Below are positions 1 through 64,000 of a stretch of DNA of 64,000 nucleotides, piece after piece. The stretch's first letter is position 1. Each line of letters starts with the position of its first letter. The stretch comes from Hesseltinella vesiculosa (taxonomy: Eukaryota; Mucoromycota; Mucoromycetes; Mucorales; Cunninghamellaceae): positions 372,001 to 436,000 of the forward strand of contig MCGT01000006.1 in NCBI GenBank assembly GCA_002104935.1, read 5' to 3'. The notes beneath the pieces were generated by a model, which was not told where the DNA came from, ran no database searches, and saw only the letters and a list, made by a program, of their open reading frames with translations. The translations under genes were made by a program, and so were the position numbers.

Positions 1-309
1 CGGCAGCTATTAGAACAACAGGCAGCCGCTACGGACGACCCTGCCACCTCGGCCTCGCTTGCTTCGCCTTCTGTGGGTGACATGCTGGATTCCTTTTTAT
101 CGATGTGGTTCGGCTCTACCCATCCTCCCAGCGCGGAACGGCTTACCTATATGCAGGAACATATGGACGAGGCCGTCGCCTTGTATGAAGAAACCATCAA
201 AATCAACGGCCTCCCTCAGCACTACGACCTGTTCCAAGACCCTCCTCGCACCTCCCCCAAAGCTTGGATGTTAGACGCCATCACTTGGCTCTGGCCAGGA
301 TCGAAATGA
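1..309 (+). CDS. 3' end of an unidentified protein gene (partial)
   Basis: The frame is open from the first base of the window and ends at TGA 307-309, giving 102 visible residues. The start lies outside the window, and no intron is needed in the visible part. The piece begins with an Ala/Ser/Thr-rich linker, continues as a probably helical segment rich in Met, Glu and Trp, and ends in WLWPGSK. I do not recognise the family. An AATAAA at 315-320 lies just after the stop and could serve as a polyadenylation signal, which supports this being a true 3' end. Confidence 0.5.
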   Translation, partial: RQLLEQQAAATDDPATSASLASPSVGDMLDSFLSMWFGSTHPPSAERLTYMQEHMDEAVALYEETIKINGLPQHYDLFQDPPRTSPKAWMLDAITWLWPGSK

Positions 310-650
310 GATGCAATAAAAAAAAAGTTTTTGTTTTTCAGAGATGTTTATTGCCTATGGCAAGCCCTGGAGTTATAAATCACAAGGTAAGTTTCGTCTG
401 CAGGTCAATGGAGCGGCAATGACGAAACAGCGATGATTCCTGGGTAAAAAAAAAAGCTAAGCTGATTTGGTTTCTTTCTTTTTTTGTAGCAACAAAACAA
501 GAGCCAAGAAAGGGCGCCTGTTTTTGTATTCCCAACCCCGCCCCTTTTATTGTTGCGGCCCCTTTTTATTAGCTCTCTCTCTTTTTGCTTTTGGCAATTG
601 TTGTTATTAACCTCCAGTGCCCTCATTCCCTCCTGCAATTCCAAGGTGGC
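310..650. other. Intergenic, T-rich
   Basis: A 3'-UTR/promoter spacer with several T and A runs and a pyrimidine-rich stretch before 650. The downstream frame is open back to 585, so an upstream start is possible, but nothing else coding is supported. Confidence 0.5.
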
Positions 651-3100
651 ATGCTGGAACCCAATGTAACCAAAGAAATACTGGAGCGACTGCCGGATTG
701 GAATCGCGCCATCACACCTTCAGGAAAGGTCGCCAAGGAACCCTGTTTCGTCCAGCAACGAATGCCATTGATCACTTTACTACGACAAGATCATACATCA
801 GCCCGCCTGGTCACGCACAGCGCGTGGACTCATCAGCTGGTGGACAATGGGATCCTGTGGGACACAAGCAATGATATCACGATGCGAAGCCTGGCCATGA
901 CCCAGCTCCTATTCTATCCACAGCAGCACACCGCCGATCCCGTCGATCATGCCGCCAAGTGCTTCCACGCCTTTTTGTTCAAAACCTGCGCATGGATGCC
1001 CGTCAATCAGATCCTAAGGCCTACCCTAAAGTTCCAGCGGGCTCTCGAACACGCCCTCACCCCTCCTAATCAAGACCCACGGCATGCTCTCCAAAAACTG
1101 ATCATCGTCTTTCATGTGTTTGGTTTTCTATGGCCGCAGCGGGTTATCCTCGGTAAAGTATCATGGCCCATGTGGCTCTCCTTCTCACTGTTTGCTTCGT
1201 ACTGTAGGCCGGCGAATGCACCTGAAAAAGCCATACAGAGTACGCTCGCGACGGGACCGACTGCTTCAATTGCGCATAGCCATGGACAAGGTTTATCAGA
1301 AATTCCAACAAGAAAAGGCCGAATTCAAAAAACCCAGCAGCCTGCAAGGCACTGACGAAGGTAATATGAAAAAAAAAAAAAGAGATGGCACGGCATGTGA
1401 GAGGTGGATGTGGTTGACACCTCCCTTTCAGAATAGAAGGTTTGACATGGTCTATTATCAAGCGCAACGATGTCAGCCCAATTTACGAATTCCTGGAAGA
1501 CCCTTGGCGACTGAAGATTGAGCAAGTAATCCATGCCTCCCTTCATCGTGTGCCCTTGCACCGACCGATCAAACTTCGCCATTTTCCCACCGACGCCTAT
1601 CTCTGCTGGACATTCCAAAACGGTGGCTACCAGCTGTCTGCATTCCCGCAACGCGCCTTGCTCGATCAGACCAAGAAGGACAAACAGCCCACACATCACC
1701 AATATTTGTGGCGCTTCACGCATGCTTCCGATCTGCCAACGTCTACCAGCCCTCTGCCATTGGATCACGCGCCATTCAGCCCGGCGTTTCCCGACCTTGA
1801 GGTAGCCTATCAACCCATGTATCTACGCTGCGGCTCCAAAGCCTACTTTGCTCCTGCCTGTTTGACCATGGTCACCCAGCAACTAGCCGAAACCACCCCC
1901 AACTCGCCAGCCATCTTGTCCTCCTTGGCCTCGTTACCCAGTCCCAAACGCACCCTCAGCTTTCAGCGGAAAAAGAAGACTGCCACATTGCCTTCTCCGC
2001 CAACGCCCACCGACAAATCATTCAAGCGCCATACCCTACCTCTGTCGATAGCAACTTCGTCATCCATCCATGCTGCAGCTACACGTGTAATGCTGCCGAC
2101 CCATACCCTGGTCATGGGCCGCTCCTCGCAAAGCAACACCCAAACCCGCCCACTGGTGCTCATGGACAAGGACACTGCGCCCACCTCTTTGACCTGGGCA
2201 GTCGAATTACCAGGCCTGGGCATGGGTAGGGATGATGACAGCGTCACTGACGAAGGCATGAACATCGACATCATGATTGGCCGCTTGCGGCCCGTCGTCC
2301 ACGGCGACATCATCGCCCTTCGACAAGTCCATTACTTGGTGGCCATGCACAACAACGACAATGAGAGCTCGCAACCCCAAGACAGCCAGCAACAACATTC
2401 AGCCATGGCAAAGGAGCTTGGCATCATCGACAACAATCTGGAGCAGTGCTGGTACGTGGAGTTAGCCGACGACAATGACTTGCGCTACCATGCGCGCACG
2501 TTTGTTGAATGGCCATGGCAGCACCAACACGTCCCATCACCACGTGCCTCCAAGAGTGAGACGGTCACCGCGGCTCCCTCGCAAACGCTAGCCTTGTCGT
2601 TCAAAAAACCAGTCTTGCGCCGAGTTCAGTCTTTTTATCACCCCAAGACCACGCCCATTATCCCAGCTATTTGGACCTCTGCTGTCGACCAACCTCGCCA
2701 AAAGAAAAAAGAACCGATATTGCAGGCCACCACCTCACCTGTCTCTGCTTCACCACTGCAGCCCGTGTCACCCTTGCCCGACGCCACCGATACCGTGCCG
2801 GACAAGACCACCCTTTCCGAGTATCCATCGTCTGCTTCGTCGCATCCAGATGTCAGTACCACCATCAGCACGTCTCAATCGCCCGTCTCTGCCCCAGCCG
2901 CCTCCGATCTCGAAAATAGCGTGGGCTATGTCGTCACCACGGAGCCCGAGGTTGACCCCAAGGCCTGGCTGGCTCGTGCCGACGCGCTCACCCGCCACTA
3001 TGGTTCGTCTGCCTTGAACGACCACCCCCTGGCCGATGTCTGGCGCATGGCAAGCTTGAAAAAAGTGTTTTCGCGCTTCCAGTCTCCCCGCATCGATTGA
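651..3100 (+). CDS. Uncharacterised 772-residue protein, possible beta-trefoil-like segments
   Basis: Three exons (651-1152, 1208-1360, 1437-3100) join with both introns in phase 1. The second intron ends at AG 1435-1436, because the earlier AG at 1430-1431 would create an in-frame stop. I chose the ATG at 651, where the helical sequence starts; the frame is open back to 585. The N-terminal ~165 residues look helical. Residues ~170-220 are a basic coiled-coil-like stretch. The central part contains two strands resembling the repeats of MIR/beta-trefoil domains (PIKLRHFPTDAYLCW and GDIIALRQVHYLVAM). The last ~200 residues are Ser/Thr/Pro-rich and look disordered. The trefoil idea is an inference from local patterns only, and I cannot assign a function. 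Confidence 0.6.
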
Positions 3101-3798
3101 ATTTACCCGTATATATTGACTACTACTACTACTGAAATAAACCCATATCATATCCCAACCTCTTACTGTTTTATTTTATTTTTTTCAAAATATGAAAAAA
3201 ATTGTTGCGGGGCGATCCTTTAAATATAATACTGACACCTTTAATTGTTAAATATACAATGTTAAGAAAGATAATGAATAAGAAAAGAAACAAAAGAAAA
3301 CCTACCGAAAACTTAATCGGTGAAAACATGGAGAAAACACAGTAAAGAGAATCAGGAAAAGAAAGTGAGAGACCAAAAAAGAGAAGGGAGTTTAAAAAAG
3401 AACGGTTTTTAAACCTCTTACTTCTCCCCTCTTTGTTTTTTTTTCTTCCTAACTTTTTGTTACTTAGTAAAATGATGGTATCCAGAAACAGCACGTGTAA
3501 TCCACGTACATGATCCGGATGTCATCTCCTAACTCAGCAAGTAAAGGTTCAATCAACAAATCTTATAGGAGCTACAGCCAAACATACCAGGGTTTTTACA
3601 CGTCGCAAAAATTGCTAGCCAAAGGTAACATTGCTATTTTTTTTACTGAAGAGTGGTGGTGCTGATCATTTACATAGTTTAAATAGGTGTGATTTTTTGC
3701 ACTTTAGAGCTCATGTATATGCCTCCATCTTTTTAACAAGTACAAGCAAGAAGAATTTGTGGTTGGGACTTTTTCTGTTACGTCAGACAGGAAGTCGA
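3101..3798. other. AT-rich spacer leading into transposon remnant
   Basis: After the stop there is a short TAC/ACT microsatellite (about 3119-3134) and an AATAAA-like signal. About 400 bases of very A/T-rich low-complexity DNA follow, then lower-quality coding-like sequence from about 3630 that precedes the transposase relic. No intact gene is visible. Confidence 0.4.
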
Positions 3799-6065
3799 GG
3801 CACAAATACGCATCATTATCTGATGGACGAACACGAAGAGTTCAAAAATTACTTCATTGTCATGGGTACGCTGTGTGTACTTGCCCCTTACTCACCCGAG
3901 CTCAACCCAAAGAAACTTGTTGATGTGGTTCTTAGTGGTGAACGTGCCAAGGTGCATATCCGCGACCTCCCAAAGTTCGACTATGCCGCAAGCACCAAAA
4001 TTACCATGGATCTTGACTCTGTTATTGTCAAGTCTTATAGCTTGGTGGCTTTGGATGCTGTGACGCCGACCCCTCCCCTGGATTTCTCCCAGGCAACTAC
4101 CAAGACCCACGTCGGGATTGCGCACATCCTTGCAACTAACGATGGGCCGACCTCAGTTGACCTTGGGAGAATCCCCAACCTTTGCATTGGCCATTTTGGT
4201 GCTGAGAAATTCAGCGTAAGTGATGATTAACGATGTTGGCAGTGGTGAAGTGTACTAATTTTTTTACTTCTATGGGTGTGTGGGTAGATCAACATTGTGT
4301 TCCCACATCTGTGGGGTGGAAACAAGAAAGGAACTTTTGTTCCTTACGCGTATTACCGCCTTTTCTTGGCTAAATGCTTTTATCCTGCCATCATCTTTGC
4401 GAAATCCAAGAATGACATGGAGCATGAGCTGCCACCCACGTACAAGCATGTTGTTGAACTGTCCCGGGGGTATGGCAAGTACAGCTCCCGGTTTAAAAGA
4501 CATTTCAGCACCATGCTTGAGCCACATCAATTCGAAGCATTTGAAGAAGCATTGCGCCGCCTTTGCGCAGAATGTTTGGGTGGTTATATTGATGATTTTT
4601 TCTTTGTGTCTACTCGTCATGGCATGAAGAAAATGGTGCCTCCTGGTTTGTCTTTGGACAAGAAGATGATCAAGCCTGTTGCCTGGGAAAGCCAAGTGTT
4701 TGAAGATCGGCGTTGCAAAGTCTACGTGGACTATGGCTGGAAGTTTTTTTCTGGTCCTGGTGAAGCTACGCTTTGGACGGTGCCTAATCCTGAAGAAAAA
4801 CAAGGTAGCCTAGGCAGACACCTGCCTATTACTTCGAAGTTTTTCCCCTGTCCAGTTCGCGCAAAGTACAACGAGTACCCTTTGGCTGGTATGGCTGATG
4901 TGGCTGGATTTACGCAAAGATCCATGGACTCTGTGACTGGTGATGGCACTTTTGGCATCTTGAAGTTAATTGGGTATCACACGCACAAATCTCTGACGTA
5001 CAAGCGTGATGATGGCCATTTGGGTGTTGATGCTACACCAGTGGAGATTTTTCGAAGGAACAAGGCATACGAAAGTTATATTGTAAGGAAGAAGAAAGGA
5101 TAGTGAATATAAAATGCTAATCATCATTAATTTTTTATGTCATGTTGACACAGTATGGTAGCAACTCCTTCTTTCAGCATATGAGAAAGCTGCAAGAAGC
5201 TCGACAAAATACCCTGCCCGCCTTGAAGTACGTGTGTGCAATGATACTGCAAACTTTGAAGGTATCTTTGACCGAGTCAAGTAAGAAAATTACATATATT
5301 GCACAGTACTGTACACTGACTTTAAAACATTTTTAAAAAGGGAGTGTTCGAAGTATTTGGTGGTGGTCCCAAGCACGTCATTGTTCGGGTATTATCAAAA
5401 ATACATTCAAGGCTTGGATCATGCGGTGCTTAATCTTAAGTTGCAGATCCACGAGTCTCATCCAATTCCACACGGCAATGTATTATTGGTAATGTTCTTG
5501 TCTCACCTCTTTGCTACTGTGCAATCGCATAGCAAACGTGGGCCACATTGGCGTGCGATCAACAAGATAATGCAAAGTTATCGCGTTAAATCGACTTGTT
5601 TGGGGTTCTACCAAGGCTTGTTCAAGTTTGACCAAGACAACCGCTTGACGCTTGGACCTGAATACTCGGCATTCATTCATGGCCGACTTCTTCCAGCGTG
5701 GGAGCAAATTGTGCCTCTTTTCTTCGACCTAATGCACAACTCCCGCGGCAAGAAAAGTGACTGGAAGCACGTACAAAACAAACCGCAGCTTGGACATTCT
5801 TTTGGATCTCGTCCAAAGACGAATGCTCTTGTGGTTTATGGCAACGTTTTTATGACGAAGCGCCGTTTTGAACAACATTGTGCTGCTTGAGCAGTTTTGG
5901 GCCGAGATCAAGTACCATGTTTGACGCGATCGGCTGAAAAAAACGGAGCAGCTGTCTTCTCGCATTCGCGAAGCATGCAAAACAGTACCTCATGGGCATC
6001 TCCGCAATTACACTCTACATTCGATAAATCGTTTTGAAAAGTGCTTAAACAAGGAGCCAATTTAA
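3799..6065 (+). mobile_element. Decayed Tc1/mariner-type (DDE_3) transposase, split by an insertion
   Basis: Two separated pieces look like one transposase. Piece 1 (3799-3909) reads through GTNTHHY and MDEHEEFKNYFIVM to APYSPELNP, the hallmark just before the last catalytic region of Tc1/mariner enzymes. The stretch normally holding the second catalytic Asp (a DNA-x-x-x-H type segment after IVM) is missing. Piece 2 (5871-6065) reads LLEQFWAEIKYHV, then an in-frame TGA (5922-5924), then SSRIREACK...FEKCLNKEPI and TAA. This matches the usual C-terminus that follows LNPIEQFW. About 1.98 kb of unrelated sequence sits between the pieces. The internal stop, missing catalytic segment and insertion show it is inactive. 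I could not see terminal inverted repeats or a target duplication. Confidence 0.65.
3910..5890 (+). CDS. Unrecognised spliced protein inserted in the transposase relic, possibly degenerate
   Basis: Coding-like blocks lie at 3910-4215, 4288-5082, about 5154-5280 and 5341-5890, separated by good GT...AG introns (4216-4287, 5083-5153, 5281-5340). The first frame continues without a stop from the transposase piece, so the true start is unclear. The product would be roughly 590 residues with no signal peptide, no membrane segment and no catalytic motif I recognise. The block at 5154-5280 enters in one frame but must leave in another to join the next exon. I read this as a small frameshift or a later exon start at about 5178, so the gene may be broken. 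Codon choice (more A/T third positions) differs from neighbouring genes, as expected for transposon-carried or transferred DNA. Confidence 0.4.
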
Positions 6066-7368
6066 ATTAATAAATCGTGATTGGCATGCCATGTTGTGAA
6101 CTGCCATGAAAAAAAAAACGTGCGCCATAAACTCAGCAACTGCCATCTTTGTCTTTTTTTTCTTCGTGCCCCCGCCAATTTTTAATTGGCTGTTCAAGTT
6201 TTGGGCAGGCGCCTGCCACTTTTTGCCCTGTGCCGGCACTCTTTGCACTGGCCTTCAGAAATCGCTTGGCCAAAAAAAAAAAAAAAAAAGCGTCACGACT
6301 GAATCCTGCCTAGCCTTTTTTGCTTTGTCGGGTTTGTTACCAACCAAAGAGTTTTTAATGCCTGTGTAATGCCTGAGCTGGTAACACTTGCAGCTTAAAA
6401 AAGGCTTTGCTGGTCCTTTCATTTCTTTAACCTGCATTGCACTTAACTACAGAGATATTCGTCGAGGCTGGTGGTGCTTCCAAATGGCTGGTCCAAATCG
6501 TAATATTTTCGGTCATAGAAAAGCGTTGACCCCAGCCTAGCGTTTGATCGAAACAAGCACGGAACACTCTGGTTAAATCCATTCAAAGGCAAGGCACTTT
6601 ACCATTTCATGAATGACTCTTCGTCACAGTACGCATCCATTTCAGGGACGGTATGACGGACGGGCGAGACCAACGTGAAGGCTGAAGGGGAAAAAAAAGG
6701 AAGCTGCAATCCTTTTACGATTTCGTCGACTCTCTCGATTTTTTTTGCCTACTTTCGACAGTGCGGCTACATGTCACACGTTCTTCATAATATTTTTGCT
6801 TGTCGTGGGTGAACAAGATCACCGTTCAACCTGAGGAATCCATACCTACTTAGCCTACGCGCCCCGCCATTTGCAGCAATGCCACAGCACTGGTGTCCTC
6901 CAAAACCCATCCGGTAGGCTAAAAATAGAATAGAAAAGAAGATACCAGGATGGACATCTTGCTTTCGCCAGAAAGGATGGGGTTGTACGTCAATGGCGCA
7001 CAGGAAGAGCCCTGATATTCCCTTGAAGTCTTCCTCGTCCAGCTCAATGAGGTCGTCGTCGCCATCCTCCTTTTTTGCCCATTGATGTAAAATTTGGTAG
7101 GAAAACAAACACAGCGAATCTATCAGAATCCTTTTATGTTTATTTTGCATTCGAACATTCGAAAATGGGCCAACAGGAAAAGAGACAGAGGGGGAGGAAA
7201 AAATGAGAAGGTGCAGCGGCGCAATAAAAAAAAATTAAACGGCACGCGAAGGCGGGTCAGAAAAAAAACAAAAAACAAAACGGCGCGCGCACTTTTTTGT
7301 GTGTGTGTGTTTTTTTCTACCTTTAACCTATTTCTCTAGTTTTTCGGCTCTCGTTCTGCCGTACGGTC
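6066..7368. other. Long region without a convincing gene
   Basis: Contains an A run of about 18 (6271-6289), many short T runs, and a small palindrome around 6175-6190. Two minus-strand coding-like fragments occur. One is 6785-7150 (121 codons, acidic near the middle; could contain a small intron). The other is a ~22-codon piece near 6610-6680 ending in a stop. Neither can be joined into a gene with confidence. The last ~200 bases, A/T-rich with a TG repeat at 7299-7310, probably form the MRC1 promoter. Confidence 0.35.
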
Positions 7369-10262
7369 ATGTCTTCCCCTTCAGATCACAATACACCAGC
7401 ACCTACATCAGTACCAGGGAAATCAGCTGCGGCTGCCATGCCCCATTGGTCTGATTCTGACTCTGATTTGGAAGCTCAGCCTTCGATGTTGGATGGTTTG
7501 AATGTACCTGATCGGTTGAAACATTTGCTTAGCTATGGTCGCCAGAAAACCTCGGCTGCGACTGCCATGACATTGGACGATGATGACGACGATGATGCTC
7601 TGTTCTTTGAACGATCGACCCCAGCCCTGGCCAAACCGATCCCCAGTTTGCCATTGGCCTCGTCGCCTGCTCGTGCCGGCCATCCTACCATCACCTCGAC
7701 CTCCACCCGTCTCCAGCCATTAGAAACCGATGATCAGCGCAAGGAGCGATTCCAGCAGTACTTGACAAAGACCCTCTACTCTGATTCCAGTGACGATGCC
7801 CGAGATGACGAAGCGGCCAAGCCCAAAAAGAAGAAGCGAACCAAGAAATCTGCCAAGGCGAAACCTGCCGAGCCAAAGGAAAAGAAGCCGTCCAAAACGG
7901 CGCCCAAGAAAAAGAAGAAGAAGAAGCAAGGCGATGAGGATGGCGGCAGCGATGGCCATGCCAGCCGACCTTTCCTCGACCTGGACGACGATGTGTTTGA
8001 CGAGAGCGACGCCAGTGACGGCCGGGCCCAGCAGAAACGCAAACAGCGCACCGCCGCTCTTCTTGCCGATAGCTCAGACGATGACGACGATATGCCGCAC
8101 AAGCCTCGTCCATTGTCAAAAAAGGCCCAGCTGGAGATGCAAAAGGAAGCCCAGCGCCTGCGCCGGTCCAACCAAGTGATGATCAAACCTCGCGTCACCC
8201 GCAAGACCATGGACGACCTCCTGCAGAAACTCGCCCTGGCTGACCAGCCTCGCATCACCACGGATGATGCTGTGATGGTGGAAGCCCCGGTTCACGAGAC
8301 TGTCGAAGAAAGCGGTTATGGTGAAGATATGGAAGGCGACGAATCCGAAGGCGATCGCTCGGTCCATCAGCAACGGCAACACTCGCACGTCGCCTTTTAC
8401 CTCAGCGGCCCGGAATCCGCGACGGACAGCAGCAATGAGGACGACGATCTTATCATTGTGGGCAAGCCTAAACGCCGTGGCGACAAGCTGTTACAGAAAT
8501 GGGAAAGTATCAAGTCTCTGCAGTCGACGTCTCCTGACCGTATCCGAACCGGTGCAACTCCACATGGCCTTGCCTCACCACCATCTCCTTGGCGCGCCAC
8601 CAATTTTGGCCATCGCCACGAAGATCGCCTGCGTGCGCTCAACCAGCGCCTGTTGGCCAAGATCGGCAAGGACCAGCAAGCACACCGGCAAAAGATGGAA
8701 GACAAGGCCAAGGCTCTGGGGATCTACATGACGCCTGAAGAACGAGCAAAAACCCATCTGGAGCGTGAACAAGAAGCCGCCGTGCTCGATGTCCAAGTGC
8801 AGCAACTGCTGAAAAGACGTGGCCCTGCCAACATGCCCAATCAACAAGACGGTGGGATGGACGACCTGCTGCTTCTGTCTGGAGAAGAGGACGACGACGA
8901 CGAATCTTTTGTGGGCGACGATGATGCCAGTGACGACCACAGCCTTGAGGACAATCCCATGGATATAGAACAAGAAGACGGCCAGGGCGGTAGCCGCCGT
9001 GAGGACAACAGGGACGACGATGATGACGACGACATGCCCATGCCGTCTCAGCGTCACAGGACCTCGCGCCGATCCAAGCATCGCCTTTTGCTAGACGACA
9101 ATGCCGACATCGTCGTTGGCACCACACAACAAAAGCAAGGTCCAGAGCCAACCAATTCCATTGCTCGATTCTTTGGTGGGGCTTCCACTTTGGTAAGTCT
9201 GGTGTCACCCAGGCATAAAAAGTTAGAGATGCTCATGTCACTCTTTTATTTTATCATAGGCCACCAAGGAGGTCAGTGATGATGATTTGGAAGATACTTC
9301 GCCAACATTGACTCGATTAATGAAACGAAGCTCTCTCCTGGATGACGAAAGCCTTGCTGCCGACACAGATCTCCTCGACGAGAATAGCATCTTGCCGTCC
9401 TCGCCTCTTGCTGGCGATCATTCATCTACTGCTGACGCTCAGCCCGCTTCGCCGTCACCCTTCCAGCAGCATTCTCCCACCCCAATTCCAAGAACAACCT
9501 TGCCCAAGAGCCAGTTTATGGACCACGAAGCCGAGGAATCTGAAGACGAATTCTACGGTGTTGCTGGTGAAGATGAGCCGGACACCGAGGACCTGGATCG
9601 GTTTGAACAGGATGGTATGCTCGTCCATGAAACTGACGAAACCGTTGATACCTTGGCTCTGCAAGCACAGCACAAGTAAGTTTCACCTTGCGAGAGAGCC
9701 TTGGTAATACTAGTGCTGACACTTTTTTTTTCCCCTTAGTCAGCAATTGCTCGAGTCCGATCAACACATGGTTGAAAAGCTGATCAAGGACATTACAAGC
9801 GGTGGGCTACGGCGCAAACGGGCTGCAGCTGCAGCTGGTCTGCTCTTGGATGACTATGACCTGTATGACGATGAAGGTGACGATTTGGTGGCGCTGCGGC
9901 TGGCGGCTGCAAGCAAGCGCAAGAAACACCTCAACAGCGACGATCCGCTGAAACAGCTGGCGGACGATCCTCGCACGTCAGCGTTTGCCAAAGCTGCCAT
10001 GGAATTTCCTGGCGGCATTGATCTCAGTGGTGATGAAATGGGCGAGGACTCTGAGCAAGATCAGCAAAGCACAAACGATGATGAGCAAGGGGGCGATGGA
10101 GAGTTAGACACCCCAGTGCCTTCCAGCCCTCTGGTTGACCAGCCTGAAAACAGCACCACCCAAGCAACGGATACCTTTTCACGCAAGCCTCACCAACGAT
10201 TCACCTTTGACCGGCACTCGCTCCTTGCCAAGATCAAAAGAAAACAAGGCATATCATCCTAG
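7369..10262 (+). CDS. MRC1: MRC1/Claspin-like DNA replication checkpoint mediator
   Basis: Three exons (7369-9192, 9260-9675, 9740-10262) give 920 residues; intron phases are 0 and 2. Mrc1/Claspin travels with the replisome, links the helicase to the leading-strand polymerase, and passes the stalled-fork signal from Mec1/ATR to Rad53/Cds1. The N-terminal half is highly acidic and Ser-rich with lysine blocks (residues ~150-190). A conserved PLSKKAQLEMQKEAQRLRR segment lies near residues 245-263. The second exon carries the Mrc1-like signature EAEESEDEFYGVAGEDE, followed by an acidic C-terminal part. Several SQ/TQ pairs could be checkpoint kinase sites (inference). The protein is Asp/Glu-rich and low-complexity, but the two motifs together make the family call solid. 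Confidence 0.88.
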
Positions 10263-10560
10263 CTAGTTCTGGTTGCAACACTTGGCTTTTATTCTTCCTT
10301 TCCACCTACGATACCCGCCCGCTCATTCCATCGTTGTTTTAGCTGGTAGAACCTTTTGCAATACACATGAAATGAAAAAAAAAGCCAGTAAATGAAAGCG
10401 AGTGTTTGAGCTCGCTTTTAAACATCGCAACACGCACAGCATGGCATGCATCATGAGGGGTCCTTCTTCCCCCCCTTTTCTTTTTATTGGTCCTCTTTTT
10501 GTGAGGTTGCTGAAATGGGTGGTGGGGAGACAGAGGTGAAATTTATTCAACAGATCAGAT

Positions 10561-11422
10561 TCAATCCTCGTCTTCTTCATCTTCGCTTTCACGGAAGCGA
10601 GGGTTGTTTTCCTTTTGTCGTTTACGTTCTGGTGATTCGTCGTTATCTTGGCCACGTTTCCTGCTGCTGGCTAGATGGGGGGGGGGGTTGAAAAAAAAAT
10701 GGCGTGTCAGTGACATTCGATGATTTTATGACCAAGCTGTGGGAGATACCTTTGGCAGAGGATTCAAACGTAGAAGCGCCGGCTGGGATGTCTTGGACAG
10801 CTTCATAGGTTTGTTCTTGTTCTTTGGCGCGTTGCTGTTCCAATTCAACACGCATGCGGTGACCCCAGCCGCCACGGCCAGCGTCGTACTCATTTCGATA
10901 TTCGTCTCGCACTTGGCCGCCGCTGCGTCCTCGACCGAATTGGCGACCCTCTCTGAAGCCAGGATCTAAATCGCATCGAATCAGGCGCTCGTCCAGCTTG
11001 GTTCCATTGACATATTTCATGCATCCCAACGCACCTTCGCGTTGATAATATCTATTAGGCCAATGCAATAAAATGGAGGTCAGTCGATGGAGCGTTTTGC
11101 GTGCATTTGGGATTTACTCGACGAAGCAGAATCCGCAGGGGGTTTTTTCGTTGCGATCCAGGCCCATGATAATGCGTTTGATCTCGCCTGCCTTTGAAAA
11201 GAGTTCATGGATCTGTTCTTCTGTGGTATAAAATGACAGGTTGCCGACGTACAAGGTGCTGGTTTTTGTCAGCTCATCGGTGAGTTGATTGGACGAGCCC
11301 TTTACAATACGTGTTGAGTGTTATTGCTTTAAGGGTTTCATGCCATTTTGTTTTTGTTTTTTTACCTGATATTGATTATCCTTGTATGTTGAGGGAGCGG
11401 CTAGCGACTTTACAAGAGACAT
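10561..11422 (-). CDS. CBC2: Nuclear cap-binding protein subunit 2 (CBP20)
   Basis: Four exons in transcript order (11422-11366, 11299-11118, 11051-10750, 10670-10561) give 216 residues. The protein is the small cap-binding subunit that holds the m7G cap of nuclear RNA with CBP80 and promotes splicing, 3' processing and export. It has one RRM: RNP2 LYVGNL near residue 34 and RNP1 CGFCFVEY near residue 74. The N-terminal tail typical of CBP20 ([14 protein letters not shown]) and the post-RRM segment [20 protein letters not shown] shape the cap pocket. The last exon adds a basic then acidic tail (ends EDEEDED). Length is somewhat above the ~156-residue human protein, as in other fungi with extended tails. 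Confidence 0.93.
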
Positions 11423-11678
11423 GATCCAAAGATGTGCAAATGAAGAAAAAAAAAATAACAAAAAAAGAGACGAGCGGTGTCCAATGCGCTTTTTTTTTTT
11501 TTTTTTAGCTGGGATGGGGGGGGGTTATGTGCACTATGGTCTTCGTGTTGGATGATATACGGTTTATTTCTAAGGTAAAGTACATACAGTAACAGATGAA
11601 AACGATGAACAAAATGCAGGGCAAAAGTCAGTGAGAGGTGGGGAAGGGAGGGTAACCAGGGTGGTTGAGCAGGGCTGG

Positions 11679-11993
11679 TTAGGCTGAGCTGTCCTTGTTG
11701 GACTTTTCTTCGGGTGGAAAAGGGGTTTCTTGACGAGATTCGTTTAGTAGCTTGTCGATGCCTTTATCTTTGAGAGCAACCTATCAACAAATGAAAGGGA
11801 TGAGTGGCATTGCCGTGATTGATTGCCTGTTCTCTCCATTGTTTACAAGGACGCAGGCCCGATAGTCTTTGAAGAGCTCGTCACATTCAGGCGTAGTGTC
11901 ACCTTTCAAAAACTTTTCAGAATACCACTTGTTAAAGCAGTTGTCGTATTTTATCTTTAACTTTGTACAATCGGCTCCAACACTAGACGACAT
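11679..11993 (-). CDS. MDM35: Mdm35/TRIAP1-like twin Cx9C mitochondrial protein
   Basis: Two exons (11993-11847 and 11780-11679, phase 0) encode 82 residues. Mdm35 is an intermembrane-space protein that binds Ups1/Ups2 (PRELI) and supports phosphatidic acid and phosphatidylserine transfer between mitochondrial membranes. Both CX9C motifs are intact: [11 protein letters not shown] near residues 9-19 and [11 protein letters not shown] near residues 37-47. This is the coiled-coil-helix-coiled-coil-helix fold imported by the Mia40 disulfide relay. The size fits the family (yeast 86 residues). The start is only 109 bp from the divergent CCCH gene start at 12103, so the two probably share a promoter region. 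Confidence 0.93.
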
Positions 11994-12102
11994 TGTTTAA
12001 AATGCTAATTATGGGAAAGAAAGAGAAATAACCACACCGCCAGAGAAAAGGTTTTCTGTGCCGCATTTCTTTGTTTTTCTTTCCCATATTTTTTTTAAAA
12101 AA

Positions 12103-13793
12103 ATGCTGCCGTATGAACAAGACATGCTAGATCACATCCAGCGGCTGAGTGCTTCTGGCCAACGACCACCAGCTCAACGCCCTTTCTATGGCCGTCCCTC
12201 TTTCCCGCCTGGTCCTCGCCCTATGCCAGCCTATCGACCGCCGACTTATCGTCCTCGTCCTTATTATCCATCAGCATCTTTTCATACCAGACCCCATCGA
12301 CCAGGCGCCAACAAATCATTGGTGTTGAACCAATCATCGTCTTCGTATACCCCTCCAGCCCGTCCGTCTGTTGCATCCTTTTCCTACCGTGCGCCAGCCC
12401 TTCGTCCTTTTCCAGCCCAAGCCCATTTCTATCCGCCTCGACCTCATTCTCGGCCCCGTCCTCCATCCAATGTCTGGAACCCATCGGGTCACAGTCAACA
12501 CAAGAAACTGATCATTCGTCGCCAAGCTACGTCGGGTCCATTGATCGAGACCAAGCAAAACAGTGCCGGCCAAACCATTGTCACGATCGATGGTGTGCCT
12601 TATGTCTCCAAAGGCAAGAAGCTCATTCGTCAAGACAATGCCATGTCCACCGATCTCGCCAAAGCGCCTCCCCGTGTCCTCGTTCGGCGGTTGGTCCGAA
12701 GGTAAAAGAGAAGAGCAAGCCACGCAGCTTAACCATCGTCCGTGATCTGACTCCTTTTTTTATTAGACGTGACGGCAATAAGAACATGGTCCTTGGCAAA
12801 GTGCCGGAGACCGGCAAGCGAAAGAGGGTGATGAAGACCAAAGGCAATTCATTCAGCAAGAACATGGTGCTGCGGCGCCAACCTGAGGGCTATGAACGCC
12901 ACGGCAAGCATGCGTTGGTGTTGACTGGCTCGAAGAAACAGCAGGCCCATCGGTTCTGCCGCTCTTTCACGCGCCATGGGACCTGCGCCAATCCAAAATG
13001 CTCATTTGTGCATGAACTTGCTCATCGTGCCATCTGTCCGCGCTTTCTGTTTGCCCAATGCCCAAAAGAGGCTGTAGCCTGCCGCCTTGCTCATCTCCAC
13101 TCCCCGCACATCCAGCCCCATTGCATCCATTTCCAGAACAATGCCTGTAACAGGGACCCGTGCCCCTTTGCGCACGTGCGTGTCCGACAAGATGCGCCCC
13201 TGTGCCGCTCCTTTGCTCTCAATGGCTACTGTGCAAAGGGCCTAGCCTGCAAAGACCGACATGTGCTTGTCTGCCCTACCTTGGCTGTCCTGGGCAAATG
13301 TACGAAACCCAACTGCCGGTGGCCTCATGTCGATGCCAACAGCAATAGCAAGGACAACACCAAACCTGCCCCGAAACGACCCAAGACCACCCATTGGGTT
13401 CGCCCTGAACTCGTGCAGGAACGCAAAGAACAAAGGCGACGCATGCAGCTTGCCTCGACGACAACAAAACCTGGAGAAGGCGACGACACAGAAGAGTCGG
13501 GCTTTGTGCCTTTGTTTGGTGGCGACGACGACGATGATGATGCCTGGAACCAATACCTCATCAAGGATTCCAATGACCTGCCGACGATCACAAACCTCCG
13601 TTTTGATGATCATCAAGATAGTGACGAAGATCAAGGCAGTGACGAAGACCAAGACAGTGAAGAAGATCAAGGCAGTGAAGAAGAGGAGGACAATGGTGAG
13701 GAGGAATATGAGGATGTGTCGGATAGCGATGTGACGGATGCTGATGTGGAAGAGATATTTGAAGCGGTCTCTGACGATGAAGAGGACGCATGA
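12103..13793 (+). CDS. Five-finger CCCH zinc-finger protein, ZC3H3-like
   Basis: Two exons (12103-12701, 12767-13793; phase 2) give 541 residues. The frame is open upstream to 12058, but I start at the ATG at 12103, after an A run, because the upstream 15 codons read like a T-rich leader. The N-terminal ~200 residues are Pro/Arg/Tyr-rich and disordered. From about residue 290, five tandem CCCH fingers follow (CRSFTRHGTCANPKCSFVH, CPRFLFAQC..., CIHFQNNACNRDPCPFAH, CRSFALNGYC..., CPTLAVLGKC...), the arrangement of human ZC3H3, which works in mRNA 3'-end formation and export. The C-terminal ~100 residues are very acidic with short Asp-Glu-Asp-Gln-type repeats. The exact orthologue is an inference; the fingers are seen directly. 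Confidence 0.85.
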
Positions 13794-14573
13794 ATGAAAC
13801 CGGGGCGCTCCTTTATTTTTTACCCAGCCTGCTCTTTGATATTACTCTCTTCCGCTCCATGACTAGCATATACCCTTTCATTCTCTCCATCTCTCCAGCG
13901 TCCATACGCTGGTCAATTAAGTTAAACAAATAAAAAAAGGGCCCACTGTCATCTTTGCACGGAGCAAAGAGACCATACCAAAAATAGAACGGTTTTTAGT
14001 TTGTTCACCTTTGCCTTGGTAAAGAGCGTGGTTGACGAATTGTGTCGACCCATTGTTTGGACATAAACAAAAAGCGAGCAAACAAACAATTGGACAACAT
14101 GCTTATAACCATGCCTTTTTTTTTTTTTTTTTTTTTTGGGTTTGTTGGCTCATTTTATTTTCTGCCAAAGAGCATTGCCTCCTTGAACCTTTTTTTTTTT
14201 TTTTCTACCTTTTTTCTGAAGCATTGAGTCTTTTTGCTTACATCGGCGATCCTTTTTGCTAAGGAGTGGTATCATAAATTGGAGCTAGTGAAGGGAGAGA
14301 AAAGCGTTTTCCATGTAGTAAACCACGCCAATCATGGCGAAGGACAAATGTTCGGAGTCAGTGAGCAAAAAGTGCTAACCTAATTTTTTTCTTTCTTACT
14401 TGCTCCTCTCATTCTCTAAATAGGCATCATCATCCCTTTCCTTTCACTTTTTTCTTCCTTTCATTAGTTTATTTATTGCATTCATCCCCTTCCTTTGACG
14501 CTCTGATCGTCATTATTTAATAGCAGTACCTTTTTTTTTTGTCGTACCTTGTTTCATTGCAAAATTTAACATC
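13794..14573. other. Intergenic, homopolymer-rich
   Basis: The 3' UTR of the CCCH gene and the promoter of the glycosyltransferase gene. T runs of about 20 (14117-14137) and 14 (14190-14203) dominate. Reading frames here are only T-run artefacts. Confidence 0.5.
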
Positions 14574-16127
14574 ATGTTTAAACTGGGTCTCTCCAAGAAG
14601 ATGCTCGTTGGCCTTGGCACTCTTTCAGTGTGCTTCTCACTCCTGTTCTTATTCGCCATGACATCTGACTTTTCACTCAACGAAGACAGTTACGGACCCA
14701 TTGAATTGGCAGCCGATCCTAACCAAAAGACCCTTGAAAAGCTTCCCACCTGCATGCGAAACACAGCCACCCTGGACCGCTACCAACCTTCGAGAGAACA
14801 ATGGGAACAATGTCTTGATCCTGGCACTAAACCCTCTGTCTATCTTTCCATTGTCATTGTCACTCGCATGGACGACTATGCTGGGTAAGTGCCCCCCCCC
14901 TTTTTTTTTTCGATCTGGCTACTGCCATTTTTTGACTCGACGACTCACCTTTTTTTTTTTTTTTTTTTTTTTTCCTAGCGGCCAATACCACCGATTCCAG
15001 AACTTCATCGACAGTGCCTTTTTGCTGGCAGAGCACACCAAGGAACACATCGAATTGCTAATTGTGGAGTGGAATCCTCCCAAGGATAAGCGTCGTATTG
15101 TGGATGTCTTTGTAAGTGAGCCAACAAGCTGTTGGAAAAGAATGCTCAAGTCTTTTCGTTTTTAGAGATTCCGCCATTCCAATTACTTGTCCTACCGTAT
15201 CATCACTGTGCCCAAGAAGATCCATGACTTCTTGCCTAACCGTGGCAATTCTCCCTTGCACGAATTCGAAGGAAAGAATGTGGGTATCCGGTTTGCTCGT
15301 GGTGAATTCATTGTCTGTACCAACCAAGGTAACGAAAAAAAGGTCGCTTAAACGGGGATCGAATCTGACATTTTTTTTTTCCACAGACGATATCTGGTCA
15401 CACAACTTCCATAATGCCATCAAATCCCGTGTCTTCAAGAAGAATGTCATTTATCTGCAATATCAGGCCCCTCATAACATGTAAGCCCGAGGTCTAGGAG
15501 ACAGGGACGAGGAAACAAAGAACAGGCCTCTCATTTTTTTTCATGCAGTCATGAAAACTTCCCTCCTTCCATTGTTGATTTGCCTGCCTTCCCTGATGAT
15601 GACACATTGTACAACGCCTGTCGCTTGGAAGACCAAAACTGGGGTCATTACCAATTGCCTGAGCCTATCAAGGTCACCACCGATCGCGAAAACAACTTTA
15701 TTTTGAACGTGGCCGACCAGGCTGGCGATTTCACCTTGGCCCATCGTGATACATGGAAAGTGCCTCGAGGTTATCGTGAAAAGGGTGGTGTCGCATGGTA
15801 AGACAGGACTAAAAAAAAAAAAATAGCCACAGCCGCTGACTTTACCCATTCAACAGGATGGACATTGAATTCATTTGCACAGCTACCTGGACCTTTGATA
15901 TTCCTGTGGTGTACAGCGACAAATCCTTCTGTTGCCATCAGCAACATAACAACGTGTGGGAAGCCAACACCGAGCAACACAACGACAATACTGATGTCAA
16001 CATGGGCGATATCGAACGCAAGGAAAAGTCTTATATGAACGAAGATGGTCAATGGGCCCTGCAGCAAGTGGACATCTGGGACATGGGCCTGGAATGCTTG
16101 TCCTTCTACGGTGGTTTGTGCTGGTAG
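14574..16127 (+). CDS. Type II membrane glycosyltransferase-like protein
   Basis: Six exons (14574-14884, 14979-15111, 15166-15328, 15387-15480, 15549-15797, 15857-16127) keep phase throughout and give 406 residues. A short basic N-terminus is followed by one hydrophobic segment (residues ~10-30: VGLGTLSVCFSLLFLFAM), giving Golgi-type type II topology. The lumenal part starts a GT-A-like fold at LSIVIVTRMDDY (near residue 95). It has an LLIVEWNPP strand and the segment NVGIRFARGEFIVCTNQDD (Asp pair at 203-204), resembling the nucleotide-sugar and metal site of family-2-like transferases. The donor sugar and acceptor cannot be told from sequence; glycan or wall assembly is the likely role (inference). 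One intron (14885-14978) has a T tract of over 20 before its acceptor. Confidence 0.75.
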
Positions 16128-16428
16128 ATCTTTCTCTCTCTTTTTTTTTTATTTATTTTGTACTAGTAGAGACCATTCCTCTCATTTTTTTTTATTGATG
16201 CATGCCTTTATGGTCTCCTGCCTTTCCCTTTTTACTCTTTGCCCACCCCTCTCGTTTTTTCCCTGTAGATATTTACCATTATACCGATTGTGTCCCTCTT
16301 CTACAACCCGTCGTAATCCAAAGAGGAAGAAAAAGGTTGTGCAGGTTTTTTTTTTCTTTGAATAAAAAAAAGTGTGCTAGTGGATTGATATTCTCTCATC
16401 TTGATTTGGTTAGAGCCAAAACATGAGT
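16128..16428. other. Convergent 3' UTRs
   Basis: The T-rich tail of the glycosyltransferase gene with an AATAAA at about 16361, then the end of the eIF4E-family gene on the other strand. No gene is seen. Confidence 0.5.
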
Positions 16429-17791
16429 TTATTCCCGGGAAAATGAATGTTGGTTGACTTGAATGGATGGCTTGCTGGCTATTTTTCTAATGGGCTTTTT
16501 TGCAGCTAATCGCTCAATATCAGCCACGACTTGTTCTATGTTTTCCTCGGTGATCTTTTGCTTGATCTGGAAAGGTTGCTTGAGAAGTGGTGGCTGGGTG
16601 GGTGCTGGGTATTGGTTGGAAGGATGGCGTCGGTTGTTGGGTCTGGACTTATTGGGATAGAAGGGTGGGTTGTTTTGGAAGGCAGCATGGTTTTTGTGAA
16701 CTAGGGCAAAAATAACGGTGAGCATGCGATGCAGTCACATCCTGGCTGGCCCACTTACTCTTAAAATAAAAGGCCTGGATGTCCACCGGTTGCAGAAGTT
16801 GTGTGAGCATGGCTTTGATCTTGCCGTCGGGTTCGTTCTTGTCTTGGGTAGAGCCGATCCACAGCTGATAATTGTCGCAGTGTTGTCGAGACGACACCGT
16901 CAGGCCACAGAGTTCGTCCTGCATCCATGTTTCTACGTTCTCGCCAATAAGCAGTACCAGCAAATCCCGCCACACCATGGGCGACTGCTGCTTATTCACC
17001 TTGAAGTTGTACGACCCGCCATGCGCATTTTTCACGTCTTCCCTAGGTGAGAAAAAAAAAAATGGAAAGAGGGTGAGTCTGGAATCCTAGCTCCGCTTGT
17101 TTTTCTTTACCAGATCGGTTTGATGCCTTTGCGCATAAAGTGCAAGTTGAACCGATATCCCAGCTCCTCGGGTCCGTCGATGTTATTGTAAACCGCCCAG
17201 AATGTCTACGGGGAAGCCAAACAAAAATTAAAAAAGGTTCAAACAATGCCATTTTCATTTGTCGTTTTTTTTTTTTTTTTTTTTACCTGCACAGTATCGA
17301 CAGTGGCAATTTGCTGTAAATTGGCTTCATATTCAGATGCAGGAAGGTTGGGAACATATCTACACGTAGATCCACCGCAAGAAAAAAAGATGGGTGAGGA
17401 CACTGTCGAGGCTGAAAAGGTGCAGTGTGTGGCTTTTATCAACCAGGGTTTACCTATCATACCAAAACGTCCAAGCGTCATGGAGTGGCAGCGAGTCATG
17501 GTGGACGAGTTTTTCTTTGACGACCGGGTCGAGGACAATGAGCTTTTCTTTATAAATGAAGCCATCCTTGGTGGCACGGGCGGACCTGGTTTGCTGCGGA
17601 GAGGTGTTGGGCGTGGCCTGGAGTGATGGTTTGGATGGCGCTGGCCAGAACGATTGAAAAGCAGAAGCAGCCGGGGAAAGTTGGTGAATACCATTGGTAG
17701 GTTTGGACGAATGGCCATTGGCATGGCCTGGAGCTGGCGGAAAAGTGTAGGGTATGGGTCCAGTCTCAAGGTCCATGCTCCTGTCTTCCAT
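16429..17791 (-). CDS. eIF4E family cap-binding protein, eIF4E2/4EHP-like
   Basis: Five exons in transcript order (17791-17454, 17359-17287, 17205-17111, 17042-16759, 16700-16429) give 353 residues. I start at the ATG (17791) rather than the upstream TTG. The protein binds the m7G cap in the cytoplasm; 4EHP-type members usually repress translation because they bind eIF4G poorly. The core begins at residue ~100 with LHDAWTFWYDR, then TFWAVYNNID and GIKPIWEDVKN, which supply the aromatic residues that stack on the cap. It ends with the GSYNFK...DLLVLLIGE helix region. A ~95-residue Ser/Pro/Ala-rich N-terminus and a ~90-residue basic/Pro tail make it much longer than eIF4E (~215). Assignment to class 2 rather than class 1 rests on the WTFWYDR-type motif and is moderate. 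Confidence 0.85.
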
Positions 17792-18065
17792 GATGGACAA
17801 TGTCAACTGAAAGGAAAGAGAGAGAAAGTAAAAAAAAGAGGAGCAAAAAGGAAATAAAAAGGTGGGCGAGGTGCTTCCCCCCTCTTCCCCCCCTTTTCCT
17901 TTTGCTCAAATGATTTCGGTGAGGTTACACAAGACTCAATATACGGTCAGGGTCAAAAAAACGTCATGGCGAAAAAAAAATGAATCACTGTTCGTGTATT
18001 TCTAACCCAAGTCATACAGAGGTCTACCATTTCAAGAAAAAAAAAGGATATAAAATTGTAAAGGT

Positions 18066-19663
18066 TTAGGAGGAGGTCGAGGCAGGAGGGAATATCGAGC
18101 TTTCAATGGCTTGTTTGAATTGTTCCTTGTTGGAAGTGTCAACGCTAGAAGGAAGGAGGTGAGACGGGTCCCAAGTGTTAGACTCTGTGTGGGCTTACCC
18201 TTCTAATCCTTTCAGCTTGAAATCATCATAGGATTCATTAAAATAGCGGTATTGCCATTTGGTGCCCTTGGCTTCTCGTTCCTTGACCAATTGCCGTTGA
18301 GCATCTTCGACGGAGGTCTTGGCGTCCGTGGCAATATCCATATCGCGTAGCTTGATGCCTTCTGACAACTTGGACCACAGCCTGAAACAAAGGAAGAACA
18401 TAAGCTCCTGGTCTTGCCGACGTTCCTTCCACTTACTTTCTCGATTCGTAGTATTCCTGTTCGTCTTCAGGCTTGACAATCTTGGGGACAACGGTGGCAC
18501 CGTTGGCGTCAAAAAACACTTTTTTTTCGCCAGTCTTGTAAGGAAAGAAGGTTGAGTAAATAGAAGTGGCGGTGGTGGAACAAAAAAAAAAAAAAAGGGA
18601 CGGTCCTACCTTGCAATCCTTGAGCCACAATTCACCTGACCATTGGCCAGAGATTTCATACAAGACTTCGCGGGTAGTTTCTTTTCTAATTTTGCCTGAG
18701 ACCGAGTTCCATTGACCGGAGAAGAAGCCCTTGGTCTTGAAATCCAGCTCGCATGACAAGTCACTGGTTTTGCAGGCCACCCTTGACTTGTCGCCCAATT
18801 CCATGGTCATGGTGCCAAATCTAAAAAAAGAAAAAAAAAAAAGAGTTGGGATGTGACCTATCTTGTCGGATGGGGCTTACAGGACGCCACGGGCATAGAC
18901 ATTTGGCATTTCGATGTCATAACGTTCGTTGTATCGATCGGTCAGAATGATGTGAGACGCACCTTCCATGATGGTGCCGACCGAGTTGCCATAGAAACGA
19001 GATTTGGGCTGGATGTCGCCTTCGATCAGAACGTGGTGGTCGGGGCAGGCATAGACATAGGCGCTTCGTGGAGGGTGATGGCTGACTTGTTCGGCAAGGT
19101 AGAAGGCTTCGGAATCATCGTCGTATTTGTACCGGCATCGAAACACTTCGCCCAAGACGGGGTTGTAGGGCTTTTTGACACCCTAGGAGCGACAGTTTAG
19201 CCATGCTGATTTCTATTCATCCTATCGTTGCTTACTTTGGGCTTAATATGCCATCCTGACAAGTAATATTGCACCACGCCAATGAATCGTTCCAATGGGT
19301 CGTCTTTTTGCTTGGCCCTGGAAAAAAAAAGCAAGTATGGGTTCAAATGAATGAAAAAAATAAAAGTGGGAGGCTTACAGGAACAATAGGTCAGGATGCG
19401 ACATGAAATCGGTAATACGCTCCAACATACTACGAGGTTCCAACACAAAGGTTGGCAAGGCCACTCGTTGCTAGAATGAACAAGGAGATCATCAGTCACA
19501 AGCAAGTTTATTTGACCGGGGCAGCCGCCTTTTTTTATCATCACTTTTTCCTTTCACCACTTACCAGGTCCATGCCTTTTGTCAATTGCGCAGCAATGGC
19601 CAGAAGGATGTTCTTGGAACCTTCTTCAAGAACTTCAGTGTTATCCTGATTTTCGCAAGACAT
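18066..19663 (-). CDS. Oxysterol-binding protein family, short Kes1/Osh4 type
   Basis: Eight exons in transcript order (19663-19565, 19470-19379, 19317-19236, 19182-18881, 18820-18610, 18534-18437, 18381-18199, 18144-18066) keep phase and give 381 residues. OSBP-related proteins exchange sterol and PI4P between membranes. The family fingerprint EQVSHHPP is present near residue 122, after the [11 protein letters not shown]4P-binding motif. A short N-terminal lid precedes it, and a C-terminal helical tail ([26 protein letters not shown]) follows. There is no PH, ankyrin or FFAT segment, so this is the ligand-binding-domain-only form like yeast Osh4. It is slightly shorter than Osh4 (434). Confidence 0.93.
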
Positions 19664-20062
19664 TGTCAGAGAATGGAAGTAGAGGATGAAGAGAGAGAGA
19701 CGTGACTCTGCCCCAAAAAAAAGGAAAATGGCTCTAGTGACAATTTTCCATCTCCGCTCACTCAGCCTAACAGTACGGCACTGTGGCAATGTTACTTCGG
19801 ATTTGGTTGTTGGTGGTTGTTCAGTCAGGTACCCATTTCAGGAGCATTCTCCGAGGAAATAAAAATAGCCACGTCGAGCATTCACCTGCCAACCTTTCGC
19901 ATTAGGTGTGTATGGTACGCGGTCAGCGGTAGCAGTGTCAGAGAGAGCCTTCTGGCTATATATATATTTTTTTTTTGGGGGGGGGGGAATTTTTTTTATT
20001 GGCATCTTTAGAGACAGCAAAATAAAAAAAGAGAGATGGAGATTTGGTAGACAAAGATTGGT
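19664..20062. other. Intergenic between OSBP and SCP2-like genes
   Basis: Promoter of the OSBP gene (minus) and 3' flank of the SCP2-like gene. A TATATATA block runs into T10 and then G11 (about 19959-19987). No gene is visible. Confidence 0.45.
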
Positions 20063-20790
20063 TCAGAGTTTGGCTTTTTCCAAGACAAGTGTGTGTTCGT
20101 TTTTCTTGACGAATTCCAAGGCTCGCTAATTTTGGCAAAGCATGGCGTGAAAAAAAGAAAAAAAAACTTTTTAGGTTCGTGTGCCATGAAAGATCTTACT
20201 TTTTACCTGTCTACCACCGGATTTTTCAAACAAGTTTTCAAGGCTTTGAGCAAGAACAAGGTCGCCTCGGATCTAACGCCGCGGATAAATTGAAAAAATA
20301 GGAGGAATGAATAAGGTGGTGTCATCCTTGTATTATTTCTTACCTTGATTCGACGATTCACGTAACCTTTGATGCCTGTCAATCTGCGAAAAAAAAAGGA
20401 TGAATGGGCGCGCAGTGGCAGCGGCGTTTTTTTTTTTTTTTTTTTTTTTTACCCTCCAGTTATAAAATTCAACAGGTCAGAGTCTTCGATGCGAATGTTG
20501 ACAGTGCTTGCCTTTCTTTTCTTGATGCCTTGGACTTTTTTAGGATTTTTAGTGATGATGGGTTGCACTGAGTTGCCTTGTAATAAAATAAACCTATATT
20601 ACCCGAGAAAACGTGAGAATGGGCTACTGCCAGCCTTTTATTCCTTTTACCAAGTAGCCGCGGGTTTTCGTCGTTTGGTCACGTTGACAATAAAGAACCC
20701 ATTGATATTAGGCCATAGGCCAGCATCGGCTGAAAGCTGGCGTTCTACTTCTGGTAAAACAATATCACAAATCAACGGTGCTGGCGGCAT
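20063..20790 (-). CDS. SCP2 sterol-binding-domain protein with peroxisomal PTS1
   Basis: Five small exons in transcript order (20790-20651, 20593-20453, 20383-20344, 20272-20207, 20125-20063) give 149 residues with phase kept at every junction. The first junction rebuilds a Trp codon (TG|G). The protein matches one SCP2 domain: INGFFIVNVTKRRKPAATW, then VNIRIEDSDLLNFITGG and RRIKIRGDLVLAQSLENLF, the last being the typical core helix after a Lys-Ile-x-Gly strand. It ends in AKL, a canonical type 1 peroxisomal targeting signal. Stand-alone SCP2 proteins of fungal peroxisomes bind acyl-CoA and sterols and support beta-oxidation. No thiolase or dehydrogenase domain is attached. Confidence 0.85.
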
Positions 20791-21108
20791 ATTTTAGAGC
20801 TGAACGGAAAAAGAAAAGAAAAGGCTGGTCTTTTTTTTTTTTTTTTTGTTTGCATAAAAGAAAAAAAAATTAGGGAGAGTCACACCGCTTAAAAAAGTTC
20901 CCACCGTTCCCCCTCTTTTCCCGCTTTCATTCGCTTCTTGTCGCACCATGTGAAATGCGCACACCCAATTCGCTCCCATGCACCCAAAATGAGAGCGCCG
21001 CCCATTTCGTCGTGCACTTTCAACAGGTTTTGGGTCGGTCCCTTCTAGTGCGTTCCTTCTTTTTTTTTTTTTGGCGACGGACAAGTGCAGTGGGTATGGG
21101 TTGGTGTA
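20791..21108. other. Intergenic
   Basis: Promoter side of the SCP2-like gene and 3' flank of MID1. T15 at 20831-20846 and another T run near 21060. Nothing else is seen. Confidence 0.45.
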
Positions 21109-22646
21109 TTAAAGGAAATGACAAAGTAGCCAGGCAGAGACAAAAGCCAGGTAGGACAAAGGTGAAACAATCCATCGAGGCGAGGCTCGACTGATGACCA
21201 AGAGGGATGGGTCCAAATCGAGGCGGTTGCAAGTAGGCGAATGGCCCGGGAGCCAATAACCATATTGCAAGGCAGCCAGGTCATCGGTAGGGCAGTTGAA
21301 TTGCAAAAAGGGTGGACAGCTTTGCACGACTTGGTAGCACAGATCGATGCAGGGCAAGAATTCGGTGTAGCCATTGGGTGCATAGGTGGTTTGGATCCAG
21401 GAGGAGCGTGCTGTGCCAGCTGGGTAGGGGTACGTGGCCACCTCTGAGCTGTCGGCGGGAGGGTCGGTGCATCGAGGAATGGCAACAGAGCAGAGCCAGC
21501 GCTTGTAATCTCGTTCGCAATCGCTGCAGTTCCGCACCAGGGAGTACTGGGTGGAGTGGCAGTTGAACTGAGAGATGGCCGAGGCAAATGGTTCGTACAG
21601 CGTATTGGCATTGGTGTCATAGGACAGCGTGACGTTCCAAATATCCAGGCTCGCGTTGGCCAGCACACTGTAGGCTACGTTGTTGCAAAACGGAAGCTGA
21701 TAGATCAATCGGCACCGAGGATCTAAAAAAAAAAAAGGGAGGGGGTTGGCCAACGAGTCATTTTACATTTGGGCATTACCAGACTTGGTTTGAATTTGAA
21801 AGGGGAGTTGCAAGGCACGAACATTGTTGGGCTGAGACTGAGCAAAGTAGACGGCGTAGGACTGTCCCAGCGAAAGGTTGCCGACCATGATTTGCTGCTG
21901 TGCATAGGAGGGTTGAAGTGAGGAGCGGTTGGCCAAGGTCACGTTGGCAGTCGAGGCGACGTTGTGCAGGACAGCAGCGCAGTAGGAGGCATTCAGCTCA
22001 GCGGGCACAGACGTTGTCAACAAGGGCGTGAGACTAAAGTTCGTGCTTGTCAAATACGGGGTGGATAAGAACAAAGCATGGGTGGTATCCGTATCGTCCA
22101 GAGTGGCCAGCTGATTTGGTGGATACAGCGGGTGCATCAAGGCTAAAGAGTCCAAAAAAAAAAAAAAAAAAAGGTCAGCGTGGTTATTCTACACCATCAC
22201 AACTCACCCGAGGTGGAGAAGCCAAGTTCGTAAGACCATTGGCCCTGCAGTGATCCTGAAGCAGGCGCAGCGACAGTGATCCAGACACGGGTGATGTCGG
22301 TGGTGTTCCATGCGAGATAGCCCGGCTGCTGAACATAAGAGATTGGATCGTGGTTCGATGCCGATGGCAACGGATTGGTGGAGCTAACAAACAATTGGAG
22401 AGCAGGTACAGGCTCCTTTGTTGATGACTGAGGCTGAGTACATGTGGTGATGGTTAAAAAGACAGCGCTGGATCGTTTGGCAAGGAGAGAGGCAGCTTGA
22501 TTGGATTGAAAGTAGAATGTCTGGTGCAGGTTCAGTGACAAGTTGTACGAGCCAATTTGATTGTTGTGCAGTGGAATGGTGTTGTTTTGAGCATGTATCA
22601 GGGGGGTGAGAGTAAAGAGGATGGACAGAAGAGGAAACAAGAACAT
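21109..22646 (-). CDS. MID1: Mid1-type stretch-activated calcium channel component
   Basis: Three exons in transcript order (22646-22208, 22142-21780, 21722-21109; both introns phase 1) give 471 residues. Mid1 partners the Cch1 channel for high-affinity calcium entry during mating, stress and polarised growth. It starts with a signal peptide (FLFPLLSILFTLTPLIHA, cleavage after about residue 19). Many N-x-S/T sequons follow, as expected for a heavily glycosylated ectodomain. The C-terminal Cys-rich region (from CRLIYQLPFCNNVAYSV, about residue 270) has the conserved Cys spacing of Mid1. It ends in a hydrophobic tail (LSYLAFVSAWLLCHFL) that could be a GPI signal or membrane anchor. Length is below yeast Mid1 (548). 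Confidence 0.88.
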
Positions 22647-22885
22647 AGCTATTACACTTAATGGCGTGGATGGGTATCAACGTATGTCTTGGATGGCCAG
22701 CAAAAAAAAAAAAAGCTATGAATAAAAAAAATCCGCTCAGGCTTTTTGAGGCAAAATTCAAATCCTTTCAGTAAGATTCCCAATTGGACAAAGTAGACGT
22801 TTGAAAAAAATTGTGATTTTTGGAGGTATGCAATGATGGGATGATTTTTTATATATTAAAAAAAAACAGGGGGATATTTTTGTGG

Positions 22886-24095
22886 TTAAGCGTGGATGGC
22901 CTGTCGGAAAGATTCCAGGACGGCTTTTGCTTTTCCAGAGGCAATGGATTCCCTTGCTAGTTGAACCCCCTGCTTGAAATCGCTGGCCAGACCACTGACG
23001 ACCAGCAGTGCTGATGAGTTTAGTAATACAAAGTCCAAAATGGGATTGTCCAGAGGCAGCTTGTTGTTCAGCAGCTGATCCAAGATTTCTGCGTTTTCAT
23101 GACAATCACCTCCTTTGACTTGGTCCAGCGAGTGGGTTTTTAGCCCAAAGTCTCGTGTAGGATGCAGTACACCTGTCGTGACTTGGCCATCCTCATGCAC
23201 ACGCCAGTACTATTGAAAGAAGAAGGAACGGTCAGGGTTTTTGGCTGGGATCCAACCACCTGCTTACGTTTGTTTCTCCGGCAGGGCTGATTTCATCTAA
23301 CTTCTCTTGACCACAAACAACCAAGGCGCTCTGGACACCTGTGAGTTTCAAGGCATTGGCCATCAAGGCGCCGATTTGTGGAGAGTGGACACCGACAACG
23401 ACCCGCTTGGGCTTGGCTGGGTTGCTCATGGGGCCCAGGAGGTTGAAGACGGTGGGGATGCCGATTTCTTTTCTCAGACTGGCCACGTTCTTCATGGCAG
23501 GGTGGTATGTTTGTGAGAATAAAAAGCAAAAGTTGGTTTTGTGAATGATGGACGCGACTTGTTCCGGCTTGACTAAACTGATGGCACAGCCATTGGCCTC
23601 CATCAGATCTGCCGAGCCAGATTTGGACGACGCTGCTCGGTTGCCATGCTGCAAAACCACCTGTGAGTCTTCAGGTTTTACCTTTTTTTTGTTCCCACTC
23701 ATGCTTACCTTGGCCACTTTGGCACCGGCACCAGCAGCAACCAAAGCAGAAGTGGTCGACACATTGTAAGTGTTGTGGCCATCGCCACCCGTGCCGACAA
23801 TATCGACAATGTCGTCTTGGATATGTCGGTGGTTATCATAGGGAATCAAACGAGCATGGCTTTGAAGAGCTCGAGCACAGGCTGCAACAATGGCCGGGTC
23901 GGCGTCCTTTTCTTGCAAGCGAAGACCTACCAGGAAAGCAGCAACTTGGCTATGGGGGACATCACCTCGCATAATTTCATTGATAGCCAGCGATGCATCG
24001 TCTGTGCTGAAATCATCCGGTGAATGTAACAGTGTTTTGAGAATGGTTTTAAGAGTTTTATCGTTATTGATTGGATCGTTGGAAGAAGGTGACAT
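22886..24095 (-). CDS. TRP4: Anthranilate phosphoribosyltransferase (tryptophan synthesis)
   Basis: Three exons in transcript order (24095-23709, 23648-23268, 23209-22886; both introns phase 0) give 363 residues. The enzyme transfers phosphoribose from PRPP to anthranilate, the second step of tryptophan synthesis. The glycine-rich PRPP loop GTGGDG is at residues 101-106, followed by NVSTTSALVAAGAGAKVAK. The exon junction restores the conserved KHGNRAASSKSGSAD block (Arg for anthranilate, Ser for PRPP). The first intron (23649-23708) is 60 nt with no stop in frame, so unspliced RNA would still be translatable with 20 extra residues between VAK and HGN. I start at the ATG 24095; the frame stays open upstream only through a hydrophobic T-run artefact. 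Confidence 0.94.
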
Positions 24096-24734
24096 GGCTG
24101 GAAAGAGAAACAGTTGAAGGAAGAATAAAAGAAGAGAAAAAAAAAAAAAACGAGCAACCATCCCTTTTTTTTTCATCACATCAATGACTCAGAATTGGCA
24201 TTTTGGCAAAAACTATGCCTTAATCACTGTCAAGCGAGCCAATGAGAACAGTAGCTGACTTGGAAACGTCTTTTTGTGTGACGATGATAACGACGGCCGG
24301 TGTGCATGAATCCACCGCTGTCGACTTCCTTGGTCATGATTGGTTGTTACCCATAGCCATGTCATCAAGAACCACCCACTTTTTTTTTTTTTTTTTTTTT
24401 TTTCGTATTTTTTTATTTCACTTGCTACTGTATTTCTCTCAACAGAGAGGCAGTCTATTTTTTTTCTTGTTTTGTGGGGAATGCATGACCAAAAAAAAAA
24501 AAACCTGTCAAACAAGTGGCGGAGGCTGTCAAGAGGACGAGAAATGATTGGCTGAGAAACCGTTGGGTGAGAGCTGAGGGTGTGACCGGTTGTTGATGGC
24601 AGGACGGCGAAAGGTGAAAATTGCAGCGGGGCGGGGGCTGGCCCAATGGCACACAGAAAAAAAAAAAAAAAGCTCGTGGGCTGTTTTGTTTTTTTTCTTC
24701 TTTTTTATTTTTCAACCCTACTCTTGTATTAATC
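24096..24734. other. Divergent promoter region TRP4 / COX6
   Basis: A 639-bp spacer between two divergent genes. A T run of about 24 lies at 24380-24403. Inverted-orientation A and T tracts near 24490 and 24658 flank it. No coding or RNA gene was recognised. Confidence 0.45.
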
Positions 24735-25283
24735 ATGCTTCGCACCACTCTTGCTAAGGCTGCTCGTGCCTCTGTGGCTCGTACTGCTATTGTTCGTCCT
24801 ACCAGTAAGTGAATGCGATTTTACTGCCACCATGGAAAGCGATAGATCCAGCACGCAAAACAAAAAAAAAGAAAAAGAAACCGTCTCGGATGATTTGTTT
24901 CGAAAAAAAACATACTGAAAATCGGTCCTTCTTTTTTTCTGATAACAGTGATGACGACTCGTTTGTACTCTGCTCATGCTGAGGAAACTTATGAAGCCAT
25001 GGCTGAACGTTATGTTCGTTTCTTTGATGGTGTTGAAGATTTGTTCGAATTGCAACGTGGTTTGAACAATGCTTTCGCTTATGACTTGGTGCCTCCTGTT
25101 TCCGTGATTGAATCGGCTTTGAAGGCTTCTCGTCGTGTCAACGACTATGCCACCGCTGTGCGCGTGTTTGAAGGTCTCAAGGAAAAGGTCGAAAACGATG
25201 GTCAATACCAAGACTACCTCAAGGAATTGGCTCCTCTCAAGGAAGAATTGGGTGTTTTGACCAAGGAAGAAATGGGTTTCTAG
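24735..25283 (+). CDS. COX6: Cytochrome c oxidase subunit VI (mammalian COX5A)
   Basis: Two exons (24735-24804, 24949-25283; phase 1) give 134 residues. This nuclear-encoded subunit sits on the matrix side of complex IV. The first exon and the start of the second encode a basic, Ser/Thr/Arg-rich mitochondrial presequence (LRTTLAKAARASVARTA). The mature part begins near YSAHAEETYEAMAERYVRFF. It then has the helical-repeat segment LNNAFAYDLVPPVSVIESAL and ends EELGVLTKEEMGF, all typical of COX5A/Cox6. The 144-bp intron is longer than most here. Strong codon bias (GCT, CGT, AAG) suggests high expression. Confidence 0.94.
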
Positions 25284-25723
25284 ATTCCCCCTTTTTTTTT
25301 TTCACCCTTTCAAAGTTTAGATAGCCATCGTTTGTTTTATTATTTTTCATCTGTCTCCCTGTTGATCTCCCTCCATATTAAAGAATTTAAAAAGACCAAT
25401 TTGTAACACGTTGCCTAGATTTGCCTAGAAAGAGTACCCAGGACCACTTTGCGTCTTTCTCTTTTCTCTTTGGCTTTCTCTTGACAGTGATACCGTTCCA
25501 TGCCACTTGGGCCACCGTCTCGACAGCAAGAAAAAGTTTTTTCATTTTTCACGCTGGACCAGGCAGGCAGCCGGGGTTTGCAATTTCCACCAATTCTGCG
25601 GCGAGGTTGCCAATGGTTTTTTTTAGGTGGAAGATGACGACGCTTGTGTTCCTTTTTTATTTATTTTTTTTCTCTCGCTTTTTTCTTTCCCTGTTTTTTA
25701 TTTTTATTTTTCCTTCCCTCCCA
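25284..25723. other. COX6 3' UTR and m-AAA protease leader
   Basis: T- and pyrimidine-rich. The protease frame is open upstream to 25421, but that part contains T-run-coded Phe/Leu stretches and is probably 5' UTR. Confidence 0.45.
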
Positions 25724-28012
25724 ATGTTGACCCGCTTATCCAAGATCGGGCCTCGATCAAGCCGATGGTTGGCCTCCCGATCAGCCACCAACACTACGGC
25801 CCTGTTACGTGAATCTCGCTCTCGCCGATTGTTTTCATCGGAAAAGGATCCTCAGGGCCAGGACAACAAACCCTTCAATATCCCAAAAGGCTTCGAAAGC
25901 TTCTTTGGTAAGGATGCCAAACCTAAACGGTCGGAAAAGCCTTCCAACGTAGAAGAAGCCACGCCCGCCAGCCAGCAGGGCAGTAGCCGGAGCAACACTG
26001 AATCTGGCCGCTCGTCCAACACCAACACCAACGGCAGCAACCCCAAGAAACCACCCATGGACCCGGGCTTCAATGCCAATATGCTCCTGGGCACAGCTGC
26101 CGGCACCTGGCTGTTGTGGAAACTGTCTTCGTCCAACGACAGCACGTCTCGCGAAATCACTTGGCAAGGCTTCCGCACCCAACTGCTGGACAAGGGCCTG
26201 GTCGACCGCCTGGTCGTGGTCAACCGCAACCGTGTGCGAGTCCATCTGCGTCCCGAAGCCACCTCGGCCGGCGTCGGTCCTCACCAAACCTTCACCTTTA
26301 GCATCGGCACCGTCGACTCGTTTGAACGCAAGCTGGACGAAGCCCAGGCCGAGCTCGGCATCCCCTCCAACGAACGCATCGCCGTGGCCTACCATGACGA
26401 AATCTCACTGCTCAACACCGCCCTGCACTTTGCCCCCACCATGCTGCTGATCGGCGTGCTCTACTACATGACCAAGCGTGGCCCTGGCGGCGGTGGCCAA
26501 GGCATCTTTGGCATCGGCAAGAGCAAGGCCAAGATGTTCAACCAAGAAACCGACGTCAAGGTCAAGTTCAAGAACGTCGCTGGGGCCGACGAGGCCAAGG
26601 AAGAAATCATGGAATTCGTCAAGTTCTTGAAGCACCCCGAAGTCTACGAACGCCTGGGCGCCACCATCCCTCGCGGCGCCATCCTGTCCGGTCCTCCCGG
26701 CACAGGCAAGACCCTCCTGGCCAAGGCGACGGCCGGCGAGGCCGGCGTGCCCTTCTTCAGCGTCTCAGGCTCGGAATTCGTCGAAATGTTTGTCGGTGTC
26801 GGCCCTTCGCGCGTGCGGGACCTGTTTGCCAATGCCAGGAAGAACGCCCCCTGTATCATCTTTGTGGACGAAATCGATGCCATCGGTAAAGCCCGTGGCA
26901 AGGGCGGCCAGATGGGCGGCAATGACGAACGCGAAAGCACCCTCAACCAGCTGCTGGTGGAAATGGACGGCTTTGGCTCCAGCGAACATGTGGTGGTGCT
27001 GGCCGGCACCAACCGCCCCGACGTGCTTGATCCTGCCCTGATGCGTCCTGGCCGTTTTGATCGCCACATCGCCATCGACCGCCCCGACATTGGCGGCCGT
27101 GCCCAAATCTTCCATGTGCACCTCAAGCCCATCAAGACCTCCGAAGACCTGGATCTGCTGGCCCGCAAGCTGGCCGCCCTCACCCCCGGTTTCTCTGGCG
27201 CCGACATCCACAACGTCTGTAACGAAGCCGCCCTGATCGCCGCCCGCCACCACAAGGACAGCGTGACCGAAGCCGATTTCGAACAAGCCATCGAGCGTGT
27301 CATTGCCGGCCTGGAAAAGAAATCGCGTGTGCTGTCGCCCGAAGAAAAGAAGATTGTCGCCTACCACGAAGCTGGCCATGCCGTCGCTGGCTGGTACTTG
27401 AAATATGCCGATCCTCTCCTGAAAGGTAAGTCGCCAGCCGTCGCCCTCTGCCACTGACCTCTCCGCTTTTTAGTGTCCATCATTCCTCGCGGCGTGGCTG
27501 CTCTGGGCTATGCCCAGTACTTGCCCAAAGATCAATATCTTTACTCTGAAAACCAATTGCTCGACCGCATGTGTATGACCTTGGGTGGCCGTGTCAGTGA
27601 ATCGATCTTCTTTGGCTCCGTCACCACCGGCGCTCAAGACGATTTGCAAAAGGTCACCAAGATGGCCTACGCCCAAGTCACCACCTATGGTATGAATGAC
27701 AAGGTCGGCCCTCTGTCTTTTTACGATCCTCAGCAAGAGCAACAATTCCAAAAACCCTACAGCGAACAAACCGGCTCACTCATCGACGACGAAGCCCGTA
27801 AGATGGTGACCGATGCCTACCAGCGTACTATCCAACTCTTGACCGACAAGAAGCCCGAAGTTGAAAAGGTGGCCAAGCTGTTGTTGGAAAAGGAAGTCAT
27901 CACACGTGAAGATATGGAAAACGCCCTGGGCATGCGTCCCTTTGAAGAAAAAACCGTCTATGATGAATATGTGCGCAAGCCAAAGGTACAAGAAGAAAAA
28001 AAGTCGGCTTGA
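25724..28012 (+). CDS. AFG3: Mitochondrial m-AAA protease subunit (Afg3/Yta10 type)
   Basis: Two exons (25724-27425, 27474-28012; phase 1) give 746 residues. This is the matrix-facing ATP-dependent zinc protease of the inner membrane; it degrades unassembled proteins and matures ribosomal protein L32. I start at the ATG 25724, where an Arg/Ser-rich presequence begins. Two membrane spans (about residues 115-130 and 230-250) bracket the intermembrane-space domain. The AAA module has Walker A GPPGTGKT (323-330), Walker [12 protein letters not shown] and the second region of homology. The protease domain has HEAGH (548-552). A further good GT...AG pair (27986-28034) would replace the last nine residues (VQEEKKSA side) with a Pro/Ser tail ending at 28100 (759 residues). 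That ending resembles other fungal m-AAA tails, so the longer form may be the main one. Confidence 0.94.
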
Positions 28013-28330
28013 TCCTCACCTTTGTTTTTTACAGCAGGTCGAAGCCCCCCCTCCTTTTGAATCCTCTCCTTCCAACGATGGACAAGTGAACTCTTCATAG
28101 ATTTCTTTTTTTCAACTTTTTTGCATAGATTTTTTATTTTCCCCTCCCATTGATTAGAGACCCTCGCCCTTTCACCCCACTCTATGCCCCTACTCCATTC
28201 TTTCATTTGGAATCATGTTGTATGCTTTTTTGACATTTCCCCACTTTTTTTTTTTGTTTTGTATATTATTTTGGTTTCCCATTAAAAACTCTTGATTCTC
28301 GAGCATACATGGATGGCTTCAACATGTTTA

Positions 28331-29575
28331 TCAAGAACGCCCAAGGGCTTTCCCAAGTTGGACCAGCTGGTTTTCTTGATAGGCAAGCAGCTGTTGCTGC
28401 GTTTGAAGGGGAATCGGGTCAGAAGGGGCCAGGGTATCGAGTAATTGACAGCCGTGCATCAAGCCAAGTAACAAGGGCCGGTGATCCGATGACGGCACTG
28501 GGTCCTGCTGAAGGCCATGGTTTCTATTTTTGGTGTACAGGGTATCGTGTGCCAACAAGCAGTCTGTGCCCAAGTGCAGGTCTTTTGTCTGTAAAAAAAA
28601 AAAAAAAAGGTTAGGGCTTTAGACAAGTTTCTTTTTTCTTGTACCTCCACCAGCCAATCATGATCCGGAATGCTGGCAACTTGCATGGCGAATGGATAAT
28701 CGAGCGGTGCCCATAATTCAACCCAATCTTAAATTGGATGATATTGAATCCCCCCATCAAAAAAAAAAAAATATTGGATCAGTCTTCTTGTTTTGCTTGG
28801 CATTTGTCTCCCCCTATCTTTTGCTCACCAAGGTTTTTCTGTAGCCAAGATTCAATGTCGATCCAATGGAGGTCAACAGTGGGAGTGGTATGCCATTGAT
28901 GTTGAACCCTGTAACGACAAGCCACGGCTTTGATCTCGGCTGACGAGCCAAGCGACCCAAACAGCCGTTGTTCTGAGCCAGCAGTGACAGTGTGTAACAT
29001 AGATCGGCGCATTTGCAATGGCATCATTAATGATGGTGTGACGCTAACAAGGTGAGCAGATTGCAATCTAAAAAAATAAAGGTCGTGGCCTGTTAGTCCT
29101 TGGGAACGCCCCCCTAGCTTTTTTTTTTTTTTTCTGCACGTTTTTTTTTTTTTTTTGATTGAACTCACAAATCCCGAGGAAGTAATTTGCCCAAGGAAGC
29201 ACAGAGCCAGACGCGGTCACAATGCAACGTGGCAAAGACGGAGTGGAGCTGAACGGCCGGTTGGGCGGGTGAAGGGTCAGGGACCGGCGGTGACGCGCGC
29301 AGTAACGACACAAGGCCAAGAGGAGGTAAATGGCGTGGCCGGGGGGTTTTGGCAGAGTAAGAGGCAAGACTGTGTTGTAGATCCTGCTGCAGCATCTTGG
29401 CTGATTTAGCCAGAAAGTGTTGTTTTTGTAGCAACTATTGCATGGGTGAGATGGGTAGCAAACACAAGCTGGGGCTTACGGTGCGCTTGGTGATCTTGTA
29501 CTGATGGCGAGCACATTCATAGTTTTTTGAAAGTTTTGCTTCAAGCTGACTTGCAGGTTCTGGTGGTTTACCCAT
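28331..29575 (-). CDS. Uncharacterised 313-residue protein
   Basis: Five exons in transcript order (29575-29480, 29434-29169, 29067-28829, 28727-28645, 28588-28331) join in phase at every junction (0, 2, 1, 0). This strongly suggests a real gene even though I do not know the family. The N-terminus is hydrophilic. Residues ~33-65 form a Gln/Leu-rich helix. A Pro-rich linker follows, then a mixed globular part with several Trp and His residues (WHTTPTVDLHWIDIESWL, WVELWAPLDYPFAMQ). A C-terminal Gln/Leu-rich helix ends in GKALGRS. There is no signal peptide or membrane span. If exon 3 were read through its donor, a stop would follow at 28779 (216 residues). The gene diverges from the GDP-mannose pyrophosphorylase gene across 253 bp. 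Confidence 0.65.
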
Positions 29576-29828
29576 TTTGGTCAAGAAGGGAAAAGTTGGG
29601 GAGAAAGGAAAAAAAAGGATCGACGGCAGGATGAGACCAACAGCGGTTCAGACGCCATCTGATTGGATGAGCGTGTGCAGTCTAGGCTAAAAAAAGTTTT
29701 CCAATCTTGCGCTATGGTGAGACTCCGAATATTTTTTATTTTTAAAAAACGTCCAAGTCCCTTTTTTTTTTTTTTTCTTTCTTTTTTCATCATCTCTCTC
29801 AACTTTTTAATTTTATATCTCGTATACC

Positions 29829-31140
29829 ATGAAAGCTATTATTCTCGTCGGTGGTAAGTCAATGAAGAAGAAAGAAGGACCAAGGGTGGTGGATCGAGAA
29901 TATCTGGGTAGAAGAGATGACCATGTTGACTGATGACCTTCATTTCTAGGGTTTGGCACTCGTTTGCGACCTCTTACTTTGACACTTCCTAAACCTCTTG
30001 TTGAGTTTGCCAACCGACCCATGATTCTTCATCAAATCGAAGGCTTGGCCAAGGTAAGGAGGGTAGCAGGAGACGGACGAAGAAACTCATCGGTTTCTCT
30101 TAGGCTGGTGTCACTGATATTGTGTTGGCTGTCAACTATCGACCTGAAATCATGGTGGCTGCCTTGAAAGAATATGAAAAGGAATACAATGTCAACATCA
30201 CCTTCTCGGTGGAAACAGAACCCTTGGGTACGGCTGGTCCCTTAGCCTTGGCTCGTGAAATCTTGACCAAGGATGATTCGCCCTTCTTTGTCTTGAACAG
30301 TGACGTGATCTGTGATTATCCCTTTGAAAAATTAAGAGACTTCCACATGGCCCACGGTAACGAGGGAACCATTGTTGTCACCAAGGTGGATGATCCCTCC
30401 AAGTATGGTGTCATTGTCAACCAAGCTGGCCACCCCTCCAAGATCGAACGCTTTGTGGAAAAGCCCAAGGAATTCATCAGTAACAAGATCAATGCTGGCA
30501 TCTATGTCTTGAACCCTTCTGTATTGAACCGTATTGAGGTAAAAATAGCCGCCTAAAAAAAGAGTCACCTCGAGGTTTTGCAAGTGTCTCACATTTTTTT
30601 TTTTTTTAGCTCAAGCCCACCTCGATCGAAAAGGAAGTGTTCCCTTTTATTGCCCAGGACGGTCAATTGCACACCTTTGATTTGGACGGCTTCTGGATGG
30701 ATGTTGGTCAACCCAAGGATTACTTGACCGGCACCTGCTTGTATCTGAACCACTTGAACAAGACCCAACCTGAACAATTGGCCAACCCCACTTTGGATTA
30801 CATTCACCAAGGCAATGTCTTGATCCATCCCTCTGCCAAGATCGGTAAGGGCTGCCAAATCGGCCCCAACGTTGTTGTTGGCCCCAATGTCGTCATCGGT
30901 GATGGTGTGCGCTTGCATCGCTGTGTGTTGTTGGAAGGTGTCAATGTCCAAGACTATGCCTGGGTCAACTCTTCCATTATTGGCTGGCACTCCACCTTGG
31001 GCCGATGGTCTCGTCTGGAAGGTTGCTCTGTCCTTGGCGACGACGTCACTGTCAAGGCCGAAATCTATGTCAACGGTGGGTCCATCTTGCCCCACAAGTC
31101 CATTGCCGCCAACATCACTGAACCTCAAATCATCATGTAA
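29829..31140 (+). CDS. MPG1: Mannose-1-phosphate guanylyltransferase (GDP-mannose pyrophosphorylase)
   Basis: Four exons (29829-29853, 29950-30053, 30104-30538, 30610-31140) give 364 residues; the first exon holds only 25 coding bases. The enzyme makes GDP-mannose from GTP and mannose-1-phosphate, the donor for N-/O-mannosylation, GPI anchors and wall mannans. The nucleotidyltransferase signature [18 protein letters not shown] starts at residue 8. [11 protein letters not shown] carries the metal-binding Asp, and FVEKP is conserved downstream. The C-terminal ~110 residues form a left-handed beta-helix of hexapeptide repeats ([20 protein letters not shown]) and end in EPQIIM, as in yeast Psa1 (361 residues). 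The biased codons (TTG, AAG, GTC) suggest strong expression. Confidence 0.97.
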
Positions 31141-31454
31141 AAGCCCTTTTTTATCGCGTCTTCCCCCCTTTTCGTCCCATGTATATTTTCTTTGATTCTC
31201 CCTTTACACATCTAGTATAGCCATACTCTTTGCTCGCTTTTTTTTTTTTTTTGGATTTACGTCATTTATTACTGGTTTTTTTTTTTCCTATCCACCTCTT
31301 CAGATTTAATAAACATGCTTCTCAATTACTAAAAATGCAATTTCCTATGGAATTGGCATGTCACCACGAGTGTGGTCACACAACATGAAACGAGCCAAAA
31401 ATAAAAAAAAACACCGCCCAGTTCTTTTTTTCTTTTCTGCAAAACGTGTCCTTC
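31141..31454. other. Convergent 3' UTRs
   Basis: T15 near 31239-31253, an AATAAA at about 31309, then the Aurora kinase 3' end on the other strand. No gene is seen. Confidence 0.5.
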
Positions 31455-32737
31455 TCATGTCGACTGTAACCAGGGATGGTCTAGTAGCTTTTTCAGTGAC
31501 GAACGGCGACCCAGCGGCTGCAGAGCTTGCTGAATAAAATCACGTACATGAGGACTGACATGGTCAGGAAATCGATAGTGCACACGTGTAATATGACGGT
31601 AGGTGTCATTGTAATCCTCGTGTTCAAAAGGCGGCACGCCCACTACCAGTTCATAGGCCAACACACCCACGGCCCAGACATCCACCAAAGGCCCATGAGG
31701 TCTGTTTTCAACCATCTCTGGAGGTAGATAATCCAATGTGCCACAAAATGTCTTGCGCCTGCCCTGTCGATCCAGCACCGCCCAACCAAAATCCGACAAT
31801 TTCAGCGTCCCATTCTTGTCCACCAAGACTTTTTGACAAAAGGAAAAAAAAAAAAAGTAAATCATCCAAGGACTCTGAAGAGACAAAACTTACTATTTTC
31901 CGGCTTAATATCACGATGCACAACACCAAGGCCATGGATGTAATCGAGAGCACTGACCACCTGTGCAATACACTGTAAAAAAAAATGAGAGGGAGCTCCT
32001 TTTCTCTTTCCTTCACCTGCCTTTGCCGCCAAATCTTCCTCCAGCCTGCCCAGGCTTTCGAGTTTTTTATAGAGCGAGCCTTGGTTGGCATAGTCCAGCA
32101 CAAGGTACAGGTGAGCAGCATCTTGGAAATAGCCATACATACGAAGAATATGGGGGTGCTGCAGGTGAGCGTGGATTTCGATCTCGCGCTTGACAAACGG
32201 CACAATGCCAGCATCCAATAACTCTTGCTTGATCAAGATCTTTAGCGCCACCACCTGCTTCGTCGCCTTCTCACGCGCCACATACACATTGCCAAATTTC
32301 CCTGTGCCAATGTTCTTGCCCACCTCAAAGTCATCAATCTGCCATTCAAGTTTCCTTGTAAAAGGAAGGCGCGTCAGTGGTGAATTCTTTTTGCTGGCGA
32401 CTTACTTTGGTCGTGGCTGGGCAAATTCTGGTTCGGGAGGCCGCTTGACATCAATGGCGATGACGGCTGGATTGACCCCCAGTTCTCGTCGTACCACAGG
32501 CGAGTCCATGTAATTGGCATGGGGACTAGATGTCTGGGCGATCTTTTGATAATGCTGAACACGTCGATCCCGATAGGCACCAATGGAAAAGGGTATATGG
32601 GAATGCTGTGAATACTGGGAAGGATGACGGGGGGTATAGTCGACAAGGACGGATGTTGTAGTCATTGGAGATGGCGATCTTGTAAAGGATGGCGACAAGG
32701 ACGCCTCATCCAGCGTCATGGACTCATGATCCGTCAT
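31455..32737 (-). CDS. IPL1: Aurora-type mitotic Ser/Thr kinase
   Basis: Four exons in transcript order (32737-32406, 32354-32021, 31972-31894, 31828-31455) give 372 residues. The chromosomal-passenger kinase corrects kinetochore attachments and drives cytokinesis. The N-terminal ~110 residues are disordered. The kinase domain starts at WQIDDFEVGKNIGTGKFGNVY, followed by VVALKILIK (catalytic Lys), HRDIKPEN, LSDFGWAV and the Aurora-specific activation loop RRKTFCGTLDYLPPEM. It ends with LLDHPWL. Phase only works if the second intron uses a GC donor (AAG|GCAGGT, 32020). With that, the protein reads EEDLAAK|CIAQVVSALDY, matching Aurora kinases; the nearby GT donor would shift the frame. The C-terminus lacks an obvious D-box extension. 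Confidence 0.94.
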
Positions 32738-32991
32738 GGAAGCGAATAAAAAGAACACAATAAAAAAAAATTCACCGCCAAACGTTCTCTCCCCTCTTTT
32801 TCTCCCCTTTCCAAGAAGGGAATTGTCTATTCGCCTGAGTTTTTTCCATGCCTGTCCATAAGCAAATAAACCCCAAGGCATCACCTCTTTTTTATTCAAT
32901 TTGCTTTGTCCCATTTTTTTTTTTTTTTTTACTCTTTTGAAAGGTTTCTAGCCATTTTTATAGAGGTCCCTTTCAGAAACACACCGCCGAT

Positions 32992-33392
32992 ATGTACGTT
33001 TTTTGCACTTCTCTGGTTATCATCACCTTTGCCCTCCTGTCAGCCGTCCATGGTCTTGTCATACGTAAGCCAATAGAGAGTGTGAGAGCGTAACATCAAG
33101 TTGGCCGAGAAAGTAGGAAATGACCCGATGTACTTTTCTTACAGCTGCTCTACGCTCTGGCAGCATCTCTCTGCGGGCCACGGGATCGGCCCAGTACTTG
33201 GCTGGACCAGTCGCAAACACAGGTGCTCTCGCTGTGGATGTCGATGCCGGTCGAGCCTGTCTACTTGGTCTGAATGACTGCCCCGATGACCAAATCTGCG
33301 TCACCAAAGATGAAAACTACGGCCACTGTGGCCCCAATCCAAAGCAACTGCTGAAAGCGATGGCTGCCTCGGCCGACATTGAGCATTCCTAG
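32992..33392 (+). CDS. Small secreted cysteine-containing protein
   Basis: Two exons (32992-33064, 33145-33392; phase 1) give 106 residues. The N-terminus is a clear signal peptide (VFCTSLVIITFALLSAVHG, cleavage near residue 21). The mature protein is about 85 residues. A Ser/Ala/Gly-rich part is followed by a compact four-Cys module (C-x6-C-x5-C-x8-C, ACLLGLNDCPDDQIC...GHCG) that could form two disulfides. There is no transmembrane or GPI signal. I do not recognise the family. Secretion is well supported by sequence; any role as an effector-like or wall-associated peptide is speculation. An AATAAA lies about 13 bases after the stop. Confidence 0.7.
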
Positions 33393-34024
33393 ACAACCAA
33401 GCAAATAAATATGAATATCAAAAAAAATGGCCCCGCTTTTTGATTTATGCGGCTTCATCCTTTTTTTTTTTTTTTGGCCCTTTTTGACTGGCTTGTCCTG
33501 TGTGTTTGGCTCATTAAGCAGGCGCCGTCCTCTAATGAGGCGCTGTAGGTAGGCACATGCGGGTATTGAATGTTGGCCAAAGGGCTTTTTTTTTCATTTT
33601 TTTGGCGGGGGAACTGGAGGCTAAACAGTGCCATGGTGGGTGGATTGGTCTTGGCTGATCGACTTGATTTTTTCAGTCATATTACCTATTATAAGGGTGG
33701 TACCTTGGGCCAGCCAGCATCAGCCAAAATCTATTCACACCAAACTTTGCACATAGCACTTTATGAAGGGACACTGCCGTCCAAAGAATAGCCATGCCAA
33801 TCCACCACAGGGCACGCCAGCCAGGCTGACATTCTTTGGTAGGTAGCCTTGAACCAGTGACGATGGTTATTCTTCTACTTCCACCTCTGATCCTTTACCA
33901 CCTGACACTTGTAAGCAGCAATAGATTCAACTTGAATGGAGGGCAGAACGCTTCATCGGCATCCATCAAACGGCAAAGGCTGTTGGGAAAAATTGTAGCC
34001 CAGAGTCCAGAAAAAGCCTGCTTC

Positions 34025-34065
<41 letters not shown>

Positions 34066-34068
34066 CAC
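33393..34068. other. Intergenic with long poly-T
   Basis: After the secreted-protein 3' end there are scattered T runs, then one of the longest homopolymers of the window just before the CIA30 start. Short frames here are unconvincing. Confidence 0.45.
34027..34061 (+). repeat. T35 homopolymer immediately before the CIA30 start codon
   Basis: Thirty-five T in a row, ending seven bases before the ATG at 34069. It may be a core-promoter or nucleosome-excluding tract, or the pyrimidine tract of an upstream intron. Confidence 0.9.
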
Positions 34069-34941
34069 ATGGCTATGCTTTCTTATTTACGTCGCACGGC
34101 ATCTGTTGCTGCCGAATCCACTGCCAAAGGTATAATTGATTGATGATATGTCCTAGGTATCAAGCCTGATGCTCACATGTTTTTTTTAATGACATTTGCA
34201 GCTCTACGCATGGATGGGCTGCACGGCTGGAAGAAAGAAATGCCCATGCTTTCGTTCACTGCAAAGACAGATCTAGATCGTTGGGCTCTTGGCTGTGACA
34301 AGGACATTGGTGGATTCTCAGAGGCTGCATTGGACATCACAGAAGAAAACACCGGCTCCTTCCACGGGCGACTCTCCTTGGATCTACCAGCAAACACCGA
34401 AATCAAACAAAGTGGATACGCTGCCATTCGATCCAAGGTAAAAAGGAACGATGACAGAAAAATAGGACCCCCAGGACTCACACCTTGCTTCCCCGACTAG
34501 ACACCCGAGTCTTCCATGTTCGGCACCCCTTGCTGGGACACAAGCCTGTTCCGCTATCTGGCCCTACGAGTCCGAGGTGATCAGCGCAAATACTTTGTCA
34601 ATATCCAAACCGACGGTGTTATCCAAACGGATCTGTATCAACACCGCCTGTTCTTACGCACACCCGGCCAATGGGAAACCGTCATGGTAAGGCTCAAACA
34701 TGATGCAGCACGAGTGGCAGGATAAACTGACCCTCTCCTTTAGATCCCTTTCCGAGACTTTATTCTGACCAACAATGGGATCATCCAGGAACAGCAGATC
34801 GAAATGTTTCGAGAAAAGGTCAAAACCGTCGGCATTTCCATCATGGACAAGACCGATGGCCCATTCAGGATAGATATCGAATGGATCAAGGCCATGAACA
34901 CCGAATCCACAGAGGGCGACATGGACCGTATTTCTTCCTAG
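34069..34941 (+). CDS. CIA30: Complex I intermediate-associated protein 30 (NDUFAF1-like)
   Basis: Four exons (34069-34129, 34202-34437, 34501-34686, 34744-34941) give 226 residues. CIA30/NDUFAF1 is a mitochondrial chaperone for assembly of the complex I membrane arm. A short basic N-terminus (MLSYLRRTASVAAEST) serves as presequence. The domain has the typical jelly-roll pattern DLDRWALGCDKDIGGFSEA, SGYAAIRSK, a middle YLALRVRGDQRKYFVNIQT strand block, and the final IPFRDFILTNNG. A second Met (34075) is in frame and could be used instead. Its presence implies respiratory complex I in this organism, unlike Saccharomyces. Confidence 0.92.
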
Positions 34942-35446
34942 AGGGAAAAATAAAGTGGAAACATCCCTAATGTACGATAGTCTTTTTTTTTTTTTTTTTA
35001 AATCATCCAATGCAACCTGAATCCAGAGCAACGCTCTCAGCAAACTTCGCCCTTCCTCTTCCATCCCTTGTGCTTCTTGTTACAGTCATAGCATGCAGCT
35101 GGCTGTTTATTCAGCACTTTTGACGTGACCTAACGATGGGTGCACGGTGGCCACCAGCAACAAAGACAAAAAAAGAATACCCAGCTCTCAGCTGCTCGAG
35201 CAAAGGCCGTCTTGGTGGTCATAACCATTGCCCCATCCGGCGTTACATTGGGGTACTAACATTCTCTGAGACAACAGCTCTGGCGGCAATGGACAGTAAA
35301 ATGGGCCATCGAGTTTCCTTTCTGGACAGACAGAGGCGGTCGAAATCTGTCACCATTGGCGTCGGGGTTTCGAAGGAGACCGAAGACGTCAACACCACGT
35401 TTTTTTTTCTTCAGTTGCCAGGTTTTCTCTCCTACTATTCTCAATC
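34942..35446. other. Intergenic
   Basis: CIA30 3' flank with T19 at 34981-34999, then the probable TBCA promoter. No gene is seen on either strand. Confidence 0.45.
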
Positions 35447-35994
35447 ATGACACTCAAAGAACTCAAGATCAAGACAAACGTCGTCAAACGGTAAAGCGGC
35501 AGCCTTTTTTTGTGGAAGAAAAAAGGAAGAGCTTACAATGGCTTCGTTAGAATCTACAAGGAACACATTGCCTACGGAAAAGAAGCCGAGTCGCAACAAA
35601 AACGGATCGATAAACTGATTGAACAAGGCGCCGATGAAGCCGATATTCGAAAGCAGGTAAACGCTGGAAAATGGCTGCCAAGAATGACCATGGAGAAGAG
35701 GATGACAAGCAATGAAAGATGGCATCCTGACTCTAGGCTCTTAGAATGAAGTACTGGACGAAACGTTCCAGATGATACCCGATGTGAACAAGCGATTGGC
35801 AAAGGCATACCAAGAATTACTGGACATGACAGTAAGTGAAAAATAGACACACGGGCAGGGTCTGGACAAAAAAAGGAAGGAAGGATTGACCGTTTTGGAA
35901 CAATTAGGAGGACAGCCAATATGAATCAACGGTGGAGCTGCAGGAAGCTCTTACAACCTTGCAAGACTTTGACCCTGATCAACTGGCTCAATAA
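35447..35994 (+). CDS. Tubulin-binding cofactor A
   Basis: Four short exons (35447-35490, 35551-35656, 35745-35831, 35908-35994) give 107 residues, matching the ~108-residue family length. Cofactor A (yeast Rbl2) captures beta-tubulin after CCT folding, before alpha/beta dimer formation. The predicted three-helix bundle is clear: LKELKIKTNVVKRIYKEHIA, then a long EAESQQKRIDKLIEQG helix, then MIPDVNKRLAKAYQELLDM and a last helix ending LQDFDPDQLAQ. The conserved K-x-x-V-x-R-x-x-K-E-x-x-x-Y motif spans the first intron. Confidence 0.92.
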
Positions 35995-36453
35995 AAAATA
36001 ACGGTTTTTGATTGGCTCTTGCCTCATTGGCCACCGGCCTTGTTGATCTCATCACCAAATCACGAGCCAAGAACTCCCGGATTGAAACTGGCATTCCATC
36101 TCCGCGCGCGTTGTACCTATTTTGAGTTTCTTTTTTTTTTTTTCTTTTTGCAGCCGACCTTTTCCTTTTTTCTTTTTCTTTTTTTTCTTTCTTTTGTTCT
36201 TGTTACTGTTGCCTTGCTCTTTCTGCCTCAAGGTTTCTTTTATTTGATCCTTTTATTGCCCTTTTGTTCTTGTGTATTGATCAATCCCTGTTTGGTTTCA
36301 ATCAAGGTAAAAGTGCATCCACCCCCTCTTTTTTGGCAATGTCTTTGTTGTTGGACGACCTGTCAAACATCATAATGGTTATCAAGAAAGAATGGATGAC
36401 CATTTTATCCTGTCCAAGCGAGAAAACTCACATATACCGTTTTAGATCAAAAG
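35995..36453. other. Chitin synthase upstream region
   Basis: Strongly pyrimidine-rich. A short frame starting at an ATG near 36340 (MSLLLDDLSNI...) lies in a different phase from the chitin synthase start. It might be an upstream ORF or an unplaced first exon, but no donor joins it in phase to 36454. Confidence 0.4.
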
Positions 36454-39400
36454 ATGCAAGACGACACTCGCACCAACATTGCAAGTCTCCCCAGGGAAAA
36501 CAGCAACAAGGGTCCCTCTGAAGATGCTATTCTCCATCTTTTGCATCAACGTTATAAACAGCATTTACCTTATACCCAACTTGGCCACTCTGTCTTGGTT
36601 GTCGTAAACCCATACCAGCCCTTGGAATTGATGAATGATGCCACCCTCAACACCTACGCGGACGCTTGCTATCGGGATCTCTCCAATGCCAAGCCCACAC
36701 TTCAACCTCACGTCTATGAATTGGCTGCAAAGGTATACTTTCATCTACGCCGAACCGGTCAAGATCAATGTGTTATCCTCAGGTAAATGAATGGCGTGGA
36801 AGGATTTAATTATGGACAGGTTCCGAAGAAGGGGCTTTTTTTTTTTGTTTAAAAATATCCTGATTTCTATTTATGGCGTCGAGTATTGGGCAATGGGATT
36901 TCAAAACACTCACTCAAACCTTGTTTTTTTTTAAATAGCGGTATTACTGCATCTGGCAAAACCACGACTCGTAACCACCTGCTCCACCAGCTTCTCCAAC
37001 TCTCAACGCATACCAAGAAGGAAAGAAAAGTCCAACAGCAAATCCAAAATGCCTCTATCATCCTGGAAACCTTTGGCCATGCCTCCACCGCTCAAAACAA
37101 CTCGGCTTCGCAGTTTGGCATGTTCCAAGAAATCCAATTGAACGAACGTGGCCATTTGGTGGGTGCTCAAACCCTGGCCTTTGCTTTGGACAAGTCTCGC
37201 CTGCTCGCCCCGGTCTCCAAAGGCTCCATGAACGAACGCAATTTCCATGTGCTGTACGCCCTCTTGGCCGGTACCACCGACGACGAAAAAACCGCCCTTT
37301 ATCTGAATTTCGAATTGGATCATTTCCGGTACCTGAACCATCAGCGCACCACTTCCGAGGATGAAATCAAGTTTGGTACCTTGAAAACCGCTCTGAAAAC
37401 TTGGTAAGCCAAAGTCTTTTTTTTTTTTTTTTTACTACGTCAAATACTCATCCTTTGATCTTACCTAGCGGGTTCAAATCTGCCACCGTCACCTCCATGT
37501 TCCAGCTGCTGTCAGCCATCTTGCACATGGGTAATCTTCAATTTGCCGAGCCAGAAGATGCCATGGTCCAAGACGCTTGTTGCGTCAAGAATGCCGATGT
37601 CTTGCATGCGGTAGCAGCCCTGCTGGGTGTGTCGGCCACCAAGCTCGAAACTGCCCTGACCTACAAGCTGCGCCTGATCCGCAACGAGCTCTGTACCATC
37701 TTCCTCAATCCCCGTGCCGCCGAAGAACAACGGGACAGTTTCGCCTGCGCCCTTTACCAATCCCTGTTTACTTGGATTGTCGAAAACATCAACACCAAGC
37801 TGTGCCACGGCGACCCTGCCAACTTTATCGGCCTGATGGACATGCCCGGCTTCCAGAACTTCAACAACAACAATACCTTTGAGCAGTTCGGCTTCAACTT
37901 TGCTAACGAACGCCTGCACCAGTTCACTATCCAACAACAATTCAGCGACTCGCCCGAAGCCTTGGGCGACGGCCTGACCCTGCCCAAGGTCGTCACCATG
38001 GACAACATCGGCTGCTTGGATCTCCTTGGGGGCGGCAACAGCGGAGCTGGCCTGATTGGAGCCGTCAATAAAGCCAGCGCCAAGTACCAAGCTGGCGCCA
38101 CCGATGCCACCGATGCCAACCTGCTCGCCGATATCCAGCGTCAATACAACGGCCACCCTAGCTTCATCTCAGCCCAAGCCTTTTCCTTTGGTATCCACCA
38201 CTTTGGCGGAACCGTCCACTACTCCATGGACCACTTTTTGGATAAGAACATGGACAGCATGTCGCCCGACTTTGTCAGCTTGCTCCGCGACAACAGCACC
38301 AACCCCTTCGTCACCTCCCTCTTCCAGAGTGCTGCCATGGCCACCGAGTCGCATCCCAACGACGACCGCACCATTGTCAAGGCCCAGCTCACCAGCAAGC
38401 CTACCCGTGCGCCTTCCATGCGCCGCAAGACCACCAGGCGCCTTCAGCGCAAAAACACCGTCAAACAGCCAACCATTCCCGAGGAGGGCGACTTGCCACC
38501 AGACACCCTGCCTGACACCTTGCCCGACAAGCAAGCCGAGGACGACGACATGCTCATGATGGAAGACGTCAAGGTGGCCACCGTCCTGGATCAACTCTAC
38601 ACCACCCTCAACGACCTGTTTGTCACCATGGCCGGCACCCAAATGTACAACGTCATCCACATCCGCCCCAATGATGCCCACTCGCCCGACCGCTGGGAAA
38701 CCAGCCGCATCAAGACCCAAGTGCGTGCCTTCCTGCTCTCTGACCTTGCCCTGCGCCGCTCCCGCGAATATGTTATCAACTACACCTTTGCCGAGCTCGC
38801 CAGCCGCTATGAGCCTTTGCTGGCCTCCATGATCGACATCCACAACAAATCTGACCGCCAAATCACCGAGGCGTTGTATGCCTTCATGACCTGGAACGAG
38901 CAGTCGGCCTTTGTCGGCCACGACATGATCTGGCTTGCCTATGAACCCTGGAAGGATCTTGAAGACGGTCTGCGTGCCTTGGAAAAGGAAGCTCGCACAC
39001 GAGCCAAAGAAGGGGATGATGGCCAAGCTGCCCTCCCACCCTCCGCCTCCTACCAAGACCTGCACAACATGCCTTTGGAACACGACCCACGTCAGCAACA
39101 CGGCTATCTGGATGCGTCACCCAGTGTCTATGGTGGCAGCTATGTTGCCAGTGAAGAAGGTCTCCGTCGCGATGACATGGCCAGTCAATGGGGTGACGAA
39201 TCTGAATGGGGTATTCATGGTCTGGGTGAAGGGTAAGAACAGCAACCCGAAAAAAAAAAATAGCAACGACCTCATTATTATTATTGTTTTTTTTTTTTTT
39301 TACCTCGCCTCAGCTTTGGCCCCAACATGGACATGCGCAAAATGGTCGAAGACTACCAATCCCCTCAAGTGGAAAATGTCGAAGAAGTGCCCATCACAAC

Positions 39401-42400
39401 CGTCCGTATTTGGTGGGTACGGTTTGTCTGGCTGATGACTTGGTGGCTGCCATCACCTCTGCTGAAATGGATCGGCAAAATGAAGCGCGATGACATCCGC
39501 ATGGCCTGGCGTGAAAAGGTCACGCTGTGTTTGATGATCTTCTTGTTCTCGTGTGTCACTCTCTTCTTCATCGTCGGCCTCGGCTATGTCCTCTGCCCCG
39601 GCACCAACACCATGTACTCACCCGCCAACGTCCAAGCCCACGGTGTCAAGGAAGACAACTACCAATCTGTGCACGGTATCGTGTACGACGTCACCAACTT
39701 TGCCTTGACCAACCACGGTGGCTCCAGCTATCCAGCCAATGCCGACACCATGTCTCAAACAGCCGGCATGGACGTCACTGCCTCCTTCCAACTCCCTCTG
39801 ACCGTTGCTTGCGCCAACCTGGTCTCGACCGTCGGTGTCCAGATCAGCGTCAACAACAGCGATCCTGTGCTCTCCATGTCCCACACCACCGGCCAATATG
39901 GTGTCCTGACACCCTTCAAGGACAACAACTGGTACTGGAACACATTTTTGCCCAATATGAAGATGTACAAAAAAGGCACTGTCGTCATCAAAACCAACGA
40001 TCTGTGGAACGATTTCCAAGGCTGGGGCCGCAATGCCATGGTCATCCACGGCAAGGTGTATGACTTGACCGACTATTTCACCACCATGAACCGCTATGGC
40101 TCCACCAACAAGGAATATAACTTCTTGAACTCGGCGGTTGTCCAGCTCTTCCAGACCTACAGCGGCACCGACGCCTCCAGCAAATGGGACCAATACTTCA
40201 CCAAGCTTGCACCTGCCGACCAAGCCAACAACATGAACTGCCTCAACAATGCCTTTTATGTCGGTGATATTGACGAACGTGACTCTGTGCGCTGTACCTT
40301 TAGCAACTACCTGCTACTGGCCTTTGCCTGCGTGATGTGCCTGACCATCCTGGTCAAATTTATCGCCGCCTTGCAGTTTGGCGGCGCGCCCACGCCTGAA
40401 GAGCACGACAAGTTTGTGATCTGCCAGGTGCCCTGTTACACCGAAGACGAGGAATCCATCCGCAAGACCATCGACTCCTTGACAGTGCTCAACTATGACG
40501 ATCGCCGCAAACTGCTGCTCATTATTGCTGACGGCATGATCATGGGCAGTGGGAACGACCGGCCCACGCCTCGTATTGTCCTGGACGTTCTCGGCTACGA
40601 CACCACCCAAGACCCGGACCCACTGATGTTCAAGTCGATTGGCGAAGGCAGCAAGCAACTCAACTATGGCAAGATCTACTCGGGCCTGTACGAATGCGAA
40701 GGCCATGTGGTGCCTTATCTGGTCGTCGTCAAGGTCGGCAAGGCCTCGGAGCGTGCCAAGCCCGGCAACCGTGGCAAGCGTGACTCGCAGATGATCCTCA
40801 TGAACTTCCTCAACAAGGTGCACTTTGACAGCCCCATGACGCCCATGGAACTGGAAATGTTCCACCAGATTAAGAACGTCATTGGCGTGCACCCGTCCTT
40901 TTACGAATACATCCTCATGATCGACTCCGACACCGAGGTGGCGCCCAACGCACTCAACCATATGATCTCGGTCATGTTGCACGATGGTAAGATTGTTGGC
41001 CTCTGCGGCGAAACCACGCTGAGCAACGAAGGCCACTCCTGGACCACCATGATCCAAGTCTACGAATACTACATCTCGCATCATCTTGCCAAGGCGTTTG
41101 AATCGCTGTTTGGCTCCGTCACCTGTCTGCCTGGTTGTTTCTGCATGTACCGCATCCGCACGCCTGTCAAGAACGAGCCGCTGATCATCTCGCCCAAGGT
41201 CATCAACGACTACAAGGACAACCACGTCGACACCCTGCACAAGAAGAATCTGCTGCATCTCGGTGAAGATCGTTACCTGACCACCTTGATGATGAAGCAC
41301 TTCCCCAATCACAAAATGAAGTTCACGCCCTATGCCACCTGTAAGACCGTGGCCCCCGACAAGTGGAAGGTGCTGCTGTCCCAACGTCGCCGCTGGATCA
41401 ACTCGACTATCCACAATCTGCTTGAAGTCGTTCTGCTGCCCGACTTGTGTGGCTTCTGCTGTTTCTCCATGCGTTTTGTCGTGCTGCTCGACCTGATCGG
41501 TACCCTGACGTTGCCTGTGACCTGTTTGTACCTGATCTACCTGATTTACGTCATCGCCTCCGGCAACGGACCTTTCCCCCTGATTGCCTTGGCCATGCTT
41601 GCCGGTGTGTATGCCTTGCAAGCCATCCTGTTTATTCTCAAGCGCCAGTGGCAGCACATCGGCTGGATGATCTTCTATATCCTGGCCACCCCCGTCTTCT
41701 CCTTCTTCCTCCCCGTCTACTCCTTCTGGCACTTTGACGATTTCTCCTGGGGCAACACGCGTGTGGTCGTGGGTGACAACAAGCAAAAGAAGATCATTGT
41801 CACCGACGACGAAAAATTCGACGAAAAGATGATTCCTCTCAAGAAATGGAGCGTGTACGAACAAGAGCTTTGGGAACTAGGCTCGCATGGCTCCAAGGAC
41901 AACCAAAGCTATGCCTCTGGCTACCCCGGCACCAAGAGCATGTACGGCGCCCCTCAAGGTGGCAACGGCGGCAGTGTTTATGGTGGCGGCAGCGTCTATG
42001 GCGGCGACTATGACTACTATCGCGACACAAAGGCCCATGACAAGCCTGCTTCCGGCTTCAACAACAGCTACCGACCTTCCTATGCCGGCTCCGTCGCGCC
42101 TCCTCAGATGGATGACTACCAACAACGCATGTCCATGCCTATGTCGCAAGTCCCTCAGGCCTCCTCCTTCTATCCCCCTCCTTCGTACATTCCCTCCAGC
42201 GGTTCCGTCCACAGCTTCCATGGCTCTGGCACGCCCTCCATGATGATGATGGACTTCAACAACACCGAGCTCGCCAGCCTGTCCGGCCGCAATAGTCCTG
42301 CTCCCCCCAGCATGTACTCCATGCCGCCTGGTTTCCCCTCCGACAGTGATATCTTTGAAGCCATCAAACATTTCCTCGCCACCGCCGATCTCATGACCGT

Positions 42401-42582
42401 CACCAAAAAGCAAGGTATATCTCAAAAGAGATCAAATTATCGCAGTGGCTCACCTTTTTTTTTTTTTTTTTTCTCCTTCCTTAGTGCGCAACGCATTGGC
42501 CAGCCAATTTGGTTTTGACATGGCCCTCAAGAAAGACTTCATCAACTCTAGCATAGAATCCATTTTGCAAGGCCGAGAGTAA
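36454..42582 (+). CDS. Chitin synthase with N-terminal myosin motor-like domain
   Basis: Five exons (36454-36782, 36939-37403, 37469-39232, 39314-42414, 42485-42582) give 1918 residues. The enzyme polymerises GlcNAc from UDP-GlcNAc into wall chitin at hyphal tips. The motor-like domain (~1-770) keeps a Walker A pattern (GITASGKT, about residue 111). Switch I (NNSASQFG) and switch II (MDMPGFQNF) depart from consensus, so ATPase activity is doubtful. Two membrane spans and a cytochrome-b5-like segment follow. The catalytic region has IDSDTE (Asp 1390/1392), CLPGCFCMYR, EDRYL (1504-1508) and QRRRW (1543-1547), then three or more C-terminal spans. A Gly/Tyr/Ser-rich linker leads to a C-terminal DEK_C-type helix domain crossing the last intron. 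This layout is that of class V/VII enzymes. The start is the least certain part. Confidence 0.95.
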
Positions 42583-42990
42583 AAATACATTCATCCCTCG
42601 TTGCATCTCCATCATCCCACTCCATATTACAGTATACCTGTTGTGACCCCCCCCCCTCCCCTCTTTTTTTTTTCTGTACCCATATTTATATATTTTCCAC
42701 CTACGTTATTAGTTCCAGCCAGTCTTTTTTGTAATAAAGCTGACCTTGCTCAATCATTCTGGAACTGAAAAGCCATTTTGGCATGGCAAGTGCTCTGACA
42801 CCAATCGGAGGAGATCTATTGTTTCCCCAAAGCAGGAGCTGGAGGAGCACACATTATCTTCATTAGCCCTTCGGACTTTGCAGGTTGTTTGCGCTGGATC
42901 AGCCGGCACGATGATGGAAAAGCCTGCTCCTTGAAAATGCAGGCAGCGTCCTCCGAGGATGTCAAATCTACTCTTTATTATTCCATGTAG
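42583..42990. other. Convergent 3' UTRs
   Basis: A C9 run and a T11 run near 42640-42675, an AATAAA-like signal at about 42732, then the PIP30 gene end on the minus strand. No gene is seen. Confidence 0.5.
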
Positions 42991-43775
42991 TTATTCCGAT
43001 TCGCTGCCGCTGTCTCCATAGTCTGCCAAGAGAGATCCTAGACCTGCAGCAGTGGTTGCTGCGGGAGGATTGGTTGTGGCAGGCCCAGTGCTTGACCCGG
43101 TCTTTGTCTTGTCAGTCTTGGGTTTCTTGCTGTTGGTATCTGGCTTGTCGTCCATGCTCGCTTCGTCATGAGACCGTTTCTTTACCAGTACAAGGCCAGC
43201 CATTTTGCTATTAGACTCTTTCTTTGTCGCTGGCTTTTTTGTGGATGAGGTGATGGTGGTCAAAGAAGGTCTTCGTGTCGAGGCCGGAGGCCGTGCGTTG
43301 TTGGACGGCGGTAGGCGAGTTGATTCCACAGCTCTAGAGGAGGCAAGTATAAAGAGAATTAGGCCCACTCCCATTGAAACAGGGACAGCATTACTTTCTG
43401 AATTCCTCCAGTTCAAGCTCATCTTTGGCTTTTCTTGCTGTGTCCTGCTGATGCTGTGTTTCGGAAAGGGCTTGATAGTATTCCGCGTCTTCTTCATCGA
43501 TACGCTTGACCAGGTTGCTAAATTTTGTCTTTTCTCTAAATTCGTCTTCCTTTTTCAGTTTCTGTTCTTGGAGTCGTTCGTAGAGCGTGCGTGGATCGTA
43601 TTCGGCATCACTGCTGGATGCTTTGACACTCGACGCATCTTTCAAAATATAGGTGAGAAAGCGTTCAAGCCTATCTCATTGCCTGTGAGTTAGCAGGCAG
43701 TTTACCTTGGGTATTTATGTCTTTTTCTTCATTATCCGTAACAATAGAGCGAGAGACAAAACTTTTAAATGACAT
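42991..43775 (-). CDS. PIP30/FAM192A (NIP30) domain protein
   Basis: Three exons in transcript order (43775-43706, 43638-43395, 43333-42991) give 218 residues. The family's human member binds the PA28-gamma proteasome activator in the nucleus. The N-terminal NIP30 domain is recognisable: SFVSRSIVTDNEEK, then EYDPRTLYERLQEQK and FSNLVKRIDEEDAEYYQAL, followed by a charged helix. The C-terminal half is basic, Ser/Thr/Pro-rich and disordered, with a probable nuclear localisation signal (KKRSHDE...KKPK), ending in a short acidic GDSGSESE tail. The gene diverges from the RBM26-like gene across 166 bp. Confidence 0.85.
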
Positions 43776-43941
43776 GGTGATAGAATAGAGAGAAGAAAAA
43801 AAAAAAATTCAGGCAGGCGCGCAAACAAAGCAGTCCAAAAAAAGACACAGCGTCCGCCATTTTTTTTTTAAAAAAAAAATGCCTGTGCTCGCTTTCCGCT
43901 TTTTTTTTTTTCTTTCTTCATTTTCAATTCATTGCCATAGC

Positions 43942-46329
43942 ATGAGCGATCTTGAAAGTTTCATTCGAGAACAAGTCACAAAAAGGTAATGGCGACCATG
44001 GATCAACAAATACTCAATAGGCTTCATCACTGACCCTTTTTGCTTTTTTATATTGGCCTGCGACTCTCTGTAGTTGCGATGCTGATCCAAACGTCATGAC
44101 AGAATATGTGCTTGCTTTGGTGGCTGATCCTCGGTTCCAACAAGATCCAGTCTCCATGAAAGACGAATTGAGAGAATTCTTTGAAGATGGTAAACCGGAT
44201 TTTTTTGAACTGGCATTGTCTTTGTTGTGCATGCTAAACATGGGGGGGTCATCCCCCTTTTCTTTATTAGAGACAGACAACTTCATTCGTCAACTCAAAA
44301 GCCGCCTTCCATCGTCGAAAGAAGAATCGCCATCATCCTCTTCCGATCATCGCCGCCGCGGATCATCTGAGCGACATGACCAACGCCGCCGAGACGATGA
44401 CGACGACGACGACGAAAACGGTGAACGAAGCTTCAAACATAAGCGATCTCGTGAGAGCGATGATGAGCAACCACGCCACCGCCGACGTTACTCGGACGAT
44501 CAATCCAGCAAGCATGCTCGCTATGACGATGACAGCCGCAGCTCCAGACCCTATCGCTCTCGCCTTCCCAAAGGCAAATGCAGAGACTACTTTGGTAATC
44601 CTCAACTGCCAACTTTTTTGGTTTTCCTTTATGCCATGCCTCAGCTGGTTAGCTGACTTTTTTTTCTCTTTAGACAAAGGCTTTTGTATGCGTGGCGATC
44701 TGTGCCCTTTCAGCCATTCGGATGATACGAACGATGATCGCAGCAGCAATGGTTTTAGCGCCAATGGCCCTCCTGCACAGATGAACATGTACCGTAAGTA
44801 CTTTTATGATTAGATTATCAATAGACAGCTCACTTTTTTTTTTTTTTTTTGTGTGTGGCGATAGCTGGTGGTCAATTCGATCCCTCAATGTTCCAAGCTA
44901 TGCAGCAAGCTTTCCAAATGAACCCTGGAATGATGCAAAACATGCTGCAGCAACAGGGCGTGCGCGTGGGTGGACCGATGCGTTACGATGGTAATGGGTT
45001 CCAAGACTATGATGGCGGTCGTGGCCGTGGTCGCGGCCGTGGCCGTGGTCGAGGTCGTGGCAACTATGGCTATGGACCACGCGGAGCTCCGTATCAACAA
45101 CAGCAAGACGCCAAGCCCAATACCAGCCTTGTTGTCGACAATATCCCTCCTGAAAAATGCCAAATCACCACGATCAATGACTTTTTCAAGAAATTCGGCA
45201 ACATCGTCAACATTAACTTGCAACAAACCAAAGCCATCCTGCAGTTCTCTTCTCGCGAAGAAGCCGAAGCTGCCTACAACAGCCCCGATTCTATCTTTGA
45301 CAACCGCTTTGTCAAAGTCTATTGGCACCGAGAAGACCGCGACTCAAGGCCACAACAACAAAACTACACACGGCCTTCCTCCTATCAGCAACAACGGCCA
45401 TCCTACAACCAGGATGGGTACCAGCAAACCGCCCTTGGGCCAGCCGATGCCGCCTTTCCTCCATCCTCCGATACCGCTGGCGCGGATCCCAATGCCTCTC
45501 AGCGTCCTCCTGCATTAGCTGCTGGTCAAGTCAATGAGCCCGACCCTGATTTAGTGGCTGCAAAGGCCGCAGAATTAAGCAAACTCAAAGCCGCCAAGGA
45601 AAAACAGCGACAGGAGCAAATGAAGGCCCTTCTGGAACTGCAAAAGGAAAAGGAAAAACTGCTGCAAGATCAGATCCAGCGCCAAAAGGCCGTGCTGGCT
45701 CAACTGGAAAACAAGTCGCTCACAACCTCTGAGAAAGAGGAGCTGATGAAGTCATTCAAGCAACTGTCGCAAGAAATCGATGTTGCCCGAGCCTCCAGCC
45801 AGCGGGACACCGAGCAGAAACTCGCCAAATTGAAAGCTGATGTAAGCAAGCAAAGTGGCATTCTGCCAGATCAAAAAAAAAAAAACAGTCGTTCACCCTT
45901 CTTTCATTTAGGCCACCATGCTTGGTATTGCTCCTCCTTCGTTGGCCGGTGCGCTGATCGGCGGTCATCGAGGCGGCTATGGTGGTGGTGCCCGAGGTGG
46001 GTTTGCCAATGCGCCCATGAAGCGATCTCTGGATCATCGCCCAACCAAGATCCTGATTCAGCAGCCCGAAGCAAGCCAAGATGCCACTGTATTGAAGCCT
46101 CATTTTGAACAATTCGGCAAAGTGCTTTCTTGGGAAGTCGGTGACCAGGGCATTGTTGCCCATTATTCCCAACGGTTTGAAGCTGAAAAGGTAAAGATTA
46201 GGTCTGCTTTGGCATAGAAAAGACCCAAGGATTGCTTATTTTTTTTTCCATGGTTAGGCCATGAACTTTGGTTCCAATTTCAATGATACAAAACTGGCTT
46301 TGTCTTGGTTCACTGGTCCCTCTGCATAG
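43942..46329 (+). CDS. RBM26/RBM27-like protein (PWI-like, CCCH, RRM)
   Basis: Seven exons (43942-43985, 44074-44189, 44271-44594, 44674-44793, 44865-45841, 45912-46190, 46258-46329) give 643 residues. RBM26/27 and fission yeast Rmn1 act in nuclear RNA surveillance. The N-terminal PWI-like fold (SCDADPNVMTEYVLALV...ELREFFEDETDNFIRQL) is completed only when the 81-nt intron 44190-44270 is removed. That intron has no stop and keeps frame. One CCCH finger follows (CRDYFDKGFCMRGDLCPFSH, split by an intron). Then comes an Arg/Gly box (RGRGRGRGRG) and an RRM starting SLVVDNIPPEKCQITTINDFF. A long Lys/Glu/Gln coiled coil and a second RRM-like end (KILIQQPEA...) finish the protein. All junctions keep phase. 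Confidence 0.9.
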
Positions 46330-47072
46330 ATTTATTTGACATTTCTTTGGTTGGCTTTTTTTTTTTGTTTTCCATCGCCCTTCACCGATTTTCTCAAATA
46401 AAACGGCTGCAACCTCTCGTTTTCTTCCTACATCATCGTCCTACCCCTGTCTCTAATTTTTCTAATAGATGTCACCCTTCTCTTAATGCTCTGAGTTGTT
46501 GACACACGTGCTGTAGGGCCAGGGCACCAGCGGTCGATCACCAATTCTCACCCAGCAAGAATCATCCACGAGGTTCCTTTCAAACCCTGCTTTCAGAACC
46601 GCCCAAATCGAGAACTGTCGGTGTAACAATCAATGGGAGAACCGTAGCCGAGCCAATGAAGTTCATGCTGGTGCAAGGTTCATCGTGCTCGCCATGCTTT
46701 TTTCTGATGCTGACTGTGTATCATCCACAGAGCGGACCCTTGAAATCGGTGGCTACAAGCGGCCAGTCGAATCATCCAAAAAAAAGAACCCTCTCTCATC
46801 AGGACAGGACAGGAAAGACAGTAGTCAAACCAGCGAACACTTTGTCCAATTTGTTCAAAAAAGGGAGTCTTGTGACGACATGGCGAAGCTGATGCAAGTC
46901 GACCAAGTGTGAAAAAAGTGGCTTGCAAGAAAGTCCGCCGGCCAGCGGGCTCTGAAAAAAAGGGCGTCCTTCCAGACTTGGGCAAAATTGAGCGGTGCGG
47001 AAACATTCTTTCTTCTCTGTCTCGCTTTTTTTTTTTGTTTCTTTCTTTACTTTTTTTTTTATTGTTCGGTTG
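46330..47072. other. Intergenic, no gene recognised
   Basis: The 743 bases between the RBM26-like stop and SIN3 contain only short frames without family features. T runs precede the SIN3 start. It probably holds the SIN3 promoter. Confidence 0.45.
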
Positions 47073-50000
47073 ATGTCGTCCCCATTACAGCCACCAAACA
47101 GTCATCGGTAAGTGGCATGTCATTGGAGGATATACATTATGACTATGAGGTTGTAGTTGGAAAGCTGGCAGCATCCTTTCCATGAACAACAGAGAAAAAT
47201 GGAACGGCGTGTTGTCATGACAAAAAAAAAACCTTGTGTTTATTTTCTTTCTTTGTTATATATAGCCCCAACGGTGACAATGGCAATGGATCAGCCCATG
47301 GCAACAGTAACAGCAATGCCAGCCCATCATCCACTGTGTTCTCGCACCATCTTCCGCCCCCTCCTCTTTCGGCAGCCTCTGGTCCTCCTCCGTTGACCCT
47401 GCCTCCTCCCCCAAGAGTTGGCGACCGCCCTTTTTCGCATCCGTTACGATCGCCGCCATCATCGTCCAACGTAGCCAGCTACAGTATTCCTCTCCCGATC
47501 AACTATGGCACCATGTCTCCGTCCACGTCATCTTATCCTCCTACCAACGACCGCATCTTCAAACCCATGCTCCCGCCCTTACCTCAACCTCGCTCAGCAT
47601 CTCCTTACGAAGACCAGCATCATCCTTTGACATCGCTACCACCTCATGGTCCTTCCAGAGCCACTCCTCCTCCTCCTCAACTTCATACCTCACAACCTCC
47701 TTCGACGTCGTCTGTGGCCCAGAGCACCCCACCACTTCCACCTGCTGCCCTGCACTCACCCTTGTCACAAGCAGCTGCCACACCTCCTCCTCCTCCTCCT
47801 TCAACACAACCCGCCCCAGCTGCTGCTGCCCCTCCTCCCTCCACCGATGGTTCTGGTTATCGACCTCTGAATGTTCGTGACGCCTTGTCCTACCTCGACC
47901 AAGTCAAGGTCCAATTTTCGGAACAGCCTGATGTTTACAATCGATTTTTGGATATCATGAAGGATTTCAAGAGTCAAGCGTAAGTCATTCTACAAAATTA
48001 AAAAAAAGTGCAAAGGCTCATGGTTTTTTTTTTTTTTTTGTCAACGTAACAGGATTGATACACCTGGAGTGATTGAACGCGTGTCCACTCTCTTCAAAGG
48101 TCATCCCATGCTGATTTCGGGATTTAATACGTTTTTGCCGCCTGGCTATCGGATTGAATGTTCCACTGATCCCATGGAACCAGATGTCATTCGTGTCACC
48201 ACTCCCAATGGTACCACCACCACTATGCCTACCTCCAGCAGCATGGACGTTGATTACTATCCGCCTGCATCTACACCTCAGCAGCAACAGCAGCAAAAGC
48301 TGCAGCATCACCAACTGCAGCAATTACCTCCATCACAACAACAACAACAGCAACGCCCACCTCTTCCACCTCCTTACGGCACACCGGCTCCTCCTCCTGT
48401 CAGTGGCATGCCACCTCTTCCTCGTTCCATGCCACAACCTCCTGCACCTTCCTCAGCCACCGTGCCACCACCCTCTTCCTCCCACTCACCTTACCCATCG
48501 CGCCATCTCCCACCTCCACCAACTTCAACCATTCTGCCTCCATCGGCCAGCGCCAGCTCCAGCCAGTATGTTCCTCACGGTCGTCCACCTCCCTCCACTA
48601 TCCAACCTGCTGAAGGATCGCCCACTCTTCCATCGTCCCCTCTTCAAAATGGAAAACGATCACCTGTGGAGTTCAACCATGCCATCAACTACGTCAATAA
48701 GATCAAAGTAACTGGGAACAAAAAATAGAAACTTTTGAAGCTCAGTCCCCATTCTATTTTTTAGAACCGATTTGCAAACGAACCGGACACCTACAAACAA
48801 TTCTTGGAAATTCTGCAAACATATCAAAAAGAACAGAAACCCATCCAAGAAGTGTATACGCAAGTGCAACAACTGTTCAATGGCAACCAAGATTTGCTGG
48901 ATGAATTCAAACAGTTCTTGCCTGACATCACTGGTGAACATGCACCACCCCCATCCTTGTACGCTGATTACTATGACGACCCCTATAAGCGGGACCCAAA
49001 GAAAAAGCGCGTGCCTGTTCCTAACTCTACCTTGGGCAAAGTAAGCAAATTTGTAAATCGATATCGAAATAAGCTGACCTCTGTTGTTGCTCTCTTCAGC
49101 GCTCCAAGATGTACCATCCTAAACATGCCGATATGGAAGGTCTTCGATCCGACCCATATGCGTTTCCAGCTTCACCTTTTGATCCTGCACACCCCACAGT
49201 GTCAGCTGAAGAAGTGGAGTTGTTTGAGCGCATCCGCAAATACATTGGCAACAAGCCGTCATACGAAGAATTCCTCAAGACCCTCAACCTGTACACCAAT
49301 CAGATCGTCACCATGGATCAATTAATGGACCAGGTGCGCACCTTTATTGGTGGCAATGCCGAGCTCTTTGACTGGTTCCAAAGCGTGCTAGCCTATGAAC
49401 CCAAGCATAAACCTATCCACCGTCCCCTACACCTGCCAGCCAAACCTGACCTCATCCATTGCGCTACCATTGCCGACAGCCCCAGTTACCGTATTGCTCC
49501 TGTCGAGGTAAAACAAGCAAAAAAAAAAAAAAAAAAAAAAAATAGGAAAGGACAATCTTATTCATTTACGGCTTTTTTTTTTTCGCTCTTGCCTTCTGCA
49601 GTGGCGTCATCAGGCCTGTTCTGGCCGTGATCAACTGGCTTGGGAAGTGCTGAACGATGTCTATGTATCGCACCCCATTTGGGCTAGTGAAGACGATGGG
49701 TTTGTAGCCTCCAAGAAGAGTCAGTATGAAGAAGCCATGCACCGCTGCGAAGAAGAAAGGTGAGATAGAATACTGGAGCCTCTTTGGAAATAGGTGATCT
49801 TGACACCTATTTATTTTTCTAGATACGATTACAATATGGTGATGGAGGCCAACCTCAATACGATTGCTTTGCTGGAGCCAATTGCCAAGAAGATCGAAAC
49901 AATGACGCCTGAAGAAAAGATTGCCTTCCGCCTGAAACCTGGCTTGGGTGGCCAAACAATCTCTATCTATGAACGTATCATCAAAAAAGTGTACGAAAAG

Positions 50001-52002
50001 GACCGTGGCGTGGAAATCATTGAATTGCTGTATGAAAACCCTGCCCAGGTCGTCCCCATCCTCCTCAAACGCCTGCACCAGAAAGACGAAGAATGGCACA
50101 AAGCCCAGGTAAGAAACCCCCTCCCCTCCAATCGTCTTTTTTTTTTTTTGTTAAGTCGGTCCTTTTAGCGCGAATGGAACAAGATCTGGCGTGAACTAGA
50201 TAACAAGAATTATTACCGGGCACTGGATTACCAAGGCATTACCTTCAAGGGCAACGACCGCAAAGCCATGACACTCAAGGCCATGACATCCGAGATCGAA
50301 ACGCTTTACAAGAACAAGAAGATCAAGCAAGCCGGCAAGAACGTGTCCACGAAGCTGCATGTACAATTCATGTTTGCCTTCCCCGATGAATCCGTGTTCC
50401 AGGATGCCGTGCGTGTCATCTACTCCTACATTGACCGGCAGTCAGGGTTTACGCACCATGATCGCGACAAAGTCCGCACCTTCCTCCGCTCGTTCCTGCC
50501 TGTGTACTTTGGTGTCGACAATGTTGAGCCCGAGGGCTTGCAGCCTTACTCTGATCACGAAGACGACGAAATAATGGACGAAGACGACGACGGACAGTCC
50601 ACCAACACCGAAGACTCGGACTCTGACGCTCGCTCCCCCTCCAGTTCCAGTACCTCCCGCAACTCGCCCTCCACCCGCCGCCATCGGTCCCGTCGTGGCC
50701 GTAACCAGGAAGACGACCACACCATGGACTTGTTGCGTGACGTTTTGACCAAGAACTCCAAGGCCGAGAATGGTGCCATGGCCCCTCCAACCACTCACAA
50801 TACTACTGACGCCAGCCAAGGCACGTCTGCCGAGGCCATGGATGTCGATGTCCCGCCTTCCGCCACTGTTCCTTCTCGCCGCGCCACCTATCACTTCTTC
50901 TGCAATACCAACTTTTATGCCTTCTTTAGACTGTTTGAGGTAAAAAAAAAAAAAAAAAAAAAGAAGCCGGCAAAGACGGCATGGAGGCTCACCTCTCTTT
51001 TTTTTTTATTATGACAGATGATCTATGGCCGCCTCTTGCGTTTGAAGAAACTGGACGAAGCCCAGGCAAAGACAGCTGCTGGCTACGACAAGAAGCCCAA
51101 CAAAGGTGCCATGCAGTTAGGATTATATACCACCAAATACGACGGTAAAAAAAACTACCACGGCATTTCATATAGAAAGAAATGGCTAAACCCCAGGATG
51201 TTTTTTATTGCTTTCCAGCCATCGACACTTCCGAAGGATTCTACAAGGTCATCTTGACTATGATTGACAGGTTCTTTGAAGGCGAGATGGAAGTCCAAAT
51301 GTTTGAAGACTTCACAAGACACCTCTTTGTCACTGACGCTTACATCCTCTTCACAATTGACAAGTTGATCCATACCTTTGTGAAGCAGGTAAATCCTGCG
51401 AGAAAAAAAAAAAAAAAAAAAAAAAGAGAGAGGCAGAGCCAAGCTGGATTCTAACGTCTTATGGATAGATTCAATCGGTGACAGTGGATACCGATTCGGT
51501 GGAGCTGATCCGGTTATTCCAAAGTGACAAGGCTCTGGCCACAGTGTCGCCTCGAACACTCTCGGTGTACCGACTGCGTGCTGAGGAGATTGTGGGCGCT
51601 GACGAGAACTTGTACCTGATCAACTTTGAGCCCAAGACCCGTGTGATGTCGATGCAGCTGGTGGGTAACGATGACTATATGCTGGAACCTAGCAAGGAAG
51701 ACCGCTATGAGCACTATGTGCACAGCTACATGGACTGGACAAATGCGACGGAAGGTGTGAACGCGGAGAAGATCAAAACCACGTTCTTGCAGCGCAACTT
51801 ACCGGAACCCGAGCCTGCTGCTGAGGAGGACAAGCAAGACGCCAGGCCCTTGGAGAACAACTTCTATCTCCATTCCCGCCTCCAACACAAGATTGATCAA
51901 GATACCTACCACATGTATTATATCGAAGGGTCCGAGGACGTCTTTTCCCGTACCAAACCCTCCACCTCCCAGCCATCCGACCCTCCTGCCCCCTCCTCTT
52001 AA
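47073..52002 (+). CDS. SIN3: Sin3 transcriptional corepressor scaffold
   Basis: Eleven exons (47073-47107, 47266-47979, 48053-48707, 48765-49040, 49100-49507, 49602-49759, 49823-50108, 50169-50939, 51018-51144, 51219-51388, 51469-52002) give 1377 residues with phase kept. Sin3 scaffolds Rpd3-type histone deacetylase complexes. After a Pro/Ser-rich N-terminus come three paired amphipathic helix domains: PAH1 ~213-287 ([17 protein letters not shown]), PAH2 ~453-525 ([16 protein letters not shown]) and PAH3 ~593-660. The HDAC-interacting region follows ([41 protein letters not shown], seen as consecutive parts across two exons). The C-terminal Sin3a_C region carries a Ser/Asp-rich insert (about 970-1050). 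The tenth exon starts at AG 51217-51218, not at an earlier AG, because only this keeps frame. Confidence 0.95.
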
Positions 52003-52221
52003 AGTCCTCGCCTTTTTTTTTTTCTTTTCTAATTGCATTTCCCCCCGGGTAGCTTTTTGTTCTTCCATTCTCCTCGTTGTCCATAATTGCCATTTTCGTT
52101 TTTTTCTTCGTTTTTCATACACTATTTTGTTTTTTGGTTTTTTTTTTTCTTTTGACCTCACAGCAACATTTCAATAAAAAATTAAGCAGCGTTTTCGTTT
52201 TCATTTTTATAACAGGTATCT

Positions 52222-52973
52222 CTAAACATCGGCGTACTCCAGGACATGTTTGGGTGGCAAAAAGGCCAGCCAGTCGGACGTGGTGGTGGGCAACAGGCCC
52301 ATGGTGTTGACCTTGTAAATGCCGAGGCCAATGGTGACGATGTGCAGACCAATAAACGCCAGCTTTGCGCGTAACAATTCACCATTGTTTGATCCTTTTG
52401 TTTCAAAGCGTTCGAAAGCTAGTTGAGGTAAAAAGAGGGTCAGTGCCTCGAACAATTTTTTGGTTCACTTGTTCTGGGGCTCTTACTTTGCTGCGTGGTC
52501 ATCATGGCCTTGACAGGATTGATAAAGAGCATGGCAGTGATCATAACCGAGAAGATTTGTAAGCTGCTGCCACTCATGTAGATCATGAATGCATTCATCG
52601 GGATACTCTTGGCAGGACCCATGGCAACATCCCAGGCACGTTTGATTTTCATTTCAGTGTCCTTTCGATCTTGGGCAGGTGAGCTTGTTGATTTCTATAT
52701 GACAAATAAATGCTTTAGAATGCATGCATGCTCACTGGACTGCTCGATTGAGATGGGATTGATGGACTGCTTACTGAGTTATGACGTTGCTGTAAAGCAG
52801 TGGCATCGAAGCCGGTAGGGATGGCGATTTTCCTATCAAAATAAGATGAGCGGTCGATCTAGAACTACGCAAGGGTACCCTGTTTCCATCTAAATCTATC
52901 GGCGAATGGAGATGATGAGATGTACTTACTTGCCGGTGTCGATAGAGGAGTAATCAATAGACCATGTTGACAT
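52222..52973 (-). CDS. EMC4: ER membrane protein complex subunit 4
   Basis: Four exons in transcript order (52973-52930, 52832-52775, 52694-52487, 52418-52222) give 168 residues. The EMC inserts tail-anchored and multipass proteins into the ER. The family pattern is clear: a soluble N-terminus, KIKRAWDVAMGPAKSIPMN, a first membrane helix (AFMIYMSGSSLQIFSVMIT), a second hydrophobic segment after NPVKAMM, then AKLAFIGLHIVTIGLGIYKV and LGLLPTTTSDWLAFL-like C-terminal sequence (here MGLLPTTTSDWLAFL). It is convergent with SIN3, with 219 bp between the stops. Confidence 0.95.
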
Positions 52974-53219
52974 TTTTTTATTTTTTGAAAGACGAAAAAA
53001 GGGTGGATGCGGTGTTTTTTATTTTTATTTAGCGGGGCCTAGACGAAGCTGGTCAAGCGTTGGCTGGGCAACCGATCGACCAGCATTTTTCAGCACCATC
53101 ATTCATCGAGTTGCGCGTTTTTACGAAGAGATCGGGATTCAATAGAAAAAAAAATACCCCTGCTGTACAGATATGTAGAGGTGATGGGATGATGATGCCA
53201 GTCTTGAGAGTGTCTCTAT
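52974..53219. other. EMC4 promoter side, flank of the inverted repeat
   Basis: Contains a small hairpin-like pair (AGCTGGTC at about 53049 and GACCAGC at about 53080). No gene was recognised. Confidence 0.35.
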
Positions 53220-54023
53220 GAACAAGGCTGCTGCACGAGATGTGACGTCAGGCGAAACAAGAGTGATTTCACGCAAATGCAGAAATAATGAGGGCTGATG
53301 TTGCAGAGCAGTAAAAGGAGCGCTGTAACTGGAAAAGTATGAATGATGCTGCTGCTGCTGCTGAAAAAACTAGGTCGATTGGTAAAGACCAAGTGAAAGA
53401 GGTCTTGTGAAAGGAAGAGGATGATGCGGTAGAGGGGGAGAGACGATCAGTTGGAGTAATTCCTAAGAGAGCTTAATTATCATATTGACAAAACGGCTGC
53501 ATGAACAGTGTAAGAAAAACGTCGCGGAGAGAAAAAGGGGCGCGAGCCTCTTTTTTTTTTCTCACCGCAGGGAGCCAAAACGCGTCAGCCAAAAGCTGGC
53601 CATTTCTATACCCGTGTGTTGTTTTTATTATTCAGAGAGGCTCCAAAAGCTACTTCTTAAAGTGGTTCCTTTGTTATCATGGCCAAAAAAAAAAGGCTCG
53701 CGCCCCTTTTTCACTCCGCGACGTTTTTCTTACACTGTTCATGCAGCCGTTTTGTCAATATGATAATTAAGCTCTCTTAGGAATTACTCCAACTGATCGT
53801 CTCTCCCCCTCTACCGCATCATCCTCTTCCTTTCACAAGACCTCTTTCACTTGGTCTTTACCAATCGACCTAGTTTTTTCAGCAGCAGCAGCAGCATCAT
53901 TCATACTTTTCCAGTTACAGCGCTCCTTTTACTGCTCTGCAACATCAGCCCTCATTATTTCTGCATTTGCGTGAAATCACTCTTGTTTCGCCTGACGTCA
54001 CATCTCGTGCAGCAGCCTTGTTC
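53220..54023. repeat. Long near-perfect inverted repeat (339-bp arms, 126-bp loop)
   Basis: The left arm 53220-53558 and right arm 53685-54023 are reverse complements with a constant coordinate sum (no indels). By eye there are two mismatches in 339 (at 53530 or so, and at 53550). Each arm carries a (CTG)5/(CAG)5 run and a TGACGTCA (CRE-type) palindrome. The loop is 53559-53684. The flanks outside the arms do not pair. A transcript would fold into a ~340-bp double-stranded stem. No transposase or target duplication is visible. It may be a foldback element, a small-RNA source or an assembly chimera. Confidence 0.92.
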
Positions 54024-54261
54024 GGAGCCGGAGGCTCGCGCACCTGAACATGATTTAGCGGTTCATCTAGTTGGTCCACTAGCCAAAAAATATTTATTCA
54101 CGGCTCAGTGAGGACGATGAGGAGCAATATAATATTATAAATAAAAATGAATGGTAATGCAAAAAATTACTGATGGAGCTGAATTTACTATACTCTGCTG
54201 TGATAAGGATGGCCATGCTATGATATGATATGATATGATTTTTTTTTTTTTTTTTTTTTGC
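54024..54261. other. Right flank of inverted repeat
   Basis: Short A/T-rich spacer with a TATGA/GATAT repeat (about 54217-54238) and a T19 run ending at 54259, just beyond the downstream gene's stop. Nothing coding. Confidence 0.4.
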
Positions 54262-55006
54262 TTAGAAGCCATAGCGCCAGGCCAGACCAATGACTGCCAA
54301 GGCAAGGGCGTAGAAAATGAGCGTGTAGAATAAGCGCACAAAACCATTCTTGAACACTGTTTCCACACACACAAAGATGACAGCGAAGGCGACAAACCTG
54401 AAAGAGAGAGAGAGAGAATAAGCTCCAATAAAAGAAAATAAGGATGCTACTTACAACCAAGAAATGACCATCACCGCACGGGTGGAGCCTCGGGCAAAGG
54501 TGTTAATGGTCAAGACTGTCAAAAGCATGAGCAGTAGATCACGGATGAGGTCATGACTGCGGTCCATACGAGCCTAACAAATGAGAGTGATTTAGACAAG
54601 CAGTTTTTTTTTTTTTTTTTACCATGAGCTTTTGAGTCCAGGCAGGAGCTTTGGAGGCTTTGACGGCCAAAGGGTTTTGAGTGGATTCGGGCTGGGGAGC
54701 GCCGGGAACAGCACCGACTTGACCCATTTCAGCTGCCACGGCATTTGTGTTTTGGGGAGGTTCATGGTGACCAACGTACATGCTGTCATTAGCATTCAGG
54801 ATGTGCCGACATACCCAGCACAGACCCCATAGGACAAAGAGCGTGCTCAAGGCGATCCATGAAACCTTGACATACCAGTCATACAAGAAATCATCAATTG
54901 GCCAGGCATAGGTAGTAGCGTCGACAAAGATTTCATCCACGTCCACCGCTTGCTTGGGCATGACTTGTTCCATGGTTTCAACCACGAGTTCAAAAGAGTC
55001 GGACAT
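54262..55006 (-). CDS. Uncharacterised multipass membrane protein, 212 residues
   Basis: Three exons in transcript order (55006-54623, 54573-54455, 54397-54262) give 212 residues, with good splice sites and phases 0 and 2. An acidic N-terminal ~48 residues precedes a first membrane helix (VSWIALSTLFVLWGLCWVC). A Pro/Gln-rich loop (about 75-128) follows, then a hydrophobic hairpin (DLLLMLLTVLTINTF, AVMVISWLFVAFAVIFVCV) and a last helix (FYTLIFYALALAVIGLAW) ending in a short RYGF tail. Four spans are likely. No motif names a family for me; ER or Golgi location would be a guess. Confidence 0.65.
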
Positions 55007-55384
55007 GATTATTGACAGGAAAAGAGAAAATAAGATGGTAACATGACTGGTCTGTTATTTTATTATGAACAAATCATTCTTGGGGTTTCAAAGTAGGCAG
55101 AAAAAAAAAAGGGTTTCAATTAATAACAAAGGAGATGGTTACAATTGGAGGGGGGGGGGGCAAAAAAAAAAAAAAAGATTCGACCCGGGCACTTGTTTTC
55201 TTCATGGGGTTTGGCACAACAGCAACAACAACAAAAAAGTGTGTGGGAGGGGATATGAAAAACAAAAGAAGTGAAGAGGGACAAAATGTAAGTGAGAGAG
55301 TAGGGAAAGATATATACACTTGCACGGGAGATAGAGACTGTCAAAAAATATAAATAGGCGAGGGACCGAGGGTAAAAGAAAAGA
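55007..55384. other. Intergenic between two minus-strand genes
   Basis: G/A-tract-rich spacer (G10 at 55150-55159, A14 following). No gene was recognised. Confidence 0.45.
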
Positions 55385-57116
55385 TCACTTTTTCTTGGGT
55401 GTGCTTGAAGTCGTTGGTTTTTTGCTGGCGCTTTGATGGACGTGCGAGGTGATGCCCTAGTTCGTAAAAAAAAAAAAAAAAAAAGGTGAGACACAACACG
55501 TTGGGTCACGTGAAACAAATGTCGTTGGACTTACGCAGCGCATGGCTTGTAAATCATCGAACAGCTCATCTTCTTTGAGATGCAGTACGAGCGCCGGGCG
55601 TAAAAAAAAAAAAGAGTTAAGGATAGGAGAGATAAGTGTCGTTGGGTTAGTGGTTTAAAAATGCGATTCAGCAATGGGAATAAAAAGGATATCAAGCAAT
55701 TGTTTTCGTTTGCCATTGCTGGACTTGCTTTCAACGTGCTCCATGCCTCGTTTTCTCAAACTACGCTTGTTGCTTCTTGCTTGGGTTTCCATCATCACGT
55801 CTAATAAAACGAACGAGAGAGTATGAGCTTCGGACGGTTGAGCTGACCTCCTTTTTACCAAAGGTGAGATCGTAATTGTCTTTGTCTTCTTTCAGCTTGC
55901 GGCGCTTGTCCTCGAGGACGGCAAAGAGTTTTTCCCGTATTTCATGCTTCTCCGTCTAAAAATAAATAAAAAATGAGTGGGCGGGACAAGAAAAGGAAAA
56001 TAAGGAGTTTTTTTTGGGGTCGTTATTTTTCTTTCTTTCTCTTTTCCAAACTTTACCAGATATTCTTCTTCGGCTTGACGGATTTCCAACAAGAACTGCT
56101 TATCGGTTACGCTTTTTTGATAGTCACGAAACATACGAGAGTCCGTCATGGACTTTTGTCGAATGGTTTCCAGCATGAGCAGCCCTTCTTGATACTTTGT
56201 ATGTGTATCTATTAAAAAATTCCAGGTTGAGCACATCAGTCTTCCCCCCCTGTTTTATTTTCCCGCATCGTCTTGCCGACTTTCTTTACCATTGAGCGCT
56301 TGATCGATTTCCGTTTGAATCATCATCAATTTTTCCCCAAATAACCTATTAGAGGAGGGTCAGCCATGAACAAGGACGATGTCTGATATCGACTACCTTT
56401 CTTTGTGTTTCAAAAATTCGTTGTTCAGAAACTCCACCCGCTGATTTAAATCTTTTCGTCGTTTCAATCGTCGATTGTCAGCAGCTGTTGTATCGTAGTG
56501 AGAAAGAGAGGCAGCTAGATGATTGAAAGAAAGTAAGCACACGCAGCTTGATCTTCTTCTTACCATCATCGTCGTGGTGGTGTTGCGGTTTTTTCACGTG
56601 GGGCTGAGAAACGACAGGGTTGTTTAGGACGGCAGGAGGTAGCGGTGGAGGGGAGCGGTTGACCAAGGAATGGGCTGAAAGGGAAGCAGTGGATGAACAA
56701 GGTGATGTGGATGACAATGAAGGAGCTGGCGGTTGTGACAGAGGGGCTGAGTTGGTAGGAGGGGGTGGCAGAGAGTGCGACGATGGATCTTCCAGTTTAA
56801 CAAAAGGCTTTCCGAGGGCCGAAGGAGGTGGCAAGGTGATGGGAACGTCAGGTGAAGCATTGGTATATGAGTGATGTTTAGAAGGTTGCAGGGGTGCGCC
56901 AGGGGCAGCCAACATGGAGTCTTGTGTGTAGGCTATATGATAACCATTGGACCGATGGCTGTCCAGCTCAAACTTGCTGGACGAGGGAAAGGTATATCTT
57001 TCGGTAGACGATGGCGAGGTCAGCTTGGTCTTGCTGGGGGCAGGTAGTTCATTCGACGGCGAACCATTGGTAAATACAAAAGGCTTGTTAGTTTCTAACA
57101 TGGAAGCCAAGGGCAT
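55385..57116 (-). CDS. Sds3-like subunit of the Sin3-Rpd3 deacetylase complex
   Basis: Eight exons in transcript order (57116-56564, 56484-56397, 56345-56290, 56208-56057, 55955-55859, 55800-55693, 55599-55535, 55456-55385) give 396 residues. The Pro/Ser-rich N-terminal ~185 residues are disordered. Then comes the Sds3/BRMS1 coiled-coil region: RLFGEKLMMIQTEIDQAL, NDTHTKYQEGLLMLETIR (crossing an intron) and FLLEIRQAEEEYL, then EKLFAVLEDKRRKLKEDKD. A basic stretch precedes the conserved end PALVLHLKEDELFDDLQAM. The junction between exons 6 and 7 requires an AT-AC intron (listed separately); with it the frame is continuous. The family stabilises Sin3-HDAC complexes; the Sin3 scaffold itself lies about 3.4 kb away. 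A second in-frame ATG at 57101 could also start it. Confidence 0.85.
55600..55692 (-). other. U12-type (minor spliceosome) AT-AC intron in the Sds3-like gene
   Basis: On the minus strand the intron begins ATATCCTTT, a full match to the U12 AT-AC donor. It contains TCCTTAAC (rc of about 55616-55623), the U12 branch-site consensus, and ends TTTTAC. Its 93 bases contain no GT and no AG, so U2-type splicing cannot explain it. Removal joins phase 1 to phase 1 and links the basic stretch to the conserved Sds3 C-terminus. Confidence 0.92.
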
Positions 57117-57669
57117 TGCTTTTCAAACAAATGGGATTAAAAAAAAGGTGGGATAATAAATCTTTGACAAGAACAAAAGTGAGCAATGCGATTAGGGGGA
57201 GGACTGACAGGATACGCTAAAGAGGTGGTGACAATAAAAGAAAAGGTCAAACGTTGACAAGGCGCAAATCACGGGATGAAGGAATAAAAAAGATCGAAAC
57301 AAGTGAATTCAATAAAATGGAAGAGAGTGAAAGGGAAAAAAAAAAAAGAGAAAAAAACAAAATGATAAAAAAAAAGACGGCACAATTGCATTTGTGCTTT
57401 GATTGGCTGGCCATATTTTTCAGGCCCCGTCAGCTTCGATGTTGCTGCCTGGAGTGCATGCCTTGTTGACATGAATGGCATGCCATTAGCAAAGAATGGT
57501 CACTGATCTAAGAAAAGTGTAGACTGAAAACAGAAAAGGAATAAAAAAGTTAAAAAAAAAAAAAAAGGAAGCTTATGCGATTTGTTCTCGACACGATAGC
57601 CCACTGACGGCCAAGTCCTCTATTTCCCGGATCTGGACATCGACTTTGCAAATCACCTCTTTTGGTTTA
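57117..57669. other. Intergenic between Sds3-like and SDS22 genes
   Basis: A-rich on the plus strand, with A12 runs around 57339 and 57551. Only low-complexity Lys/Glu-type frames occur. It probably holds the Sds3-like promoter and the SDS22 3' UTR. Confidence 0.45.
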
Positions 57670-59134
57670 CTAGTTGGCATCAATTTGCTGAATATTGGGT
57701 AAAGCTAGCCGGACCTTGTTTCTGTAGGTGGCTCGGTTGTCCAGCTGCATCGGGTTGCCTTCCAAGTAAACGGTCTGTAAGGTGGTGATGCCACCCAGTT
57801 GCTCGGCCAGTTGATCAAAGCATTCGCTTCCAAGTTGATTACTGTTGGCCCAAAACTCCTCCAGTTTTGTCAGGCGCTGTACGTTCTCGATGATCTTGAT
57901 GCGGTTATTGGCCACATCCAAGGTTGTCAGGTTCACCTGTGATCGGGGAAAAAATAGGTGCCGGGGTCAGCAACGGGAGGGGACCCGAGTTATTTCCTGT
58001 ACTTGCATTCTTTTCCAGATTCTCGATCCGTTCAATGGCGTTGTGGCTAAGGTAAAGTTCCTCTAGATTGGTCAGGTCCTCTAAGCCTTGGATCTGGGTC
58101 AAACGGTTGCTCTGGATGCTGAGCAGTCGCAGGTTCTTCAGAGCACTGAGGTTCTTTTCAGAGAAAAAAAAAACTGTCAGCGATGGTTCTTTCCTAGGAT
58201 CTGGTGTGGTACCTGTAATTCTGTGATTTTGTTCTTGCCCAGCCAAAGCTGTTCCAGATTCACCAGCGCGTCCAAATTTTCAATGACCTTTCCGAATAAA
58301 AGCAATGCCTGACGTCAGTGCACGACCCTAGGTGTTTTGTTCATGTCAATACCCTGATGCGATTGGCACCTAATTCCAAATTGGTGACATTGACAAAGGT
58401 ATCGAGGTTCTCGATCTTTGAGATCTTGTTGCTGACAAAATAAAGATTGGTGACCTTGGGCAGGTGCTGGACGTTCTTGATATGCTTGATCTTGTTGAAG
58501 GACAGGTCAAGTGTGTCAAGTTCTGGCAGGTTGTCTAGACCCCGGATATGCGAAATTTTGTTGTCATACAAGTCCAATTCCTCCAGGAGTGGCGTTTCAG
58601 ACAGGCCTTCAATATGGATGATCAGATTCTGACGAAGGCACAGGCTCTAAAAAAAAAAACTCTGGTCAGACGACGCGGTTCACTTTTCACACCCTGCATC
58701 TCTCGCCTCTCAGCTGCCACTGGCCTCCTTCCTGATTTAGCACGCCAGCCATGATAGCCTTACTCGAAGTTTAGTGAATCGTTCCAGGTGGAGCGCCGGG
58801 ACATTGCTAATGCGCATATGAATCAAGTCGATTTCCTAGCCACAATAACAAAATAAATAGAGTGGGTCAGTGCCACTTTCCTTTTTAAACATTGCCGGTA
58901 CACCCATTACTTCGGATTCATGGTCGTAACCTTCAAGGTAATCTACAAAGGCATCCATGGTAATATGAATTAAGTGGCATAGCAGTTAACTTTCTAGTAT
59001 AAAACAAGGTTACCTATCGAAACATCTTCAGTTTGGTCATGGTCACTGGCTTCTTCATCTTCACTTTGCGCTGCTGGTGACCGTGAAGGTTCTGTGTCAG
59101 GTTGATGATCAGGTGCAATTTCAGCGGGGGTCAT
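57670..59134 (-). CDS. SDS22: Protein phosphatase 1 regulatory subunit Sds22 (leucine-rich repeats)
   Basis: Seven exons in transcript order (59134-59014, 58942-58911, 58835-58764, 58646-58353, 58287-58213, 58153-58007, 57936-57670) give 335 residues. Sds22 binds PP1 in the nucleus and controls its assembly and mitotic targeting. About eleven 22-residue leucine-rich repeats run from residue ~75 (EEIDLIHMRISNVPAL, ELDLYDNKISHIRGL, TNLYFVSNKISKIENL, EELYLSHNAIERIENL). They end with the capping motif VYLEGNPMQL...VRLALPNIQQID. An acidic ~50-residue N-terminus precedes them. The intron after EKN uses a GC donor (AAT|GCAAGT, from 58006). Repeat spacing is exactly kept across that junction, so the GC-AG intron is convincing. 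Confidence 0.95.
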
Positions 59135-59452
59135 GATGGGCTTGAAGAAAGAGGAAAAATAAAAAAAGCGTGGCACGCAATTTTTTTTCTTCTTCAGCCT
59201 GGGCGGCGGTTGAAATGCGGCAGCCTCGGTTGTGGTGGAAGATCATGTGGTGGATGAGAACCTTTTGGACCCTGTTGCTCATTTGATTTGCGCACTTGGA
59301 TTAAAAAACGTGAGGAAATCATTCGTAAATAAATATGAATGCTGACGAGAAGGTTTATGAGGTCACGGTCCTGATGATCGTTTTCTTATAAAAAAAGAAC
59401 GTCGTTGCCTTTTCTTCTTCTTCTTTTCACCGCAATTTATTATTGAACACAG
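59135..59452. other. Shared divergent promoter, SDS22 / 197-residue gene
   Basis: A 318-bp spacer between two divergent starts, with pyrimidine-rich TTCTTC repeats just before the plus-strand ATG. No other feature. Confidence 0.45.
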
Positions 59453-60046
59453 ATGGCAACCCATGAAACAAAGAGTCAACGCTGGTTTGACAAAATATCC
59501 TTGTTTTATGATATGGAGGAGTTCCCTCCCCCCTTACGCTCCTTTCAACCTGGTGAATGGTATTGGCTGGAGCAGAATGACAGTGACGACGTGGTGGAAG
59601 ACGAAGACCAGCAAGTGCTTACCATCAAGTTTCTGAACAATGACGACCACCAATGGACCTTGGTGGAAACCGAGCTGCCTGCGATGCCTCGCCTTTATGC
59701 CGACATGGTCAAGCTGGGGCCCCAAGTTGCCTATTGTCCCAAACCCGTGTCAGCTGGCTTGATCACTCCTCGCAAGAAAGCTCAGGATGACAAGGAAAAC
59801 CTGCACGTGAACGACCTGGACCATTCTTGGGATGCAGCTCTGTGGACGCAGTACAAATCGCTTCATCGTGCTAGAAAGTTCAAGGTGCACCACCGTCATG
59901 CTCTTCATTCTCAACCCACCCAGCCTCCCACTCTTCCTCAAACAGCCGATCCCTCGCCTCTCCCTGCAAAACATTTATCCTCCCGCAGCCATTGCCAAAA
60001 GCGGCTCGTGCAACAACACCGAGCTCCTGCTGGCAAGCATCGTTGA
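59453..60046 (+). CDS. Uncharacterised 197-residue protein
   Basis: A single intron-free frame of 197 codons, in a region where flanking non-coding DNA is stop-rich. It starts after a TTCTTC-rich leader. The first ~95 residues look globular with many aromatics (QRWFDKISLFYDMEEF, FQPGEWYWLEQND) and an acidic loop. The middle has DKENLHVNDLDHSWDAALW. The C-terminal third is basic, His/Pro/Ser-rich and disordered (ends APAGKHR). There is no signal peptide or membrane span. The KEN triplet in DKEN could be an APC/C recognition box (speculative). The lack of introns is unusual beside its neighbours. Confidence 0.6.
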   Translation: MATHETKSQRWFDKISLFYDMEEFPPPLRSFQPGEWYWLEQNDSDDVVEDEDQQVLTIKFLNNDDHQWTLVETELPAMPRLYADMVKLGPQVAYCPKPVSAGLITPRKKAQDDKENLHVNDLDHSWDAALWTQYKSLHRARKFKVHHRHALHSQPTQPPTLPQTADPSPLPAKHLSSRSHCQKRLVQQHRAPAGKHR

Positions 60047-61524
<1,478 letters not shown>

Positions 61525-61840
61525 CAGGCTTTCGTCTCTTGAATCCTGTACATATACACACCAATCCTCTGCAAACACATTCATTGTCACACACAGTCCT
61601 TCCCCCCCCCCCTTTGAACGCCTCCCCAACCTTTCATTTTTTTATGTCTTCACCTGATTTTTTTTTTTATCCTATGACTATGATATGAATTCCACTGTCC
61701 CAAAATAAAAAAAAAATTCATGATTTCTGTAAACATTTATCTAAAAATAGGAATATTATCTTTCAACAAGTTAACGCTTCTCCAATTTGTACAAACATGG
61801 ATGCACACTAGTTTTTTTATTAAGCTTCTGCTGGGAGAGT
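61525..61840. other. Convergent 3' UTRs
   Basis: Polyubiquitin 3' UTR (C10 run near 61603, AATAAA at about 61705), then the RNA14 3' end on the minus strand. No gene is seen. Confidence 0.5.
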
Positions 61841-64000
61841 CTACATTGGTGGGTCATCTCTATGACGTTTGATTTGTCGTGCACGAAAGACATCGAAATC
61901 AGGAGGCCGGTTAGGACCCATGCCTAAAGAAAAAATGAGAGGAAGTGAGCGTTTTTTTTTTTTTTCGTCCAATAAAATCGGGTTGGTTTTACCTCGGTGA
62001 TGTTTTGCGTATTCGTCATCAGGATCGTCACGATTGCCACCCTTTCGTTTCATCCCTCTTCCTCGGCCACCCTAAGAAAAACAAAAAGGAAAGAAGGCAG
62101 GTGAGCCATGCTCTGCGTAAAAAAAGAAAAAGAACTTACACGTCGACCATCACCACGGCCACGGCCACGAGGCATACCAGAGTGATGGTGTCCAGAAGGA
62201 GGACCTTGGGGACCGGACAGACTGTTGGAGGACTGACCATGCATCGTTAGATCTACAGAGCGTAGAAGCTCGATCATTTCCATTGGGTTGAGGATGGGAC
62301 CGTTGTAGATAGCAGGCCCAGGTAGGCGGCTGAGAATATAGGTAACCATGCTCTGGGGATCTTTTTGCTCCTTTGGCTGCTGTGATGATGGAGGAGGCAG
62401 CTGTGACGAGGAGGTTGGTGCACGCGACTTACCGAACCCGTGTGCTTGTGGTGACCGGTCCGTCGGCATATCCGTGACAGGCTCATCATCCATATCCATC
62501 TTCTTGCTGTGCTGTTTGCTCTTGGTTTTTTTATGCGGGGTGTCCGTCGACGCACGTCCTATATGCACATTGGATAAACAATAAAAAAAAGGGGGGATGA
62601 GCATGCGAGTGTGTAGAATTGAAGCTTCGAGTTTACCTTTTGTGAGAGGGTCGATTTCTAATTTAGCATCCAGATCCAAATAGCTATGGCGAGCCAGGAA
62701 TGTGTCGTTGGAGGTTACTAAGCAAGAGGTGAGCTGATATGTTTTCAAAATCAAGGCGAGGGCTTACATCCAGGGATGGCTGCCAGCATCCGCTTTTCAA
62801 CACTCTTGACACTGGCAAGGTCGCCATACTTGTTTTCGTAATCCAAGAATTTTTTCCATACAGGAGCAGCCTTGTCTGAAGGTAAGGTGGCTAAGGATCG
62901 TTCAAACAAGGCCCGGGTATCTGAAACAAAGATGACAAGGGAAAAACGTGAGTCATGAGCGACCTTTTTGATCAAAAAGAAAGGCACCTACTATTGTCAT
63001 CATTCATTTGGATGAGGAAATCCAGATATTCACAGACGAAGCCTGGGTCATCTGCAAACAGTTTGCCTGCCAGGCCAAAGATTTTCCCGGCAACAACGCC
63101 GTCCTTGCTATTGTGGTATTCCATCAGGGCCGAGGCAATAAACACATGGTAGGTTCGGTTGGTTGATTTGCGAGCTCTGGAGAAGATGCCTCGTGCTGCC
63201 TTGATGCCCTGTGCGTAAAAACAGGTGAGTAAAAGGAGAATAAAAGGCCAAGCACAGTGGTTACCTCGGTGCGGCGGGCCATGCGCATGTAGGCAATCCA
63301 CACAGTTGTACACTGGCGACTGACATCTAGCGTGTGCTTCTTGGCCCGGTCTTGGACGTCATCTTGCTCACGTTTGACCTGGCGTTCTCGCCCACGCACT
63401 TGCTCGCGAAGTTCACCATCCACGTCTTCACCGAGATTCATATCGCTGATTTCCTCAGCCAGGTCCTGCTGTAGCCTGTCTACCTGCTCGGCGGCTTGTT
63501 TCTGGTGCTCAGCAATCTCTTGGTCAAGTTTTTCGAGGAGCGTGTCATAGGTCTCCCGGACGAGTTCCAGCTTGTTCTTTGATTCACACAATTCAGCATA
63601 GGCAAAGTGCAATACCAGACTTTCAAAAAAAAATCAGATCGACCATTTTCCCACGTTGGTCTGAGTCTTTACCTCGATGGCAGTATCTCCATGGCTTGTT
63701 TCAAAACAGCCAGGGTCTTGTCTGGTTTGTCTTCTTGCAAATAATACATGGCAAAATCGTACCAGATTTCCGGGTAGTAGCGGAGCGCCAGGAGTGCTTG
63801 CTGGTAGGCAAAGGCGACACGGTCCACTAGCATACTGTTGTCTTCCAAATGCAGAGGGTTGTTGCGCTCCCATTGAATATACTTTTTCCAGAGTTGCAGC
63901 TACAAGAAAGCAGTAAAGAAGATAGGTCGGGGGTTCCTATTCTTATTCTTATTTTTTTTACCTGCTTGACTTCAGCATCTGTCCAGGTGGGATGACGGGG
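61841..64000 (-). CDS. RNA14: RNA14/CstF-77 cleavage stimulation factor subunit (5' end outside window)
   Basis: Nine exons visible in transcript order (beyond 64000-63962, 63899-63673, 63619-63265, 63208-62992, 62920-62768, 62717-62637, 62558-62140, 62071-61993, 61923-61841) give 550 residues without the N-terminus. Rna14/CstF-77 is the dimeric HAT-repeat scaffold of the pre-mRNA 3'-end cleavage machinery. HAT repeats are evident ([79 protein letters not shown]). The Pro-rich monkeytail region follows ([20 protein letters not shown], the Rna15/hinge-binding part). The end is an Arg/Gly-rich stretch ([19 protein letters not shown]), unusual for the family, and a short basic tail. The second visible exon begins LQLWKKY. 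Confidence 0.94.

What the first reader, a model, noticed from the sequence alone, without database searches (positions are those of the whole stretch)
55600..55692. Exact U12-type AT-AC intron in a fungal Sds3-like gene
The minus strand shows ATATCCTTT at the donor, TCCTTAAC near the end as branch site, and AC at the acceptor, in a 93-base intron with no GT and no AG at all. The coding phase on both sides matches only if this piece is removed. Minor-spliceosome introns are rare in fungi, and AT-AC ones rarer still. Established knowledge: some zygomycete-grade fungi keep U11/U12 parts, while ascomycete and basidiomycete models have largely lost them.
Basis: partly seen in the sequence, partly recalled or inferred. 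Interest (0 to 1): 0.85.

Follow-up and report, generated by a model that had tools for sequence, protein, structure and literature searches.

The report
Minor-spliceosome AT-AC intron in Mucorales fungus
A mould gene carries an intron of the rare AT-AC type that is normally removed by the cell's second, 'minor' splicing machine; the same genome holds RNA genes of that machine and a small set of similar introns, and the public model of this gene gets the intron wrong.

Summary
Confirmed. Window 55600-55692 (minus strand) is a 93-nt U12-type AT-AC intron in an Sds3-like gene of a Mucorales fungus, almost certainly Hesseltinella vesiculosa. Of 50 homologous proteins, 27 continue as this splice predicts and 11 read into 'DILF', the translation expected of G|ATATCCTTTT, so the intron is probably conserved through Mucorales and often missed. 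The public Hesseltinella model has a false GT-AG intron instead. The genome holds U11 and U6atac above Rfam cut-offs; U4atac and a divergent U12 fall below them but pair well with U6atac and the branch site respectively. A motif scan gives 20 hits against 3 control; I accept 16 AT-AC introns (some with doubt; 8 backed by homology across the junction) and one GT-AG minor intron (RPS13). One reader claim is wrong: 93 nt is 31 codons, so the frame survives retention; an in-frame stop is what argues for removal. AT-AC U12 introns in Mucorales are already in print, so this is a new member of a known kind. Less ordinary are the AT-AC excess and the long branch distance (median 22 nt) with pyrimidine-rich 3' ends. 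No transcripts; minor-spliceosome proteins not established.

The parts
55385..57116 (-). Sds3-like gene (coding span). Exons 57116-56564, 56514-56397, 56345-56290, 56208-56057, 55955-55859, 55800-55693, 55599-55535, 55456-55385
   Evidence: Gene model; start of exon 2 moved from 56484 to 56514 after comparison with the public protein and homologues (coordinate read). Pfam Sds3 63 bits.
55600..55692 (-). U12-type AT-AC intron, 93 nt, phase 1, no GT and no AG
   Evidence: of 50 homologous proteins 27 continue across the junction and 11 read into DILF
55684..55692 (-). 5' splice site ATATCCTTT; with the next bases it can pair over 8 bp with the 5' end of the genome's U11 (AAAAAGGG) and over 9 bp with U6atac
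   Evidence: pairs read from the dot-bracket output
55616..55623 (-). branch site TCCTTAAC, inside an 11-bp duplex with the U12 candidate that leaves one A bulged
   Evidence: pairs read from the dot-bracket output
55600..55615 (-). TCTTTTTTTTTTTTAC: T-tract and AC acceptor, 17 nt from branch A to the 3' splice site
55565..55735 (-). 171-nt false GT-AG intron implied by the public Hesseltinella protein model (P0001); it deletes 26 residues, part of them conserved in homologues

Best explanation
The segment is a phase-1 U12-type AT-AC spliceosomal intron. U11 pairs with ATATCCTTT and U12 pairs with TCCTTAAC leaving a bulged branch A; [quoted passage not shown] Shown here: the motifs, the protein-level junction, snRNA genes (two above, two below Rfam cut-offs) and their pairing potential. 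Inferred: transcription, splicing by this machine, and the order of steps (recalled from the animal minor spliceosome).
For: Motifs at the exact ends; 5'ss + branch in 0 of 400 null windows. 20 genome hits v 3 control. 27 of 50 homologous proteins run on as the splice predicts (type KRKQxSGPALVFRLK), and 11 of 50 read into DILF, as G|ATATCCTTTT would. U11 62.3 bits and U6atac 56.3 bits, both over gathering score; U4atac 39.9 (E 2.4e-4) and U12 25.1 (E 0.07), both below; none of the four families passes its cut-off in any of the 14 control genomes. Duplexes against 500 mononucleotide shuffles of one strand: branch:U12 -12.9 kcal/mol (0 as good), U4atac:U6atac stem II -27.6 (0), 5'ss:U11 -6.7 (1). 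Seven other AT-AC introns of the genome interrupt a Pfam domain that reads through the junction I chose; NF-YB, prefoldin 5 and DCP2 also align without a gap at the junction to solved-structure chains.
Against: No transcript data. Two of four snRNAs are below Rfam cut-offs, and sub-threshold matches to these families also ring in control genomes (U12 in 7, U4atac in 11 of 14). 5'ss:U6atac pairing (37 of 500 as good) and U4atac:U6atac stem I (85 of 500) are not exceptional, and a U12:U6atac co-fold showed mostly pairing within each strand. U11-48K zinc finger not found above cut-off (15.7 v 21.1 bits); 65K, 35K, 31K, 20K not established. Intron length is a multiple of 3, so frame gives no support. 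The T12 run and 17-nt branch distance are not textbook U12 features (optimum 11-13 nt, no distinct polypyrimidine tract; passage of PMC3584512). That 27 homologues continue across the junction shows the expected protein, not that those species have the intron.
Confidence: 0.96

Rival explanations
1. The segment is skipped as part of another GT-AG intron, as the public Hesseltinella model has it (55735-55565, GTTGAA...GATGAG), or stays in the mRNA.
For: The first is how P0001 is modelled.
Against: It deletes VESKSSNGKRKQLLGPALVLHLKEDE, while 27 of 50 homologues keep the corresponding block. Retention gives a stop after DILFIPIAESHF.
Confidence: 0.03
2. It is a U2-dependent AT-AC intron removed by the major spliceosome.
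For: AT-AC termini are not exclusive to U12-type introns (passage of PMC3584512); the 3' end is T-rich.
Against: Donor ATATCCTTT and branch TCCTTAAC are the defining U12 elements and can pair with U11 and the U12 candidate of the same genome. U2-type AT-AC introns are recalled to start ATAAGT (from no call).
Confidence: 0.02
3. Pseudogene or decayed sequence with a chance motif.
For: None found.
Against: Open reading frame over 8 exons (396 residues; 406 with the corrected acceptor), Pfam Sds3 hit, 76% identity to Gongronella over the query region searched.
Confidence: 0.01

Closest known systems
U12-type introns of Rhizopus oryzae and Phycomyces blakesleeanus (Bartschat and Samuelsson 2010, PMC2846911; passages seen)
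   Same: Same order (Mucorales, recalled), AT-AC subtype present; the GT-AG minor intron near the 3' end of RPS13 reported there has a counterpart here (exact position not compared).
   Different: Their table gives 1 AT-AC and 2-3 GT-AG in R. oryzae and 8-9 AT-AC and 8-12 GT-AG in Phycomyces; here I accept 16 AT-AC and 1 GT-AG, by a different and non-exhaustive method.
Minor introns of Rhizophagus irregularis and Basidiobolus meristosporus (Larue and Roy 2023, PMC10639083; passages, sections 30 and 24)
   Same: Fungal minor introns; all four minor snRNAs reported in Rhizophagus.
   Different: 205 and 249 introns reported there; 17 accepted here. The Rhizophagus count is given as a share of annotated introns; for the gene studied here the public Hesseltinella annotation is wrong.
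Minor spliceosomal RNAs of Lichtheimia corymbifera (PMC4133162; passages seen)
   Same: Divergent U12 (third stem atrophied, last stem short in basal fungi) and divergent second half of U6atac, which fits the low U12 score here.
   Different: U4atac was not detected in Lichtheimia; a 39.9-bit candidate is present here.
AT-AC-rich minor introns of Blastocystis (77% AT-AC; PMC10639083)
   Same: AT-AC majority.
   Different: Unrelated stramenopile, very short introns (median 39 bp); here 62-116 nt.

Membership tests
U12-type (minor) spliceosomal intron | 5' splice site RTATCCTT at the exact exon border | tested here: met
   ATATCCTTT at 55692-55684; border fixed by homologous proteins
U12-type (minor) spliceosomal intron | Branch motif TCCTTRAC shortly before the 3' splice site | tested here: met
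   TCCTTAAC at 55623-55616; 17 nt from branch A to the 3' end
U12-type (minor) spliceosomal intron | Branch distance at the optimum of 11-13 nt | tested here: not met
   17 nt here; median 22 (range 11-37) over the 16 accepted introns. PMC3584512 an optimum, not a limit, so this does not exclude membership.
U12-type (minor) spliceosomal intron | No distinct polypyrimidine tract | tested here: not met
   T12 run here; T-run of 7 or more in 8 of 16 accepted introns. A characteristic, not a strict, feature.
U12-type (minor) spliceosomal intron | AT-AC or GT-AG termini | tested here: met
   AT...AC; no GT or AG inside
U12-type (minor) spliceosomal intron | Minor snRNAs in the same genome | tested here: met
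   U11 and U6atac over gathering score; U4atac and U12 below it, supported by pairing
U12-type (minor) spliceosomal intron | Minor-specific proteins (65K, 48K, 35K, 31K, 25K, 20K, 59K) | tested here: inconclusive
   Only the 48K zinc finger was sought in the genome: 15.7 bits, below 21.1 (a 25-residue profile). A ZCRB1/31K protein search found 1115 proteins, of which the best 120 were listed; I saw no fungus among the named ones. Others not tested.
U12-type (minor) spliceosomal intron | Splicing in vivo that needs U12/U6atac | not testable with these tools
   No transcripts available
Sds3-like proteins (Pfam PF08598) | Sds3 domain match over the curated cut-off | tested here: met
   63 bits v 25.4, residues 199-343 of the model; the match ends before the junction at residue 351

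The most novel reading that the evidence does not exclude
This fungus (and perhaps the Cunninghamellaceae) has a derived minor-splicing system in which AT-AC is the main intron class rather than the minority, and in which the 3' end carries a pyrimidine tract and lies about 20 nt from the branch point, so that 3'-site choice may lean on a U2AF-like tract reader; surveys built on annotated introns may miss many of these introns.
Probability: 0.35. Interest if true: 0.6.

Novelty: new member of a known kind. Interest (0 to 1): 0.4.

Why it matters
It gives a testable set of AT-AC minor introns in a small (27 Mb) fungal genome and shows, at this one site, gene models that replace the intron (public Hesseltinella) or read into it (11 of 50 homologues). 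Surveys built on annotation may therefore undercount AT-AC introns in Mucorales; whether the other introns found here are mis-annotated was not tested. If the AT-AC excess and the T-rich 3' ends hold, they bear on why GT-AG is the majority elsewhere and on how the minor spliceosome chooses its 3' site.

Tried and rejected
AT-AC only: I first read the strict scan (18 AT, 2 GT of 20 hits) as an AT-AC-only genome. The RPS13 gene then showed a clear GT-AG minor intron of 154 nt that the spacing limit had hidden, so that reading was dropped. A longer-spacing scan gave 13 hits v 2 control: 11 AT, several of them copies of repeats, and 2 GT (RPS13 and C7:116578, the latter not examined).

Weaker branch, TYCTTRAC: 20 hits v 3 control; four new ones (L034-L037), none accepted.

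GT with a still weaker branch (CTTRAY): 55 hits v 28 control. I examined 36 of 55: L039-L067 by script (29 loci), L015, L029 and L037, L078-L081. None was convincing. The other 19 were judged only from the printed letters. The reversed-pattern control ignores coding content, so excess over it is not a count of introns.

AT with that branch: 121 hits v 14 control, not all listed. I fetched 7 regions and, two, and one more AT hit (L082).

AT candidates not accepted: L016-L018 (three copies of one repeat), L026, L027, L033 of the strict set; L071, L074, L075; L076, L077; L082. Accepted with doubt: L020 and L031 (an AG acceptor is also in frame), L023 (two AC in frame), L028 (37-nt distance), L069b (gene unknown), L014 and L019 (gene unknown, frame only). 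A frame-only criterion is weak: several GT loci passed it by chance.

The regex counted 12 proteins as reading through; P0167 is spliced by its sequence, leaving 11, confirmed by a search for DILF. I moved P0149, P0161 and P0162 from 'other' to 'spliced' by eye: 27 spliced, 11 reading through, 12 other of 50.

My first gene model used a later acceptor for intron 1; the public protein and homologues favour the earlier one.

A second ATATCCTTT in the window (18043-18051, minus) showed no TCCTTRAC in the 130 bases printed. No tRNA and no Rfam family at gathering score lies in the window. No relatives of this genome are held for DNA comparison; the conservation claim rests on proteins.

Full report
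What is there. The minus strand of 55692-55600 is ATATCCTTTTTATTCCC...CCTATCCTTAACTCTTTTTTTTTTTTAC, 93 nt, without a single GT or AG. It lies in phase 1 inside an eight-exon gene (57116-55385) whose six other introns in the model are GT-AG. The protein has a Pfam Sds3 match (63 bits, cut-off 25.4) that ends eight residues before the junction. Retention gives ...KQLLDILFIPIAESHF and a stop, which is the real argument from the frame.

Organism. The best homologue, P0001 of Hesseltinella vesiculosa, is identical to my model wherever the two models use the same exons, so the window is from that species or something nearly identical (inference). It belongs to Mucorales, Cunninghamellaceae. The genome held has 27.05 Mb in 85 contigs.

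The junction. Two protein searches gave 50 distinct homologues (16, 34 more). Classified by script and corrected by eye: 27 run through the junction into the block (GPALVFRLK and variants with VP or AP) that the AT-AC splice produces; 11 run off into DILF; 12 are truncated, misjoined or too divergent, among them P0001 itself and P0012. The 27 show the expected protein but not that those species have an intron there. DILF is what G|ATATCCTTTT reads in phase 1, so the 11 are best explained as gene models that read into an unrecognised AT-AC intron at the same codon. The ten named ones are from six genera: Cunninghamella, Absidia, Chlamydoabsidia, Mucor, Thamnidium and Rhizopus (names). For Cunninghamella echinulata one model is spliced (P0003) and another reads through (P0008). 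I did not see the DNA of these species, and some entries are near-duplicates (P0153, P0163, P0164). P0001 replaces the AT-AC intron with a 171-nt GT-AG intron (55735-55565) and loses 26 residues.

The machine. U11 (62.3 bits; gathering 39) and U6atac (56.3; 33) are clear. U4atac (39.9; 53) and U12 (25.1; 53) fall below their gathering scores. In the 14 control genomes none of the four families passes its cut-off, but sub-threshold matches ring in 7 (U12), 11 (U6atac), 3 (U11) and 11 (U4atac). The weak two therefore rest on pairing (against 500 mononucleotide shuffles of one strand): U4atac with U6atac in stem II, -27.6 kcal/mol, 0 as good; the branch site with U12 over 11 bp with one A bulged, -12.9, 0 as good; the 5' splice site with the U11 5' end over 8 bp, -6.7, 1 as good. 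Not exceptional were the 5' splice site with U6atac over 9 bp, -9.1 (37 as good), and U4atac:U6atac stem I, -10.3 (85 as good); a U12:U6atac co-fold showed mostly pairing within each strand. The Lichtheimia genome paper reports an atrophied third stem and short last stem of U12 in basal fungi (PMC4133162, passages), which fits the low score. The zinc finger of U11-48K was not found above its cut-off; the other minor-specific proteins were not established.

The other introns. RTATCCTTN{20,78}TCCTTRAC gave 20 hits v 3 for the reversed pattern: 18 start AT (3 of them copies of one repeat) and 2 start GT. I accept 12 of the 20 as introns that splice in frame to an AC 11 to 37 nt from the branch A (L032 is the focal intron). 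A weaker branch added four (L069b, L070, L072, L073). Of these 16, eight are supported by homology across the junction: Sds3, and NF-YB, prefoldin 5, DCP2, LSM12, DNA-PKcs, Gaa1 and a CNH-domain protein by a Pfam match that spans it (with the exon lengths). For L031 (LSM12) an AG acceptor is in frame as well, and L023 (Gaa1) has two AC in frame. The peptides of the calcium channel and the inositol polyphosphate kinase hit the right families, but the match stops before or starts after the junction. One GT-AG minor intron was found, in RPS13, a gene for which Rhizopus and Phycomyces U12 introns are reported (PMC2846911, passages); its Pfam match spans the junction too. So AT-AC outnumbers GT-AG 16 to 1 among accepted introns, or 8 to 1 among those with homology support. 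The scans are not exhaustive: degenerate sites escape them, RPS13 was found only because I looked for that gene, and 19 of 55 weak GT hits were not examined with their flanks.

What is odd. From branch A to the 3' end the 16 introns measure 11 to 37 nt, median 22, and the tail is pyrimidine-rich with a T-run of 7 or more in 8 of 16. [quoted passage not shown] Acceptors were chosen by frame, so the distances carry that choice. Introns of this gene look T-rich in general (seen, not measured), so the tract may be composition rather than function.

Novelty. U12-type AT-AC introns in Rhizopus and Phycomyces are in print (PMC2846911, passages). My searches for U12-type introns with fungi, Hesseltinella vesiculosa, minor intron with AT-AC and fungi, minor spliceosome with Mucor, AT-AC with Mucoromycota, U12 introns with Phycomyces and AT-AC introns with Rhizopus listed, by titles and abstract openings, no paper on this intron or this species' minor introns. 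The library is open-access only, most listed papers were not opened, and supplements were not readable, so the 2023 survey may well include this species. The case is a new, well-supported member of a known kind, with a possible variant in subtype ratio and 3'-end anatomy.

Noticed in passing
L068 (G000 C8:391496 onward): RPS13 carries a 154-nt GT-AG U12-type intron (GTATCCTTTTT...TCCTTAAC...TTCTAG) before its last codons.
   Followed up: yes
L069 (G000 C8:423400-424500): One stretch appears to hold two AT-AC U12-type introns about 360 bp apart, perhaps in one gene; gene not identified.
   Followed up: partly
L025 (G000 C34:216750): AT-AC intron in a voltage-gated cation channel gene (Ion_trans hit; calcium channel Cch1 by recall), just before an EF-hand-like stretch; minor introns in ion-channel genes are classic in animals (recalled; also a reference title).
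   Followed up: partly
L071 and L074 (G000 C2:290350, C19:330500): Two similar stretches, one with a plausible AT-AC intron and one that looks like a decayed partial copy.
   Followed up: no
window 18043-18051, minus strand: A second ATATCCTTT followed by a T-run but no TCCTTRAC branch motif in the next 120 bases; nature unknown.
   Followed up: partly
window 56485-56514, minus strand: Two in-frame acceptors for intron 1 of the Sds3-like gene (AG ending at 56515 or 56485) differing by 10 residues; homologues favour the first.
   Followed up: partly
P0015 (Apophysomyces): The public model fuses a leucine-rich-repeat protein to the Sds3-like protein, probably an annotation fusion of neighbours; P0016 has a similar Pfam list but its sequence was not inspected in full.
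   Followed up: no
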